Shown one piece after another: positions 1 to 54,589 of a stretch of 54,589 bases of DNA; the stretch's first letter is position 1; each line of letters starts with the position of its first letter. The stretch is from the IMG/VR virus record IMGVR_UViG_3300022752_000087, positions 1 through 54,589 of that record; one strand, 5' to 3'. Source of the stretch: a virus. Both the position numbers and the translations under genes were made by a program. The notes under the pieces were generated by a model. It worked only from the letters and a program-made list of their open reading frames with translations, did no database searches and was not told the DNA's origin.

Positions 1-9
1 GTCGCCGTG

Positions 10-237
10 TCAGTAGCCGTCGCCGTAGCCGTAGCCGTAGCCGTAGCCGTTGCCGTTGCCGTTGCCGTAGCCGTTGCCGTAGCCGTAGCCGTAGCCGTTG
101 CCGTTGCCGTTGCCGTAGCCGTTGCCGTAGCCGTAGCCGTAGCCGTAGCCGTAGCCGTAGCCGTAGCCGTAGCCGTAGCCGTAGCGACCGCAGATCACAG
201 CGGCGCTGACCAGTCGCAGAGACCAGAGCGTGGTCAC
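10..237 (-). CDS. Tyr/Asn/Asp-Gly dipeptide-repeat protein, copy A
   Basis: This encodes about 75 residues. An 18-residue head (MTTLWSLRLVSAAVICGR) is followed by about 28 dipeptides of the form [Y/N/D]-G, ending in G-D-G-Y and a TGA stop. I chose the GTG at 237 because it forms a GTGA overlap with the stop of the upstream gene, has AAGG about 8 bases upstream, and gives a head the same length as copy B (1274-1510). An in-frame GTG at 243 is the alternative. The head is hydrophobic, with an Arg at position 8, and could be a weak signal or membrane segment; this is inference. The codons are monotonous: always XAC then GGC. I recognise no family and no function. Because the window starts 9 bases beyond the stop, the gene's far end may be affected by how the assembly was cut. 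Confidence 0.6.
   Translation of the reverse strand: MTTLWSLRLVSAAVICGRYGYGYGYGYGYGYGYGYGYGNGYGNGNGNGYGYGYGNGYGNGNGNGYGYGYGYGDGY
13..183. repeat. Degenerate hexanucleotide tandem repeat GTNGCC, copy A
   Basis: There are about 28 uninterrupted hexamers GT[A/T/C]GCC on the plus strand (XACGGC on the minus strand). Five positions are invariant and only the third varies among A, T and C; G is never seen. A higher-order pattern of units (runs of GTT, then GTA, GTT, GTA) occurs twice, suggesting block duplication. The array forms the repeat region of the minus-strand gene at 10-237. Confidence 0.95.
184..231. repeat. 48-bp direct repeat, left copy
   Basis: This block is identical, base for base, to 1457-1504. 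It encodes the shared head of the two repeat proteins on the minus strand and ends exactly where the hexamer arrays begin. Sequence on the other side is unrelated in the two copies. Confidence 0.95.
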
Positions 238-485
238 GGCCACGCCTTGCAGGGGATAGCGTAGATGAACGCTGCCTTATTGAGGATCACGTCGGAAGCG
301 GCGTCGAGGGCCGTGTTCTTTGTCGGGCCAGCTACAAGCTGGGCGAGTCCGTTCTCGGTGCCCCACTGCCGGATGATCCGTGCTCCGGACATGTGGATAT
401 ACTCGCCGTTGTCCTCCACTTTGGGGGCGTACCAGACGAAGCCGTTGGTACCGACGATGATGCAGGCTGTGTCGGGCAGTCCCAT
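234..485 (-). CDS. Small conserved phage protein with an IRQWGT motif
   Basis: This protein has 83 residues. It carries a central 'ARIIRQWGTENGLAQL' segment followed by 'GPTKNTALDAA', a pattern I associate with short phage and bacterial proteins of unknown function (typical form IRRWGT..GL...GPT..T.LDP). It sits in a translationally coupled series: its start follows the 485-667 gene directly, and its TGA overlaps the GTG start of the repeat protein. No catalytic motif, signal peptide or membrane segment is visible. Membership of that family is from memory and moderately sure; the role is unknown. Confidence 0.75.
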   Translation of the reverse strand: MGLPDTACIIVGTNGFVWYAPKVEDNGEYIHMSGARIIRQWGTENGLAQLVAGPTKNTALDAASDVILNKAAFIYAIPCKAWP

Positions 486-667
486 TAGATGTTCCCTTCG
501 TAGAGCTTGTGATCCGGGCCGAGAGTGACGACGGCGTTGCCACCGATCCTGTCCCTCGACCGCTTGGCCTCGGTCTTGTTGTTGAAGTAGACCACATCAC
601 CGAACTGATCCTTGATCAGCGGTCCCTTGCGGTATCGACGCAGTGCAAACAGGCGGGTATTTTCCAT
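485..667 (-). CDS. Small basic hypothetical protein
   Basis: This encodes 60 residues when started at the ATG that overlaps the upstream stop (TGATG); AGGAG lies about 8 bases before it. It is rich in Lys/Arg with a short beta-like segment near 'VVYFNNKTEAKRSRD'. No family is recognised. Tight coupling on both sides places it in the leftward early operon. Confidence 0.6.
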   Translation of the reverse strand: MENTRLFALRRYRKGPLIKDQFGDVVYFNNKTEAKRSRDRIGGNAVVTLGPDHKLYEGNI

Positions 668-1272
668 CACACGTTCTCCTCTTCGTCTTCATCTTCGTCG
701 ATCTCGAAAAGCCCATTGCTTTCAATGGCTTCCCATACTGCTTCGTCACTCGTCAGGTAGTTGTATTCCTCCTCCAGTCGTTGGTAGAGATCACGGCAGT
801 GATCCCTGATGATGGTTTGTGCGGTGCCTGCCAGCGTCTCGTACTCGGCGTCGAGAAGCTTATCCCAGCAGTCAGCGATGGCACTGCGCAGGTCGTCTCG
901 TGGTAGGACATGGGTAAACATGTCAGTGAACGTCAGGTCCACACTCACGGTGTTCTCGTGGACGTAGTGGTAGCTAGTCCGCTCGATCTTGAGGGTGAAG
1001 TCGCCGTTCATCTCAAGCAGTTTCGCCACCCACGGATATGTCTCGTTAAGTCCGTGGGCCTTGAGGAACAGGGTGTTGTCGTTGATGTAGCCGGTGAACG
1101 ACGCGCCGTCGCCTTGTGACCAAAAGCCAGAGAAGCGCATGTCCCGCACTTCGAGCCCCTTGGCTTTCATATCCTCACGGAAATCGCTGTAGGTGCAGTC
1201 CCACCAATCGATGTGTTCGACGTTGATATCACGGTACTTTTCAATGAGTTGAGCTTTGCGTTCGTCGTTCAT
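667..1272 (-). CDS. Hypothetical early phage protein with acidic tail
   Basis: This protein has 201 residues. The segment 'RFSGFWSQGDGASFTGYI' is highly reminiscent of a recurring hypothetical protein in tailed phages, but I know no function for it. The last dozen residues are almost entirely Asp/Glu, as in DNA-mimic or protein-partner tails; that reading is speculative. Its ribosome binding site GGAGGG is formed by the last codons of the upstream repeat gene (1274-1510), and its ATG lies 1 base past that gene's TGA, so translation of the two is probably coupled. Confidence 0.75.
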   Translation of the reverse strand: MNDERKAQLIEKYRDINVEHIDWWDCTYSDFREDMKAKGLEVRDMRFSGFWSQGDGASFTGYINDNTLFLKAHGLNETYPWVAKLLEMNGDFTLKIERTSYHYVHENTVSVDLTFTDMFTHVLPRDDLRSAIADCWDKLLDAEYETLAGTAQTIIRDHCRDLYQRLEEEYNYLTSDEAVWEAIESNGLFEIDEDEDEEENV

Positions 1273-1273
1273 A

Positions 1274-1510
1274 TCACCCTCCGCCGTCGCCGTCGCCGTT
1301 GCCGTCGCCGTAGCCGTTGCCGTAGCCGTAGCCGTTGCCGTTGCCGTAGCCGTAGCCGTAGCCGTAGCCGTAGCCGTCGCCGTCGCCGTAGCCGTAGCCG
1401 TCGCCGTAGCCGTAGCCGTCGCCGTCGCCGTAGCCGTCGCCGTAGCCGTAGCCGTAGCGACCGCAGATCACAGCGGCGCTGACCAGTCGCAGAGACCAGA
1501 GCGTAACCAT
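1274..1510 (-). CDS. Tyr/Asn/Asp-Gly dipeptide-repeat protein, copy B
   Basis: This protein has 78 residues: the head MVTLWSLRLVSAAVICGR, then about 29 [Y/D/N]-G dipeptides, ending D-G-G-G. Its start is the best supported of the repeat genes: GGAGG lies 5 bases before the ATG, and the ATG overlaps the stop region of the gene at 1512-1916. Compared with copy A the head differs at residue 2 only, and 48 bases upstream of the repeats are identical. Copy B uses Asp units in its second half and Asn units mainly near its C-terminus, a different order from copy A. The gene's last codons also build the ribosome binding site of the next gene. Function is unknown; the composition resembles low-complexity adhesive or phase-separating proteins, which is inference only. 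Confidence 0.75.
   Translation of the reverse strand: MVTLWSLRLVSAAVICGRYGYGYGDGYGDGDGYGYGDGYGYGDGDGYGYGYGYGYGNGNGYGYGNGYGDGNGDGDGGG
1283..1456. repeat. Degenerate hexanucleotide tandem repeat GTNGCC, copy B
   Basis: There are about 29 hexamers with the same rule as copy A: only the third base varies (A, T or C) and the other five bases never change. The order of unit types differs from copy A. Confidence 0.95.
1457..1504. repeat. 48-bp direct repeat, right copy
   Basis: Identical to 184-231. Together with the hexamer arrays this makes two direct repeats of about 220 bp flanking the three genes between 237 and 1272, so homologous recombination could delete or duplicate that segment. Confidence 0.95.
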
Positions 1511-1511
1511 A

Positions 1512-1916
1512 TCAACCTCCAATGCGGATCGCAGTTGCCACAGGGATGAGTTCATCCGGTAGGAGCTTCAGCTTGGCTGCCATGACCATGTGTTCAGGAT
1601 ATGGGCCGTGGTCTACGAGGAGTCTCATACCGGCGCAGTCCAACGGCACGGCAGGGCCGGGGTTCACATAACCCCTATGCCGGTTGGTAGTCCGGGTGGA
1701 CTTCTCGGTGTTGGCGAACCAGACACCCTTCCAGTTGGCGAAGAGCGGCCAGTGCTTGCCGTAGCTATACACCACATAGAGATCACCGACGTACTCACCC
1801 CACAGAGTAGACCCCTTGGGATGCCGGTGATTGGAGCCATTGTTGTGGAACGGGGTTAGGGATTGGACATACTGGCGAGCGTTCCAGCCAGAGGTACGTA
1901 CAGACTTCTCGGACAT
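1512..1916 (-). CDS. Hypothetical early phage protein
   Basis: This encodes 134 residues from the ATG at 1916, chosen because GGAGG lies 6 bases upstream; an ATG at 1928 lacks a comparable site. It is rich in aromatic residues (Trp, Tyr) in the middle ('DLYVVYSYGKHWPLFANWKG'). No conserved domain is recognised. It is followed at once by repeat protein copy B, whose ribosome binding site overlaps its last codons. Confidence 0.7.
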   Translation of the reverse strand: MSEKSVRTSGWNARQYVQSLTPFHNNGSNHRHPKGSTLWGEYVGDLYVVYSYGKHWPLFANWKGVWFANTEKSTRTTNRHRGYVNPGPAVPLDCAGMRLLVDHGPYPEHMVMAAKLKLLPDELIPVATAIRIGG

Positions 1917-2009
1917 TGCTGCCTCCATCGATGTTGGGTTGGGTTTGCCTGTCTCATCAGTGGTGGGCGGCGATCCACCAGACGGGATGTGAAGTCCCGT
2001 TTCGACTTG

Positions 2010-2273
2010 TTACGAGTGAAAACCAAAGTGGTCATCGTGCCAGACGGCACCGATCTGATAGCAGACGCCGCCATCAGCCTCGTCCTTGTAGGTGGCAATC
2101 AGTTCGGGGTTTCCGCAGTAGGTACCACCAGTGATCCGGACATAGCTGTAAGTCATGTTCCATGAGGTGAGGTAACCCAGCGCCTCATAGAAGCGCTGGG
2201 AACCAGTGATCTCACGGATTTGGTGGGTTGTGACGGCATCGAGAAACATGTCGATAGTGCGCTGTTCAGCCAT
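2010..2273 (-). CDS. Hypothetical early phage protein
   Basis: This encodes 87 residues from the ATG at 2273, which overlaps the TAA of the upstream gene (TAATG). No recognised domain; mixed alpha/beta composition. A gap of 93 bases separates its stop from the next gene. An overlapping ORF in another frame is a shadow. Confidence 0.65.
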   Translation of the reverse strand: MAEQRTIDMFLDAVTTHQIREITGSQRFYEALGYLTSWNMTYSYVRITGGTYCGNPELIATYKDEADGGVCYQIGAVWHDDHFGFHS

Positions 2274-2449
2274 TAGTCGATCCACTTCGTTTTGGTTTGG
2301 TTGAGGACACCGACAAGCCGTGTGCCACCGGTATCAGGGCCGATTTGGATACGGACAGCATCCAGAACATTGCGAGTTGTCAGGGGGATAGAGACCCGCT
2401 TAGCGGGTCCCTTCTCAAACACTGCGTAGACACTGGTGAGCTTGGCCAT
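2273..2449 (-). CDS. Small hypothetical protein
   Basis: This encodes 58 residues starting MAKLTSVYAVFEKGP. The start at 2449 is preceded by GGAGTAACGACA, a leader seen before several other early genes of this phage. Basic, no membrane segment, function unknown. Confidence 0.65.
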   Translation of the reverse strand: MAKLTSVYAVFEKGPAKRVSIPLTTRNVLDAVRIQIGPDTGGTRLVGVLNQTKTKWID

Positions 2450-2454
2450 TGTCG

Positions 2455-2670
2455 TTACTCCGTGAAGCCATAAGTGACGCCCCAAGCGTCAAGTTCGTCG
2501 AAGAGGTACCAGACAGGGTGGTCGTAGTACCAAGAGTTACCAAAGTACCGCAGAGCCTTCTCATGGAGCAGCACCTCGACAGGCTGGCTGTCCTGCCAAG
2601 TGATGGAGGTAACGAAGTCAGCGACAGGCTCCATGAGAGCGGCGAAAGAGTGAAGTGTAAGGTTGCTCAC
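2455..2670 (-). CDS. Small hypothetical protein
   Basis: This encodes 71 residues and overlaps the preceding gene by 4 bases (ATGA). It is rich in aromatic residues and acidic towards the C-terminus. No family recognised. Confidence 0.65.
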   Translation of the reverse strand: MSNLTLHSFAALMEPVADFVTSITWQDSQPVEVLLHEKALRYFGNSWYYDHPVWYLFDELDAWGVTYGFTE

Positions 2671-2942
2671 AGGCTCACCTCCACATTGAGGTTGTTATTA
2701 TACATGATATCGATGACGGTGTAGCCATGAGCCTTGAGAGTGTTGGCGTCCAAAGTAGACACAAAGCAGCCATCGAAGGGGCTTGTGGAGTCCACCACGA
2801 TGAACTCATGACCCACAGCGTAGTCATAGACAGCGTCGGAAGCTGACAGATAGTGACGGCGGCGAGGCACCACAGAGAGAGCCTTGGAGGGTACATACGT
2901 ACCCTTGAGATCAGCGAACGAGGTAAAAGTGGTCCGAGTCAT
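2667..2942 (-). CDS. First gene of the leftward early operon, hypothetical
   Basis: This encodes 91 residues from the ATG at 2942 (MTRTTFTSF). Three ATGs are clustered (2951, 2948, 2942); AAGGG lies directly before the first, so only the third has normal spacing. It is the first gene downstream of the minus-strand promoter in the control region and so is probably among the first phage proteins made. No domain is recognised. Confidence 0.65.
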   Translation of the reverse strand: MTRTTFTSFADLKGTYVPSKALSVVPRRRHYLSASDAVYDYAVGHEFIVVDSTSPFDGCFVSTLDANTLKAHGYTVIDIMYNNNLNVEVSL

Positions 2943-3364
2943 ACTCATCATCCCTTGTAAAGTTAAGTTATCTGGACATGGATTGCCCCGACCCCATGGT
3001 TTTGCCACGGGGCGGGATCGGCGTCAAGCGGCTCGTTGCTATTCAAACTTGACATGGAAATGTGTAAGGTTCGGAGTGAATAATCTAAAAAGATGGATTT
3101 TTAATCTAGAAAAGATATAACTTTACGCTCGGTAAGTGTTTGAAAAATAAGGAATGATATAAAAAATATATGTTTTTGGAGATAATGTCGCGTGAAAGGA
3201 GGTTGGGGAGGGTGTTAGGAAGTTTACACTGTATAGTTTCCGGGAAGGGGGTAACTCACTCTGATCGTTAATGACCCACGATTCTCTATATATTTTATAT
3301 TTTTTAGATTATTATAAACTATACCATACATACCAACCCCTTGGTTTCCCTACGTTTTTTCCTA

Positions 3365-3393
3365 ATTATACTGTCAAGTATGTAAAGTGTAAA
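3365..3393 (-). promoter_or_regulatory. Sigma70-like promoter of the leftward early operon
   Basis: On the minus strand TTTACA (3393-3388) is followed by a 17-base spacer and a perfect TATAAT (3370-3365). The -35 element coincides with the complement of a GTGTAAAG octamer. Transcription would start near 3358 with a leader of about 415 bases before the first gene. Confidence 0.6.
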
Positions 3394-3476
3394 GTTTGTA
3401 TAGTAATAACTAAACTAGCTTTTTTCGTCGAAAAAATTGTATTATTTGTTTAGAATCAGCGACTTAGCGATCTCGC

Positions 3477-3521
3477 TCGATATGGCAAAATCTGAACGCC
3501 CTTCGATATGACGTAATCTGA
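3477..3521. repeat. Imperfect direct repeat pair (possible operators or iterons)
   Basis: TCGATATGGCAAAATCTGA (3477-3495) and TCGATATGACGTAATCTGA (3503-3521) match at 16 of 19 positions with a 26-base period, between the two divergent promoters. The spacing and position suggest protein binding sites. Confidence 0.55.
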
Positions 3522-3574
3522 CACGTATATGGAAGATGTGTAAAGTATTGAAACTATACAAGCAAAATCGAAAC

Positions 3575-3602
3575 TTGACACGGGGCCGGAAATCGGCATA
3601 AT
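3575..3602 (+). promoter_or_regulatory. Sigma70-like promoter for the gene at 3650
   Basis: TTGACA (3575-3580), a 16-base spacer and CATAAT (3597-3602) form a near-consensus promoter about 40 bases upstream of the start codon at 3650. Confidence 0.7.
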
Positions 3603-3649
3603 GGAGGGGCCGGAAGCAAGGTGCCGACGGTTTTACTGGAGTAAGTCAA

Positions 3650-4003
3650 ATGGCTATCTTTGAAGGTTATGTGTCGCTTTTTGAGCGTAACGGTGCTGTG
3701 GAGATTCGCCGTGTTTCTAGCGGCGGCTATGCCGCCAGTGAGGTTTCCGATCTTATCACCGATTTGTTGGAATTGAAAAAACCGGTTTCCAAGTGGAGCC
3801 TCTGGGTCGATGGCATTGATGTGAAGGCAAGTGAGACCTATTCACCTGCTACTATGGCCAAGCTAGTCAAGGCCAACACTGTGGAATTGATTGCAGTGCG
3901 ACGGCGAGGGAGAAACGGCGGATTTATGGCTCCTGTTCTTAAGATTACCGCACCTAATGCGGCACCTAAGGCCGCACCGAACAAGGCCCGCCTCGGCCGA
4001 TAA
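3650..4003 (+). CDS. Monocistronic hypothetical protein with own promoter and terminator
   Basis: This protein has 117 residues. The start has GGAG nine bases upstream. The N-terminal 90 residues look like a compact alpha/beta fold; the C-terminus is a Lys/Arg/Pro/Ala-rich tail ('NAAPKAAPNKARLGR') that could contact nucleic acid. It is bracketed by a strong promoter and a strong intrinsic terminator, so it forms a single-gene transcription unit at the head of the rightward arm, typical of early host-takeover or moron-like genes. I recognise no family. Confidence 0.75.
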   Translation: MAIFEGYVSLFERNGAVEIRRVSSGGYAASEVSDLITDLLELKKPVSKWSLWVDGIDVKASETYSPATMAKLVKANTVELIAVRRRGRNGGFMAPVLKITAPNAAPKAAPNKARLGR

Positions 4004-4025
4004 TCGTTAAATATCAAATACTTAG

Positions 4026-4056
4026 CCCCCAAGGTTTCGGCCTTGGGGGTTTTTTT
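4026..4056 (+). terminator. Rho-independent terminator
   Basis: A perfect 9-bp stem CCCCCAAGG/CCTTGGGGG (4026-4034 and 4041-4049) with a 6-base loop is followed by seven T's. It ends the unit of the gene at 3650. Confidence 0.92.
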
Positions 4057-4148
4057 GTGCCCTGTTTACAGACACTTAGGAGGGGGGTACATGGACACGC
4101 GACGGCGACGGGGTGGGGGCATAAGGCAACCTCACAACCCAAGACCCC

Positions 4149-4177
4149 TTGACAGTAAGTACCCCTGTGTGTATGTA
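4149..4177 (+). promoter_or_regulatory. Possible promoter for the endonuclease VII-like gene
   Basis: A perfect TTGACA (4149-4154) is followed after 17 bases by TATGTA, a weak -10 element. It lies about 30 bases upstream of the start at 4207 and just after the terminator, so a promoter is expected here. Confidence 0.4.
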
Positions 4178-4206
4178 CTATTTACCCATACAGAAAGGGG
4201 GATATC

Positions 4207-4884
4207 ATGAAGTGTGATCTACCAATCGAGGACATCCGCCGAGCTTTTCGGTACGACCCGGAGACGGGGGTGATTCTCCGCGCGCCACATTGGAAGAAAG
4301 CTAGTGTCCGAGCCAATGGAGCGAAGTCTGGCGCATCGCTGAAGATCGGTGCGGTGCGAGTATCCGCACGTAGACTTGTCTGGGCGTTGACCACCGGGGT
4401 GTGGCCACCCACATTTCCGGGGTATATTAGGGTCCGCAACGGCGACCATCTGGACCTTCGGTGGGCGAACCTGTATTCGCGTGACGACGAGTCTCACTGC
4501 GCTCGCTGTGATGAGTTCAAGCCGGTCAGCGAGTTTCACTCCCGTGGTTTGACGAAGCGTGGGCTTCCACTGTACGCGGCCTATTGTAAACCATGCACTG
4601 TGCTTCGGCATCAGGAGCGACCAGACTACGCGCACCGGGCGAAAGCCAAGAAGTACGGACTTACCGAGCAGTGCTACGCCTCGATGCTGAAAGCGCAAGG
4701 CGATGTATGCGCAATCTGTAAAGCCCCTCCGGGTAAACGGCGTCTGGCCATAGATCACTGCCACACGACAGGGAAAGTCCGTGGGCTTCTATGTGGTCCA
4801 TGTAATGTTTCGCTAGGTTCATTCCGGGACAGCCCCCGTATCTTGTTGGAGGCTGCTAAGTATCTGATAAAACATCAACCTTGA
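4207..4884 (+). CDS. Endonuclease VII-like HNH nuclease with degenerate N-terminal HNH domain
   Basis: This protein has 225 residues, with AAAGGGGG before the ATG. Residues 160-215 carry the recombination endonuclease VII signature: zinc Cys pairs C168/C171 and C196/C199 around the D183-H-C-H186 catalytic centre. In T4 this enzyme resolves branched DNA before packaging; in many phages it is a free-standing homing-type nuclease. Residues 6-90 resemble an AP2/HNH_3-type module ('RLVWALTTGVWPP', 'VRNGDHLDLRWANL'), but the usual His residues before RLVWAL and in the IDH.NGD motif are missing, so this part is probably DNA-binding only. A second Cys set (C98/C101, C127/C130) sits between. The gene stands alone between a terminator and the tRNA. 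Confidence 0.85.
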   Translation: MKCDLPIEDIRRAFRYDPETGVILRAPHWKKASVRANGAKSGASLKIGAVRVSARRLVWALTTGVWPPTFPGYIRVRNGDHLDLRWANLYSRDDESHCARCDEFKPVSEFHSRGLTKRGLPLYAAYCKPCTVLRHQERPDYAHRAKAKKYGLTEQCYASMLKAQGDVCAICKAPPGKRRLAIDHCHTTGKVRGLLCGPCNVSLGSFRDSPRILLEAAKYLIKHQP

Positions 4885-4999
4885 AAAAATCCAAGACCCC
4901 AAAAACCAAAGTAGAACAAACATAGAACATATAAAGTTAGCACGCCCCAAAAAATTTTCCCGTTGAAAAACCAAACGTGTAAAGTTACACAACCCAGTC

Positions 5000-5074
5000 G
5001 CCGCAATAGCTCAGAGGTAGAGCAGACGATTTGTAATTGTCAGGTCGTGGGTTCGATCCCTACTTGCGGCACCA
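5000..5074 (+). tRNA. tRNA-Thr (anticodon UGU), CCA encoded
   Basis: A full cloverleaf is visible: acceptor GCCGCAA/TTGCGGC, D stem GCTC/GAGC, anticodon stem GACGA/TTGTC with loop TTTGTAA, T stem GTGGG/CCTAC with loop TTCGATC, and discriminator A plus encoded CCA. Anticodon TGT reads ACA/ACG Thr codons. It is the only tRNA I found and lies just upstream of the terminase genes. Confidence 0.93.
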
Positions 5075-5098
5075 CCTATCAAATGATACCCTCCCGGC

Positions 5099-5590
5099 AT
5101 GGACAGCCTCCCCCTTCACCTGACCAAGTGGACCGACCGCCTCGCGTTCGACGTAGCCCTGTGTCTGGAAGGTTCGGGCGAAAGCCTCGACGAGATCAAG
5201 GACCGGCACCGGATCGATGCCAACGACCTGCTGGCTTTCAACCAAGACAAGGTCTTCCTCAAGCGGGTGGAGCTATACCGCGAGGAGGTACGTGAGAAGG
5301 GACTGACGTTCCGACTCAAAGCGCGGGCGCAGGCGGAAGAACTCCTGACGACAAGTTATATGTTGATCCACGACCCGTCAGTGTCCCCCGCCGTCAAGGC
5401 CGACCTGATCAAGAGCACCGTGAAGTGGGCCGGTCTGGAGCCTAAGAACAACGAGGATACCTCCACCGCTGGCGGTGGGGTCAAGATCATGATCAACCTT
5501 GGGTCATCCCCATCCGATATGAAAGTGATCGACGCCACGTCTCGTATGATCACAGAGAGCGAGGACGACTCCGATGATCGAGGAGCATGA
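5099..5590 (+). CDS. terS: Terminase small subunit
   Basis: This protein has 163 residues and lies just ahead of the large terminase gene, separated by two tiny ORFs. Its architecture fits small terminases: an N-terminal helix-turn-helix-like segment ('SLDEIKDRHRIDANDLLAFN', residues 30-49), a helical oligomerisation core containing 'VKADLIKSTVKWAGLEPK', and an acidic C-terminal tail that would contact the large subunit. It recognises phage DNA for packaging. The ATG at 5099 has no obvious Shine-Dalgarno sequence, yet no better start is seen. Assignment rests on context and general pattern. Confidence 0.75.
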   Translation: MDSLPLHLTKWTDRLAFDVALCLEGSGESLDEIKDRHRIDANDLLAFNQDKVFLKRVELYREEVREKGLTFRLKARAQAEELLTTSYMLIHDPSVSPAVKADLIKSTVKWAGLEPKNNEDTSTAGGGVKIMINLGSSPSDMKVIDATSRMITESEDDSDDRGA

Positions 5591-5738
5591 TGGTTACAAG
5601 TGCTACCGGGTCCGGACAGCGCAGGCAGCCAAGCTCATCGAGGATCGGTTGACTGAAGCTAGTCAGTCGTTCAAGACCAAGATCAACATCTCCAGAAAGC
5701 GCGGGCGGGAGTTCTTCATACTCCTCTTGGACGCATGA
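5574..5738 (+). CDS. Tiny hypothetical protein between terminase genes
   Basis: This ORF has 54 residues (MIEEHDGYKCYRVRTAQAA...). It overlaps the end of the small terminase gene by 17 bases, with AGGA about 9 bases before the ATG, and stops just ahead of the next start. Basic and helical. Position and packing support a real gene; the family is unknown. Confidence 0.55.
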   Translation: MIEEHDGYKCYRVRTAQAAKLIEDRLTEASQSFKTKINISRKRGREFFILLLDA

Positions 5739-5739
5739 C

Positions 5740-5946
5740 ATGGTCTTCGATTGGGTCTCAGCGATGGTATATGAACCCGGTGATGAGCATCATTTCCACA
5801 TCGTACCAATTGGTGATCTGCGCGATCATGAGCCTGATCCTGACTGTTGGTGCAACCCCACCGAGGACGACGAAGACCCCGGTATCTGGGTCCATCATGC
5901 GATGGATAAGCGCGAAGAGCACGAACACGGTAGGATGAAACACTGA
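5740..5946 (+). CDS. Small His/Cys-containing phage protein
   Basis: This protein has 68 residues with the pattern 'HIVPIGDLRDHE...CWCNP...HHAMDKREEHE'. I recognise this layout (V-P-x-D-L-x-x-H, C-x-C-x-P, H-x-x-x-D-x-R-E) from small phage proteins next to terminase genes. The conserved His and Cys residues suggest metal binding, but no function is known to me. Its TGA overlaps the ATG of the large terminase gene. Confidence 0.7.
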   Translation: MVFDWVSAMVYEPGDEHHFHIVPIGDLRDHEPDPDCWCNPTEDDEDPGIWVHHAMDKREEHEHGRMKH

Positions 5947-7334
5947 TGGCTGTGGTTATCAACTACACGCCGCCGCCTACCGGTAAGCGCTTCATGGAGA
6001 GCAACGCCAAGATGCGTGCCCTGATGGGTCCGGTCGGCTCAGGTAAGTCTGTGACCTGCTGCTTCGAGATCGTGCGGCGCGCGTCCATGCAGGAACCCAA
6101 CGAGCAGGGTATCCGCCGCACGCGGGCGGCTGTGGTCCGCGAGACTGCACGCCAGCTTGAAGATACCACGATCAAGACGTTCCTCGACTGGTTCCCTCCG
6201 GGTCAGTGCGGGACGTGGCTGCGGACCAAGAAGACCTACTTCTTCAAGGTTGGCGATGTTGAGTGTGAGATCATGTTCCGCGCGCTTGATGACGCGGACG
6301 ACGTGGCCAACCTGAACTCACTCGAACTTACCTTCGCATGGTTTAACGAGTGCCGGGACATTCACCCTGATATCGTGGACGCCATGTCCAAACGTGTCGG
6401 TCGTTTCCCCTCGGCTAAGGACGGCGGTCCGACGTGGCACGGGATGTGGGGCGATACCAACCCGCCCACCATGGACACTTGGTGGTACTACCAGTTCGAG
6501 AAGCTCGACCCCAAGGACGGCGTGTCACCCAACGACAACGGGTGGGATGTGTTCAAGCAGCCCTCGGGGCGCAGCCCCTACGCCGAGAACATCGAGAACC
6601 TGCCGGATGGGTACTACGATACACAGGGCCGGTCGGAAGAGTACATCCGGGTTTTCATCGACGGAGACTATGGCCTGTCGAGCGCCGGGCAACCGGTGTA
6701 CAAGTACTTCCGACCTGACTACCACATGGCCAAGCAGCCGCTCCGTGGCATCATCAACGGGTTGCGGCCCATCATCGTCGGGATCGACTTGGGTCTCACG
6801 CCTGCGGCGGTCATCGGGCAGCAGGACCCGCGAGGTCGGGCGCTCATCCTCGGTGAGGCCGTGAGCTTCGACATGGGCATCCAGCGGTTCATCCGGACCG
6901 TACTCAAACCCATGATCTTCGAGAGGTTCAGCGGCTGCCCGGTGTTGATCGTGACCGACCCTGCGGGTGTGCAGCGGGCGCAGACCGACGAGCGCAGTGC
7001 AGTGGATATCATCAAGGCTGAGGGGTTCAAGGTCATCCCGGCCAAGACCAACAGCATCTCGGCGCGGATCAACGCGGTCGATGACTACCTCATGCGGCAG
7101 GTGGATGGCGATCCGGGGTTCCTGCTCGACCCACGCTGCACCGCGCTCAAGGCTGCCATGATGGGTGGGTACCGGTACAAGCCCAAGGCCGATGGGGCCA
7201 TCGACAAGAACAAGCATAGCCATGTGGCCGAGGCGCTCCAGTACCTCTGCCTGCACCTCCATAGTGGTGGCGAGGCGGGGCAGCTTGCGCAGCGCCGTGA
7301 AATTAGGGTCTTGTCATCTGCCGGATGGACGTGA
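5946..7334 (+). CDS. terL: Terminase large subunit (ATPase-nuclease)
   Basis: This protein has 462 residues. It powers DNA translocation into the prohead and cuts the concatemer. The Walker A motif G28-P-V-G-S-G-K34-S35 and the Walker B segment 'LTFAWFNECRD' with catalytic E135 define the ATPase domain. The RNase H-like nuclease domain starts near 'IIVGIDLGLT' (D281) and continues with 'VLIVTDPAG' (D338). Length is usual for podovirus-type large terminases. It is followed by an intrinsic terminator, separating packaging genes from the capsid operon. Confidence 0.93.
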   Translation: MAVVINYTPPPTGKRFMESNAKMRALMGPVGSGKSVTCCFEIVRRASMQEPNEQGIRRTRAAVVRETARQLEDTTIKTFLDWFPPGQCGTWLRTKKTYFFKVGDVECEIMFRALDDADDVANLNSLELTFAWFNECRDIHPDIVDAMSKRVGRFPSAKDGGPTWHGMWGDTNPPTMDTWWYYQFEKLDPKDGVSPNDNGWDVFKQPSGRSPYAENIENLPDGYYDTQGRSEEYIRVFIDGDYGLSSAGQPVYKYFRPDYHMAKQPLRGIINGLRPIIVGIDLGLTPAAVIGQQDPRGRALILGEAVSFDMGIQRFIRTVLKPMIFERFSGCPVLIVTDPAGVQRAQTDERSAVDIIKAEGFKVIPAKTNSISARINAVDDYLMRQVDGDPGFLLDPRCTALKAAMMGGYRYKPKADGAIDKNKHSHVAEALQYLCLHLHSGGEAGQLAQRREIRVLSSAGWT

Positions 7335-7377
7335 TACAAACTGTCCGTTCAGTCATCGTTACTCTCCACCTTAGCCT

Positions 7378-7421
7378 CAGTGCAGTGGCCCCCCTCTTCC
7401 CCACTGCACTGGGGTTTTCTT
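7378..7421 (+). terminator. Rho-independent terminator after the large terminase
   Basis: A perfect 11-bp inverted repeat (CAGTGCAGTGG at 7378-7388 and CCACTGCACTG at 7401-7411) encloses a 12-base loop and is followed by GGG and a broken T run (TTTTCTTTT). No clear promoter was found between it and the next gene at 7491. Confidence 0.8.
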
Positions 7422-7490
7422 TTGTCTATTGCGCGTACAGATATGCCGTGATAACTTATCCCAAATATCTTCTATTTTGGGGTCCCCCGC

Positions 7491-7832
7491 ATGGCTATCT
7501 ACTCGACCAACCCGAAGATGGACACCTCCGGCATCCGCGCGGAAAAGCCTGTATATGGCTATATGGGCAACCAGATCGGGACAAAACCCAAGGCGGGCGG
7601 CGAGTTTTACCTTGAAGCGATCAGCGAGCAGTCTGACGAATATGGTATGGGAAAGACCAACGCCCTGACCTCAGATGCCAACATGCGCGCAGCGGCCAGC
7701 CTCGTCAATCAGGGCTACTCCTGCGATCATGCCTTCGACATCGTCGGGAAGGAATCCATGTGGATGCCTGACAAGACGGACATCGTGAAGGCCGGGGCTA
7801 GGATGGTCAAGAAGGCGAGCAAGGGCTACTGA
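7491..7832 (+). CDS. Hypothetical protein upstream of portal
   Basis: This protein has 113 residues, ends 3 bases before the portal gene and so is co-transcribed with it. It has a Gly/Lys-rich N-terminus and a helical C-terminal half ending 'AGARMVKKASKGY'. It is likely a virion or assembly protein by location only. No domain recognised; the ribosome binding site is weak. Confidence 0.65.
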   Translation: MAIYSTNPKMDTSGIRAEKPVYGYMGNQIGTKPKAGGEFYLEAISEQSDEYGMGKTNALTSDANMRAAASLVNQGYSCDHAFDIVGKESMWMPDKTDIVKAGARMVKKASKGY

Positions 7833-7835
7833 TAA

Positions 7836-9902
7836 ATGGCCGGGCTTACCTTCCTCCGCGTTGTGAACAACGAAGACCTTGCTCGTCAGGAGAAGGAAGC
7901 GTCGGATCGTGCACTTCAGGAACGCCAGAACCAGCCAGTCATCCTCGGTCTGACCGGGTACCTGCGACAGTGTTGGGACGTGGCCGAGATGGCCAAGCGC
8001 CCCATCGAGCAGATCATGCTCCGTGCCATGCGCCAACGCAATGGCGAGTACGACGCCGATAAACTTCAGCAGATCAGGAGCCAAGGCGGCTCACAGATTT
8101 ACATGATGATCACCGAGGTGAAATGCCGCGCCGCCGAAAGCTGGCTGCGGGATATCCTCCTCGACAACGGTTCGCCGCCGTGGGACTTGGACCCTACTCC
8201 CATTCCCGATCTGTCGCCTGCGCAGTCGCGCGAAGTCCAAGCTGTCTTCGCTGAGAAAATCCTTGAGATTGTCCAGAACTCTGGACAGGCACCGACCGTT
8301 GCGCAGATGGCCGAGATCAAGGAGATGGTCAGCCAAGACTACCGCTTCGGTGTTCTCCAGCAGTCGCAGAACCGCGCTGACCGGATGAAGATCAAGATTC
8401 AGGACCAGTTCCTACAAGGTGGTTGGGACACAGCGTTCAACGATTTCATCACTGATCTCGTCACGTTCCCGGCTGCGTTCATCAAAGGTCCGATTGTGCG
8501 GCGTCAGCGGGCGTTGGGTTGGAAGACATCGCCTGATGGTCGCACGCAGGTCGAACCTATTGAACGGCTTGGTCCTGAATACGAGCGGGTCGATCCGTTC
8601 CGCATCTACCCGGAACCCGGTGTCGGCACTATCCACGAGGGCTACCTCTTCGAGCATCATCGCCTGTCACGCACTGAGTTGTCAGAACTTATCGGTGTGC
8701 CCGGCTACGACGACGATGCGATCCGCAAGGTTCTTGAGATCGGCAACGGTCAGTCGTGGATCAACGAAGATGTCGAACTCCAGAAGGACGAGGAAGAGCG
8801 CAAGTTCTACAGCTACATGCGCCCGACCACCGAGTACGACGCGCTTGAGTTCTGGGGTAAGGTCAGCGGCAAGATGCTGATCGAGTGGGGTATGACCGAG
8901 GATGAGGTCCCCGATCCAGCCCGCGAGTACGACGCCAACGTCTGGTTGGTAGGTAACTACGTCATCAAGGCAGTACTAAACTATGACCCGCTGGGTCAGA
9001 AGCCCTATGCCAAGACCAGCTTTATCAAGTGCCCCGGCGCGTTCTGGGGTAAGGGCATCCCCGAGATCATTGAAGACCTGCAAGGCGTCTGCAACGCGGC
9101 TGCCCGCGCGCTGGTCAACAACATGGGTATTGCCTCGGGTCCGCAGGTTGAGATCAACCTCGACCGCATCCCGGCCAACGAGGATATCACACAGCTTTCA
9201 CCTTGGAAAATCTGGCAGACGGTCAACGATCCTGTCGGTTCGTCCTCACCTGCAATCCGGTTCACGCAGCCTGAGTCGCGCGCTTCTGAATTGATGGGTG
9301 TCTATGAGAAATTCAGCCGTCTGGCTGATGACCACTCGGGTATCCCGGCCTACGTCTACGGCGACCTCAACGTGCAGGGTGCAGGTCGAACATCGTCTGG
9401 CCTGTCCATGCTTATGGGTGCCGCAGGTAAGGGCATCCGTCAGGTCGTTATGCACATCGACGCTGACATTGTGAAACCAATCGTCGAGCGGCAGTTCATC
9501 TACAACATGCGCTACGACCCAGATGAGTCTATCAAGGGTGACGTTGAAGTGGTCGCCAAGGGCGCGATCAACCTCGCGGTCAAGGAGACCGTCAACGTTC
9601 GCCGTATCGAGTTCCTCAACGCAACCGCCAATCCTTTCGACATCGAAATCATTGGTAAGGATGGCCGCGCCGCGATTCTTCGTGAAGTGGCTAAAGGGTT
9701 GCAGATGCCCGTGGATGAGGTCGTCCCATCTCGGGAGAAGTCCGCTTACGATCAGCAGCAGGCAGCGCTTGCGGCAAGTGCAGTTGCACAGATGCAATCG
9801 GCACAACCCAGCGCACCGGCTCCGACTGACGCAAGCGGCGCTCCCAAAGGTGGGATGGAAGGCAACACGGTCAGTAGCCGCGTAAGTGGGAGGGCCGCAT
9901 GA
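7836..9902 (+). CDS. Portal protein
   Basis: This protein has 688 residues. It forms the dodecameric ring at the capsid vertex through which DNA passes and to which connector proteins attach. Length, position after terminase and before scaffold/capsid, and typical segments ('FHIK'-like helical body, 'YERVDPFRIYPEPG', 'SFIKCPGAFWGKGIPEIIEDLQ') fit the large portals of podoviruses. The C-terminal 60 residues are Ala/Gln/Pro-rich. It overlaps the next gene by 4 bases (ATGA). Confidence 0.88.
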   Translation: MAGLTFLRVVNNEDLARQEKEASDRALQERQNQPVILGLTGYLRQCWDVAEMAKRPIEQIMLRAMRQRNGEYDADKLQQIRSQGGSQIYMMITEVKCRAAESWLRDILLDNGSPPWDLDPTPIPDLSPAQSREVQAVFAEKILEIVQNSGQAPTVAQMAEIKEMVSQDYRFGVLQQSQNRADRMKIKIQDQFLQGGWDTAFNDFITDLVTFPAAFIKGPIVRRQRALGWKTSPDGRTQVEPIERLGPEYERVDPFRIYPEPGVGTIHEGYLFEHHRLSRTELSELIGVPGYDDDAIRKVLEIGNGQSWINEDVELQKDEEERKFYSYMRPTTEYDALEFWGKVSGKMLIEWGMTEDEVPDPAREYDANVWLVGNYVIKAVLNYDPLGQKPYAKTSFIKCPGAFWGKGIPEIIEDLQGVCNAAARALVNNMGIASGPQVEINLDRIPANEDITQLSPWKIWQTVNDPVGSSSPAIRFTQPESRASELMGVYEKFSRLADDHSGIPAYVYGDLNVQGAGRTSSGLSMLMGAAGKGIRQVVMHIDADIVKPIVERQFIYNMRYDPDESIKGDVEVVAKGAINLAVKETVNVRRIEFLNATANPFDIEIIGKDGRAAILREVAKGLQMPVDEVVPSREKSAYDQQQAALAASAVAQMQSAQPSAPAPTDASGAPKGGMEGNTVSSRVSGRAA

Positions 9903-10114
9903 TTCGGCCCAGCCCTCAGGTGACGAAGGCCCTCGGCGCTTCTGTTAGGCAGTTCCCAGCGTTGCTGGAATGGCTGCGTGAATGGGAGATGCAGGAGCTT
10001 CGCCGCCTACCCAGCGTGGTTGACAACACTGGCATTTATCAGGGCAGGTGCCAAGTGCTTGGCGAACTCGTAAAGTTCGCATCCGATGCCCCCAACCTAG
10101 CGGCTGATATATGA
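9899..10114 (+). CDS. Small hypothetical protein between portal and scaffold
   Basis: This protein has 71 residues, coupled to portal by a 4-base overlap. Predominantly helical ('FPALLEWLREWEMQELRRLP', 'GRCQVLGELVKF'). Small proteins with this layout occur at this place in related podovirus genomes as far as I recall; role unknown. Confidence 0.65.
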   Translation: MIRPSPQVTKALGASVRQFPALLEWLREWEMQELRRLPSVVDNTGIYQGRCQVLGELVKFASDAPNLAADI

Positions 10115-10150
10115 GCCGACTAATCAAGCTCACAGATTGGAGCAATTAAC

Positions 10151-11176
10151 ATGGCAATTCCAGAGCAAGTTCGTAAGCAGTCCGAAGCCGTACAGGAACT
10201 GTACAAGCAGCTAAATGGTGAGTCCGACACAAGCGGCAACGCTGAGGCCGGGCAGGAAACCATTGACGCTGGCGAAGATGCGTCCACGGCTGACGCGAAT
10301 GCAAACGATAATGCTGCTCAGGTGTCGGGAGACGAGCACACTACCGGCACAGCAAACACGGAAGATGAAAACTCTGAGACTTATGCTCAGAGGTGGCGGT
10401 CCCTTCAGGGTTCGTACAATGCCACGGTTCGTCAGAAGGCCGAACTCGAACAGCGCGTAGCGCAGATGGAAAACTTGCTGGCCTCCCTGTCAGCACAGCA
10501 GTCTGCGGCTCCGGCTCGCACGGAGCAGGCCCAGCCCGAGCGGCTTGTGTCTGATCAGGAAGCCGACGAGTACGGTGAGTCGATTGACGTTATGCGTAAG
10601 GTCAGCCGCGAGGAACTTATCCCCGTGGCACAGCGTCTTGCTCATATCGAAGGTCTCCTCCAGCAGATGCAGGCCAATGTTGTCCCGCAGGTACAGGCTG
10701 TCGCGCAGCGTCAGCAGGTCTCAGCAGAACAGCAGTTCTGGTCCGATCTGACATCGTATGTTCCGAACTGGCGTGAGGTCAACGACAATGACGGCTTCCA
10801 GTCGTGGTTGCTCGATGTTGACCCGCTGACGGGTATGGCCCGTCAGACGTACCTCGAAGAAGCCCAACGTTCGCTCGATGCTCATCGGGTTAGCGCATTC
10901 TTCCGCACTTGGCTTGAGTCTACTGGACAAGCCTCTGTTGCTCAATCAGCCCCTGCTACCTCTAGCGAGCTTGAAAAGCAGGTGACTCCGGGTCGTTCGC
11001 GCGGCGTTGGAGCATCTACTGCCAAGCAGCCCAAGACGTACTCGCCAGACGACATCAAGAAGTTCTTCGATGACGTGCGGTCGGGGAAGTACAAGGGTCG
11101 TGAACAGGAGCGGGATCGTGTCGAACGCGACATTTTTGCGGCGCAACGAGAAGGCCGCATTGTCGTAAACGCTTGA
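10151..11176 (+). CDS. Scaffolding/head assembly protein
   Basis: This protein has 341 residues. The N-terminal third is acidic and low-complexity (many Glu, Asp, Asn, Thr), followed by a coiled-coil (around 'RQKAELEQRVAQMENLLASL'), a helical middle, and a basic C-terminal region ('RSGKYKGREQERDRVERD'). This charge pattern and the location between portal and major capsid protein are typical of scaffolds, whose basic C-terminus binds coat subunits. Assignment is by context and composition. Confidence 0.75.
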   Translation: MAIPEQVRKQSEAVQELYKQLNGESDTSGNAEAGQETIDAGEDASTADANANDNAAQVSGDEHTTGTANTEDENSETYAQRWRSLQGSYNATVRQKAELEQRVAQMENLLASLSAQQSAAPARTEQAQPERLVSDQEADEYGESIDVMRKVSREELIPVAQRLAHIEGLLQQMQANVVPQVQAVAQRQQVSAEQQFWSDLTSYVPNWREVNDNDGFQSWLLDVDPLTGMARQTYLEEAQRSLDAHRVSAFFRTWLESTGQASVAQSAPATSSELEKQVTPGRSRGVGASTAKQPKTYSPDDIKKFFDDVRSGKYKGREQERDRVERDIFAAQREGRIVVNA

Positions 11177-11192
11177 TTAGAAGGATCATTCT

Positions 11193-12116
11193 ATGTCGTA
11201 TCCTGTTTCCCCCGGTAACCCGAACTACTCGGGTAACTTCATCCCCGAAATCTGGTCGGGTAAGCTGATCGAGAATTTCTACGACGCCACTGTGCTCGCA
11301 GCGATCTCGAACACCAACTACGAGGGTGAAATCCGCCAGTACGGTGATACCGTCAACATCCGCACGACCCCCGAGATCAGCATCCGCGACTACGTCAAGG
11401 GTCAGGCGCTGACTGTCGATAACCCCGACAAGCCGAAGATTCAGCTTGTCATCGACAAGGGTGAGTACTTTGCCTGCGTCGAGGACGATGTGGACAAGGT
11501 GCAGTCAGACATCAACCTGATGGACACTTGGTCGAAGGACGCTTCCGAGCGTATGAAGATCAAGATCGACCAGCGCGTGCTGACCGACATCCTGCCGGGT
11601 ATCGCCTCGACCAACAAGGGTGCTACTGCGGGTGAGCAGTCGGCTTCGTTCAATCTTGGTACGACTGGCTCGCCGCTCACCGTGACCAAGGACGGCGCTG
11701 GCGGTACAACTTCGGTGATCGACCTGATCGTCGATATGGGTACTGTGCTCGATGAAGCGAACGCTCCGGAAGCAGACCGGTTCCTCGTCATTCCTGCCAA
11801 GATGGCCGGTCTGATCAAGAAGTCGGAACTGAAGGATGCCTCGCTGACCGGCGACAGCATGTCGGTGATCCGCAACGGTCGCCTCGGTATGGTGGACCGC
11901 TTCACCATCTATGTGAGCCACAACCTGTACGTGACCTCGGGCAAGTACAATATCATCAGTGGCCACAAGATGGGCTTCACCTTCGCTTCGCAGATGACGA
12001 ACATGGAAACCATTCGGTCGGAAACGACCTTTGGCAACATCATTCGCGGTCTTCAGGTGTATGGCTACAAGGTCATCAAGCCCGAAGCGCTCTCGACTGC
12101 TGTCATCCAGTTCTGA
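11193..12116 (+). CDS. Major capsid protein
   Basis: This protein has 307 residues and fits the HK97-fold coat family: an N-terminal arm ('FIPEIWSGKLIENFYDATVLAAI'), an E-loop/beta region ('GDTVNIRTTPEISIRDY'), the helical spine and A-domain segment 'EADRFLVIPAKMAGLIKKSEL', and a C-terminal stretch with 'IRGLQVYGYKVIKPEAL'. It follows the scaffold gene and is followed by a UUCG-capped hairpin that may limit read-through so that coat is made in excess. Confidence 0.88.
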   Translation: MSYPVSPGNPNYSGNFIPEIWSGKLIENFYDATVLAAISNTNYEGEIRQYGDTVNIRTTPEISIRDYVKGQALTVDNPDKPKIQLVIDKGEYFACVEDDVDKVQSDINLMDTWSKDASERMKIKIDQRVLTDILPGIASTNKGATAGEQSASFNLGTTGSPLTVTKDGAGGTTSVIDLIVDMGTVLDEANAPEADRFLVIPAKMAGLIKKSELKDASLTGDSMSVIRNGRLGMVDRFTIYVSHNLYVTSGKYNIISGHKMGFTFASQMTNMETIRSETTFGNIIRGLQVYGYKVIKPEALSTAVIQF

Positions 12117-12118
12117 TG

Positions 12119-12142
12119 GTAGGGGACTTCGGTCCCCTACTT
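12119..12142 (+). terminator. UUCG-capped hairpin after the capsid gene
   Basis: A perfect 9-bp stem GTAGGGGAC/GTCCCCTAC closes the very stable tetraloop TTCG; only two T's follow, so it may stabilise the mRNA 3' end or be a partial terminator. Confidence 0.7.
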
Positions 12143-12161
12143 AGCTTGAAAGGTTACTACC

Positions 12162-12617
12162 ATGGCTGCCTACACTGACTCGCTTGGCTTCAATAAGGGT
12201 ACCGCTGCGTACCCGGCCAACAACCCGCCTGTCAGCAAGTTCGAGGTCGAACTCGACTTTGCCGACATCATCGCCGCTCGCTCCGCTGCCGGGGCTACTG
12301 CACTTGCCGCAGGTGATACGCTCCAGATCATCAACCTGCCTGCGTACTGTGTCGTCCTCGCCGCTGGCCTGAATGTCACTTCGGCAGAGACGGTCAACAC
12401 CACGGCGACCTTCGACTTCGGCTATACCGGTGGATCACCTGCCGCTGCCAACATCTACTGCGACGACTGTGCGTCGAACGTAGTGGCGATGGACTCGGAT
12501 AACCTCGCTAACGCGACGATTATCAAGACGGCAGACACCATCGACCTCCTCCTCAACACTGCGGTTCCAACCAATGCTGTTGTGAAGGCATGGGCCATCG
12601 TCGCGGACTGCGGCTGA
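12162..12617 (+). CDS. Probable capsid decoration/head protein
   Basis: This protein has 151 residues, located directly after the major capsid gene with GAAAGG before the ATG. Beta-rich, Ala/Thr/Asn-rich ('LQIINLPAYCVVLAAGLNVTSAE', then 'ATFDFGYTGGSP'), with a C-x-x-C pair (CDDC). It resembles small head-associated proteins placed after capsid genes; function inferred from composition and context. Confidence 0.65.
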   Translation: MAAYTDSLGFNKGTAAYPANNPPVSKFEVELDFADIIAARSAAGATALAAGDTLQIINLPAYCVVLAAGLNVTSAETVNTTATFDFGYTGGSPAAANIYCDDCASNVVAMDSDNLANATIIKTADTIDLLLNTAVPTNAVVKAWAIVADCG

Positions 12618-12624
12618 TCAGTTT

Positions 12625-12669
12625 GGGGCTGCTGGCAGGATTGGGGGTTCCCGGTCGGAAGGCAGCCCC
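12625..12669 (+). other. Long-loop inverted repeat between decoration genes
   Basis: Arms GGGGCTGC (12625-12632) and GCAGCCCC (12662-12669) enclose a 29-base G-rich loop. It lies between two structural genes and could act as an mRNA processing or attenuation hairpin. Confidence 0.4.
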
Positions 12670-12688
12670 TCCTTCTTAGGAGGTTAAT

Positions 12689-13255
12689 ATGGGTGTCTAT
12701 CGCGGTATTACGCAGGACAATGTGACGATTCAGGGCGGTACCGCGTACAGCCTTAACCTCGTCACTCCGTCCATTGGCGGCACGGCCCTTGATGCAACGG
12801 CTGCCGAAATCAATGCCGTTGCTGATATGTCTGCACGGCTTGTAACGGCCACGGCTGCTACGCTGGCGGTGACTACTGCCAGCCACGACCAGAAGATCGT
12901 CGTTCTTAATCGCGCTGCCGGTGTAGCGGTCACGCTTCCTGCGGCCACGGGGTCGGGGGCAGTGTTCCGCTTTACGGTCGGTACTGATGTCACAAGCAAC
13001 AGTGTCACTATCAAGGTGGCTGATGCCTCCGACGTGATGCAGGGTATGCTCACCGTAACGGACCGCGCCGATGGTTCGACCGTTGGGTTTGGTACGGTCG
13101 CTGCCAGCGACACGATCACACTCAACGGCGGCACCACTGGTGGTCTCAAAGGTGGTATGATCACGCTGGTAGATATCGGTGCTGATCTCTATGCAGTCAC
13201 CGGCACCGTTGTCGGTAACGGCACTGAAGCAACGCCGTTCAGCGCGACCGTGTAA
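12689..13255 (+). CDS. Head fibre/decoration-like protein
   Basis: This protein has 188 residues, with TTAGGAGG before the ATG. The motif 'GTALDATAAEINAVADMSAR' is common in phage head and tail fibre proteins, where it precedes a beta-structured 'VLNRAAGVAVTLPAATGSG' stretch. Thr/Ala/Val-rich, predicted beta-sandwich. Likely displayed on the capsid surface given its place after the coat gene; this is inference. Confidence 0.7.
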   Translation: MGVYRGITQDNVTIQGGTAYSLNLVTPSIGGTALDATAAEINAVADMSARLVTATAATLAVTTASHDQKIVVLNRAAGVAVTLPAATGSGAVFRFTVGTDVTSNSVTIKVADASDVMQGMLTVTDRADGSTVGFGTVAASDTITLNGGTTGGLKGGMITLVDIGADLYAVTGTVVGNGTEATPFSATV

Positions 13256-13257
13256 TA

Positions 13258-13280
13258 GATGGGGGCCTCGTGCCCCCATC
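13258..13280 (+). other. Perfect hairpin between fibre genes
   Basis: GATGGGGGC and GCCCCCATC form a 9-bp stem with a 5-base loop, with no T run. It is the third intergenic hairpin in the capsid region. Confidence 0.6.
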
Positions 13281-13296
13281 AACATAGGAAGTCCTC

Positions 13297-14214
13297 ATGC
13301 CCACCAATCTGACCGGGTCACTGATCAACGCCACATACAGCCAGTTGCTGCACATCAGCGGTGGGCCGACCGCGACGGAACAGACGATCTACAGTGGTAC
13401 AGGCGTGGCCACGGCCATGAAGCTTGGCACTGTATCTGCCTCGGTAGAAAATATCCAGTTCAATGGGAACACGATCTCAACGCTTGATACCAATGGTAAT
13501 CTGGTCCTTGCACCAAACGGTACTGGCTCTGTCAGTGTTGCCAAGGTTGCTATCACAGGCGGGACGATCACCGGCATCACGGACCTTGCTATTGCCGATG
13601 GCGGCACGGGAGCATCCGATGCTGCGACTGCCCGGACCAATCTCGGCCTCGGCACGATTGCCACCCAGAACTCGAACAACGTCTCGATCACAGGTGGCAC
13701 GATCTCGGGGGTAACCTTCAGCGGTTCTTTCACCGGGCTGACGCTCGTGTCGTCCGCAACACTCACTGGTGGGAACCTCAGCCTCAGCGGCAACACCATC
13801 GCCAGCACTGACACCAACGGCAATATCATCCTGACCCCCAACGGGACAGGCGAGGTCTACGCGACCAAGCCGTTTGGGTACGGCGGTGCCGGTACGGGCG
13901 GCACAGTCACGCAAGCTACCAGCAAGTCTACAGGCGTCACGCTGAACAAGCTATGCGGTCAGATCACCATGAACAATGCCACGCTCAATCGTGGCACTTC
14001 GGTCAGCTTCACGCTGACCAACAGCTTCATCGACACGACCGATGTCGTTGTGGTAAACATTGCATCCGGGGCGACCGCAGGCGCTTACGTGATTACGGTG
14101 GAGGTTATCGCTGCCGGGTCGTGTAACATTTCCCTGCATAATAATGCATCGGGGGTCGATTACTCCGAAGCAGTCGTCCTGAACTTCGCCATCATCAAAG
14201 CCGTCAACGCATAA
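13297..14214 (+). CDS. Fibre-like structural protein
   Basis: This protein has 305 residues with repeated beta segments of the form 'I...DTNGN..L.PNGTG', seen twice (about residues 63-80 and 170-190), and the classical fibre linker 'IADGGTGASDAATARTNLGL'. The C-terminal 100 residues form a separate beta-rich domain. Such proteins are head or tail fibres. The internal repeat suggests duplication of a beta-hairpin module. Confidence 0.75.
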   Translation: MPTNLTGSLINATYSQLLHISGGPTATEQTIYSGTGVATAMKLGTVSASVENIQFNGNTISTLDTNGNLVLAPNGTGSVSVAKVAITGGTITGITDLAIADGGTGASDAATARTNLGLGTIATQNSNNVSITGGTISGVTFSGSFTGLTLVSSATLTGGNLSLSGNTIASTDTNGNIILTPNGTGEVYATKPFGYGGAGTGGTVTQATSKSTGVTLNKLCGQITMNNATLNRGTSVSFTLTNSFIDTTDVVVVNIASGATAGAYVITVEVIAAGSCNISLHNNASGVDYSEAVVLNFAIIKAVNA

Positions 14215-14225
14215 GGAGACCGTCG

Positions 14226-14447
14226 GTGCCCAAACAGAGCTACCCTATCCGTATCGATCTGGAGGCCGCTCGCAAGGCGACTGAAGCTCGTGACATGGCA
14301 AAGGCGCAGACCACGAAGGCTGCTAAGACCACGCTCAACCCCGGTCAGGCTGTTGCCCGAGGTAACCGTATGCAGCGCATGGAGGCCAAGGAAGCCAAGC
14401 TCATCAACCGTAGCGGTACGGGCTACGGTGGGTATCGGGTGCCGTAA
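14226..14447 (+). CDS. Small basic phage protein
   Basis: This protein has 73 residues and starts at GTG with AAGGAG eight bases upstream. Lys/Arg/Ala-rich helical body and a Gly/Tyr tail ('GTGYGGYRVP'). First of a run of tiny basic proteins between fibre genes and connector genes. Possibly DNA-associated in the virion; speculative. Confidence 0.6.
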   Translation: MPKQSYPIRIDLEAARKATEARDMAKAQTTKAAKTTLNPGQAVARGNRMQRMEAKEAKLINRSGTGYGGYRVP

Positions 14448-14701
14448 TGGCCAAGACCCCTGCATGGACCCGCAAGGAGGGGAAAGACCCCGCTGGAGGA
14501 CTCAACGCCAAGGGGCGTGCCTCCTACAACAAGGCTAACCCCGGTAAGCCGGGATTGAAGCCTCCGCAGCCCGAGGGTGGCCCCCGCAAGAAGTCATTCT
14601 GTGCCCGGATGGAGGGTATGAAGAAGAAGCTGACCAGCGAGAAGACGGCACGGGACCCCAACAGCCGGATCAACAAGAGCCTCAGAGCGTGGAACTGCTG
14701 A
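14447..14701 (+). CDS. Small conserved basic phage protein (WTRKEGK..GGLNAKGRAS family)
   Basis: This protein has 84 residues. I recognise the full-length pattern 'PAWTRKEGK(D/N)P.GGLNAKGRASYN' ... 'KKSFCARMEGMKKKLTS.KTARDP.SRINKSLR.WNC', a family widespread in marine and soil phages (DUF6321-like as far as I recall). Strongly basic, ending in Cys. Function unknown. Starts 1 base inside the previous stop. Confidence 0.8.
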   Translation: MAKTPAWTRKEGKDPAGGLNAKGRASYNKANPGKPGLKPPQPEGGPRKKSFCARMEGMKKKLTSEKTARDPNSRINKSLRAWNC

Positions 14702-14702
14702 C

Positions 14703-14876
14703 ATGTTGGACCAAGACGAGACAACCAAACATATCGTAGACATGCTTTCGGTGGCCACTGTTTTGGGGACCATCATGAACATGCTTCCGGCTATAGCGGC
14801 GATCTTTACGATCATCTGGACAGCTATCCGTATCTACGAGACGGAGACCGTCCAACGTCTGTTCAGGAAAAAGTGA
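14703..14876 (+). CDS. Small single-span membrane protein
   Basis: This ORF has 57 residues. After an acidic N-terminus, residues 13-42 are a long hydrophobic stretch ('VATVLGTIMNMLPAIAAIFT' and on), then 'RIYETETVQRLFRKK', a positively charged end. This layout matches tiny phage membrane proteins, some of which act in lysis, but a holin candidate of better-known type is present at 23659. Adjoins the next gene by 1 base. Confidence 0.7.
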   Translation: MLDQDETTKHIVDMLSVATVLGTIMNMLPAIAAIFTIIWTAIRIYETETVQRLFRKK

Positions 14877-14877
14877 C

Positions 14878-15807
14878 ATGGCCGGTCCCAAACCCACGAA
14901 CCCCTCACTCTGGTCCAGCGTCAAGGCGCAGGCTAAGGCCAAGTTCGATGTGTACCCCTGTGTACCGCTGACGACCCGTGCGGTTACTCCCGCAGGACTT
15001 GTGCACCATGATCAACTCAACGTCGGGGATACGATACTCGCATATGATGTAGAGGTCGGGCGGTTGGTGTGGAGTCCTGTGACCGCAGTGAATGTCGTAG
15101 ATACTGCCCCCATGGTCAGATTGTATAAGAAGACGGGGTTTTCGGTGCTATGTACGCCGGGCCATAAGTGGGTCGTGGAGCGTGCTATGAGTACCGGCGG
15201 TAAGACTGGTATCCATGGGCATAAAGGGGTGCGCACTCTTCATCGTGACCTACTAGCAGCGCGCGACCTTAATACGCACATGGATATTGTGTGGACTGGG
15301 CACCCATTGGAAGGTAGTGGCGCGTGCCTCGATCACTGGGGCAAGCATGAGGCGTGGACGCCACGAGTTTTGAGTATGACGCCAAGCGAGCGCGAAGCGT
15401 TTTTGTCCGCAGCTATTGTCTATGACGGATGTGACCAAGGCGCGACTATCAAACGGGAGGGCCGCACCTTCGGGTTCACACAGAAGAATGAGGACCACTT
15501 TTTTGCTGCGGTCTTGGCAGCATTTTGTAATGGCTACTACGTATCAATGTACCAGAAGACCGATACTATGCATGGTGCGGTGTTCATACGAGGTAAGCGC
15601 ACGCATAACACACAGAATCTTCGTGTGGAGCCAGCAGGTGAGCAAGCAGTCTGGTGCCCGACTACCGAGCATAGTACGTGGGTAATGGTACAAGACGGCA
15701 CCATATGCGTCACCGGCAATAGTGCCTATGCGAATGCATGGGCTGCCAAGGAGTACAAGAAGCGCGGCGGCGGATGGAAGGGTCCGGATAACCGGGTGAA
15801 GAAATGA
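14878..15807 (+). CDS. Intein-containing small virion-type protein (55-residue host protein)
   Basis: The precursor has 309 residues. Exteins are residues 1-27 (ending 'KFDVYP') and 282-309 (starting 'SAYANAWAAKEYKKRGGGW'). Joined they give a 55-residue protein with the contiguous motif VYP-SAYANAWA and K/R/G-rich tail, a pattern I recognise from tiny phage proteins in this same gene neighbourhood; function unknown. The intein occupies residues 28-281. Neighbouring genes also encode tiny basic proteins. The start at 14878 overlaps nothing and follows the upstream TGA by 1 base. Without splicing, the conserved VYPSAYAN motif would be split, so splicing is presumably needed for function. Confidence 0.85.
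   Translation: MAGPKPTNPSLWSSVKAQAKAKFDVYPCVPLTTRAVTPAGLVHHDQLNVGDTILAYDVEVGRLVWSPVTAVNVVDTAPMVRLYKKTGFSVLCTPGHKWVVERAMSTGGKTGIHGHKGVRTLHRDLLAARDLNTHMDIVWTGHPLEGSGACLDHWGKHEAWTPRVLSMTPSEREAFLSAAIVYDGCDQGATIKREGRTFGFTQKNEDHFFAAVLAAFCNGYYVSMYQKTDTMHGAVFIRGKRTHNTQNLRVEPAGEQAVWCPTTEHSTWVMVQDGTICVTGNSAYANAWAAKEYKKRGGGWKGPDNRVKK
14959..15720 (+). mobile_element. Intein with LAGLIDADG-like insert
   Basis: It covers 254 residues (28-281 of the precursor). Block A: Cys28 followed by 'CVPLTTRAVTPAGLVHHDQL' and 'VGDTILAYD'. Block B: 'LCTPGHKW' with T93 and H96. Blocks F and G: 'HSTWVMVQDGTICVTGN' ending in Asn281, then Ser282 as +1 nucleophile. The penultimate residue is Gly280 instead of the usual His. 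Between B and F, 'EREAFLSAAIVYDG' (residues 171-184, D183) matches one LAGLIDADG/DOD motif and is followed by the usual helical segment; only one convincing motif is seen, so the endonuclease may be a single-motif or decayed form. Homing would insert it into intein-less alleles. Confidence 0.88.
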
Positions 15808-16040
15808 GCAAAGGTGGTCTCGGCAAGTGGTTCGGTGAGAAGTGGGTCGATGTGAAGACTGGCAAAGCCTGTGGGCGATCCGGCTCTGAGAAGTCCACCC
15901 GCAAGTACCCGGCGTGTCGCCCAGAGGCTGCGGCCAAGAAGCTCACCCCTTCAGAGCGCAGGACCATGGCCGCAAAGAAGTCCGGACCGGAGCGACAAGC
16001 GTGGCCCGTATCCCCGTCCGGTAAACGGAAAGGTAAGTAA
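15804..16040 (+). CDS. Small basic phage protein (GLGKWFGEKWVDV family)
   Basis: This protein has 78 residues, overlapping the intein gene by 4 bases. The start 'MSKGGLGKWFGEKWVDV' and the pair 'ACGRSGSEKS...KYPACRP' match a phage protein family I have seen (DUF5872-like, from memory) with two conserved Cys. The remainder is a Lys/Arg-rich tail. Function unknown. Confidence 0.78.
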   Translation: MSKGGLGKWFGEKWVDVKTGKACGRSGSEKSTRKYPACRPEAAAKKLTPSERRTMAAKKSGPERQAWPVSPSGKRKGK

Positions 16041-16041
16041 T

Positions 16042-16212
16042 ATGGCGAAGAAACCCGACAAAGTTGCTAAGGTCATGGGTGAGTTCAAGCGTGGCACCCT
16101 CCATGGCGGTATCGATCCGAAGGGGCCTAAGAAGGCTCCTGTCGTGAAGTCGCGCAAGCAGGCCATTGCTATCGCACTCAGCGAAGCGGGTAAAGCAAGG
16201 AAGTCAAAATGA
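16042..16212 (+). CDS. Small basic phage protein (DUF6496-like)
   Basis: This ORF has 56 residues. 'KVMGEFKRGTLHGG' followed by 'VKSRKQAIAIALSEAGKA' is the recurring pattern of a tiny protein family (DUF6496, from memory). AAAGG stands 8-9 bases before the ATG; the gene overlaps the next one by 4 bases. Function unknown. Confidence 0.78.
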   Translation: MAKKPDKVAKVMGEFKRGTLHGGIDPKGPKKAPVVKSRKQAIAIALSEAGKARKSK

Positions 16213-16547
16213 GCAAGCAGTATATCCGCGTCAAGAAGGACGGGTTCATCTACGAGTACGGCGAACGCCTCGCTGTGCATCCAGAGTGCGAGGTGATCTC
16301 GGAGCAGGAAGCGTACCCTGAGCGCTTTATTACCCCAGCGGTGGAAGAGAAGATCGCAGAGCTTACCAGCACGAAGCGCCCAGCCGGGCGGAAGGGTGCC
16401 AAGGGTACCAAGGGTGCCAAGGATATTGAGCCTCCGGTATTCGATGCTGTCTCGCTCGGTCTTGATCTATCTACTGACATCCCTGACGAACCAGTGTATA
16501 CTGACCCCGAACTGGCTGCGGAAGCTGCACAAGGTTGGCCTGAATGA
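16209..16547 (+). CDS. Hypothetical structural-region protein
   Basis: This protein has 112 residues. N-terminal 40 residues look beta-structured, the middle is a Lys/Gly-rich linker with the triplet repeat GAKGTKGAK, and the C-terminus is acidic. Coupled by 4-base overlaps on both sides to the basic-protein run and the connector genes. No family recognised. Confidence 0.65.
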   Translation: MSKQYIRVKKDGFIYEYGERLAVHPECEVISEQEAYPERFITPAVEEKIAELTSTKRPAGRKGAKGTKGAKDIEPPVFDAVSLGLDLSTDIPDEPVYTDPELAAEAAQGWPE

Positions 16548-17188
16548 CCCCTGCGGATATCATCACTGAAGCTCGGGTTCTGGTTCAGGATACACGCGCA
16601 CCATACCGCTATAGCGACACCCTCATGCTTGGTTGGGTGAACCAGACGCTGAAGCGGATGTCGGTGCTGCGCCCTGACCTGTTCTCTTTCATTGGTGATA
16701 TCCCCACGGTCGCTAACACGGTACTCCAAAGCTGCCCCGCTGACTCGCTGCGTCTGGTCGAAATTTTTCAGATCAAGAACGGCGATGCGGTGACTGAGGT
16801 CAACCGCGATGTCCTCGACCAGATGTACCCTAACTGGGTCAATGAAACGGCAGGGACGCCGGTCAACTTCATGCGGCACGTCCGCAGCCCCAACAAGTTC
16901 TTCCTCTACCCCCGCCCTTCGGCGGGCGTTGTGCTTGTGGGTGAGTATGCACAGGTCCCTCCGGTGTACACGATATCTCAAACCATCGGATTGCTGCCGG
17001 ATGCCTACCTCCCTGTCGCCGTCGATGGCGTGGTGTTCCTCGCGGAGTCGGTGGACAACGAGCATGTGAACTCGGGCCGGGCCAAGTTGTTCCAAGACTC
17101 GTTCGCCCAGACACTTGCGACCGGACTTCAGGTCCGCAGCATCACTGACACTGAAGAAGGCGGGATGGACCCGAGACAGGTGATCTGA
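16544..17188 (+). CDS. Head-tail connector/adaptor protein
   Basis: This protein has 214 residues. N-terminal 'ITEARVLVQDTRAPYRYSDTLMLGWVNQTL' is the helical start seen in podovirus adaptor proteins (DUF6682-like), which sit below the portal and extend the DNA channel. The middle is beta-rich ('NKFFLYPRP..GVVLVGEYAQVP'). The gene overlaps the neighbouring connector-type gene by 1 base. Assignment by pattern and context. Confidence 0.78.
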   Translation: MTPADIITEARVLVQDTRAPYRYSDTLMLGWVNQTLKRMSVLRPDLFSFIGDIPTVANTVLQSCPADSLRLVEIFQIKNGDAVTEVNRDVLDQMYPNWVNETAGTPVNFMRHVRSPNKFFLYPRPSAGVVLVGEYAQVPPVYTISQTIGLLPDAYLPVAVDGVVFLAESVDNEHVNSGRAKLFQDSFAQTLATGLQVRSITDTEEGGMDPRQVI

Positions 17189-17961
17189 TGGCCGACCGCA
17201 CATTTGCCTCGCTCGTCCCCAAGGTCAACCCGAGTGTTCCCGGCTGCCCAACGCAGACGATCATCCAGTATATCCGCGATGCGGCGGTCCGGACCTGCGA
17301 GCGCACCCTCGCGTGGCGGTACCAAGTGCCGTTGTTCGATCTGCTGCCCGGCGTACATGAGTACACATATAACAAGCCAGCGAATGCTGATACCCACGCG
17401 GTCTTCGCGGCCATCGTGAATGGCAGCCACCTCGAAAAACTGACGCTGGATGAAGCACTTCGGCTCTACCCTACATGGGCTGATCTGTACTCCGGCGAAG
17501 ACCCCTCCGTGGTATGGAGCCTTACACCACCGAGTAGCTACAACACTGACGACTACAATGACGCACTGTTCAACGACGGTGAGCCGTTCGTCCTCCCCGA
17601 GTCTGTAGTGGCAGATGCTAGCACGCCGCGTTCGATCTGTCAGATCACCCCTGATAAGTATATTATCTTGCCGCTTCCCGATGCGAATGAAACGTATACG
17701 ATGCGTATGTTTCTGGCGCTCAAACCCAAGCGCACGGCAACGGCAATGGATGAGGTTATCTTCGACGACCTCGAAGAAGTCATCATGCACGGCGCGCTTC
17801 AGCATCTGCTGGTGCTGCCCAACAGCCATTGGACTGATCGGGAGCTTGCGGCATACCACGCCAAGCAGTACACATTTCAGATCGCAGAGCGGCGCGCTCG
17901 TGCCAATCTCGGTAATGTTCGCGGCGTGATGCGCGCCAAGATGCAACCGTTCGGAGTCTGA
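17188..17961 (+). CDS. Second connector/tail tube-type protein
   Basis: This protein has 257 residues. The start '[40 protein letters not shown]' and later '[25 protein letters not shown]' match a connector-like phage protein in which a helical N-terminus precedes a beta-sandwich. It follows the adaptor and precedes the tailspike, as expected for head-tail joining proteins. Confidence 0.72.
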
Positions 17962-17963
17962 TC

Positions 17964-20900
17964 ATGGGTGTGAAAGTCGCAAACAACGCCGTAACCACTA
18001 TTCTTAGTGCCATCTCCAGCACTGATATCGGGCTTACTGTCGCCGCCGGTACAGGCGTTCTGTTTCCCGTCCTTGGGACCGGTGACTATTTCTACGCCAC
18101 GCTGACGGACACGGCGGGAACCCGCGAAATCGTGAAGGTCACGGCGCGAGCCAGTGATGCGATGACCATCGTGCGCGGGCAGGAAGGGACGCTCGCGCAG
18201 GGGTTCGCCGCAGGATCGCGGTTTGAGCTTCGCGTTACGGCGGCATCGGTCATCGACCTGATCACGGATCAGGTAGCTCTCAAGGACCAAGCTAGCGAAA
18301 TCGCGTTCACACCTACGGGTAGCATTGCTGCCACCAACGTGCAGTCTGCCATTGTCGAACTGGACGGCGACGTTACCACGTTCAAGGCCGACCTCGCCAG
18401 CACGACAGCGGGTAAGGGGGCGGCGCTGATTGGTCTTGCGCAGGGCGGCGATGCACAAGACATGGCAGATGTCTACAAGAACGCCGTCTTTTCAGCTTCC
18501 TACGCGAGCGTCGAAGCGGCCCACGCTGCCGCAGTATCAGCGAGCAAGACCTACGTAGTCGTTAACTCGGCATGGATGCTGACGGCTAACTTCACGGCCA
18601 CACTCAAGATCATCTTCGCCCCCGGTTTCACTGTTTCGTGTGGGGCCTATACGCTCAACCTAAGCAATGGTTTCCAAGCAGACGACGCGCAACAGGTGTT
18701 CCTCGCTGCCGATGCCAGCAAGATTACTCTCCCGACATGGCAGCGCCTGACCCCGCAGCATTTCGGCGCGAAGGCGGATTATGTCTCCTCCACCTCTGTC
18801 GGGACCGATAACGGTGATGCGCTCAACGCGTGGGCCAACGAGCTTTGTTGGCGGGTGATGCCCGCTGGCAACTACGGCACCACCAAGACGGTGCATTGGA
18901 ACGGCGATCAAAATACCGCAACGGCAGCATTGATAGGCGTCAACATAGCATACTGGGGCATCAGTGCTGATCCGATGGCGCAGATCATCCAGCGCACCGA
19001 TAACATTCCTGTGATGACGTTCTATGGGTACCGTGGAAGCTGGAGCTTCCCGAAGCTTACGTACATGAACGTGCAGCCTGACACCAATTGGGGCGCGGTA
19101 GGCCTGTTGTGCGCGACCAACCCCAGCGGCGGCGGTAATGGGTTTTACATATCGACAGTCCCGTTCCTTTACGTGGAGAACGCTTGCGTCGGCGTGTTTT
19201 TCCCTCGGGCCATCAATTCGACGGCAGCCGCTATCGCATCTGTTGGCGCGACCAGCATCACGGTCAGTGATGCGCAGACAGATGCAGTGGGCAACTTCCC
19301 TTGGGTTCCGGGTATGTGGTTGCAGATTTACACTGCTGCCGGAACATACCATAAAACACGCATCACCGCCGTTTCGGGCGCGGTCCTGACTTTCGACACA
19401 CCGCTGGCTTCGTCCGTGGCTATGGGCGCTCGTGTGGCTGTCGGCCCTTCCGCGTTGAGCGGCGCGGGGGCGACAGCCGCGTACCCGGTCAATTTCCAGA
19501 ATACGTTCTCATACGTGTACATCTACAAACCCAGTCTTTTCGGTTGGGTAGACACCGCAAATGGCACGCAGAACGTGTTTGAAAACAGGTATATTACCGG
19601 GACTTTCCCAGCCCAGCAGTGGAACCCGGATGCCACGATAAAACACGCTATCTATGAGCCTTTTCGCAATGGCGATAAGCACGGAATAACCAATATCGAG
19701 CACTTCAAGTTTACGGGGGATGCATGGCGCGTAGGCCTCGACGAGGTAAGTCTTGGCGCGGTTCACTACGAGGCGTGCCGTCTGACCACTAACGTAACCG
19801 GGCTTCTCGGGGGTAGTTGCCCCACTCTTGTGGCTGACATTATTCAGGTCACGTATTGTGCAATGTTGGCCGATGACATTCCCAGTGTGGCTACGGTTAC
19901 CGGGTCTATTAGCGGGACCACGTTGACAGTGACGGCGGTTACCAGTGGAACTTTGGCGGTGGGCAATACGCTCTACGGGCCGGGGATCGCAATAGGCACC
20001 ACAATCACTGCACTGGGCACCGGCACCGGCGGCGTCGGGACGTACACGGTATCCACCTCGCTGGTCACCTCGCAGACAGTCGCATCAACCACGATCAATG
20101 CGGGCGCTGCTCAAGCCGTGGCGGTGTTTGTCCCGCGAGTGGGTTCCAGCACCAAACTGGGTGCCAACAGGGGTATCTGGAATATTGGTATTCTGGACAC
20201 CAACAAAAGCTTCATCACCCCGGATGTAGGGTTCCTCGTCCGCGATGGGTCGGGCAACCAGACCAAGGTGCAGATCGGAAACTGGAAATACGAACGGGAC
20301 GGCGGTTTGTATCCCACGGGTTCGCTGTCTTCTTCCGTCAACGTAGGTTGTCCAGTAACCATCGGAAATCTTTTTCCCAACAATGTCGTGGCGTGGACGC
20401 TCGATGCGGACATTACTGTCACCGCTGCTCAGACCATGTATCCGTCAAACAAGGGCGAGTACAAGGTCGGCAAAATTGTGTATATGTACCCGACAACCAC
20501 ACCGGCCACAGCGACCGCCGGGGTCTGGAACGAAAGCGGCGCGACCAATCTCGTCGCAGCGTCGGGCACAACAGCGCTTTCGGCGCTGACGGGGCGCACG
20601 ACAACTATCATCGAACCGGGTTTGAGCGCCAATGAAAACAACAAGCTCCGCACGGCAGCAACGCGTATCTATTTCAAGTGCGCGGTAGCCGAGACGGCCC
20701 CGGCTGCGAAAGCTGGCGCGTCGGCGTACCTGACAGGGCGTGACGGGGGTTCTAACAGCACCAACCTCGCATTCATCAACTTTGGTGCGGCGCACGGGTT
20801 CTTGGCGGGTGACACGGTGGTTATCAGTGGCGCAGGCGTTACGCTGAACGCGATCAACGGTACGTTTAAGATTGTGGATGTTCCCTCGGCAACGCAAATC

Positions 20901-21026
20901 ACCATCTACTGTGACAGTGTGAACGCCGTAGGGACATCAGGTTCGCCCATCGCGGACGGCGGCATTTTGGTGCAACTTAAGCCGACGATCAACGTGTTCG
21001 CTCTTGGTGATGATTATGGCTTCTAA
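17964..21026 (+). CDS. Tailspike with beta-helix domain
   Basis: This protein has 1020 residues. Residues 1-190 form a particle-binding and linker region ending with coiled-coil-like segments. From about residue 265, '[12 protein letters not shown]...[14 protein letters not shown]' is the hallmark entry of a pectate-lyase-type right-handed beta-helix used by tailspikes to bind or cleave surface polysaccharide. At about residues 640-715 there is an inserted Gly/Thr-rich module ('[20 protein letters not shown]', '[15 protein letters not shown]') found as a mobile insert in many phage structural proteins. Near the C-terminus lies an '[13 protein letters not shown]' module. Host range would depend on this gene. 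GGAG precedes the ATG. Confidence 0.85.
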
Positions 21027-21048
21027 TACCGGAAAGGATCAGTAGGCC

Positions 21049-22770
21049 ATGGCAGCTAGGTTTTGGGTCGGCGGCTCAGGTACGTGGGACAACTCCTCGA
21101 CAGCCAATTGGTCGGCGACCTCTGGCGGGGCTTCCGGCGCGTCTGCGCCGACCACTGCGGACACGGTCACCTTCGACAACAACAGCGGAACGGCGGCAAC
21201 GGTTTCCGTGGCCGCTACGGCTACGACATCGACGTGCACGATCAACAAGTCCGACATCAATCTCAACTTCACGGGTAGTCCCACCTTTACAGGCACAACC
21301 ACGCTGACGGCGGGCACGATCACGCTCAACACGTTCACGCTGACGTGCAGCGCATTTAGCTCCAGCAACTCCAACGTGCGAACCATCGCGTTCGGGACCG
21401 GGGCTATTACCATTACCGCAGGTAACGCAACGGTGTGGAGCACCAGCACCTCGACTAACCTCGTAGTTACGGGCACCCCAACTGTTAACGCAAACTACTC
21501 AGGGTCAACGGGTACTCGGGTCATCGATGCGGGGTTCACGGCAGGTGGGACAGAAGCAAATAGCATCAGTTTCAATATCACTGCTGGTAGTGATGCTCTG
21601 TCTCTATATGGTACCGCTCTGCGGGACATCAACCTGACAGGTTTCTCTGGCATCTGGGGCGCTACCGGAGGTAACAAGACGATGTATGGTAGCCTAACCC
21701 TCGGCCCCACAGCGTCCTTTGTTTCGTCTGGATTTGGGCAGCTTATCTTTTCTGCCACCTCGGGCACCAAGACTATTTCGGTCAACAGCACGACTATTGA
21801 CGGCGCGAATTTTACGATTAACGCTCCCGGTGCAACTTATCAGTTGGCCAGCAACGTGACGCTCGGCACTGGACGCACATGCACGCTTACGGCAGGTACG
21901 CTGGACCTCCAATCCTTTACCCTTTCGTGCGGTGCCTTTAGCGGTTCCAACTCAAACACGCGGGCCATCGCGTTCGGAACCGGCAACATAACCATCACCG
22001 GCAGCGGGACTATCTGGAGCACGGGCACCATTACCGGGCTTACTACGACAGGTTCTCGCGTTGTGAATGTGGCCAACAACACAGCCACTGCCGCTACCGT
22101 CACCAGCGGCGCTCTATCTGAAGCAAACGCCATCGATTTCAACTTCACTACCGGCACGTATGCGCTGACGTTCCCCCAGTTCAATTCGTACACTGCGCGC
22201 AACGTGAACTTCACAGGCTTCGCGGGTACTTGGAATGCTCCAGCCACCCTAACCCTGTACGGCGATCTCACCCTTTCTACCGGGATGACGCTGTCGGCTG
22301 GCTCTAACGCCGTGACACTCGGTGGCACTTCCGGCACCCAGACCGTCACGACCAACGGCAAGACAATTGACTTCCCTCTCACTTTCAACGGCGTCGGCGG
22401 TACGTTCCGCTTTGCCGACGCGCTCACGATGGGATCGACCCGCGCATTCACTGTCACGAACGGCACCGTGCGGCTGAAGGCTGGGACGACCAACACCGTC
22501 GGATCATTCACGACCGGCGCGGGCGCGGCGCAGCGGTTCCTGCAAAGCGACACTCCCGGCACGCGGGCGACAATCACCGATCCCAGCGGTACCAACACCG
22601 CAACATATCTGACGATTCGAGACATTGCAGCTACGGGTGGAGCTACATGGCAAGCATTCCTATCGAGTAACAATGTCGATATGGGTAACAATGTAGGCTG
22701 GGATTTTAACTCTCTGCAAATCGGTCGGTATATGTATAATGTCCGCAAATCCAAACGTGTCCTTCCGTAA
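21049..22770 (+). CDS. Thr/Ser-rich beta-repeat fibre-like protein
   Basis: This protein has 573 residues. It begins 'RFWVGGSGTWDNSSTANWSA', a module found at the start of many phage and metagenomic beta-solenoid proteins. Two internal copies of a roughly 60-residue block are visible (LTAGT.xL..FTL.C.AFS.SNSN.R.IAFGTG.ITI, about residues 84-145 and 281-345). Composition predicts a beta-helix or solenoid. Likely an accessory tail fibre or spike component; no enzymatic motif seen. Confidence 0.75.
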   Translation: MAARFWVGGSGTWDNSSTANWSATSGGASGASAPTTADTVTFDNNSGTAATVSVAATATTSTCTINKSDINLNFTGSPTFTGTTTLTAGTITLNTFTLTCSAFSSSNSNVRTIAFGTGAITITAGNATVWSTSTSTNLVVTGTPTVNANYSGSTGTRVIDAGFTAGGTEANSISFNITAGSDALSLYGTALRDINLTGFSGIWGATGGNKTMYGSLTLGPTASFVSSGFGQLIFSATSGTKTISVNSTTIDGANFTINAPGATYQLASNVTLGTGRTCTLTAGTLDLQSFTLSCGAFSGSNSNTRAIAFGTGNITITGSGTIWSTGTITGLTTTGSRVVNVANNTATAATVTSGALSEANAIDFNFTTGTYALTFPQFNSYTARNVNFTGFAGTWNAPATLTLYGDLTLSTGMTLSAGSNAVTLGGTSGTQTVTTNGKTIDFPLTFNGVGGTFRFADALTMGSTRAFTVTNGTVRLKAGTTNTVGSFTTGAGAAQRFLQSDTPGTRATITDPSGTNTATYLTIRDIAATGGATWQAFLSSNNVDMGNNVGWDFNSLQIGRYMYNVRKSKRVLP

Positions 22771-22781
22771 GGAGAATCTTG

Positions 22782-23114
22782 ATGGCGACCAACGCATTCA
22801 GTCCGCTCGGCCTAACAGTTACCTTCACTGCGGCTACCACTGCGCCCACTTCGGCAGCAGCACCGTCATTGGCTCCGACCACACGACCTGCGAGAGAGTT
22901 CCGGGTTGTGAACGCTGGGGCCGAGGTCGTCTTTCTTGGTGTCGGTGTAGATGATACGGCTGCCAAGGCAGCGGCTGTGTCGCTCGCCGCCGGTGCGATC
23001 CCGGTGCTGCCGGGGGCTGTCGAGATTATCGGGCTTCCCGCTGGTTCGTTTTTTACGGGTAGAACAGCGGCCAACACTGCGGTAGTTTACGTCACACCGG
23101 GTGTCGGTCTGTAA
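22782..23114 (+). CDS. Small beta-rich structural protein
   Basis: This encodes 110 residues from the ATG at 22782 with AAGGAG upstream. Ala/Thr/Val-rich; pattern 'REFRVVNAGAEVVFLGVG' and 'LPGAVEIIGLPAGSFF' suggest a small beta-barrel such as a virion decoration or fibre tip. Family not recognised. Confidence 0.65.
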   Translation: MATNAFSPLGLTVTFTAATTAPTSAAAPSLAPTTRPAREFRVVNAGAEVVFLGVGVDDTAAKAAAVSLAAGAIPVLPGAVEIIGLPAGSFFTGRTAANTAVVYVTPGVGL

Positions 23115-23137
23115 GCGCCGCAGTAAGGAGAAGTGAG

Positions 23138-23263
23138 ATGATGAACAAGAAGCCTATGCCCTACAAGAAGGGCGGCATGGTGTTCAAGCCGTGCGCCAAG
23201 TGTCCCTCGCCTGCGAAGTGCAAGGCTATGGGTAAGTGCATGGCCAAGGGCAAAGGGAAGTAA
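23138..23263 (+). CDS. Cys/Lys-rich micropeptide, possible zinc binder
   Basis: This ORF has 41 residues: a basic N-terminus, then four Cys in the spacing C-x2-C-x6-C-x5-C within 'CAKCPSPAKCKAMGKC', and a Lys/Gly tail. AAGGAG lies 8 bases before the ATG, and the next gene begins 1 base after its stop. The four Cys could bind one zinc ion. I have seen similar tiny phage proteins but know no function. Confidence 0.7.
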   Translation: MMNKKPMPYKKGGMVFKPCAKCPSPAKCKAMGKCMAKGKGK

Positions 23264-23264
23264 G

Positions 23265-23657
23265 GTGTCCATTGTTCTCGGACAGCGGTCGCTCTCACGA
23301 CTCGAAGGTGTTCATCCCGACCTCGTGCGCGTCGTGAAGAAGGCAGCGGCAATGTCGGACCTCGACTTCACCGTACTGGAGGGTCTGCGGACGCTCGACC
23401 GCCAACGCCAGCTTATGGCTGCGGGTGCGACCAAGACGATGAACTCCCGCCACCTGACCGGGCACGCAGTTGATATCGCACCTATGATCGGCGGAACTGT
23501 TCGTTGGGACTGGCCGCTCTACCATCAGCTTGCCGCCATAGTGAAGGATGCGGCAAAGTCTGAGAACATCCCCGTCCAGTGGGGCGGTGACTGGCGCACG
23601 TTCAAGGATGGCCCACACTGGGAACTCCCGTGGCGCTCATACCCGAAAGGAAAGTAG
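23265..23657 (+). CDS. Endolysin: L-alanyl-D-glutamate peptidase (M15/VanY-like)
   Basis: This protein has 130 residues, starting at GTG. It cleaves peptidoglycan stem peptides at the end of infection. Zinc ligands are H63 and D70 in 'SRHLTGHAVD' and H118 in 'DGPHWE', the standard M15 pattern; length matches single-domain phage endopeptidases. No signal peptide, so a holin is needed for release; one follows immediately. First gene of the lysis cassette. Confidence 0.93.
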   Translation: MSIVLGQRSLSRLEGVHPDLVRVVKKAAAMSDLDFTVLEGLRTLDRQRQLMAAGATKTMNSRHLTGHAVDIAPMIGGTVRWDWPLYHQLAAIVKDAAKSENIPVQWGGDWRTFKDGPHWELPWRSYPKGK

Positions 23658-23658
23658 C

Positions 23659-23829
23659 ATGAACAAGGACCAACTGTTTGGTATCGTCCGCACCATTGCC
23701 GCCGCTGGCTTTGGCTTCCTCGCGGGCAAGGGCTACCTCGACGGCGCAACCGCTGAGGCTCTCGCTGGCGCTGTGGCTACCATCGGCGTGGCAGCGTGGT
23801 CGGTCTTCTCGAAGAAGCCCGTGGCATGA
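23659..23829 (+). CDS. Holin (Pam3-gp28-like)
   Basis: This ORF has 56 residues: 'MNKDQLFGIVRTIAAAGFGF' begins a first hydrophobic helix, 'GYLDGATAEALAGAVATIGV' a second, and a Lys-rich end follows. This two-helix layout matches the short holin family next to M15 endolysins. It forms membrane holes timed for lysis. AAAGG precedes the ATG; it overlaps the spanin gene by 4 bases. Confidence 0.85.
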   Translation: MNKDQLFGIVRTIAAAGFGFLAGKGYLDGATAEALAGAVATIGVAAWSVFSKKPVA

Positions 23830-24047
23830 TCAAGTTCCTGACGCTCCTCATGTCGCTCATCGAGCGGTTCTTCCTCTCGCAGGAGGCTGCAAAGCTACGA
23901 CAGGAGGGGCGTCGGGAAACGATCAAGGAGATCAACGATGCGATCAATCGTCAGGTGGAGCTTGGTGAAGCTGCCATCTCTGTTCCTGATCCTGAGCGCA
24001 CTGAGCGGTTGCGTAACAGGTTTGACCGGAGCCGGGGCGACAAGTGA
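23826..24047 (+). CDS. Inner-membrane spanin subunit (Rz-like)
   Basis: This protein has 73 residues: N-terminal hydrophobic anchor 'MIKFLTLLMSLIERFFL', then a charged helical periplasmic part. It would join inner and outer membranes with the lipoprotein encoded in the overlapping frame at 23938. The assignment follows from position, topology and the overlapping partner; the periplasmic part is shorter than in lambda Rz. Confidence 0.8.
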   Translation: MIKFLTLLMSLIERFFLSQEAAKLRQEGRRETIKEINDAINRQVELGEAAISVPDPERTERLRNRFDRSRGDK

Positions 24048-24180
24048 ATACTGCCGTATTGCCCGACCGATCTCTTATGATGGCAAGGCTGATACGCCGG
24101 AAACGGTCAAACAAGTCGAGAATCACAACAGCCAGTATGTCTGCCTATGTGAGAACGACTGTCCCGCCGGGACAAAGTAG
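23938..24180 (+). CDS. Outer-membrane spanin lipoprotein (Rz1-like)
   Basis: This protein has 80 residues with a clear lipoprotein signal peptide: basic start, hydrophobic core 'LPSLFLILSA' and lipobox LSGC with C25 as the lipidated residue. The mature 56-residue part has 'CRIARPISYD' and a late C-x-C pair, similar to Rz1-type proteins. It overlaps the i-spanin gene by 110 bases in another frame, the classical arrangement. It shows that the host has an outer membrane. Confidence 0.85.
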   Translation: MRSIVRWSLVKLPSLFLILSALSGCVTGLTGAGATSEYCRIARPISYDGKADTPETVKQVENHNSQYVCLCENDCPAGTK

Positions 24181-24194
24181 GGTAAGGTAGCCGT

Positions 24195-26612
24195 ATGGCT
24201 GGTGTCAAGATCGCAACCTTCTATGGTGTCGCACCCAAGGTTTCTCCGGAACTTCTGCCGGAGACAGCCGGGCAGATCGCGCGCAATACGAAGTTGTACT
24301 CTGGCGACCTCATCCCTTACCCCAATCCTGTAGTCGTCGGCAACACAGGGCGTACCGGTACCATCAAGACGCTCTATGCCCTGAAAGACCCGCTTGGGGG
24401 TAACAAGTGGCTGTCGTGGACAACGGATGTGGACATCGCGGTTGTCACCTCCTCTGACATCACGGACCAGCGGTTCTACTACACGGGTGACGGCGTCCCC
24501 AAGGTCAGCAACTATTCACTGGCGTTTACCGGCGCGGCTCCCTACCCGGCGGCGTCCTATGATCTTGGGTTGCCGCTACCCACAACCAAACCTACGGTTA
24601 CGGTTGTGCCTTTCACGACCGCAATAACTGCGTCCTATGCCCGCGACAATAACAACACAGCCCGTCTGGTTACCGCTGCTCCACACGGCCTGAAGGAAGG
24701 TGCGTACATTACGGTCACCGGGTTCAGCTATCTGACCGGGTCTTACAGCTATGTCGGCACGACAGTTTCTTGTACTGTGGTTGGCCATGGGCTGACCGGT
24801 ACACCGCAAGTGGTTCTAGACTTCACGTCGGGTGATGCCATCGACGGCGTCTATACGGCTACGGTGACCGGACCCAACACCTTCGATGTGAGTGTGCCAG
24901 TTGCGCCCACTGCGTCTGGTACCGTGCGGCTCTCGCTCCAGTCGTTCAATGTGACGGGTACGCAGGCTACGGTTATCAACACGACAACCATCGAGTACTT
25001 CAGCCCCGGACCTCAGATCGCGGCGACGGCATACTCCGGGGGTAAGATCGATCTCGGTGGGCCTACTCAGTCCCGCTCATATGTCTATACGTGGTACACC
25101 CCATGGGAGGAGGAGAGCATTGCTTCTGATCCAACCACTGACGTGTTTGTCAAAGAGGGCGTCACGATCACGGTCACCAACCTGCCGACAGCCAAACCTG
25201 CGGGTAATAATTTCGTCCGTGGTATTCGGCTGTACCGCTCACTGGCTACTTCGGCGGGTACGGAGTACTTCCGGCTCAAAACTCTGTGGTTCCCCACTGC
25301 ACTGGCCACGGTTCAGCGCACCAGCAATGTGTCCCGCGTCACGCTCGCCTTCCCACATAACCTCGGGATTGATGATAGGTTCAAAATCAGCGGCTGCACT
25401 GATGCTACGTTCAATATCACAGGCGGTGTCGTTCTCGATATCCCTGATGAATATACGTTCACGTATGCGCAGGCAGGTGTGGATGTAGCATCTACGTCTG
25501 TCGCAGCAGGCACGCTCTATCACGACGTGTCTGAAGACCCGCCGACGACGGCGGCACGGTACTGGGGCGACGGTAGCTACACGTTCACGGACGATTTCGA
25601 TCCACTCAACTTGTTTGATACTCTCACCAGTGACGAGTACGACGCACCACCTGATGACCTTCAGGGTCTGATTGCCGCACAGAACAACATCCTCGCTGGC
25701 TTCGTTGGGAACAAGCTGTATCTTACTGAGCCTGCGCTACCGCACGCATGGCCCATCGCATACGCGATCACCTTCGAGTACGACATTGTCGGGCTGGCTC
25801 CGATCAACGGTGCAATCTTGGTTGCGACCAAGGGGTATCCCTACCTTGTGTCCGGTAGCGACCCGGCTTCAGGTATGAGTATCCAGCGGATCGACGCGCT
25901 CTACCCCTGCCTGAATGGTAAGGGCATCGTCTCGATGAACTACGGGGTGGTCTATCCCACACATGACGGTATGGCAGTCTTCTCCCCCTCCGGTGGTCCG
26001 AACATCATCACGAGGGCGAACTTCAACAACGACACATGGGCGTCCACACTGGACCCGAGTACCATTGTTGGTGAGTTCTATGGCGATGCCTATCTGGCGT
26101 CACACTCCACGGGTGGGTTTGCCTTCGAGCCTGACAAGAACATCGGGGGCCAGTTCGTCGATCTCGATTTCACCTACACTGCCTCATGGTACGATCCTGT
26201 CGAGGGTCGGCTGTTCTGTGTTACCGGTACCGAGGGTGATGTATACGAGTGGGACAATCTGAACCAACCTGCTCTGACGCAGGAGTGGAAGTCCAAGGTC
26301 ATCAAGACTTCGGACATGATCAACCTCGGCGCGGCTCGGGTGATTGCGGACTACCGGGAAGCTACAACCACATGGGATGAAGACAGTCAGGAATGGCAAG
26401 CTGACACATCACCTTGGGCCGCGTCGGACAACATCACGTTCAAGCTCTGGGTAGATAAGCAACTACTCATGACAACCACGGTCACTGATATGAACGTCTT
26501 CCGGTTGCCCACCGGGTACCGGTCTGACACGTTCGAGGTTGGCGTCACAGGCGATGTCCGGGTCCGCGCTATCCACCTTGGCGAAACGCCCCTGAGTCTG
26601 AAGGAAGCGTAA
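24195..26612 (+). CDS. Tail nozzle protein (tail tubular protein B-like)
   Basis: This protein has 805 residues. N-terminal 'YGVAPKVSPELLPETAGQIARNTKLYSGDLIPYPNP' is the typical beginning of podovirus nozzle proteins (T7 gp12 analogues), followed by a beta-propeller-like body. Residues about 145-255 and 375-425 contain repeated 'PHGLKEGAYITVTG'-type modules inserted into the body. It forms the distal tail tube and anchors fibres or spikes. Overlaps the next gene by 1 base. Confidence 0.8.
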   Translation: MAGVKIATFYGVAPKVSPELLPETAGQIARNTKLYSGDLIPYPNPVVVGNTGRTGTIKTLYALKDPLGGNKWLSWTTDVDIAVVTSSDITDQRFYYTGDGVPKVSNYSLAFTGAAPYPAASYDLGLPLPTTKPTVTVVPFTTAITASYARDNNNTARLVTAAPHGLKEGAYITVTGFSYLTGSYSYVGTTVSCTVVGHGLTGTPQVVLDFTSGDAIDGVYTATVTGPNTFDVSVPVAPTASGTVRLSLQSFNVTGTQATVINTTTIEYFSPGPQIAATAYSGGKIDLGGPTQSRSYVYTWYTPWEEESIASDPTTDVFVKEGVTITVTNLPTAKPAGNNFVRGIRLYRSLATSAGTEYFRLKTLWFPTALATVQRTSNVSRVTLAFPHNLGIDDRFKISGCTDATFNITGGVVLDIPDEYTFTYAQAGVDVASTSVAAGTLYHDVSEDPPTTAARYWGDGSYTFTDDFDPLNLFDTLTSDEYDAPPDDLQGLIAAQNNILAGFVGNKLYLTEPALPHAWPIAYAITFEYDIVGLAPINGAILVATKGYPYLVSGSDPASGMSIQRIDALYPCLNGKGIVSMNYGVVYPTHDGMAVFSPSGGPNIITRANFNNDTWASTLDPSTIVGEFYGDAYLASHSTGGFAFEPDKNIGGQFVDLDFTYTASWYDPVEGRLFCVTGTEGDVYEWDNLNQPALTQEWKSKVIKTSDMINLGAARVIADYREATTTWDEDSQEWQADTSPWAASDNITFKLWVDKQLLMTTTVTDMNVFRLPTGYRSDTFEVGVTGDVRVRAIHLGETPLSLKEA

Positions 26613-26959
26613 TGGCTAGGTTCACGGCAATCCCCAATCCGCCTCAATCAGAGATGTCTAGCTGGCAGTACCAGATGCTTGGCGCGATGAAGGAAAACAT
26701 CGAGCTTCTGGTGGGGTCACGCGGCGAGAAGGATAATGCAAGTCGGGCTGTTACCAAAGCGTCGATCACGGTAGTTCAAGCGCCGGAACAAACCATGCGG
26801 CAGATCACGGCGCAAGGCGCGGCTGTCAACTTGGAAGGCGCTGTGGTCCCCGCGATGGAAGATTACATTGAACTGCTCAAGAATGTACAAGCGTTGGCAA
26901 ATGATGTAGCATCGGTGCGGGCAACGCTGAACACCCTCATTACCCAGTTGCGAGGTTAG
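26612..26959 (+). CDS. Small helical virion-associated protein
   Basis: This protein has 115 residues. N-terminal 'NPPQSEMSSWQYQMLGAMKENIELL' followed by a central basic/Thr-rich segment and a long C-terminal helix. Position between nozzle and internal virion proteins suggests a tail or ejection component. Family not named. Confidence 0.65.
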   Translation: MARFTAIPNPPQSEMSSWQYQMLGAMKENIELLVGSRGEKDNASRAVTKASITVVQAPEQTMRQITAQGAAVNLEGAVVPAMEDYIELLKNVQALANDVASVRATLNTLITQLRG

Positions 26960-26960
26960 A

Positions 26961-27752
26961 ATGAACAACCCGGTAGTTACAGCCCTGAACCCGCAGGTTG
27001 CGTCCACTACGTCGCTGGACCTCCCGCCTGCACTTGCTAGCATTCTGGCTATGCCCTCCGCTAGCGGTGCACCCATGTCTGCCTCTGCGCCCATGGCTCC
27101 GGCTGCTCCTGCTGCTACTCTCGGCGGTGCCCTTGGCGGCGCGCCCTCCATACAGGCACAACCACTTCCTAGCTTCAAGGAAGGCGGCATGATCGGTGCC
27201 GGTGGCGCTCCCATGCCCGGCCCGCAGGGTCAGCCTGTTCCACCGATGAACCCGTCGCAGCGTGACCAGCTTCTCAACCAGTCACTGGGCCAGAACCCGC
27301 AGGTCGTGCAGGAGATTCAGGCAGCCTTGGCCGAGGGTCTTCAGACCGGAGAGATCACGGCACAAGAACTGAACATGATCATTCAGTTGACGCAGGTGGC
27401 TGCGCAGAACCCGGACATGTACCCCTACGTTCGTCAGTTCGCCATCCAGCAGGGCATCGCCTCTGAGGAGGACTTGCCGCAACAGTACGACGAAGGTCTG
27501 GTTGTGGCACTGCTCACGGTCGCCAAGTCTGCGCAGCAGATGATGCAGGGTGGGCAGAACATGATGACCCCCGCACAGCCCGGTGCACCGATGCAGTCAA
27601 TGAAGACTGGGGGTACGGTTAAGGGTCAGGCCGATGGTCCAGTCCCGATCATGGCCCACGAGGGTGAGTACGTCATTCCTAAGAACGTGGTCCAGATGAA
27701 GGGGAAGGAGTTCTTCGACCGTCTGATTGAGCAATACAAGGACAAGGCGTGA
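26961..27752 (+). CDS. Internal virion/structural protein with GEYVIPKNVV motif
   Basis: This protein has 263 residues. The N-terminal 90 are Ala/Pro/Gly-rich and probably disordered; the middle is helical ('QEIQAALAEGLQTGEITAQE'). The C-terminus has 'VPIMAHEGEYVIPKNVVQMK' followed by 'FFDRLIEQYKDKA', a pattern often seen at the ends of phage tail and internal virion proteins. Overlaps the next gene by 4 bases. Confidence 0.7.
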   Translation: MNNPVVTALNPQVASTTSLDLPPALASILAMPSASGAPMSASAPMAPAAPAATLGGALGGAPSIQAQPLPSFKEGGMIGAGGAPMPGPQGQPVPPMNPSQRDQLLNQSLGQNPQVVQEIQAALAEGLQTGEITAQELNMIIQLTQVAAQNPDMYPYVRQFAIQQGIASEEDLPQQYDEGLVVALLTVAKSAQQMMQGGQNMMTPAQPGAPMQSMKTGGTVKGQADGPVPIMAHEGEYVIPKNVVQMKGKEFFDRLIEQYKDKA

Positions 27753-28186
27753 GCGAACTGTCCATCGAGCTTCTGACGCAGGAAAGGGCCATCGAGTTGT
27801 GGCCCCAGATCGTGCCGCTCGTAGAGAAGTCTGCGCTCGGCAACGTGATGACTTCGTCCGATATGGATTCACACTACGTCTTTAACGCGGTGTGCGCTGA
27901 TGAGGCTGTGATCTTCGCCGGGTTCGAGGGTAGTGAGCTTGCCACGATCTTGGGTATCCAGTTCTCGGAAGCGAATGGACGTAGGTGTGCCGACATCATC
28001 ACGTTGGCAGGACGCCGCCTGACCAAGTTCAAGCAGATGTTCTGGACGCCTATCCTCGATTGGCTCAAGGCCAACGGCGTTGAGTACCTCGATAGCTATG
28101 TCCCGACCGAACGGGCTATGCTATACATGAACAAGTTCGGTTTCGATAAATCCTGCGCGCATATCAGAATGTCTCTGGGGAATTGA
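27749..28186 (+). CDS. GNAT-fold internal virion-type protein
   Basis: This protein has 145 residues, starting at GTG. The segment order (helix, 'AVIFAGFEGSELATILGIQF', helix, 'TERAMLYMNKFGFDKSCAHI') resembles GNAT acetyltransferase folds. In podoviruses such proteins occupy the place of T7 gp13 and are thought to help virion assembly and not acetylation; no clear acetyl-CoA R/Q-x-x-G-x-G/A loop is seen here. Inference from pattern and context. Confidence 0.6.
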   Translation: MSELSIELLTQERAIELWPQIVPLVEKSALGNVMTSSDMDSHYVFNAVCADEAVIFAGFEGSELATILGIQFSEANGRRCADIITLAGRRLTKFKQMFWTPILDWLKANGVEYLDSYVPTERAMLYMNKFGFDKSCAHIRMSLGN

Positions 28187-28187
28187 A

Positions 28188-29303
28188 ATGGGTAAGATCG
28201 TTAAGTCAGTCCTCAAGATCGCAGCCGTCGCTGCCATCTCGTTTTTTGCCCCGCCGCTGGCTGCTGCCGTTGCTCCTGCGATTGGCGTTGGCGGCGCTCT
28301 CGGTACGACGGTTCTTGCCGCAGGTATCGGCGCAGGTGCAGGTGAGCTTGCTGGTGTTGGGTGGAAAGCCGGTCTACTGGCTGGAGGTCTATCAGGTGCT
28401 GGCCAATCTGGATTGTTTGGGGGTAAAGCCGCTAGTACCGCAGGCGGCGGCACTGCGAGTACCGCAGGTACGGCAACCAGCACGCCGTCTCCGTTTCTGA
28501 ACCCGCAGACCCCTGCGTCTCTGTCGGGGTATCCCGCTGCTGCCGGTCCAGCCGTATCACCGTTCCTGAACCCGCAGACCCCTGCGCTTCTTGCGGCACC
28601 GGGTACCGCTGCTGCCGGTACCGCAGGCGGTCTTACGCTCGGCGGCGCATTGTCCAAGGCTGCTAGTAATCCCCTCGGCGCACTGGGGAGCGGGGTCAAG
28701 AACCTCACATCCGCCGCTAGTGGCGCACTTGGTGCCGCTGGTCTCGGAGCCGGTGGTCTCAACCTTGGCGGTGCTGCCCCAATGCTCCTCGCCGCTGGTC
28801 TCGTCGGTAATCCCGGCGGCGCGATGGCCAAGGCGCAGGAGCAGGAACTCATGCGAGCGCAGCAGGTCAATGCGGCCCTGACGCAGCAGCGTCTGGATGA
28901 AGCAAACAAGTTGATCGGTGATGCTGCTTACTATGATCCCGAGTACATGGCTCGTCAGGCCGCTGAGGCTGCCATGATCAAGGGTGGTATCCAGACCGCA
29001 GAGCAGACCCGTGGTCTTACGGGTGAACGCCTCGCTGCCGAACGTCGCCGGATGCGCCTCGGTACTGCTCGCTCGGCTGGCACTGCATACCAGCAGGGGT
29101 ATGGCACCGGGGTCGGTGCCCGCACTCAGACACGTCAGGCCGGTATCAGCGCTATCCCGACTGAGTATGCAATGACCAACCCCTCCGGAGCTATTGCAGC
29201 CCGCAACGCAGCAGCGCAAGCAAAGGCAAATGAAACCGCAGGACTCAGCGCGCTATTCGGACAGGTGCTTGGTCAGGGTCAAACCGCTTCGCTTGGTATG
29301 TAA
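28188..29303 (+). CDS. Ala/Gly-rich internal virion (ejection) protein
   Basis: This protein has 371 residues. N-terminal hydrophobic region (residues 5-60, Ala/Gly-rich) could cross a membrane; 'SPFLNPQTPA' occurs twice (about residues 101 and 125). The C-terminal half is helical, with 'QEQELMRAQQVNAALTQQRL' and many Gln/Arg/Ala. This resembles T7 gp14-like core proteins that are ejected into the envelope. Followed by two more candidate ejection proteins. Confidence 0.7.
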   Translation: MGKIVKSVLKIAAVAAISFFAPPLAAAVAPAIGVGGALGTTVLAAGIGAGAGELAGVGWKAGLLAGGLSGAGQSGLFGGKAASTAGGGTASTAGTATSTPSPFLNPQTPASLSGYPAAAGPAVSPFLNPQTPALLAAPGTAAAGTAGGLTLGGALSKAASNPLGALGSGVKNLTSAASGALGAAGLGAGGLNLGGAAPMLLAAGLVGNPGGAMAKAQEQELMRAQQVNAALTQQRLDEANKLIGDAAYYDPEYMARQAAEAAMIKGGIQTAEQTRGLTGERLAAERRRMRLGTARSAGTAYQQGYGTGVGARTQTRQAGISAIPTEYAMTNPSGAIAARNAAAQAKANETAGLSALFGQVLGQGQTASLGM

Positions 29304-29317
29304 GGTAAGGGTGTAGT

Positions 29318-31390
29318 ATGGCACTTGGTGAGTTCCTCGCAACCGCAGGTCGGGTAGGCCAAGGCATTCGGGCCGAGCAGGCTGCAATGCGGGCAGACCG
29401 CGAGCAGCAACTTGCCTTGGAAGCTCTCAATCGACAGGATGAGTTCCGCCGTCAGCAGCTTACGGCCCCTACTCCGGAATTGCCCGCGCAGGGTTTGATG
29501 CTCGGTGCGCCTGTACAGGTTGCCGAACCTGAGTTTGCTCCCGCTGGCCGTTCTGTTGTTGCTGGTCTAGCTGCTATCCCTGCTGTAGGGGGTACTACAT
29601 CTGCTCCCGCCGCCTTGGCCCCGGCTCCGGCTGCGCAGGCAAGTAAGCCCCGTGGGGTTGTCAAGATCGAAGGCGTCACGATCCAGCCATGGAACATGCA
29701 GCGCCCGGATCGCCTTAACGCTGGTGTTGCCGGTTTCGAGCGCGTCGATCCCAACGCATCTGATAACCAGCAAGCGGCTATTCGCAGCCGGAACGAAGTG
29801 AAGCTTGGACTAGCGCTCAACAACCTCGTCGGTAGCACCTCTGTATGGTTTGGTTCGCTCCGGAAGGGGTTTGTCCCGCAGGACCAGAAGCGCGCACTGG
29901 AACTTAGCGATGCTGCGTCAAGTTGGTATAAGAGCAGCGATGCCAAGGACTATTTCCGCCGCAACCCCGAGATGCTGGCTGTTGCGCAGAAGAACCCGGT
30001 CAACTTCTTCGACGGCTTGAACCGTGCCAATCAGATGGTTCAGGGACAGCCCAAGGCTCCGACTGCTGCGCCTGCTGCACCTACTGCCGCCCCTGCTGGA
30101 CCCCTCGCCGGTATCATCACGCAGATCAGGCAGGCCGAAACTGGCGGGCTGCCAAATCCGTATGTGTCCAATCTGGCCGGTGCGTCCTCTGCGTTTGGCC
30201 CGTACCAGTTCACTCGTAGTACGTGGATCAGTACCTACCGTAAGTTGAACCCCGGCACTGGTCTGTCGGACGATAAAATCTGGGCGCAGCGCACCAACCC
30301 AGAGATGAACGAACGCCTGATGCAGAAGCTGACGGCTGATAACGCCGCGTCTCTTGAGCGCGCGGGTATGCCGGTCAATGCCCCGACTGCTTACCTTGCA
30401 CACTTCCTCGGCGCTAACACAGCAGTCAAGCTGCTTCAGGCTGACCAGAATACGCCGGTCGAGAGCCTTCTCTCTAAGAAGCAAGTCGATGCCAACCCGA
30501 CTGTGCTGAAGGGTAAGACTGTAGGGCAGGTCGCCCAATGGGCCGTTGGTAAGACATCCGGGGGTGGCCAGCCCGCTGGTACCCAGATGGCTGCTGGTGT
30601 GAATACAGGCACTACGCCTGTGTCTGCCCCGGTCCGTATCGATCCGTCGAGTTTCTACCTCGCTGACCAGAACATGGTCTCGCAGGACATGCGTGTTGCT
30701 ATTCAGAACCGCGCAGAACTCGCGCGTATGGCGCAGATGTACCGCAACGCCGGGATGGGTGATCAGTTCACTCAGACACGTCTGAAGATGCTGGACTTGG
30801 ACAACAGTCTGCTGTTCCTTCAGGGGATGCAGGGCATCCAAGAAATCGCTATGGCTAATGACCCGCGCCGCCTCGCTGCTGTGTGGTCCCAGTACGCTGG
30901 TGTCCCGGTGCAGCTTCAGCCGCAGACCGATGGCACCTATAACGTCATGGTCAATGGCCGTGTCACACAGCGCGGCGTAGCCGCTAACACGATCATCGAC
31001 AGCGCTCGCTCGGCGTTTGACGCTGAGTACCGCAAGATGCGGACTGAGTCTTCTTCCTCGATGGCGGTCGAGCAGTTTAAGAGCCAGCTTCGCATCTCTG
31101 AAGAGTCGGCCAAGGCTGTACTTCAGACTGCGCGCGAAGCGCAGAACGAACTCATCAAGGGCGAGAATGCCCGTGCCGTCGAACTGATCAAGCAGATGGA
31201 CCCGAACGGAAAGATTACGATGTTGCCCGATGGCAGTGGTCGGTCTATTCTTCAGGTCCAAGGGCAGACGATCATGCTCGACCCCGGTGGTAATCCGATT
31301 GAAGGTTCTCCTGATCAGATGACTGCGCCGTCTGCTAAGTCTATAAGTGGTCTGCCGACGCGCTCTGTGGGTGTCGGTGTTGGAGGTTAA
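29318..31390 (+). CDS. Ejection protein with lytic transglycosylase-like domain
   Basis: This protein has 690 residues. Residues about 260-410 carry a lysozyme/SLT-like domain: 'IITQIRQAETGG' supplies a catalytic Glu candidate, followed by 'SSAFGPYQFTRSTW' and 'PTAYLAHFLGANTAVKLLQA', as in phage internal peptidoglycan hydrolases. Flanks are helical, Ala/Gln-rich. It probably thins peptidoglycan during DNA injection. Situated between the hydrophobic core protein and the giant protein, like T7 gp15/gp16 order. Confidence 0.78.
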   Translation: MALGEFLATAGRVGQGIRAEQAAMRADREQQLALEALNRQDEFRRQQLTAPTPELPAQGLMLGAPVQVAEPEFAPAGRSVVAGLAAIPAVGGTTSAPAALAPAPAAQASKPRGVVKIEGVTIQPWNMQRPDRLNAGVAGFERVDPNASDNQQAAIRSRNEVKLGLALNNLVGSTSVWFGSLRKGFVPQDQKRALELSDAASSWYKSSDAKDYFRRNPEMLAVAQKNPVNFFDGLNRANQMVQGQPKAPTAAPAAPTAAPAGPLAGIITQIRQAETGGLPNPYVSNLAGASSAFGPYQFTRSTWISTYRKLNPGTGLSDDKIWAQRTNPEMNERLMQKLTADNAASLERAGMPVNAPTAYLAHFLGANTAVKLLQADQNTPVESLLSKKQVDANPTVLKGKTVGQVAQWAVGKTSGGGQPAGTQMAAGVNTGTTPVSAPVRIDPSSFYLADQNMVSQDMRVAIQNRAELARMAQMYRNAGMGDQFTQTRLKMLDLDNSLLFLQGMQGIQEIAMANDPRRLAAVWSQYAGVPVQLQPQTDGTYNVMVNGRVTQRGVAANTIIDSARSAFDAEYRKMRTESSSSMAVEQFKSQLRISEESAKAVLQTAREAQNELIKGENARAVELIKQMDPNGKITMLPDGSGRSILQVQGQTIMLDPGGNPIEGSPDQMTAPSAKSISGLPTRSVGVGVGG

Positions 31391-31395
31391 GCACA

Positions 31396-34300
31396 ATGGC
31401 TCAGGCCGGTCTGTTCACGAACCCGTTGACCGCAGCGACGGGAGGTCCTGCCTCATCGCTTAACCCACTGGTCAGCACCCCGGCACCGCCTGCTACCGGA
31501 CTCGATGTACTTCAACAGTCGCTCGCTGATATCGCCGTCATCGGGGAGAACGCTCGCCAGCGCGTCACTATCGCTGCACCGCAGGTGGCACCGCAGACTG
31601 CGCCGACTATCGCATATAGCCCTTCGACCAAGCAGTTCTTTGTTCAAGGTCAGGTCTTCACCGAGGACGACGCGCAGAAGGCGCTTGAGACTGAGGCGCT
31701 GCTCAGCCAGCCCGGTGGCGTCCCGCTCCCGCAGGGTGACTGGGTTCCCATCGACCAACAGTCCTACTCCGGGTATCTGGGTCGGATCAAGAACCCCACC
31801 CTCAGCACACTGTTCACCAAGGGGTTCGGTCGCGGCGTAGACTCGATGCAGCTTCTGGCTGGCCGTGGCCTCCAACTTGCTGGCGCTGAGAAGTTTGGTG
31901 GTGATATCGTCAAGCAACAGGTCGAAGACCTGCGGCGCACTACCCCTTATGAGCGGCGCTTCAGCGAGATCAAGACGGGCGATGATGCCGTCCAGTGGTT
32001 CGTCGCCAACCTTGCAGAGCAGGGTCCTAACCTGCTGGAGTCTGTCGCTGTCGCTGTTGCCGGTGCTGCTGCGGGCACCGCCACCGGTGGCCCCGGTCTC
32101 GGTACTGTTGGTGGCGCTATTGCTGGCCTCGCTGGTAAGTCTGCGTTTAAGCAGGCAGTTCTTGCTGCGGCACGGAAGCAGATCGCTGGTGAGGTTCTTG
32201 AAGCCGCCGAGCGGAAAATCCTGAAGACCGCCGCTGGTATCGCGGGTGCCACTGCCGTATCCTATGCCAATAACGTGGCCATCGGTGCGTCTGATATCTA
32301 TGGTGAACTTCGGGATCGCGGTGCCGACCCCAATGATGTAAACGCCAAGATGACCGCTCTGATGGGGTCTATTCCGTATGCTGCTCTTGAGACGCTTCCG
32401 GAGTTTCTGCTCGCTGGCCGTGTGCTTGGCGGTGTTGCTGCCCCTCGCGCTATGGCTGCTGGTACTGGGGTTGTTCGTCGCGGTGCTGAACTTCTTCGCC
32501 GTGGCGCTGTGGGTGGTGCAATCGGTGCGTTGGGCGAAGGTAGCACGGAGCTAGGACAGGAAGCTCTGCTCCTTGGTCTCTCTGACCAAGACCTCAGTAA
32601 GCCTGAGAACATCCAACGACTGATCGATAGCTTCGCTGCCGGTGCTGCCATCGGTGGACCCATCGGTGCAGTCGCTAACCTGCGGGGTCATAAGCCCGCC
32701 AACCTACTTGATCCGGGCCAGAACGCTGACGACGGCGCAGGCACCGCCGCTGGTGGTACGCCGCAACTCGGTGGCCCCGGCCCTGTCCCGCTTCTTACTG
32801 GTCCCAGCACGGCACTTGGTCCTGCTGTGGAGCAGGTCGATGGCACGCCTTATACACCGCGTACCGATATCAGCGGTCTCGTCTCCGGTCAGCAGCAGCT
32901 TATGCTACCGCCTCCGGGTGCTGTGCTTCAAGTGCAGGGCCAGCCTGACTTCGTTGTAGATGAGGATGGTAACATCCGGCAGGCTACGCCTGACGACGTA
33001 GTCGTAGGTATCTCTGATCGCGGCTTCGTTCCTGCCACCGCGCCCGGTACGCAGGGCGTCCTCGATGTCTTCCCCGGCAGCCAGACGACTGTGCGCGAAC
33101 TGCGCGGTATGATGGAAGCCCCTGCGGGCGAGCCAACTGCACTTCTCCAACCGGAGGGTGTCACTGGCGAGGTCCCCACTGGGGACATCAACCTTGATCA
33201 GGAAGTGCTGCCGTTTGAGTCCGGTTTGGCTCCTCGGTATCTCGGACCTGCGCCTACCCCGGCTGGTACGCTGGCTGAAAATCCTGTGCTTCGCGCTGCT
33301 CGTGAAGCTATGCTCCGTCGCCAGACACAGGAGCAGCAGTTTGCAGGTGTTCAACCTACCGTAACGCCGGAAGTCGGCGCGCTGGGTCAGCGCCTTGCTG
33401 AGTCACAGCCGTTCCTCGACGTTATGGGGACCGAAGGTCGGCTCCTTGCTGAACCGCAGTACGGAGCGACTGAAGAGGAAGCCCGTCAAGCGTGGCTTGA
33501 CACCAAGAGTGGGCGCACCCGTAACTGGAATCAGCTTTCGCAGAACGTCCGCAACCAGTGGATAGACGCACTCAATGGTAGTTACACTGCTGATGATCTC
33601 AAGCAGATCAAGCGAGACCTGAGCAGTGCCGAGTCGGCAGCGCGACTGACCAAGACACAGCCCCGCACTGTGGTTACCGGTGCGATCACACCTACACCTG
33701 TCTTCAAGAAGGAGGCACCGCGTGCAGCCAAAAAGCCAAAAGCAACTGCGCTGGCTAAAGGCAAACAAACCCGAGTTGCTGAACCAGTTGGAGCAAAGCC
33801 TGCTGCCCGACCGGCCCCTACCGGAACGCGCGTCGTCAAAGCCCAAGAATCACGGCAAGCGCCTACCGTCACTGTTCAAGATGTAAAGGCCGACCCGCAG
33901 TACAAGCCTACCATGGCTGCGCTTGATGCCGCCGTAAAGGACGGCACGATCACTGGTCGTGACCGGATGAAGCTGCTCGTCGATCTTAACAAGGACGGCG
34001 ACTTCGAGTTGGTCAAGGACGAACTCGCGGCGAAGCGCGCGGCTGCTGCCAAGAAGCCTGTGGCAAAGCCCGCACCTATGGCTACTGCCAAGCCTGCGCC
34101 GAAGGCTGCTGCGCTCAAGAAGGGCAAGCCCACCCTGACTTATGACGCTGTACGGCAGGAAGTCATCGACGCCGCCGACGCGGATATCATCTCGCAGGAG
34201 CAGTACGACACCCTGATCGCCGGGATTGACCGCCGCACTTCGACGCCCGACCGCATCAAGGCGCAGCTTGATTACCTGATTAAGGGCGGCACCATCAAGA

Positions 34301-37300
34301 AGGTAGCCCCCGGTGAAGCGTTCGGCCTGCGCGCCAAGGAGCGTGAAGTCGTCCGCGAGGAAGCGCCTGCCGAGGTGGCCAAGGACCTGTCTGCCACCGA
34401 CGTGGATTACCGCGAACTCAACAGCGATGTGGTTGCGGCGCGGGACGCCAAGGAAATCTACCCGCTTCAGGCTCGCGTCCTTCAGGATATGATCGCTGCG
34501 CGCAAGCCGCTGGGTGAAATCCGCCGCGCGCTCGTCGGCTTCACAAACGCAAACAAGTCTCTGACGATGAAGCAGGAGGTCGAACGCGAGGACTCCCTCG
34601 CTAGTCTCGCTTCTGCTCTTGTCACAGCACTAGGGGTCAAGATCAAAGCAACCATCAAGGGGTCCACCAAGACCAAGATGGATATTAGGGGTATTACTGA
34701 GGGGTTGTCTCCGAGGGAAGCTACGACTGCTGTCCTCCAGTGGATAGTAGACAATGCAAAGTCCCCGCTCGACCGGCGACTTGCTGCGAAGCTGCTGCGG
34801 AATGGGATGGGCAATACATACTTGCTCACTCAAGATTCGGTTGAGGCCAAACTGTTTGGTACAACTACCCGTTCGCCGGATGGGAACAGCGTTGTTGTAC
34901 TGTTTGGTCCGCAGGGCTTCAACGTAGAGACCGCGCTACACGAACTGCTTCATGCCTATGTTCAGCAGCGGTGGGTCGGCCTTGCAGTCTATAACCCCCG
35001 GAACAAACTGACCGACCAGAATGACCGCTTGATTGCGGAGTTCCAAGACCTGTGGCGGGGGCTTCGTGCGGGTGTTGAGCGCAATTTTCCCTCGCTATCC
35101 AACGCCTCGCTATGGCGGTCCGCGCTCCAGAACCCGGACGAACTTCTGTCGTGGGTAATGACCAACGACAATATCAAAGCGTTTATGGAAACCATTACCC
35201 CGGACGGTAAGCCCATCAAGACGGAGAAAAACTCCCTGTGGGTTGCCTTCAAGAAGTGGCTGATGAAGCTTGTTGGGTTGAAGTCCATGCCGTCCGAGAT
35301 CACCGCGCTCGACCGCATTCTTCAGATGGGTGAGGACATTGTTGACTCTGGTGCCGCTGTCCGTGTCGGCGTAGTTTCCTCAGGTACGCAGGAGATAGTC
35401 AACGAGCAGCGCGGCGGTCGTACCGAACGTATGATCAACGGTATGCCGTCCTCACTGCGCGACCCGGTGCGTACTGTCACTGACACGTTCGGTGGTCTGG
35501 GTGCCCGCACTGTCGCTCGCTTCGGTCTGATGAACCAGCTTATCGACTTTGCTGTGAGTAAGGGGATCAGCACTGCGCGTAGGTTTGCACGCCTTAGCCG
35601 TGAACGCGGTGCCATCGTCGAGCGGCAGCAGGCAGCCTTCGTCAAGTGGGCTGAGGACCATGCGACCCTTCCCAAGAAGGAGCGCGGCGTTGGTGCGGGT
35701 ACGGTCAACGGCCTGATTGAAGCCATGACCCGGCAGGAAGCATGGGGCTTTGCCCCTGACTACTTCACGGGTGAGGACAAGGGCACCAAGATCAAGATCG
35801 ATCCTGACCTTGAGCAGTGGTATCAATCGCTGTCGCTGGCCGGGCAGAAGTCCGTCCGTGAAGCCTTCCGTCTGAATTACAACTCACTCAAGCAGATGCA
35901 GGAAGCTGTCGTCACGGCGACCAACACGGAGTACGATGCTCTCATCGAGGGCACCCCCGACGCGGATGCAAAGAAGAAGTTGGAGGAGGCCAAGGCAAAC
36001 AGCCTGACCCAGTTCCGCACGCTGCTTAAGATCGAACCGACGCGCCCCTACGCTCCGCTCACTCGCTATGGTGACTGGGTTGTGGTTGGTCGCTCGCAGG
36101 AACTTCTCGACGCCATGGAGGCAGGGGACTTCAAGACTATCGGCAAGCTGGAACTGGATGAGCGCCACTACTTCGTGGACTTTGCGGATACCCGTGCCGA
36201 GGCAGCCAAGATGCAGCGGGAAATCCAGTCCACCTATGGCACCGGACCAGACAACGCGGTCTTCTTCCTGAAGAACAAGGCCGAGGACGACATGTTCGGC
36301 GGGCGCGACATGATGTACGCCTTCCAGCGGTTGAACAGCCTGATCGAAGCACGGGGTCTGAACCCTGACCTCTCGCGCCAACTGCGCCAGACTGCGACTC
36401 AGCTTCAGCTTATGGCCATGGCAGCCAGCAGCGCACGTAAGGGTGAACTGCGTCGGCGCAACATCGCCTCCGGCGATCTCGACATGGTCAAGGCGATCCT
36501 GTCCCGTGGTCGTGCGTCAGCGCATTTCGTCGGTGCTGTTTACAAGAACAGTGAAATCCTCGATGCGCTCCGGCAGATGGAGCGGGAGACCAAGGCGCGC
36601 GGTGAAGGCCGCGAAGACCGTCAGGCTGCCTACAATGGCATCGTCGCTCGCTACGTTGACGGGCTTCAGGGTCGGGTCCAGAACACGCTGGCCGATACGC
36701 TGACCTCGTACACATCTGTGTGGATGTTGGGCTTCTCGCCTAGCTACTATATCCAGCAGGGGCTTCAGAACCTGATGCTCACGCTGCCAGAGATGGCTGC
36801 ACGCCATGGGTATGGCGACTCGATGCGCGCACTTCGCGCCGGATATGGTCAGGTAATGAAGGCTTGGGATGGCAGCCGTCTGACTGAGCAGCTTGACCTC
36901 GACAAGGTCGATGAGAAGTACCGCGCTCTCGCCATGTTCCTCGCTGAGTCGGGCGAACTCGATGTGGGTATCAACAAGGAGATGGGCCTCATCACCTCGG
37001 ATGGCGACGGCTTTATCTCCAACACGTTCAAGCGTGTGATGGACCGCATCCGTGGCCTGACCCGCAAGATCGAAGCGATCAACCGTCTGTCTGCCGGTGT
37101 CGCCATGTACGATCTGGAACTTAGCAGCACGCGCGGTACGCCGCCGACCTATGATGCCGACGCTTATCGGTCCTACGTGAAGGACTTCCGCAAGGCACAC
37201 CCTGATATGTCGCCGCTTACTGAGCGCCAGTTTGCTGCGGCTAACGCCGCAATGCGCCTGATCACCGATACCCATGGTAACTACTCCATGGAGAACGCGC

Positions 37301-38316
37301 CGTTGTTCCTGCGTGGTACACTCGGGCGAGTGCTCGGCCAGTTCCAGAAGTTCCGCGTCATGATGGCGGGTCTGTATGTGCGTGAGTTCTACAACGCCTT
37401 CCGTGATCCTAGCCTGTCGCCGGAGGAGCGGCGTGTTGCCCGCCGTGCGCTCATGTTCCTGTCTGGTCATGCCGCCATCGTCGGTGGTCTGATCGGCTCG
37501 CCTGCCGCTGCCATCTTCATGCTGGTCTATAACATGCTGTCCGGTGACGACGAGGAACGCGGTGATCTGGAGCGTGATATCCGTCAGGCCGTGGGTGATG
37601 ACACACTGGCAAACTTGTTGCTACGTGGTGTACCGACGCTGTTCGGAGTAGATGTTTCCGGTACGCTGGGTCAGGGTAACCTGCTCTCGGTCGCTCCCTA
37701 TGCAGAACTGCCTTCGGACCGCGATACCTACGCCAAGTACATCCTCTCGCTGACCGGTCCTGCTATCGGCGGTGTCGGTGCAAACGCAGCGGACGCAGCA
37801 GCGCTGCTCTCGGACGGCAACTACTACAAGGCGCTGGAGAAGCTCATGCCTCGCGGTATCGGTGCAGCATCCAAGTCCCTGCGTGAGGCTGTGGCCGGTG
37901 AGACCACCATGCGAGGAGATGTTCTGACGCAGCCTATCGATCTCAATGCGGTCGAAGCGTTCTGGGGTACGCTTGGTCTGGCTCCTATCTCGCGGGTCAA
38001 CCGGCAGTACGCGCGCAACGAGTTCTACAAGGACCAGAAGTTCTATCAGGACCGGGCAGCGGATATCAAGCGGGCCTATACCGAGGCGTCGAAGAGCAAG
38101 GACTCAGCCACGATGGAGTCGCTCAAGCTGGAGTGGCGGGGCCTGCAAGCTGCGCGCCGCGAACGTGGTCTCAAGGTCCAGCCGGTACTCGATCTGGTCA
38201 AGGCACCGCGTGAACAAGCCAAGCGTGAGAAGCAGACTGTCGGTGGTATTCCGTTCACGACAGGGACCAAGGGGCGGGCCGAGCAAATCGCTGAGACTGC
38301 TGGCACCGCCCGATAA
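31396..38316 (+). CDS. Giant polyvalent ejection protein (2306 residues) with HELLH motif
   Basis: This is the largest gene in the window and the last of the rightward arm. Residues 1-450 include Ala/Gly-rich hydrophobic stretches (about 215-245 and 335-435). Residues about 820-1040 contain three related helical modules of roughly 50-60 residues joined by Pro/Lys/Ala linkers. 'VETALHELLHAYVQQRW' gives H1182-E-L-L-H1186, the zincin HExxH signature, in the setting typical of metallopeptidase-like domains of large polyvalent phage proteins. The C-terminal third is helical and contains 'RGTLGRVLGQFQKFRVMM' (PLxRFG-type region) followed by a hydrophobic segment near 'HAAIVGGLIGSPAAAIFMLV'. It probably enters the host with the DNA; protease activity is inferred. 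Confidence 0.8.
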   Translation: MAQAGLFTNPLTAATGGPASSLNPLVSTPAPPATGLDVLQQSLADIAVIGENARQRVTIAAPQVAPQTAPTIAYSPSTKQFFVQGQVFTEDDAQKALETEALLSQPGGVPLPQGDWVPIDQQSYSGYLGRIKNPTLSTLFTKGFGRGVDSMQLLAGRGLQLAGAEKFGGDIVKQQVEDLRRTTPYERRFSEIKTGDDAVQWFVANLAEQGPNLLESVAVAVAGAAAGTATGGPGLGTVGGAIAGLAGKSAFKQAVLAAARKQIAGEVLEAAERKILKTAAGIAGATAVSYANNVAIGASDIYGELRDRGADPNDVNAKMTALMGSIPYAALETLPEFLLAGRVLGGVAAPRAMAAGTGVVRRGAELLRRGAVGGAIGALGEGSTELGQEALLLGLSDQDLSKPENIQRLIDSFAAGAAIGGPIGAVANLRGHKPANLLDPGQNADDGAGTAAGGTPQLGGPGPVPLLTGPSTALGPAVEQVDGTPYTPRTDISGLVSGQQQLMLPPPGAVLQVQGQPDFVVDEDGNIRQATPDDVVVGISDRGFVPATAPGTQGVLDVFPGSQTTVRELRGMMEAPAGEPTALLQPEGVTGEVPTGDINLDQEVLPFESGLAPRYLGPAPTPAGTLAENPVLRAAREAMLRRQTQEQQFAGVQPTVTPEVGALGQRLAESQPFLDVMGTEGRLLAEPQYGATEEEARQAWLDTKSGRTRNWNQLSQNVRNQWIDALNGSYTADDLKQIKRDLSSAESAARLTKTQPRTVVTGAITPTPVFKKEAPRAAKKPKATALAKGKQTRVAEPVGAKPAARPAPTGTRVVKAQESRQAPTVTVQDVKADPQYKPTMAALDAAVKDGTITGRDRMKLLVDLNKDGDFELVKDELAAKRAAAAKKPVAKPAPMATAKPAPKAAALKKGKPTLTYDAVRQEVIDAADADIISQEQYDTLIAGIDRRTSTPDRIKAQLDYLIKGGTIKKVAPGEAFGLRAKEREVVREEAPAEVAKDLSATDVDYRELNSDVVAARDAKEIYPLQARVLQDMIAARKPLGEIRRALVGFTNANKSLTMKQEVEREDSLASLASALVTALGVKIKATIKGSTKTKMDIRGITEGLSPREATTAVLQWIVDNAKSPLDRRLAAKLLRNGMGNTYLLTQDSVEAKLFGTTTRSPDGNSVVVLFGPQGFNVETALHELLHAYVQQRWVGLAVYNPRNKLTDQNDRLIAEFQDLWRGLRAGVERNFPSLSNASLWRSALQNPDELLSWVMTNDNIKAFMETITPDGKPIKTEKNSLWVAFKKWLMKLVGLKSMPSEITALDRILQMGEDIVDSGAAVRVGVVSSGTQEIVNEQRGGRTERMINGMPSSLRDPVRTVTDTFGGLGARTVARFGLMNQLIDFAVSKGISTARRFARLSRERGAIVERQQAAFVKWAEDHATLPKKERGVGAGTVNGLIEAMTRQEAWGFAPDYFTGEDKGTKIKIDPDLEQWYQSLSLAGQKSVREAFRLNYNSLKQMQEAVVTATNTEYDALIEGTPDADAKKKLEEAKANSLTQFRTLLKIEPTRPYAPLTRYGDWVVVGRSQELLDAMEAGDFKTIGKLELDERHYFVDFADTRAEAAKMQREIQSTYGTGPDNAVFFLKNKAEDDMFGGRDMMYAFQRLNSLIEARGLNPDLSRQLRQTATQLQLMAMAASSARKGELRRRNIASGDLDMVKAILSRGRASAHFVGAVYKNSEILDALRQMERETKARGEGREDRQAAYNGIVARYVDGLQGRVQNTLADTLTSYTSVWMLGFSPSYYIQQGLQNLMLTLPEMAARHGYGDSMRALRAGYGQVMKAWDGSRLTEQLDLDKVDEKYRALAMFLAESGELDVGINKEMGLITSDGDGFISNTFKRVMDRIRGLTRKIEAINRLSAGVAMYDLELSSTRGTPPTYDADAYRSYVKDFRKAHPDMSPLTERQFAAANAAMRLITDTHGNYSMENAPLFLRGTLGRVLGQFQKFRVMMAGLYVREFYNAFRDPSLSPEERRVARRALMFLSGHAAIVGGLIGSPAAAIFMLVYNMLSGDDEERGDLERDIRQAVGDDTLANLLLRGVPTLFGVDVSGTLGQGNLLSVAPYAELPSDRDTYAKYILSLTGPAIGGVGANAADAAALLSDGNYYKALEKLMPRGIGAASKSLREAVAGETTMRGDVLTQPIDLNAVEAFWGTLGLAPISRVNRQYARNEFYKDQKFYQDRAADIKRAYTEASKSKDSATMESLKLEWRGLQAARRERGLKVQPVLDLVKAPREQAKREKQTVGGIPFTTGTKGRAEQIAETAGTAR

Positions 38317-38335
38317 TCAGATGACTTTCATCTGA
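38317..38335. terminator. Convergent-junction hairpin
   Basis: TCAGATGA-CTT-TCATCTGA is a perfect 8-bp stem spanning the point where the rightward arm (TAA ending at 38316) meets the leftward arm (TGA at 38317-38319). No T run, but its symmetry would serve both directions. Confidence 0.55.
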
Positions 38336-41163
38336 CCCAACACCTGCGCGTCATATGCTTGGTCTGCCTCTTCAAGGATACCATGCAAGCGCGGGTGGTT
38401 GAGGTTCAGGGCGATGGCATAGCACTGCCCCATCTTGATGTCGGTCCCCTTGCCGAGATATGCCTTGTCGTTCCTGAGCGGCAGCATGATGCCGTCTCGC
38501 GCGAAGTCCTTAACGATCTGTCGGTAGTCAGCGTTGTGCATCGCCAGCCACTGCTTGAGGTGGGTCCGGTCGATAGTCAGGGTACCATGGTCAAACACAC
38601 CGTTGGGTGCCTTGCGCATCACATCATAGCGTAGTCGCACTTCACCGTGCGGCATCCGATGTAGCAGCGGAACAGGCTGCTGCCCAATAGTGTGCATCAC
38701 CGTGACGCTCACACGCACGTTGTCATTGAGGTACTCGGACAACACATCATAACTGTCCATCCGGTTGGCGGCGATGCTCTCGCGGACAGCGCCAGCTTGG
38801 TTCAACGCCCACTGTGTACCCTTCTTATAGTCGAACTTGAACCAACCCTGCTCGACGGCGATCTTCGATGCCAGATCAGCAAGCACAATCGTGGTTTCCC
38901 AGAAGCGCTCTTCACCGCTGAAGTCCACATTGTAGCGCTTACCAAACGAGGCCATAGCATCTTCGACCATTGCTTTGATGGCAGGTCGCCCCATGGCCAG
39001 CAGGTACTCCACGAACTTGGGTCCGATGTGACCGTAGTTCCCAGTGACAAGCTGAAACATCTTGCGACCAGCATTGGTACCAGCGGCGAAGACCGGATGC
39101 ACATCGAACATCACTTCAAGGAGGCGCATCTTCTGGGCATCGGAGGCACTACCCATCATCTCCAGTTTGGTAGCCAGTGGTACGTTGGTCGAGACCATCA
39201 GGGGGAGTGCCCATGTCTTGGTCTCACGTTCCTCAGAGTTGCGGTTGAGGCGGGCCTTGTCCCGACCCTGTGTCACCATATACAGGAACTCACCGACTTC
39301 CTTCTCGTTGGCGATGGTCGCCTCGTCGATGGTCATTGGCATGTTGGAGTACAGGCCAAGCCGGTTATACAGACTGTTCTGCGTGAACTTGGCTGCGAAG
39401 TGCAGCTTCTGTGGGTCACCCCAGAGGGCTTGCACCATCAACTGCGCCAGTGTCTTGCCGGTGCCTGATGGACCATAGAGCGATACCGTCACACCGTTGA
39501 GGCCGGTGAACGCGAGCAGCGGCGCGGAGAGACCCACCCCGATGGCAAACATATGGCCGTACATTTTACCTGCCGCAAGCACACTGGTGAGGCTGGACAT
39601 AGCGTTCTCGTCTCCAGCGGAGCAGAACAGTTCCCCACCTAGTCGGCTGCTCGTACTGCTCAGGGTAACCGCCTCGCGGGTCACGGTGCCGTCATCCATA
39701 CGGCGGATGATCGTGTTGCCATGTACGAACTGAGTGTAGTTCTCCTTCCACCCCATGCTGTTGTGGAGGTTGGTCATCGCGCGCATCTCGCGCAGCTTGT
39801 CCATGTATGAGCGCATCATAAACTGAAACATCTCTGTTTGGCGTGCTGTCTTGAGGACGATCCCCTGATCAGCCACAGCGGTGGCGAACTCCTTCATGCG
39901 AGTGTCGGTCAGGTACGCCTGCCGTAGTGTAAGCTCCTGCCACCCGACATGCTTGCGGTTCCAATGGTAGCGGACCGTCTCGTACCCAAGGGACTCGTCT
40001 CGGCCATAACCGACCGGGTAGATATCAAACGGGCAGATATCGATGTCCGTGCCGTCCACAGTCTGCTTGATACCCGACGAGGTGCGCTTGTAGCTACGTG
40101 GCAGAGGGACCGCCGCACCGATCTTGTCGGGTGCACTCTCGGTGATCTCCACAGCTTGGTACTGCGCACCGATCTGCGTCGGCGTTGTGATCTTGTCGGC
40201 AAACTTGCAGCCTACGCAACCCTTGGTCCGCTCCTCCTTGAACTTCTTGCAGGTGGTAGGACCAGAGACCGACTGCTTCCAGTGCTCCATCTTGCGCAAC
40301 GTGCGGGCATGTTCGTAGTCTGGGTGTTGTCTGGACCAAGCTACAGCAGTGGCTTCTGGATCGGAGCAGTACGCTGCGATACCCAGCATGGCGTACCAGA
40401 ACGGCTCACTGACATCCTTCTGGTTCTCGATACCCCACTTGATCTGCTGACACTTCGACGCGACCACATCAGCGTTGGCCTCCGGAAACTCCTGCTCAAC
40501 GGCGAGAGCTTGTGACAACACGCTAGTACGTGTGTGTTTGTTTGGCGGCAGACTTACTGCGGGGACGTATCCGGCCAGCTTCGAGCGCATCATATCCGGG
40601 GTCACCGGCTGGGCATCGATCAACAAACGGACAGTGTTACCACCCTTCGGGTTGATCGTCCCCACAGGACGCAGCACTCGCGCGCTATCAGCGGGCACAG
40701 TCGGGTCGATCTCAAGGCCGTGGGTAGCGCAGGCTGCCTTCAGTGCCAGACCCAGTGGTTTCCACTGATCTGGCTCAAGCTCCTCGGTGAGAACCCAGTA
40801 CACATGCAGGCCGTTGCCCGAGAACACGATCATGGGTTTAGGCAGCGCCATCGCGCCGATGAAGTTGCTGAGTTCCTTCAGACCCTCACGCCAATCTGCG
40901 TAGGGCTTGTCTGCGCCGCAGTCGATGTCGAGCATCAGGGTCTTCAGCGTGCGCGCGTTGTCTTGACTCCTCTTCCCCTTCTCTTGGAAGGCAGCCACTG
41001 CGTAGTATGCATTGCCGCCTCTCTGGCTTATCCGTTGTACCGATTGCGCTAGGTCATCCACCGAGGTGAACCAGCCGTGCATCATCCCCTGATCAGTGAG
41101 GTTGGCGCTGGCGTAGTGCCCGCTTTCGGGGAGAACCCGCTTGAGAAATGTCGCTGTGTCCAT
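38317..41163 (-). CDS. Primase-helicase (AEP primase fused to DUF927-like helicase)
   Basis: This encodes 948 residues when started at MDTATFLKRV; a farther ATG (41202) would run through a strong hairpin and is unlikely. Archaeo-eukaryotic primase motifs: 'LMLDIDCG' with D79 and D81, 'SGNGLHVYWVL' with H120, then 'ADSARVLRPVGTINPKGG'. A Cys cluster ('C-K-K-F...GCVGCKF') may bind zinc. The C-terminal helicase has Walker A 'YGPSGTGKT' (about residue 565), 'PMTIDEATIANEKEVGEFLY' and 'PLMVSTNVPL' (sensor). It would unwind DNA and make primers for the polymerase at 45786. Ends exactly at the convergent junction. Confidence 0.88.
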   Translation of the reverse strand: MDTATFLKRVLPESGHYASANLTDQGMMHGWFTSVDDLAQSVQRISQRGGNAYYAVAAFQEKGKRSQDNARTLKTLMLDIDCGADKPYADWREGLKELSNFIGAMALPKPMIVFSGNGLHVYWVLTEELEPDQWKPLGLALKAACATHGLEIDPTVPADSARVLRPVGTINPKGGNTVRLLIDAQPVTPDMMRSKLAGYVPAVSLPPNKHTRTSVLSQALAVEQEFPEANADVVASKCQQIKWGIENQKDVSEPFWYAMLGIAAYCSDPEATAVAWSRQHPDYEHARTLRKMEHWKQSVSGPTTCKKFKEERTKGCVGCKFADKITTPTQIGAQYQAVEITESAPDKIGAAVPLPRSYKRTSSGIKQTVDGTDIDICPFDIYPVGYGRDESLGYETVRYHWNRKHVGWQELTLRQAYLTDTRMKEFATAVADQGIVLKTARQTEMFQFMMRSYMDKLREMRAMTNLHNSMGWKENYTQFVHGNTIIRRMDDGTVTREAVTLSSTSSRLGGELFCSAGDENAMSSLTSVLAAGKMYGHMFAIGVGLSAPLLAFTGLNGVTVSLYGPSGTGKTLAQLMVQALWGDPQKLHFAAKFTQNSLYNRLGLYSNMPMTIDEATIANEKEVGEFLYMVTQGRDKARLNRNSEERETKTWALPLMVSTNVPLATKLEMMGSASDAQKMRLLEVMFDVHPVFAAGTNAGRKMFQLVTGNYGHIGPKFVEYLLAMGRPAIKAMVEDAMASFGKRYNVDFSGEERFWETTIVLADLASKIAVEQGWFKFDYKKGTQWALNQAGAVRESIAANRMDSYDVLSEYLNDNVRVSVTVMHTIGQQPVPLLHRMPHGEVRLRYDVMRKAPNGVFDHGTLTIDRTHLKQWLAMHNADYRQIVKDFARDGIMLPLRNDKAYLGKGTDIKMGQCYAIALNLNHPRLHGILEEADQAYDAQVLGQMKVI

Positions 41164-41177
41164 GGGTGCCCCTGCGT

Positions 41178-41201
41178 TGGTGGGGGTGTAAACCCCCACC
41201 A
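41178..41201. promoter_or_regulatory. Hairpin in the leader of the primase-helicase gene
   Basis: A perfect 10-bp stem (TGGTGGGGGT/ACCCCCACCA) with a 4-base loop lies between the stop of the HTH gene and the start of the primase-helicase gene. It may attenuate or stabilise the message. Confidence 0.6.
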
Positions 41202-41203
41202 TA

Positions 41204-41485
41204 TCAGCTTTGGTCGAGTAGTTCTATGAGGCGTTCCTTCCTCGCTTTTTGGTCTGCGGCAATCACCTCTGGCATAGGCCATTTGTGATCCGTCATCACA
41301 GCAAGCAGGCGCTTCAGCATTGTCCGAACGTGTAGCTGGTTGCCCTTCCGCATGGGTTTGCCCGCTACCCAGCTATAGTACGTCATTCGGGATACCCCCA
41401 ACAACTCGGACATATCCCGAGTTGTCAGGAGCATATGCTTTCGCAGCGCCTCCACTTTCGTGAAGTCGAGCGAGTTAGGCGTCAT
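41204..41485 (-). CDS. Small helix-turn-helix DNA-binding protein
   Basis: This protein has 93 residues. 'LLTTRDMSELLGVSRMTYYSWVAGKPM' (residues 19-45) is a standard XRE-type helix-turn-helix, followed by helical 'HVRTMLKRLLAVMTDHKWPM'. It overlaps the ssDNA-binding protein gene by 11 bases. Its place between replication genes suggests a local transcription regulator; target unknown, though the hairpin and the octamer sites are candidates. Confidence 0.8.
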   Translation of the reverse strand: MTPNSLDFTKVEALRKHMLLTTRDMSELLGVSRMTYYSWVAGKPMRKGNQLHVRTMLKRLLAVMTDHKWPMPEVIAADQKARKERLIELLDQS

Positions 41486-42455
41486 CGGCGTCTAGCCCCC
41501 CAACAAGCGCAGCGATCTCGTCGGCCAGTGTCATGGCATCGCTGTCGGCTTCGACCACCACAGGGGCAGGCTTCGCCTTGGCTGCCTTCGGCGCTTCCGC
41601 CTTTGGTTCAGCCTTGGCTGCACCGAAGCCACGCTTCGGAGTCTCAGTTGCTTCGGGCGCAGGGGCAGGGGCTTCTTCCACAACGCGGACCGGAGCAGGC
41701 TTCGGTGCAACTGCCGCAGGGGCTGCGGCCTCAGCGGACTGAGAAGCGATCACCTTCTCACCCGTGATCTCCTTGACTTCATCGCTGCCAAACAGCTTAT
41801 CGACAACTTCCTGTTCGTGGGCTTCGAGGAACCCACCGAACCCGAACTTCAGCTTCGGGAACGAGGCATCGGTGTCGAACGACAGCACGGTCTTGACCAC
41901 CTCGGGCGGGATACCACGGACAGACAGTTCCTTCTGGTACTGGTTCAGACCCTTGAGTGCGGCAGGCGTGACCTGAAGCAGATAGATCGGACCCTCGGGG
42001 TCTTCGGCAGCCACGATAGCGAGGCGCTTCTGATCCGAGCAAGCCTTGATCTGCTGACCATTACCGCTGATCTTGGAACCCCAAGCGTTCTTCGGGCACG
42101 AGGCACACAGATCGTTCTCAGCGTTCTGCACAGATGCGTCAGGGCCGATACCGTCGAGCGAGAAGCAGTCCGGACCGGTGGGTTCATCGTTCGGGTCCCA
42201 CTGCTTGGCATAGTAGGTCTTCGACAGGCGCGGGTTAGCACCGACGATCACGACATTGAGTTTGGTCTGATCGAGGACCGTCTCGGTCTTACCCTCCACG
42301 ATGCGGAAGCGCGAACCCTTAATGCTGATGCGAGGATAGCTCTCGCCAGCGGCCAGACCGGAGGCAATCGAAGATGCCAGCGACGACTGCTGACCCATAC
42401 GAGCAGCGATGTGTGCGGGGACTTGGATGTTGGCAGGGATAAGTGAAGTGCTCAT
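41475..42455 (-). CDS. Putative single-stranded DNA-binding protein
   Basis: This protein has 326 residues. The N-terminal 210 residues contain a Cys set ('DCFSLDGIGPDAS', then 'LCASCPKNAWGS' and 'KACSDQKRL') that could bind zinc within an OB-like fold. Then comes a long Pro/Ala/Glu/Lys linker and an acidic end 'LVGGLDADDA', as in ssDNA-binding proteins whose tails recruit partners. Neighbours are primase-helicase and polymerase genes. Function inferred. Confidence 0.65.
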   Translation of the reverse strand: MSTSLIPANIQVPAHIAARMGQQSSLASSIASGLAAGESYPRISIKGSRFRIVEGKTETVLDQTKLNVVIVGANPRLSKTYYAKQWDPNDEPTGPDCFSLDGIGPDASVQNAENDLCASCPKNAWGSKISGNGQQIKACSDQKRLAIVAAEDPEGPIYLLQVTPAALKGLNQYQKELSVRGIPPEVVKTVLSFDTDASFPKLKFGFGGFLEAHEQEVVDKLFGSDEVKEITGEKVIASQSAEAAAPAAVAPKPAPVRVVEEAPAPAPEATETPKRGFGAAKAEPKAEAPKAAKAKPAPVVVEADSDAMTLADEIAALVGGLDADDA

Positions 42456-42476
42456 AAGTTCTCCTGAGATGAGCGA

Positions 42477-42803
42477 TTAGAACGGGGGGTATGCTAGCTT
42501 CGTAGTGCCTAGTGACCCACCAGTCAGCGCCAGTTCCATCTGCGCGTTACCCACCAGTTTGTTGATGGCGCTCTGTGAGACGATGTAGTCGGCAATTGCT
42601 TGGTGATCCTTACAGTATGCCAAGGTGGGCATTCGCAGGGTGTTGATCGGTCCCTCTGCGGAAAACACCCGGACTATGTAACCGTTGTCAATCTTGTACG
42701 CTTGGATCGACGGCTGATCCCTAAGCACGTTGTGCGCGGGACGAAGCGTCTCTTCGTAGCGGTCCTCCTCCTTGAAAAGCCACCGTTTCAACCACTTACG
42801 CAT
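42477..42803 (-). CDS. Hypothetical early protein
   Basis: This protein has 108 residues. Basic amphipathic N-terminus ('MRKWLKRWLFKEEDRYEE') and a mixed alpha/beta body. The start is preceded by GGAGTAACGAC, the leader shared by several early genes. No domain recognised. Confidence 0.65.
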   Translation of the reverse strand: MRKWLKRWLFKEEDRYEETLRPAHNVLRDQPSIQAYKIDNGYIVRVFSAEGPINTLRMPTLAYCKDHQAIADYIVSQSAINKLVGNAQMELALTGGSLGTTKLAYPPF

Positions 42804-42807
42804 GTCG

Positions 42808-43212
42808 TTACTCCTCTACTTTAGTGGTGGGTTTACGGATGTTGACCTCCAGCTTGGTGCCATAGTTCACACCCGGTGGTACTGACTTGTTCTCCTCGAT
42901 GTACCCGCGCACGGCGATCTTGCTGACACGCTTCTCCAGCATATCGTATGCCTCGTTCTCGCGGATGTAGGTGAGTACAGCATCCCAGTCTGCCACGTTC
43001 GCATAGTCGGTGGTAGTCAGAAACGCAGTGCCGTGCTTGGTCTTGAATGAGGTGACGCCTTGCGCGTCAGCCTGCTGTTTGATCCACGCTTCGAGCTTCT
43101 CCATCTTCGCCTTGATCTCGGAGATTTCCTCCTTGACCTTTGTCTCGATGGCTTCCTTCTTCCGGCGCAGGATCATGTATACGCCGATGGCGCTGTCCAC
43201 TGTCACAGTCAT
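42808..43212 (-). CDS. Coiled-coil phage protein, possible nuclease-inhibitor-like
   Basis: This encodes 134 residues from the ATG at 43212 (GAGGAA 7 bases upstream; an upstream GTG is too close to it). The N-terminal half is a charged coiled coil ('KEAIETKVKEEISEIKAKME'), the C-terminal half a small alpha/beta domain ending 'PPGVNYGTKLEVNIRKP'. I recognise the pattern from podovirus replication regions. The topology recalls Gam-type proteins; that is a guess. Confidence 0.65.
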   Translation of the reverse strand: MTVTVDSAIGVYMILRRKKEAIETKVKEEISEIKAKMEKLEAWIKQQADAQGVTSFKTKHGTAFLTTTDYANVADWDAVLTYIRENEAYDMLEKRVSKIAVRGYIEENKSVPPGVNYGTKLEVNIRKPTTKVEE

Positions 43213-43214
43213 CG

Positions 43215-44780
43215 TCACTTCCTCGTTTGTTCTTGGATCAGGTCCAGCAGCAGCCCTTGCAGGCTCTGCTTATTCCTGAGTCGGTCGTACATCTTATGCT
43301 CAAGCGCAGTGGCTTCGATGTGGATCAGGTTCGAGGTTTTGTTTTTCCCGATCCGCTCGATGCGGCCATTCGCCTGTACATAAGTCTCGTTGCTGTTGAC
43401 CGGTCCGTACCAGATGATGGTCGATGCCGTCGTCAGCGTAAGCCCGTGTGCCATGGTGCCGGGGTGGGCGATCAGAACATGCGGGTCCTTACTGTCTTGG
43501 AAGTCCTTGAAGATCACGTCGCGCTTGGTCGAGGACACCTCGCCGTTCACCACACCGACAGTCCAGTGCTTGGACAGTTCCCGCTCCAGCATGTGCAGCG
43601 TACCCGTCAGGGGGACGAACACAATGACCTTCTCACCTACCTCCTCGATCAGTTCCTTTACCAGCTTCACTCGCGGGCTGGCATCAAGCTCGATGTTCTG
43701 GCCGTCGTCGCCGTAGGCTACACCACAGGCAATCTGCACCAACTTCTGTACCTTGACCGCTTCGTTGACAGCGCTGATCGTACCCCCTGACAGACGTGCT
43801 TTAGTCACATCCACGATCAGGTCCTTGAGCATGGTCTTGTAGTACTTGTCTTGCTCAGGAGTCAGGCTCACCTGACGTGTCTGGATGATCGTCTCAGGTA
43901 GGTCGAAGCACTCATCCCGAGTGTACCGCACCGATGGTTGCAGGATGTTGCTCACTGTCTCCATCGAGTCAGGGCGGGGTACGAACTTCCATTGCCCGAT
44001 CTTGGTCATCACCTGATCACGGAATGCCGTGTATGTCTGTGTGCAGTTCGGGCTATCGACCAGCTTGGCCAGTGCCCACGCATCAGTCGGGTCGTTGGGT
44101 GTCGGCGTCCCGGTCATCAACCACAGACGTGTGTCTGGGTTCTTGGCGATCCACTTGCGGAACTGTTTGAACCGCTGCGTGCTTGGGTTGCGCAGGACCG
44201 CAGCCTCGTCGATAATCACCAGATCGAACATATCGACAGCATCATCAGCGATGATCGAGAACCCGTCGTGGTTGATGATGTAGAAGTCCACATCCTCATT
44301 GAGCAATCTGCGGCGGCGCTCTGCTGTGCCGTGCATGACCACGAACCTACGGTTGGGGAACCCGAGAAAGATACCGTCACCCCAGACACGTTCCAGTGTG
44401 GACAGCGGCGACAGGATCAGCACCTTCTTCACCTGCTTGGTCTTGATCAGGTAGTCCGCTGCCCACAGCGCGGACTGTGTCTTACCGGTGCCGATATCGT
44501 TGAGGACAAGTCCGCGCTTGTTGAGCGTGAGGAACGCAGCGGTTTGTTTCTGGTGGTCGAACGGCGTGAACCGACCGGGCCAGTCGTAGTAGTGCATGAT
44601 CGGAGACGGTGCCCTGATCCCCATGTTGTTGAGAACACGGACCTCGTCGAGCCGGTGCGGTGTGACGACCAGTTCATGGCCGCGCACATTGATGGTCTTT
44701 GCCGTAGGGATAACGTCCAGCACCCGGTTAGGATTGTTCAGCTTCAGAGCTAGGGTCTTGGCTTTCTCAACTACCAACAC
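43215..44780 (-). CDS. SNF2/DEAD-type superfamily 2 helicase
   Basis: This encodes 521 residues from the GTG at 44780, chosen because GGAG precedes it and it overlaps the VRR-NUC stop by only 14 bases; an ATG at 44819 is less likely. Motifs: I 'LNDIGTGKTQSALWAAD', Ia 'VLILSPLSTLERVW', II 'FDLVIIDEAAVLRNP', III 'LWLMTGTPTPNDPTD', VI 'QANGRIERIGK'. It likely remodels or unwinds replication or recombination intermediates. The next upstream gene encodes a VRR nuclease, a common partner. Confidence 0.9.
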   Translation of the reverse strand: MLVVEKAKTLALKLNNPNRVLDVIPTAKTINVRGHELVVTPHRLDEVRVLNNMGIRAPSPIMHYYDWPGRFTPFDHQKQTAAFLTLNKRGLVLNDIGTGKTQSALWAADYLIKTKQVKKVLILSPLSTLERVWGDGIFLGFPNRRFVVMHGTAERRRRLLNEDVDFYIINHDGFSIIADDAVDMFDLVIIDEAAVLRNPSTQRFKQFRKWIAKNPDTRLWLMTGTPTPNDPTDAWALAKLVDSPNCTQTYTAFRDQVMTKIGQWKFVPRPDSMETVSNILQPSVRYTRDECFDLPETIIQTRQVSLTPEQDKYYKTMLKDLIVDVTKARLSGGTISAVNEAVKVQKLVQIACGVAYGDDGQNIELDASPRVKLVKELIEEVGEKVIVFVPLTGTLHMLERELSKHWTVGVVNGEVSSTKRDVIFKDFQDSKDPHVLIAHPGTMAHGLTLTTASTIIWYGPVNSNETYVQANGRIERIGKNKTSNLIHIEATALEHKMYDRLRNKQSLQGLLLDLIQEQTRK

Positions 44781-45069
44781 GGATATACGTCTCCACTGTG
44801 AGGATGGTCTCGTCATCATAGACGAGGAACCAAGAGCCTCCGGCTTCCTTGATCTCCCGACCTGTCTTCCACTGGAGTTCGGTCGGCTTCTTGGACTTGT
44901 CTGCTTTCACTTCGATCCCGACAAACCGCCCTCGGATGATGGCGATGATATCGGGTAGCCCGGACTTCCCGAACCCGTTGTTACCGGGGAAGAAATACCA
45001 GACCTTGTGCCGCTTCAGCATCTCGGTGAGACGCTTCTTTACCTTCCCCTCGGGGGTCAGTGCCGCCAC
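44767..45069 (-). CDS. VRR-NUC domain nuclease
   Basis: This protein has 100 residues, starting at GTG with AGGAGG 5-6 bases upstream. The PD-(D/E)xK core is visible as 'GLPDIIAIIRGRFVGIEVKA' (D, then E-x-K), typical of stand-alone VRR-NUC enzymes that cut flap or branched DNA. It overlaps the helicase gene, suggesting that the two act together. Confidence 0.88.
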   Translation of the reverse strand: MAALTPEGKVKKRLTEMLKRHKVWYFFPGNNGFGKSGLPDIIAIIRGRFVGIEVKADKSKKPTELQWKTGREIKEAGGSWFLVYDDETILTVETYIRVGS

Positions 45070-45111
45070 GACTTCCTCCTACCATACGATACATGGGTGT
45101 CAAGTACATAA

Positions 45112-45786
45112 TCAGCGCCGCGCCCACTTGCATGTGGATTGTGCAGGGCAGTAGCCGCACAGACCGCTCGGTCGAGCAGGCCAATTATCAAAGTGCAGTG
45201 CTTGCTCAATGCGGCTCGTGGCCGAGGCAATGCCGCCCCAGATACCCATCATGTCGATGCGAGTGTAGGTCTCCTCATCGAGCTTCATGTCCTTGAGCCA
45301 TACCAGAACGGTCTTCACCCGCTGGACCTGCGGGAAGTGCTTCATCACCTGCCCCGCAAAGATTTCCATCTGAAAGAAGTCTGGCTTTCGTTTGCCGGTC
45401 TTCCAGTCCATGACGATAGCGTCGGCACCCTTGAGTACTAGCACGTCGAGCTTGGACCTGAGCCATGCGTCGGAGTCCCACCACCCTGTCGGTTCGTGGT
45501 TGGCGTTGAGGACCATCTCCTTTTCCACAAACAACTCACCGCCTTGAGCCAGTCTCTCCACACTCTTGCACATGGGTTCGTACCGGGCAGCCTCCTGCGG
45601 GAGGTCGGCATTGTCCCTGAGCCTGCGCTCCAACATCTCGTGGATGCGCTCGCCATGTTTGCTGGCCTCGCCCCCCTCATCCTTGATATCTTTCAGGATG
45701 CGCTGCCGGTAGTACCGCTGCGGGCAGTTTTCGAACTGCTTCAGCGACGAGTATGAGTGCGCAAGGCGGATGGCTTTGGTGGTCAC
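45112..45786 (-). CDS. RecB/Cas4-like PD-(D/E)xK exonuclease
   Basis: This encodes 224 residues from the GTG at 45786, which shares a base with the polymerase TAG stop and has GGAG 7 bases upstream. Motifs: 'HSYSSLKQFENCPQRYY' (entry, with Cys), 'GERIHEMLERRL' (His), 'KLDVLVL...AIVMDWKTGK' (D and D-x-K) and 'QMEIFAGQVM'. Four Cys (one near the N-terminus, three in 'CGYCPAQSTC') suggest an iron-sulfur cluster as in Cas4/AddB. It probably processes DNA ends in recombination or host DNA degradation. No CRISPR array is present. Confidence 0.88.
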   Translation of the reverse strand: MTTKAIRLAHSYSSLKQFENCPQRYYRQRILKDIKDEGGEASKHGERIHEMLERRLRDNADLPQEAARYEPMCKSVERLAQGGELFVEKEMVLNANHEPTGWWDSDAWLRSKLDVLVLKGADAIVMDWKTGKRKPDFFQMEIFAGQVMKHFPQVQRVKTVLVWLKDMKLDEETYTRIDMMGIWGGIASATSRIEQALHFDNWPARPSGLCGYCPAQSTCKWARR

Positions 45787-47675
45787 TAACAATCTCCGTA
45801 GTTGGTAGCCCGCCCTGCTTCGCAGGCAACAGGTAGATCAGGTGCCCACGCCGGGGGCTTGGACATAATGCTGATGATGTGGGCTTCGGCTGCGTCAGCA
45901 CCCTCGCTTGGCACTACGCAGACGTTCTCGTCATGCACTTGGAAGGCGACGAAGTACCCAGCCAGACCGATAGCTACCATCTGCTTGCGCACGATGATAC
46001 CAGCCAGAGCCTGCACGAGGTTCTCCACCACCTTGCCCCCGTAGATGCGGGTCCACGGTAGGTCATCACATGGCAGGCCCAGCACCCTGTCCTTCAGATA
46101 CTTGCGGAAGGTGCGTGCATCGTTGATGTACTCGAACCCATTGCCGGTCTGGCGTAGCGCAGGGTAGGTGATCTTCAGTTTATTGGGCAGCGAGATGCCG
46201 GTGTTGTCGTAGACAAGTTTGTCGTTGATAATACCTCCCCGACCCTGCGTCATGTTGGTCAGGACAGTACCACATACCTGCCAGAGTTGGACGATCTTGT
46301 AGTACTTCTGGCGGTAGAGGCGCACGATACGCTCGGCTTCGAACTCATCAATCTCAATCTTGGCGAGTGCCAGAGTGCGGCGGAACTTCTCTGCCCCCAT
46401 GCCGTAGCCCAGTCCAAGGATGCAGGTCTTACCCACAAACCTCTCAGTGTAGTCTGCCTTGGTGATGGTCCTGCCGTACACCTCAGTGGCGAACTCGGAG
46501 TACACATCTCGTCCCTCACGGAACGCTTGCACCAGATCGTCCTGCCCTGCGAGCCATGCCACAGTGCGCGCTTCGATCTGGCTGGAGTCGCAAGCGATAA
46601 GCTCATAACCTTCCGGTGCCTTGAGTGCGCGCCGGATCGTGGTGTTACCACGACTGGGTAGGTTCTGAAGGTTGACCTTGTCGCCGCCTGAGAACCTGCC
46701 AGTGTGCGCGCCATAGTAGTTGAGCATGATGGGCAGCGCCCCGCGCTCACCGATCCCGAGGAATGCAAGGGTCCGGGTCTCCTCAAGGGTGGACTTCACA
46801 CCGAGGCGGGCCTCGACCGCAGCGCGGACACGCTCGTCAGGATGCTCCAACAGATCAGTGAATGCCTTATCCGTCTTGCTGAAAGCGAAGGCAACCTTGC
46901 TTGTCTTGACGCTCACCTTGGTCGGGGGTTCCACACCAAGTTTCTCAAGCAGGGATGCCATCTGGGGGTTGCTCATCAGCACAGGCTTAAGCGCCTCACG
47001 CCCAACGCCTTCAGCCACGCCGTCGTTCAATGCTTCAACCACCAGATCGAGCAGCTTCTCCTTGGACGAGCGTACTTCAGTCAGGTGCTGGAGCAGCAGG
47101 CCACGGTCCAGTTCAATCTTGGGTTCGGTGTACATGCGCAGGGTCTGGTCGATAACCAGCAGTTCCTCCTGCGGGAACTCGACCTTCATCTTGAGCCAGA
47201 GTTTGTAGGTCAACTCTACGTCATTGACGCAGTAGTCCGCGTAGCGGCTCAGTTCTTCCTTGGAGAAGTCTGCATACCGTTTACCGAGCGCATTGATAAC
47301 CTCGTCGCCCTTGGCCCCCAGCTTGTAGTACTGCACCAGCGCCTTGAGGCTGCCGCCCACAGACACGTTGTGAAGAGGGCGCGCCATCGACAGGGTATCC
47401 AGCCACAGCTTGGGCTTCACGCCGTAGTGCCATGAGAGGATAGCCCCATCGAACGCAGTGTTGTGGCAGAGGATGGCTGCCTTGGAGAAGTCGATGGCCT
47501 TGAGGAAGAAGTGGATCATGGGCTTGGGTATCCACTTCACCGGCCCGTTGTTCTTCTTGATACCGACAAGGATAACCTCGAAGCGTTCATCACGCACATA
47601 CATCTCTGTCGTTATCTTCGATAGGCTGTAGTCCCGGTCATAGTAGGTCTCGAAGTCAATCGTATAGATGTCCAC
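45786..47675 (-). CDS. DNA polymerase I (family A) with 3'-5' exonuclease domain
   Basis: This protein has 629 residues, starting at GTG with AGGGG upstream. Exonuclease motifs: 'YTIDFETYY' (D7, E9), 'CHNTAFDGAIL' and 'YADYCVNDVELTYKL'. Polymerase motifs: A 'ACDSSQIEARTVAWLAG', B region 'FVGKTCILGLGYGMG', C 'VAFQVHDENVCVV'. No 5'-3' exonuclease domain. It is the replicative polymerase of this phage, working with the primase-helicase. Length is normal for phage family A enzymes. Confidence 0.95.
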   Translation of the reverse strand: MDIYTIDFETYYDRDYSLSKITTEMYVRDERFEVILVGIKKNNGPVKWIPKPMIHFFLKAIDFSKAAILCHNTAFDGAILSWHYGVKPKLWLDTLSMARPLHNVSVGGSLKALVQYYKLGAKGDEVINALGKRYADFSKEELSRYADYCVNDVELTYKLWLKMKVEFPQEELLVIDQTLRMYTEPKIELDRGLLLQHLTEVRSSKEKLLDLVVEALNDGVAEGVGREALKPVLMSNPQMASLLEKLGVEPPTKVSVKTSKVAFAFSKTDKAFTDLLEHPDERVRAAVEARLGVKSTLEETRTLAFLGIGERGALPIMLNYYGAHTGRFSGGDKVNLQNLPSRGNTTIRRALKAPEGYELIACDSSQIEARTVAWLAGQDDLVQAFREGRDVYSEFATEVYGRTITKADYTERFVGKTCILGLGYGMGAEKFRRTLALAKIEIDEFEAERIVRLYRQKYYKIVQLWQVCGTVLTNMTQGRGGIINDKLVYDNTGISLPNKLKITYPALRQTGNGFEYINDARTFRKYLKDRVLGLPCDDLPWTRIYGGKVVENLVQALAGIIVRKQMVAIGLAGYFVAFQVHDENVCVVPSEGADAAEAHIISIMSKPPAWAPDLPVACEAGRATNYGDC

Positions 47676-47687
47676 TGCTGTTCCCCT

Positions 47688-47876
47688 CTACCGTACCCGT
47701 GTTACTGTCATAACGAGTGTAGCCTTATCTGTCTTACAGCGAAAGCCCTTGTTGTTTCTCATCCCGTACTGACTAACGTTGCGCGCAATCCGCTTGCGGT
47801 CGGCGTGTGTTAGCGCCGCCATGGTGAAGGTTTCGCCCACTGCCATCTGGCCGAGGGGGTACGTGGGGCGGCGCAT
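47688..47876 (-). CDS. Small basic protein
   Basis: This protein has 62 residues with 'PLGQMAVGETFTM' then a Lys/Arg-rich half ('ADRKRIARNVSQYGMRNNKG') and a final beta strand. GAGG lies 7 bases before the ATG. The pattern is known to me from tailed phages as a tiny possible DNA-binding protein; unproven. Confidence 0.7.
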   Translation of the reverse strand: MRRPTYPLGQMAVGETFTMAALTHADRKRIARNVSQYGMRNNKGFRCKTDKATLVMTVTRVR

Positions 47877-47877
47877 G

Positions 47878-47973
47878 TCAGAACCTCACGTCTTCAGGGT
47901 GCCAGTCGTAGATGTCCCAGCCGAAGTTGGCCCAGAGCCAGTTGCGCAGGGCGTCAGGCACCGTCGTCTCCAT
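47878..47973 (-). CDS. Trp-rich micropeptide
   Basis: This ORF has 31 residues: METTVPDALRNWLWANFGWD and 11 more residues. It overlaps the end of the upstream gene by 20 bases and stops 1 base before the next start. No clear ribosome binding site, but tight packing and an unusual aromatic composition support expression. Confidence 0.45.
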   Translation of the reverse strand: METTVPDALRNWLWANFGWDIYDWHPEDVRF

Positions 47974-48232
47974 CGCTGTCGCCCACCGTGTCAATCAAAT
48001 GAGCATCCCCTGCGATCAGGTCGGAGAGGGCGGCGGAACGGAGCATCTTTTCGGCAGCGGCAATTCGCGCGTCATCAGCGCCACGGCCCAAACCTTCGCG
48101 GTAGGCCCACAACAAGGCAGCAAGGTATCCGCGCTGGTAGTCGCTGTCTGGCCGATCGTTGAGGAAGCTGGTGATTGAACGCACAAGCAGCGGGGCGAGC
48201 CGCGCGCCGTCAAAGTCTATAATCTGCGCCAT
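47954..48232 (-). CDS. Hypothetical early protein
   Basis: This encodes 92 residues from the ATG at 48232, which overlaps the upstream TGA and has AAGGA 8 bases before it. Helical, with 'DYQRGYLAALLWAYREGLG' and an acidic C-terminus. Similar small helical proteins occur in tailed phages; function unknown. Confidence 0.65.
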   Translation of the reverse strand: MAQIIDFDGARLAPLLVRSITSFLNDRPDSDYQRGYLAALLWAYREGLGRGADDARIAAAEKMLRSAALSDLIAGDAHLIDTVGDSDGDDGA

Positions 48233-48342
48233 CACTCCATTCCTTCCACAATAGCTGCTGGGTCGAGGGCTGCGCGGACGGCGAGGCCTTCGCAGACCAG
48301 CCGCATGACGTCGTGCTCGCGTGTTGTCAGGTGGATCATCAT
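48232..48342 (-). CDS. Micropeptide of 36 residues
   Basis: The ORF starts MMIHLTTREHDVMRLVCEGL and ends IVEGME. AGGAGTAACG stands directly before the first ATG (the ATG at 48339 has better spacing), and the stop overlaps the next start. This is the leader shared with other early genes, which supports translation. The 'LTTREHDVMRLV.EG' piece resembles the first helix of LuxR-type domains but there is no recognition helix. Confidence 0.5.
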   Translation of the reverse strand: MMIHLTTREHDVMRLVCEGLAVRAALDPAAIVEGME

Positions 48343-48360
48343 CGTTACTCCTAGTTTGAG

Positions 48361-48389
48361 GGTATATCTACACTTTACACCCTAGTAAA
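48361..48389 (-). promoter_or_regulatory. Possible promoter with GTGTAAAG octamer
   Basis: On the minus strand TTTACT (48389-48384), a 17-base spacer and TATACC (48366-48361) resemble a sigma70 promoter. The spacer holds the octamer GTGTAAAG (48380-48373) that also occurs in the main control region and upstream of the tRNA. It would drive the micropeptide, polymerase and exonuclease genes. Confidence 0.45.
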
Positions 48390-48543
48390 GCACTTCCTCC
48401 TCGGTCGTGATGATTTTGTAGAGGAAGAAGTTCATACCGACACGTTTACGTGCGCGTTCGATCTCCCGCTTGGCACCGTCGAGGGTGTCAGCCCGGAACA
48501 CTGGTGTGCCCCGGACCGTGCGAATCTCATAGACCTCTTTCAT
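48382..48543 (-). CDS. Small hypothetical protein
   Basis: This ORF has 53 residues (MKEVYEIRTVRGTPVFRADT...). GGAGGG lies about 9 bases before the ATG, which overlaps the TGA of the HNH gene. Beta-hairpin start, basic helix ('GAKREIERARKRVG') and acidic end. Resembles small phage proteins with a beta-alpha-beta layout; function unknown. Confidence 0.65.
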   Translation of the reverse strand: MKEVYEIRTVRGTPVFRADTLDGAKREIERARKRVGMNFFLYKIITTEEEVLY

Positions 48544-49076
48544 CGTACCTTACCCTCCATTTTTACCCGATATTCTCTCATTCGTTTATTATGTGCTATC
48601 CGACAGTCGTCGCACCGACACCCAGTTTCATACCCATATCGAGTACCGTGCCGCCACGGGGGGCGTATAGTACCCGGTTGCATTGCACCCTCTATGGGCA
48701 GCCGAGATAGGCGCTTAGACAGTGTATCAAGTCTGACACCGAGTTCTTCGGCCCACTGCGCAAGCGTTTGCGTCTTCCCCTTATAGGTGATCCGCCTATT
48801 GCGCCGTTGGTTATTGAGTTGCGCTCGTATGGTGACCCAGCGACAGTTAGTCGGCGCATATCCCGCGTCGTTATCCGTGCGATCAAGAGAGTGTCCAACC
48901 GGACACTCTCCCATATCTTCATAGAACCTATCGTAGCTTACCCACTCTGGGCATACAACTATACCCCGACCGCCATAATGCGGGTTGCCCTGATCTCTAC
49001 ACCTTGCGTGCATAGACCGCCACGCGTAATATGTTCTAGTCCCGGCTGGGTTCTTCCACTTCCGCCTTGAGTCCAC
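48540..49076 (-). CDS. HNH homing-type endonuclease
   Basis: This encodes 178 residues when started at the GTG at 49076 (AAGGGAGACAGG before it); a TTG at 49103 is an alternative. Motif 'GIVVCPEWVSYDRFYEDMGE' followed by 'SLDRTDNDAGYAPTNCRWVT' is typical of phage HNH endonucleases. Then comes a DNA-binding segment 'ITYKGKTQTLAQWAEELGVR' (NUMOD-like) and a C-terminal 'HGTRYGYETGCRCDDCRIAH' motif common to small phage proteins. It overlaps the upstream gene by 41 bases, as expected for a late insertion in a packed operon. Confidence 0.82.
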   Translation of the reverse strand: MDSRRKWKNPAGTRTYYAWRSMHARCRDQGNPHYGGRGIVVCPEWVSYDRFYEDMGECPVGHSLDRTDNDAGYAPTNCRWVTIRAQLNNQRRNRRITYKGKTQTLAQWAEELGVRLDTLSKRLSRLPIEGAMQPGTIRPPWRHGTRYGYETGCRCDDCRIAHNKRMREYRVKMEGKVR

Positions 49077-49401
49077 GTTCCTGTCTCCCTTGCATACGGT
49101 CAAGGACTAGCTGCATGTATCCTATGATGTCAATAACATTGTCAGCATATTCAGGATCACCGTTTAGTATCCGCCCGACCTTATGCGCCACCATCTCAAG
49201 AGCCTCGCGGGTGTCCACCCGCAGTGTGTTCCAGTTGGGGCTATCAGCCATTGCAGACTTAATATTCTGTGTTACCCGTGCGTGGTTTTCAAACTTCCCA
49301 TAGCGTGAGCCGCGCTCGTCAAGCACGGCGTCGATGATGTTCATATCCTGCACACTAACCTGCTCAACTTCCTCAAACATCTCTGTCTGTGCCATTGTCA
49401 T
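49036..49401 (-). CDS. DUF6378-like early protein
   Basis: This protein has 121 residues. 'AVLDERGSRYGKFENHARVTQ' and 'REALEMVAHKVGRILNGDPE' followed by 'DNVIDIIGYMQLVLDRM' match a phage family (DUF6378 from memory) with an all-helical fold reminiscent of MazG-like nucleotide hydrolases. The Asp/Glu/His residues could bind a metal. Actual activity unknown. The ATG overlaps the upstream TGA. Confidence 0.75.
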   Translation of the reverse strand: MTMAQTEMFEEVEQVSVQDMNIIDAVLDERGSRYGKFENHARVTQNIKSAMADSPNWNTLRVDTREALEMVAHKVGRILNGDPEYADNVIDIIGYMQLVLDRMQGRQERGLKAEVEEPSRD

Positions 49402-49613
49402 CGTCCTATCCTCTTCACTTTGGGGTGGTCAGGGTCTGTCCCATACATGACCCAGTAATACGTCTCGCGGAACAGCCAGTACCGCGTCTTCTGGTGTCGC
49501 TTGCTGGACTTAGCGTACTCATCAGTCCACGACTCCCACTTACCTAGCAGGCGCATCAGGGTGAGGGCTTGCCTCACCTTGACACGTCCCGGCCACTTGC
49601 GTGGCAGGTCCAT
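49398..49613 (-). CDS. Small basic hypothetical protein
   Basis: This encodes 71 residues from the ATG at 49613, with GGAGG 6 bases upstream. Basic and rich in Trp, Tyr and Arg ('RHQKTRYWLFRETYYWVMYG'). Coupled on both sides. No family recognised. Confidence 0.6.
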   Translation of the reverse strand: MDLPRKWPGRVKVRQALTLMRLLGKWESWTDEYAKSSKRHQKTRYWLFRETYYWVMYGTDPDHPKVKRIGR

Positions 49614-50254
49614 CACAGTCCTCCGAGTTTGACCGCAGTCATGGCACCCGTCAGCCTGCCGAGTGTGTTCTTGTCCACGCTGGGCTTCTCCTTCTTCTCC
49701 TTCACGGTGATCTCCTTGTGCCGCTCCTTGACGGGTTCAGGCACCAGTTCCCAGAGCGGGGGCCACTCCTTCAGTGCCGGTGCAAGCGTTGAGAAGTTGC
49801 CCAACACAGTGCTGACACCCTCAGAGAACAGCCGCTGCTGGTCCTTGAGTCGGAGCAACTTGTCGTGCCAGCGCATGACCTCGGCGTAGAGTTCTCCCCA
49901 CATCAGGTCATTACCGAGGCGGTACTGCCAATTCCACTCACGCTGGGCAACGTCTCTGCTCATGCCATCAGGCAGTTCCGTCGGGAAAGGTTTGGCCTCG
50001 CTGAGGGTGAACTGCTTGTTGATGTGGATGCCGCCGACAGAAACGATGACGATGTGCGGGTAGTATTTGAAGAAGGACTGCGGAAGTTCCTTCATGGTGT
50101 GGTAGTACTTACCAAACAGCTTGTCGTAGATGTAGTCACCCCACTTGTCCTCGGGCTTGGCCTCTTCGGCCTTGCGGATGGCGTCACCGAACTTGTTCTT
50201 GGCGTTGCGGAGGATATCCTCGGTCAGTTCCTTAGTGATGCGTACAGTTGCCAT
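49613..50254 (-). CDS. Hypothetical early protein, possibly Nmad5-like
   Basis: This protein has 213 residues. The start 'VRITKELTEDILRNAKNKFG' followed by '...AEEAKPEDKWGDYIYDKLFG' and 'VSVGGIHINKQFTLSEAKPF' recalls Nmad5, a family found near DNA-modification genes in phages, but no modification genes are seen here. The C-terminus is basic. AAAGGACCACGACA precedes the ATG. Family call is weak; that it is a real gene is likely. Confidence 0.6.
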   Translation of the reverse strand: MATVRITKELTEDILRNAKNKFGDAIRKAEEAKPEDKWGDYIYDKLFGKYYHTMKELPQSFFKYYPHIVIVSVGGIHINKQFTLSEAKPFPTELPDGMSRDVAQREWNWQYRLGNDLMWGELYAEVMRWHDKLLRLKDQQRLFSEGVSTVLGNFSTLAPALKEWPPLWELVPEPVKERHKEITVKEKKEKPSVDKNTLGRLTGAMTAVKLGGL

Positions 50255-50462
50255 TGTCGTGGTCCTTTAGGTTCTGGATTGTTTCGAGTAGACTCTTGGT
50301 GAACTCAGCGAGGAACACGTCCTCGCCAAGCCCGGATTGGATGCAGGCATCCGCAGTCAGATACGTCAGTGCGGTCAGCACCGTACTCAGGTCGTAGCCA
50401 GAGCAGGCATGACCCATCTCCCCGGTCAGGTCTTCGATCCGGTCTTCGATCTCATCACTCAT
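50232..50462 (-). CDS. Small hypothetical protein
   Basis: This protein has 76 residues, acidic and helical, ending in His residues. It overlaps the neighbouring genes by 23 and 4 bases. The overlap means the next gene's ribosome binding site lies within it. No family recognised. Confidence 0.6.
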   Translation of the reverse strand: MSDEIEDRIEDLTGEMGHACSGYDLSTVLTALTYLTADACIQSGLGEDVFLAEFTKSLLETIQNLKDHDNGNCTHH

Positions 50463-51589
50463 GCCATCATCACCACTTCTCCAAAGGGGGCGCTGTCAGC
50501 GCCGTTGGAAACCCACAGCACCGGGTAGTCCGGTGCGTCACCGAAATCGTGGCAGTACAGGTCAGTCAGAAACACGCAGGCAACCGGGTCGATGTCATGC
50601 TCTTCAGCGTAGCGGAACACCGGGCTGAATGCCGTACCGCCACCACCATGTGGGCGGATATCGAGATCGTCCTCCGCAGCGTAGCTCTCGTAGTGGGAGA
50701 CAGTGCTGTCGAAGTAGACCACATGGATACGTGCCGGTAGGCAGTCGTCCTTGACCGTCCTGATCTCGGCAGCGAACTGGTTCAGGGTGTGCTGGTCGAT
50801 GGAGCCAGAGCAGTCCACTGCGAAGAGCAGTTCACCCATCCGCTCACCTGTCACGCTGGGCAGGTAGAGACCCTGTGCTGCGAAGATACGGCTGGGCCGA
50901 GCGTAGGTACGCTGGTCAGTACGAGCCTTCTCGATGAACCGTTGCAGCACCTCACGCCAATCGACCTTAGGTTGCAGCACCTCATCGACAAGTCTCTGCA
51001 TGTTGGCAGACAGTTTGCCCATCATCTTGGCTGCCTGCGCAGCCTGAGCCACCTTGATTTTCATCTCGGCCTGAGCCTGAGCCTGCTCTGCTGCGTTGCC
51101 CTCAGCATCCTCGCAGTCATCGAAGGGACCGTTGCCATCGGCGTAGCCGCCACTGCCGTCGTCACCGGGCTGATCTTCGAGGATGCTGAAGATGCCGTCA
51201 CTGGTGCCATTGCCAGCCTGATAAATGCTGGTGCTTTGCAGCCCACCCTCGGGCATCTTGCCGATACCTTCCTGCACCAGAAGCTCGTTGATCACGTAGT
51301 CGCAGGCACGGTTCCACTTGCGGGGGTTGCGCTCACCACGGCGGTAGTTGTGTTCCATCATGGGGTGGAACACCTCGTGAGCAACGAGGAACTTGAGTTC
51401 CTCATCAGTCAGCGGGTCGATGAATGCCGGGTTGAACACCACACGCTTGCCGTTGGTCGCCGCAGTGGGAACCGAGTCAGACAACTCGAACGGCATGTTG
51501 AGCGTGATGGTGCCGATGAACGGCGACTCAAGGATCAGGCTGGTCTTGGCCTTGGACAGGCGGCGCATCAGCTTGTTGGTGTCAGTCAT
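50459..51589 (-). CDS. VWA-like protein with HExxH motif (CobT/DUF2201-like)
   Basis: This encodes 376 residues from the ATG at 51589 (AAAGGAGAACGACA upstream). The N-terminal part has a zincin motif H71-E-V-F-H75 in 'LKFLVAHEVFHPMMEH' and the following 'NRACDYVINELL'. The C-terminal von Willebrand A-like domain shows a MIDAS D259-C-S261-G-S263 and 'GGGGTAFSPVF'. A low-complexity acidic/Gln stretch lies between. Such proteins pair with MoxR-type AAA ATPases; the ATPase and a DUF3150-like protein are encoded at 53378 and 52282. Target unknown. Confidence 0.85.
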   Translation of the reverse strand: MTDTNKLMRRLSKAKTSLILESPFIGTITLNMPFELSDSVPTAATNGKRVVFNPAFIDPLTDEELKFLVAHEVFHPMMEHNYRRGERNPRKWNRACDYVINELLVQEGIGKMPEGGLQSTSIYQAGNGTSDGIFSILEDQPGDDGSGGYADGNGPFDDCEDAEGNAAEQAQAQAEMKIKVAQAAQAAKMMGKLSANMQRLVDEVLQPKVDWREVLQRFIEKARTDQRTYARPSRIFAAQGLYLPSVTGERMGELLFAVDCSGSIDQHTLNQFAAEIRTVKDDCLPARIHVVYFDSTVSHYESYAAEDDLDIRPHGGGGTAFSPVFRYAEEHDIDPVACVFLTDLYCHDFGDAPDYPVLWVSNGADSAPFGEVVMMA

Positions 51590-51872
51590 TGTCGTTCTCC
51601 TTTGCTGCGAGTGCCGCAGCGGCTGCATCGAACGCTTTGAAGTAATCGGTGGATTCGAGAGCACAACGCTCGAAGTATATATCATTGACTACTGTTCGGA
51701 TCGCGTCCCTGACGTGCGGTTTGGTGCTAGGGTCTATCCCCCACATCCAAAGTTCTGTGAGTACGATCTCATCTAGACCATCGACATCCAACACAAATTT
51801 GTAGACCGGAGTGTCAGATATAAACGTGTAGACCGGGTCTCCGTCCTCATTGTCCCTAATTTGCAAACGCAT
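51582..51872 (-). CDS. Hypothetical early protein
   Basis: This encodes 96 residues from the ATG at 51872, preceded by GGGAGG with good spacing; longer starts lack a site. Acidic with a helical C-terminal half, ending 'KENDND'. Its end overlaps the start of the VWA gene by 8 bases. No family recognised. Confidence 0.6.
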   Translation of the reverse strand: MRLQIRDNEDGDPVYTFISDTPVYKFVLDVDGLDEIVLTELWMWGIDPSTKPHVRDAIRTVVNDIYFERCALESTDYFKAFDAAAAALAAKENDND

Positions 51873-51885
51873 CACTACGCCTCCC

Positions 51886-52113
51886 TTATCCCTCGACCCA
51901 GTCACGGTGTTGTTTGTATGCTTCGTCCGCATTCTGTGCGGTCAGTGTCACGATGGTCCAGCCGGTGACGGCATCGTCCTTGTGTCCCACTGCCCGGTCA
52001 ACGAACTCGATGGCCTGATCTGGGTCAGTGAACGTATAGTAGTACGTTGCATCGTGGTCAGCGCACTGACCGACTGCCAGAAATATCTGCATATGCTTGT
52101 TGGTGTCAGTCAT
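51886..52113 (-). CDS. Small hypothetical protein
   Basis: This protein has 75 residues, starting MTDTNKHMQIFLAVGQ. It shares its first six residues and a 22-base start region with the VWA gene at 51589. The rest ('ATYYYTFTDPDQAIEFVDRA') looks like a ferredoxin-like alpha/beta unit. No function known. Confidence 0.65.
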   Translation of the reverse strand: MTDTNKHMQIFLAVGQCADHDATYYYTFTDPDQAIEFVDRAVGHKDDAVTGWTIVTLTAQNADEAYKQHRDWVEG

Positions 52114-52117
52114 TGTA

Positions 52118-52282
52118 TCATCCCTTCTTCAAGAGGTAGCGGATTGTCTGCGATACCGTTGGGCGAAATCCAAACTGCGACTCCAGTTCGTCGGCCTTCT
52201 GGTGGATTGCCTCCACCAGATCGGCATCGACGGTGACGTTGCGGTACTTGGGTGCCTCACCCTTCTTGTTACCTGCCGGCAT
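52118..52282 (-). CDS. Ribbon-helix-helix DNA-binding protein
   Basis: This ORF has 54 residues. 'YRNVTVDADLVEAIHQKADE' followed by 'FGFRPTVSQTIRYLLKKG' is the Arc/CopG-type layout: one beta strand and two helices. GGGAGCACAG precedes the ATG, which overlaps the DUF3150-like gene's TGA. It may repress its own operon, which carries the AAA and VWA genes. Confidence 0.78.
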   Translation of the reverse strand: MPAGNKKGEAPKYRNVTVDADLVEAIHQKADELESQFGFRPTVSQTIRYLLKKG

Positions 52283-53139
52283 CACTGTGCTCCCATGTAG
52301 CTTGACATCAGGTCCATGATCTTACGTGCTTCGGCTGCGGTATCCTGACGCAGGTCAGGGTCATTGCGCAGGCTGTCGGGGTGGTGGTTGATCAGCTTGG
52401 CCTCGACCTCACGGCGCATGGCTTCGAGGTTGGGATCGTCAGCGATGTTGAGGCGTGACAGCAGGTCACAGGTCTCTTGCGCATTGTCCAACATGCTGTC
52501 GCGGAAGATACCCTTGGGATCGGCCAGCTTCTCGGTGATGTGCTGGACGTGCTTGTAGAGCCGGTGCCAGCAGTCGTTCATTGCTTCCTGCTGGATGGTT
52601 GCCATGCGCCCTTCCATGTCCTCCTGAAGGCGTGCCAGTTCATCGCTGGACAACTCCACACGGAAGTCATTGGTCGGCACGGGGAAAATCCCCATGTCCA
52701 TGGCGAACTTGTCAGCCACCTTGTGCTTGTCGGGGTAGTCGGCAGCATCGTAGAGATCACCGAGCCACCGCTTGGCCTCGTCCACGAGGTCGTCGTAGTT
52801 GTCGATGAACATGGTCACGAGGGACTGCCACTCGCCCTTCTCCTTGCGGAAATCCTGCATGAAGGACAGGTAGTTGGCACTCGGCAGGATGCGGGTGCCG
52901 TCGATGCCCCAAGGCAGGGTGTTCTTGGCGAACTTCTCACGGATCACGCCGGTCTTCTGGTGGACATGAGCCAGCAAGTCATTGAGAGGAAGCAGAGACT
53001 TGTTGTAGCGGCCAGCACTGGTGCTGGCACGATTGTTGTCAGCCACTTCCTTGGTCGCCCTCTTGTCCAGTTTGCGGGCAGTCCACTGCGAGATCGACAG
53101 GGACACGAGAAGGGCACGGTCATTCAGCATCATAGTCAT
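52282..53139 (-). CDS. DUF3150-like protein, partner of the AAA/VWA pair
   Basis: This protein has 285 residues, nearly all helical. 'LVSLSISQWTARKLDKRATKEV' at the N-terminus and 'NTLPWGIDGTRILPSANYLSFM' are the pattern I know from DUF3150 proteins, which occur next to CobS-like ATPases and VWA proteins in phages. GGAGTAACTGAC precedes the ATG. It probably bridges the ATPase and VWA protein or their target; inference. Confidence 0.8.
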   Translation of the reverse strand: MTMMLNDRALLVSLSISQWTARKLDKRATKEVADNNRASTSAGRYNKSLLPLNDLLAHVHQKTGVIREKFAKNTLPWGIDGTRILPSANYLSFMQDFRKEKGEWQSLVTMFIDNYDDLVDEAKRWLGDLYDAADYPDKHKVADKFAMDMGIFPVPTNDFRVELSSDELARLQEDMEGRMATIQQEAMNDCWHRLYKHVQHITEKLADPKGIFRDSMLDNAQETCDLLSRLNIADDPNLEAMRREVEAKLINHHPDSLRNDPDLRQDTAAEARKIMDLMSSYMGAQ

Positions 53140-53157
53140 GTCAGTTACTCCGCTAAG

Positions 53158-53391
53158 TTATTGTTTTCCCATCAGTCTACGCTGTGTCTTGAACACGAGG
53201 TAGTCGGTGGGGTACTGCATCGCCAGTTCATCAAGCCGGGCAAGAGCAGCGCGCCGTGCTGCTTTGCTTGCGTCTATCTGACTGCGTCGGTGCATCAGTT
53301 CTATCCGTTTGTGAGGCTGGCGCTCTATCAGAAACGCCAGCCACGCCTTGGCCTCACTGATTTCCAGTGGACCGACCTCAGAAAAGTACAT
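53158..53391 (-). CDS. Small basic hypothetical protein
   Basis: This protein has 77 residues with an Arg/Lys/Ala-rich helix ('DASKAARRAALARLDELAMQ'). It overlaps the end of the AAA gene by 14 bases. The nearest Shine-Dalgarno-like sequence is rather far from the ATG. No family recognised. Confidence 0.55.
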   Translation of the reverse strand: MYFSEVGPLEISEAKAWLAFLIERQPHKRIELMHRRSQIDASKAARRAALARLDELAMQYPTDYLVFKTQRRLMGKQ

Positions 53392-54373
53392 CTTGGTGCT
53401 CGATGCTCCACTTCGTGAACGCTTGCGTGTTGCACAGGTCAGGGTTCTTGCGCACCGCCGAGGAGATGGTCAGAACGCTGAACTCGGGCGGCATCCGCTC
53501 ACTGTAGGTGCAGACACGCTCAAAGTTACCGTCAGTAGCACGGTGAGAGAGCGCACCAGACAGAGCGTAGAGCGTAGCCGGATCGGTCGGCACGTCAGCA
53601 GTGTTGGGGTTCATCAGGATGGCGTCAGGGTTGGGCAGCTTGCGGAAAATCCGCATGAAACCAACGAACTCTGCCGCTGCACCCTCACCGATGGCACCCT
53701 TGAAGCACTCGTACTCAGCTTCGGCAGGCACCACACCGAGGATGTCAGAGATACCCTCAACCCACGAACGGGGCGTCGGGTTGCTGACACGCTGCGGATC
53801 GAAGTCATGCAGCAGACCGGGCCGGAACCGCAGGAAGCTGACAACCTCGGGCTTCACGTTGTGGTCGATCATCCACTTGGTGCTGTCGTTGAGGTCGGTC
53901 TCGAACTCCAAGGTAGTCTCGCGGTTGGCGAGATGGCTCAGAGTGCGGACAGCACCGGCCCTGTCAGCCTGACGATTGCCAGTGGAGACAATCTGCCAGC
54001 CATCAGCCAGAGGTACGCCGTGCAGGTCACGAGCCTGACAGATGTGAGCGATAGCCTTCTGGTGGTCGGGGCTGGCTTGAGTGCGGTCATCGAACAGCAG
54101 GATGCCGCCACGTTCAGTACCCGGCTTGCCCTTGTAGGGAAACCAGTCAGGCATCTTGTAGCCGAAGGCCTTGCCCTGTGCCAGCATGTCAGGGGCACCG
54201 AAGTCCTCGACCGGAGTGAGCGCAGGATTGCGCAGGATCACAGGAACACCAAGCTCTTCGGCCACCTCGTTGACGATGGTGGTCTTGCCGCCGCCCGGAG
54301 GGCCGACGATGATCACGGTACGCTGGATGGGGAAGAGAGCCTTGAGCGTTCCCTTGAGAAGTTCTGCACGCAT
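53378..54373 (-). CDS. MoxR/CobS-like AAA ATPase
   Basis: This protein has 331 residues with AAGGAAAC before the ATG. Walker A G24-P-P-G-G-G-K30-T31; Walker B 'GGILLFDDRTQAS' with D95-D96 where D-E is usual; sensor 'QIVSTGNRQAD'. The layout fits MoxR/CobS-type ATPases, which work with VWA-domain partners to remodel proteins or insert metal. N4-like phages also encode a MoxR/VWA pair. The Asp in place of the Walker B Glu may slow hydrolysis; this is inference. Confidence 0.85.
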   Translation of the reverse strand: MRAELLKGTLKALFPIQRTVIIVGPPGGGKTTIVNEVAEELGVPVILRNPALTPVEDFGAPDMLAQGKAFGYKMPDWFPYKGKPGTERGGILLFDDRTQASPDHQKAIAHICQARDLHGVPLADGWQIVSTGNRQADRAGAVRTLSHLANRETTLEFETDLNDSTKWMIDHNVKPEVVSFLRFRPGLLHDFDPQRVSNPTPRSWVEGISDILGVVPAEAEYECFKGAIGEGAAAEFVGFMRIFRKLPNPDAILMNPNTADVPTDPATLYALSGALSHRATDGNFERVCTYSERMPPEFSVLTISSAVRKNPDLCNTQAFTKWSIEHQDVLF

Positions 54374-54428
54374 AGATATGTTTCCTTGTGTTGAGCTTAT
54401 TGTATTTGATTAATTCATTCACACGACA

Positions 54429-54589
<161 letters not shown>

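Follow-up and report, generated by a model that had tools for sequence, protein, structure and literature searches.

A two-gene phage module encoding a small, predicted Sm-like protein and a dipeptide polymer of variable unit order

Introduction

The FUS-like and prion-like low-complexity domains, which are of the sticker-and-spacer type, are eukaryotic. Variable bacterial genes with tandem repeats (VNTR-type genes) change the number and the order of their repeats by recombination or slippage. A survey of low-complexity regions in prokaryotes and phages found aromatic residues and Asn to be strongly under-represented in them (PMC6821194).

A first-pass annotation of the viral sequence analyzed here pointed to genes built from hexamer units, a kind of phage family of which no description was known to its author. 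No description was found in the open-access literature either, including the work on low-complexity or Sm-like phage proteins. The module to which these genes belong seems to be undescribed because its second gene is of low complexity and, hence, gets filtered, misnamed, or left unannotated. Missing from the first-pass annotation were a coupled partner gene and the very wide distribution of the pair, which occurs in many uncultured phages as well as in cultured ones that infect several proteobacteria and a green sulfur bacterium. For the question of what selection keeps in a simple repetitive polymer, its arrays are natural experiments.

Arrays and genes in the window

The window, i.e., the whole 54,589-nt stretch that was analyzed (positions 1 to 54,589 of the IMG/VR virus record IMGVR_UViG_3300022752_000087), carries 82 complete XACGGC units on its minus strand, where X is T in 46 units, A in 18, G in 18, and C in none, and the remaining five bases are identical in all 82, which confirms the earlier observation. 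With the window genome's own codon usage (NAC, 66%; GGC, 33%; the commonest Gly codon is GGT), the uniformity of the silent pairs in these units corresponds to a log10 P of approximately -54. The units form array 1 (positions 16..183; 28 units, T19 A8 G1), array 2 (positions 1283..1456; 29 units, T16 G9 A4), and array 3 (positions 54435..54584; 25 units, T11 G8 A6), all on the minus strand, with array 3 running past the contig end. The interval 10-1510, to which all three had been assigned, contains arrays 1 and 2, but array 3 sits at the opposite end of the contig.

Gene 1 (positions 10..237, minus strand) starts with GTG at 237-235, which overlaps the stop codon of the upstream partner gene as GTGA, and encodes the head VTTLWSLRLVSAAVICGR followed by 28 X-Gly units. 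The 3' end of the gene is located at the edge of the contig, and its stop codon, 9 nt off the contig end, may be an assembly artifact. Gene 2 (positions 1274..1510, minus strand) extends from an ATG at 1510 to a stop codon at 1274-1276, contains 29 units, begins one base past the upstream stop, and is preceded by the Shine-Dalgarno sequence GGAGG at positions 1516..1520 of the same strand, as read from the sequence. Gene 3 is a fragment (positions 54429..54589, minus strand) of 25 units followed by Tyr and a stop, open at the contig end. Of the genes to which proper starts and ribosome-binding sites had been ascribed, gene 2 has both, gene 1 has the overlapping GTG, and gene 3 has its start outside the window. 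Genes 1 and 2 share an identical first 66 bp, covering the head and the first three units, after which their arrays diverge. Gene 2 is an additional copy with no adjoining partner gene, and it is missing at the corresponding site of one relative (L179), where the same flanks are joined (TGGAGGTTGATATG, then the next gene).

The partner gene (positions 234..485, minus strand) codes for an 83-aa member of the DUF6948 superfamily (IRRWGT type) with a predicted Sm/LSm-like barrel and is translationally coupled to gene 1. It is flanked by a small open reading frame (ORF) (positions 485..670, minus strand) and, between the two array loci, by a gene of unknown function (phrog_5162; positions 667..1272, minus strand). 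An ATPase gene (phrog_1297; positions 53378..54373, minus strand) lies downstream of the array locus. In one relative lacking the module (L182), the ATPase directly follows the homolog of the 485-670 ORF. In another (L180), the ATPase protein is identical to that of the window and occupies the same place, the gene order is partner, a single array, and ATPase, and the array-to-ATPase spacer matches the spacer that follows array 3. Arrays 1 and 3 therefore very probably belong to a single locus that the assembly broke, each forming one of its ends. The earlier count of about 83 units in three arrays is thus confirmed for the units, but the three arrays probably represent two loci, with both contig ends falling inside one array.

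Elsewhere in the window, the product of positions 50459-51685 is labeled "HNH endonuclease" in PHROG (phrog_1314) and is assigned by Pfam to the DUF2201 metallopeptidases with a VWA-like domain; together with the ATPase gene at 53378-54373, this gene looks like part of a MoxR/VWA-type set. No Rfam match was found in window positions 1-3700, and a nucleotide search of GenBank phages revealed no close relative of the window.

A conserved pair of genes

The arrays belong to a conserved phage module of two translationally coupled genes, of which they form the second. The protein they encode is a polymer of X-Gly pairs, and at X, Tyr (in some cases Phe) is nearly always combined with Asp, Asn, or Ser. 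Array scans of IMG/VR yielded at least 120 loci per scan, so that all totals are lower bounds, and only identical near-duplicates were removed. An iterated search with the 234-485 ORF placed a partner homolog, among the matches listed, at 163 of 196 array loci. Where a same-strand partner was present, it ended between -60 and 250 bp before the array in 146 of 166 cases, usually at a distance of 0-60 bp. The association also holds from the partner side: when partner genes were collected with the arrays disregarded, 66 of the 79 evaluable ones had a downstream array of at least 5 units, and 60 had at least 10 units. In two further cases, the partner is followed by a Phe version (L342) or a degenerate version (L366) of the array, and a related cluster of about ten partner genes comes without one. 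Among the relatives of the window, the partner and the array are both present in 3 records and both missing in 3, with the qualification that these records may be fragments.

In such arrays, no forward frame is usually closed, and the reading-frame count is therefore informative. Of 146 modules, 141 have a start near the partner stop that opens the X-Gly frame, compared to 15 and 7 for the other two frames; in 124 of the 146, the array gene starts between -15 and +25 nt from the partner stop. The view that these are real translated genes is supported by this evidence, and the frameshifted, untranslated arrays that would have spoken against it were not seen in relatives: L179 and L180 both keep the frame.

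The ends of the polymer are short or domain-sized and differ from phage to phage, with several recurring head and tail types (FxPVG...TVS..RRR, NFEDSQ, MSYxRNPNTADEIRP...GIL, and ACxDGV). Some arrays are joined to larger domains, including DUF7666. Five arrays (L235, L035, L108, L154, and L061) are followed by a common C-terminal domain (..YxIDGVxTxIxSVxGNxAK..), for which no Pfam name was found in the L235 sequence. Pfam TrAA12 matches were rejected as composition matches to the low-complexity tail. A direct search with gene 2 retrieved two other Gly-rich loci, neither of which had the gene 2 head, and tblastn with several heads or domains returned either nothing or unannotated contigs. In GTDB chromosomes, many of the matches are pure single-X microsatellites, and the mixed arrays found there often have phage-like heads.

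In cultured phages, partner matches come from 115 records of Rheinheimera Barba phages, as well as Rhodobacter phage RcapNL, Pectobacterium phages, Dickeya phage Setonix, Vibrio phage IKEMa6-1, Iodobacter phage PhiPLPE, and Chlorobiaceae phage CV-1-33; an X-Gly array follows the partner in every isolate record read. The annotation of these arrays varies. Gene 25 of CV-1-33 (L411, positions 2780-3025) is given in GenBank in the frame MAMAMALAM..., and its X-Gly frame reads GYGDGDGSG. In PhiPLPE (L409, approximately 1170-1410), the array ORF comes straight after gp84 and is unannotated, and in MW202613 (L410, positions 2728-3042), the array gene bears the name "lamprin," that of a lamprey cartilage protein, which is a composition-driven misnaming.

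The partner protein

The window partner scores 18.6 bits (E = 0.0021) against DUF6948 (Pfam PF22253), which is under the cutoff of 27, while the partner variant of L015 scores 81 bits, above that cutoff. Despite being subthreshold itself, the window partner belongs to the same superfamily, to which it was tied by an iterated profile search and profile-profile comparison; its structural model also matches the fold of a DUF6948 phage model (E = 1.6e-8). DUF6948 is a Pfam entry without a function, no open-access paper was found under its name, and PHROGs and NCBIfam gave no useful match for the partner. AlphaFold (AF2) models of the window partner and the DUF6948 core have pLDDT values of 95 and 96.8, respectively, and the PDB fold matches listed by Foldseek for both are almost all Sm/LSm proteins (E values of 4e-3 to 6e-3; TM scores of 0.5-0.65). 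Both branches are thus predicted to resemble Sm/LSm barrels, a likeness that is suggestive only.

Composition and order of the units

Variation was assessed in arrays found by a pattern left free at base 1 and at the silent positions, of which 94 of the 99 listed were mixed. In these 94 arrays (2,317 units), heterozygosity is 0.575 at base 1 and 0.035 and 0.054 at the silent bases. Array codons are 98% uniform; in the genomes that carry them, the values are 57% and 39%. The silent bases are mostly uniform inside an array and differ from phage to phage, and the Gly codon used in 42 of 152 arrays is other than the commonest one of the genome, which led us to reject codon-usage constraint as the cause of the uniformity.

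In the simulations, neutral slippage made base 1 and the silent base of the Gly codon similarly heterozygous, unlike the data, whereas composition selection with multi-unit turnover and raised base-1 mutation could not be told apart in these short and noisy runs. The rarer units, in which X is Ser in 296, Gly in 35, and Cys in 21, indicate that the amino acids are selected, since Ser is far above Gly and Cys. Tyr makes up approximately 42% of X and Asn 18%, and nearly every array combines Tyr with Asp, Asn, or Ser. The fraction of Tyr, Phe, and Trp at X has a mean of 0.43 (standard deviation, 0.13) across 193 arrays, only 4 of which lack all three residues, and none of those four has a partner. 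Asn and Ser seldom occur in one array (among the 193 alphabets, DNY was found 81 times, DSY 46 times, and DNSY 9 times), as if either residue might serve as the uncharged spacer. The order of X is not fully random: it shows weak lag-1 and lag-2 correlation, and repeats are longer than in shuffled sequences in 38 of 126 arrays. The overall pattern points to selection on the composition of the chain and not on its order. The proposal that variation is confined to the amino-acid-changing base and maintained by selection and recombination gains support from these data.

Change of unit order among isolates

In the isolates compared, the flanking DNA changes more slowly than the order and number of units. 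Between the Pectobacterium phages Ymer and Amona, 1,400 bp on the upstream side of the array and 850 bp on the downstream side contain 0 differences; their arrays have both ends in common and a different order of the interior units. Barba1A and 19A differ at 1 of 1,190 and 5 of 900 flanking bases, and an alignment of their arrays is no better than one of shuffled arrays. Such isolates, with nearly or fully identical flanks and a different order, bear out the earlier suggestion that units are reshuffled in nature. Among 13 Barba isolates, nine share one 28-unit array (bar one base change), another two have a single additional unit, and the remaining two have a different, 19A-type array. This distribution argues against random assembly error; most Barba isolates reproduce the same array, and the assembly artifacts that had been considered were not seen.

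Possible functions of the polymer

The explanation that we favor, while giving it less than an even chance, is that the module makes a recombination-shuffled sticker-and-spacer polymer together with its Sm-like partner, by a mechanism that we infer as follows. The polymer would act through its composition, not its order, as a self-associating chain of aromatic stickers and Gly or polar spacers. The Sm-like partner could be a nucleator, a binder of nucleic acids or of a host factor, or a modifier. Unequal exchange within and between arrays would keep the units uniform and reshuffle their order, and selection for a mix of Tyr and polar residues would retain several unit types. The mosaic boundaries at which several arrays sit (see below) also speak for this reading. 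The time of action would probably be during phage genome replication. Where phages are annotated, genes for recombination and replication are found close to the module, and its neighbors include Erf, SSB, RecE, Bet, and an exonuclease; a transcriptome study of Barba18A reports that replication genes form an early cluster, and its text does not include gp17 or gp18 (PMC9305737). The phase separation proposed in the first-pass annotation would fit the composition of the polymer. Of the other suggested roles, cation binding loses weight given module arrays that consist purely of Asn and Tyr units (L012), and no evidence was found for adhesion. A more general proposal, which we put forward more tentatively still, is that phages of many lineages carry a kit of two components for forming condensates: one would be an Sm-like protein and the other a separately encoded FUS-like Tyr-Gly polymer with a freely shuffled sequence and a selected sticker composition.

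An arms race, in which the polymer serves to block or decoy a defense or surface factor of the host and variation in order is selected for escape or matching, is unlikely. It would account for the hypervariable order between otherwise identical isolates and for a module that, like counterdefense genes, is optional and spread over unrelated phages; the partner family was also not found among 299 sampled chromosomes of one phylum. Against this stand the lack of any PADLOC match, the nine of 13 Barba isolates with practically the same array, which leave little variation for escape in a single host, and the fact that the order looks largely unconstrained while the composition is conserved.

A function at the DNA level, with the arrays serving as common homology patches for the exchange of modules between phages and the protein being incidental, appears less probable again. 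Several arrays do sit at mosaic boundaries. Identity between the window and L180 is 82.9% to the left of the array and 97.5% to the right; homology with L179 is confined to the left side; Ymer shares with Taid or Sabo homology upstream of the array only; and Ymer and Pappous have 105 differences upstream and 0 downstream. Owing to these one-sided matches, the arrays coincide with recombination junctions in those cases. The CC unit type is found in AT-rich phages, too. Yet there is no universal DNA motif, because the silent bases differ between phages, and a homology patch would not predict the frame and start coupling to the partner, the recurring heads and tails, the choice of amino acids at X, or the requirement for Tyr.

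Lower in our estimation is a structural or adhesive role, in which the polymer would resemble silk or lamprin and be part of the virion or lie on the cell surface. The Gly-Tyr composition is similar to that of structural polymers, and one GenBank record does say "lamprin," but the genes adjoin recombination and replication genes in annotated phages, and the head encoded in the window has no clear signal peptide, as read from the sequence. Targeted mutagenesis of base 1, e.g., by a retroelement-like or misalignment mutator, is very improbable: a raised base-1 rate likewise reproduces the heterozygosities in simulation, but the excess of Ser over Gly and Cys suggests that amino acids are chosen, C is nearly missing at base 1, and the window record, which is possibly incomplete, has no RVT_1 match. 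Neutral microsatellite expansion, despite the pure single-X hexamer arrays that are common in bacterial chromosomes, can hardly be maintained, as most of those arrays are pure, the context of the module is missing from them, and simulated slippage, contrary to the data, makes the silent Gly position vary to a similar degree as base 1.

Comparison with known systems

The known anti-CRISPR protein AcrIC9 of RcapNL (79 aa, acidic; PMC7391736) was considered as a candidate identity for gp46 (75 aa); the two differ in length and in the directon described, a comparison made by description only. Gly-rich low-complexity regions do exist in phages, but the module arrays reverse the scarcity of aromatic residues and Asn reported for prokaryotic and phage regions (PMC6821194), given the shares of Tyr and Asn at X. 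The partner may resemble the small beta-barrels of the Sm, LSm, and Hfq proteins in its predicted fold and differs from them in sequence: a search of PDB chains returned 0 matches at E <= 1, so there is no sequence match to a solved Sm/LSm protein. The RTX calcium-binding repeats are nonapeptides (GGxGxDxUx), and the units read from the sequence here are strict X-Gly dipeptides, so this class was rejected. A diversity-generating retroelement is disfavored as well, given that no RVT_1 was found in the window record (possibly incomplete) and that adenine-templated change to any base is contradicted by the count of C at base 1 (25 of 2,317 units). Compared to VNTR-type genes, the module arrays vary almost solely at amino-acid-changing bases and have uniform silent bases. 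With the FUS-like and prion-like domains, the phage polymer shares recurrent Tyr (or Phe), Gly and polar spacers, and a conserved composition with varying order; its aromatic residues recur between Gly and polar spacers as in sticker-and-spacer chains, with the D/N/S/Y alphabets dominating. It differs from those domains in being a strict dipeptide repeat, in being hypervariable, and in having as its partner a small folded protein encoded by another gene.
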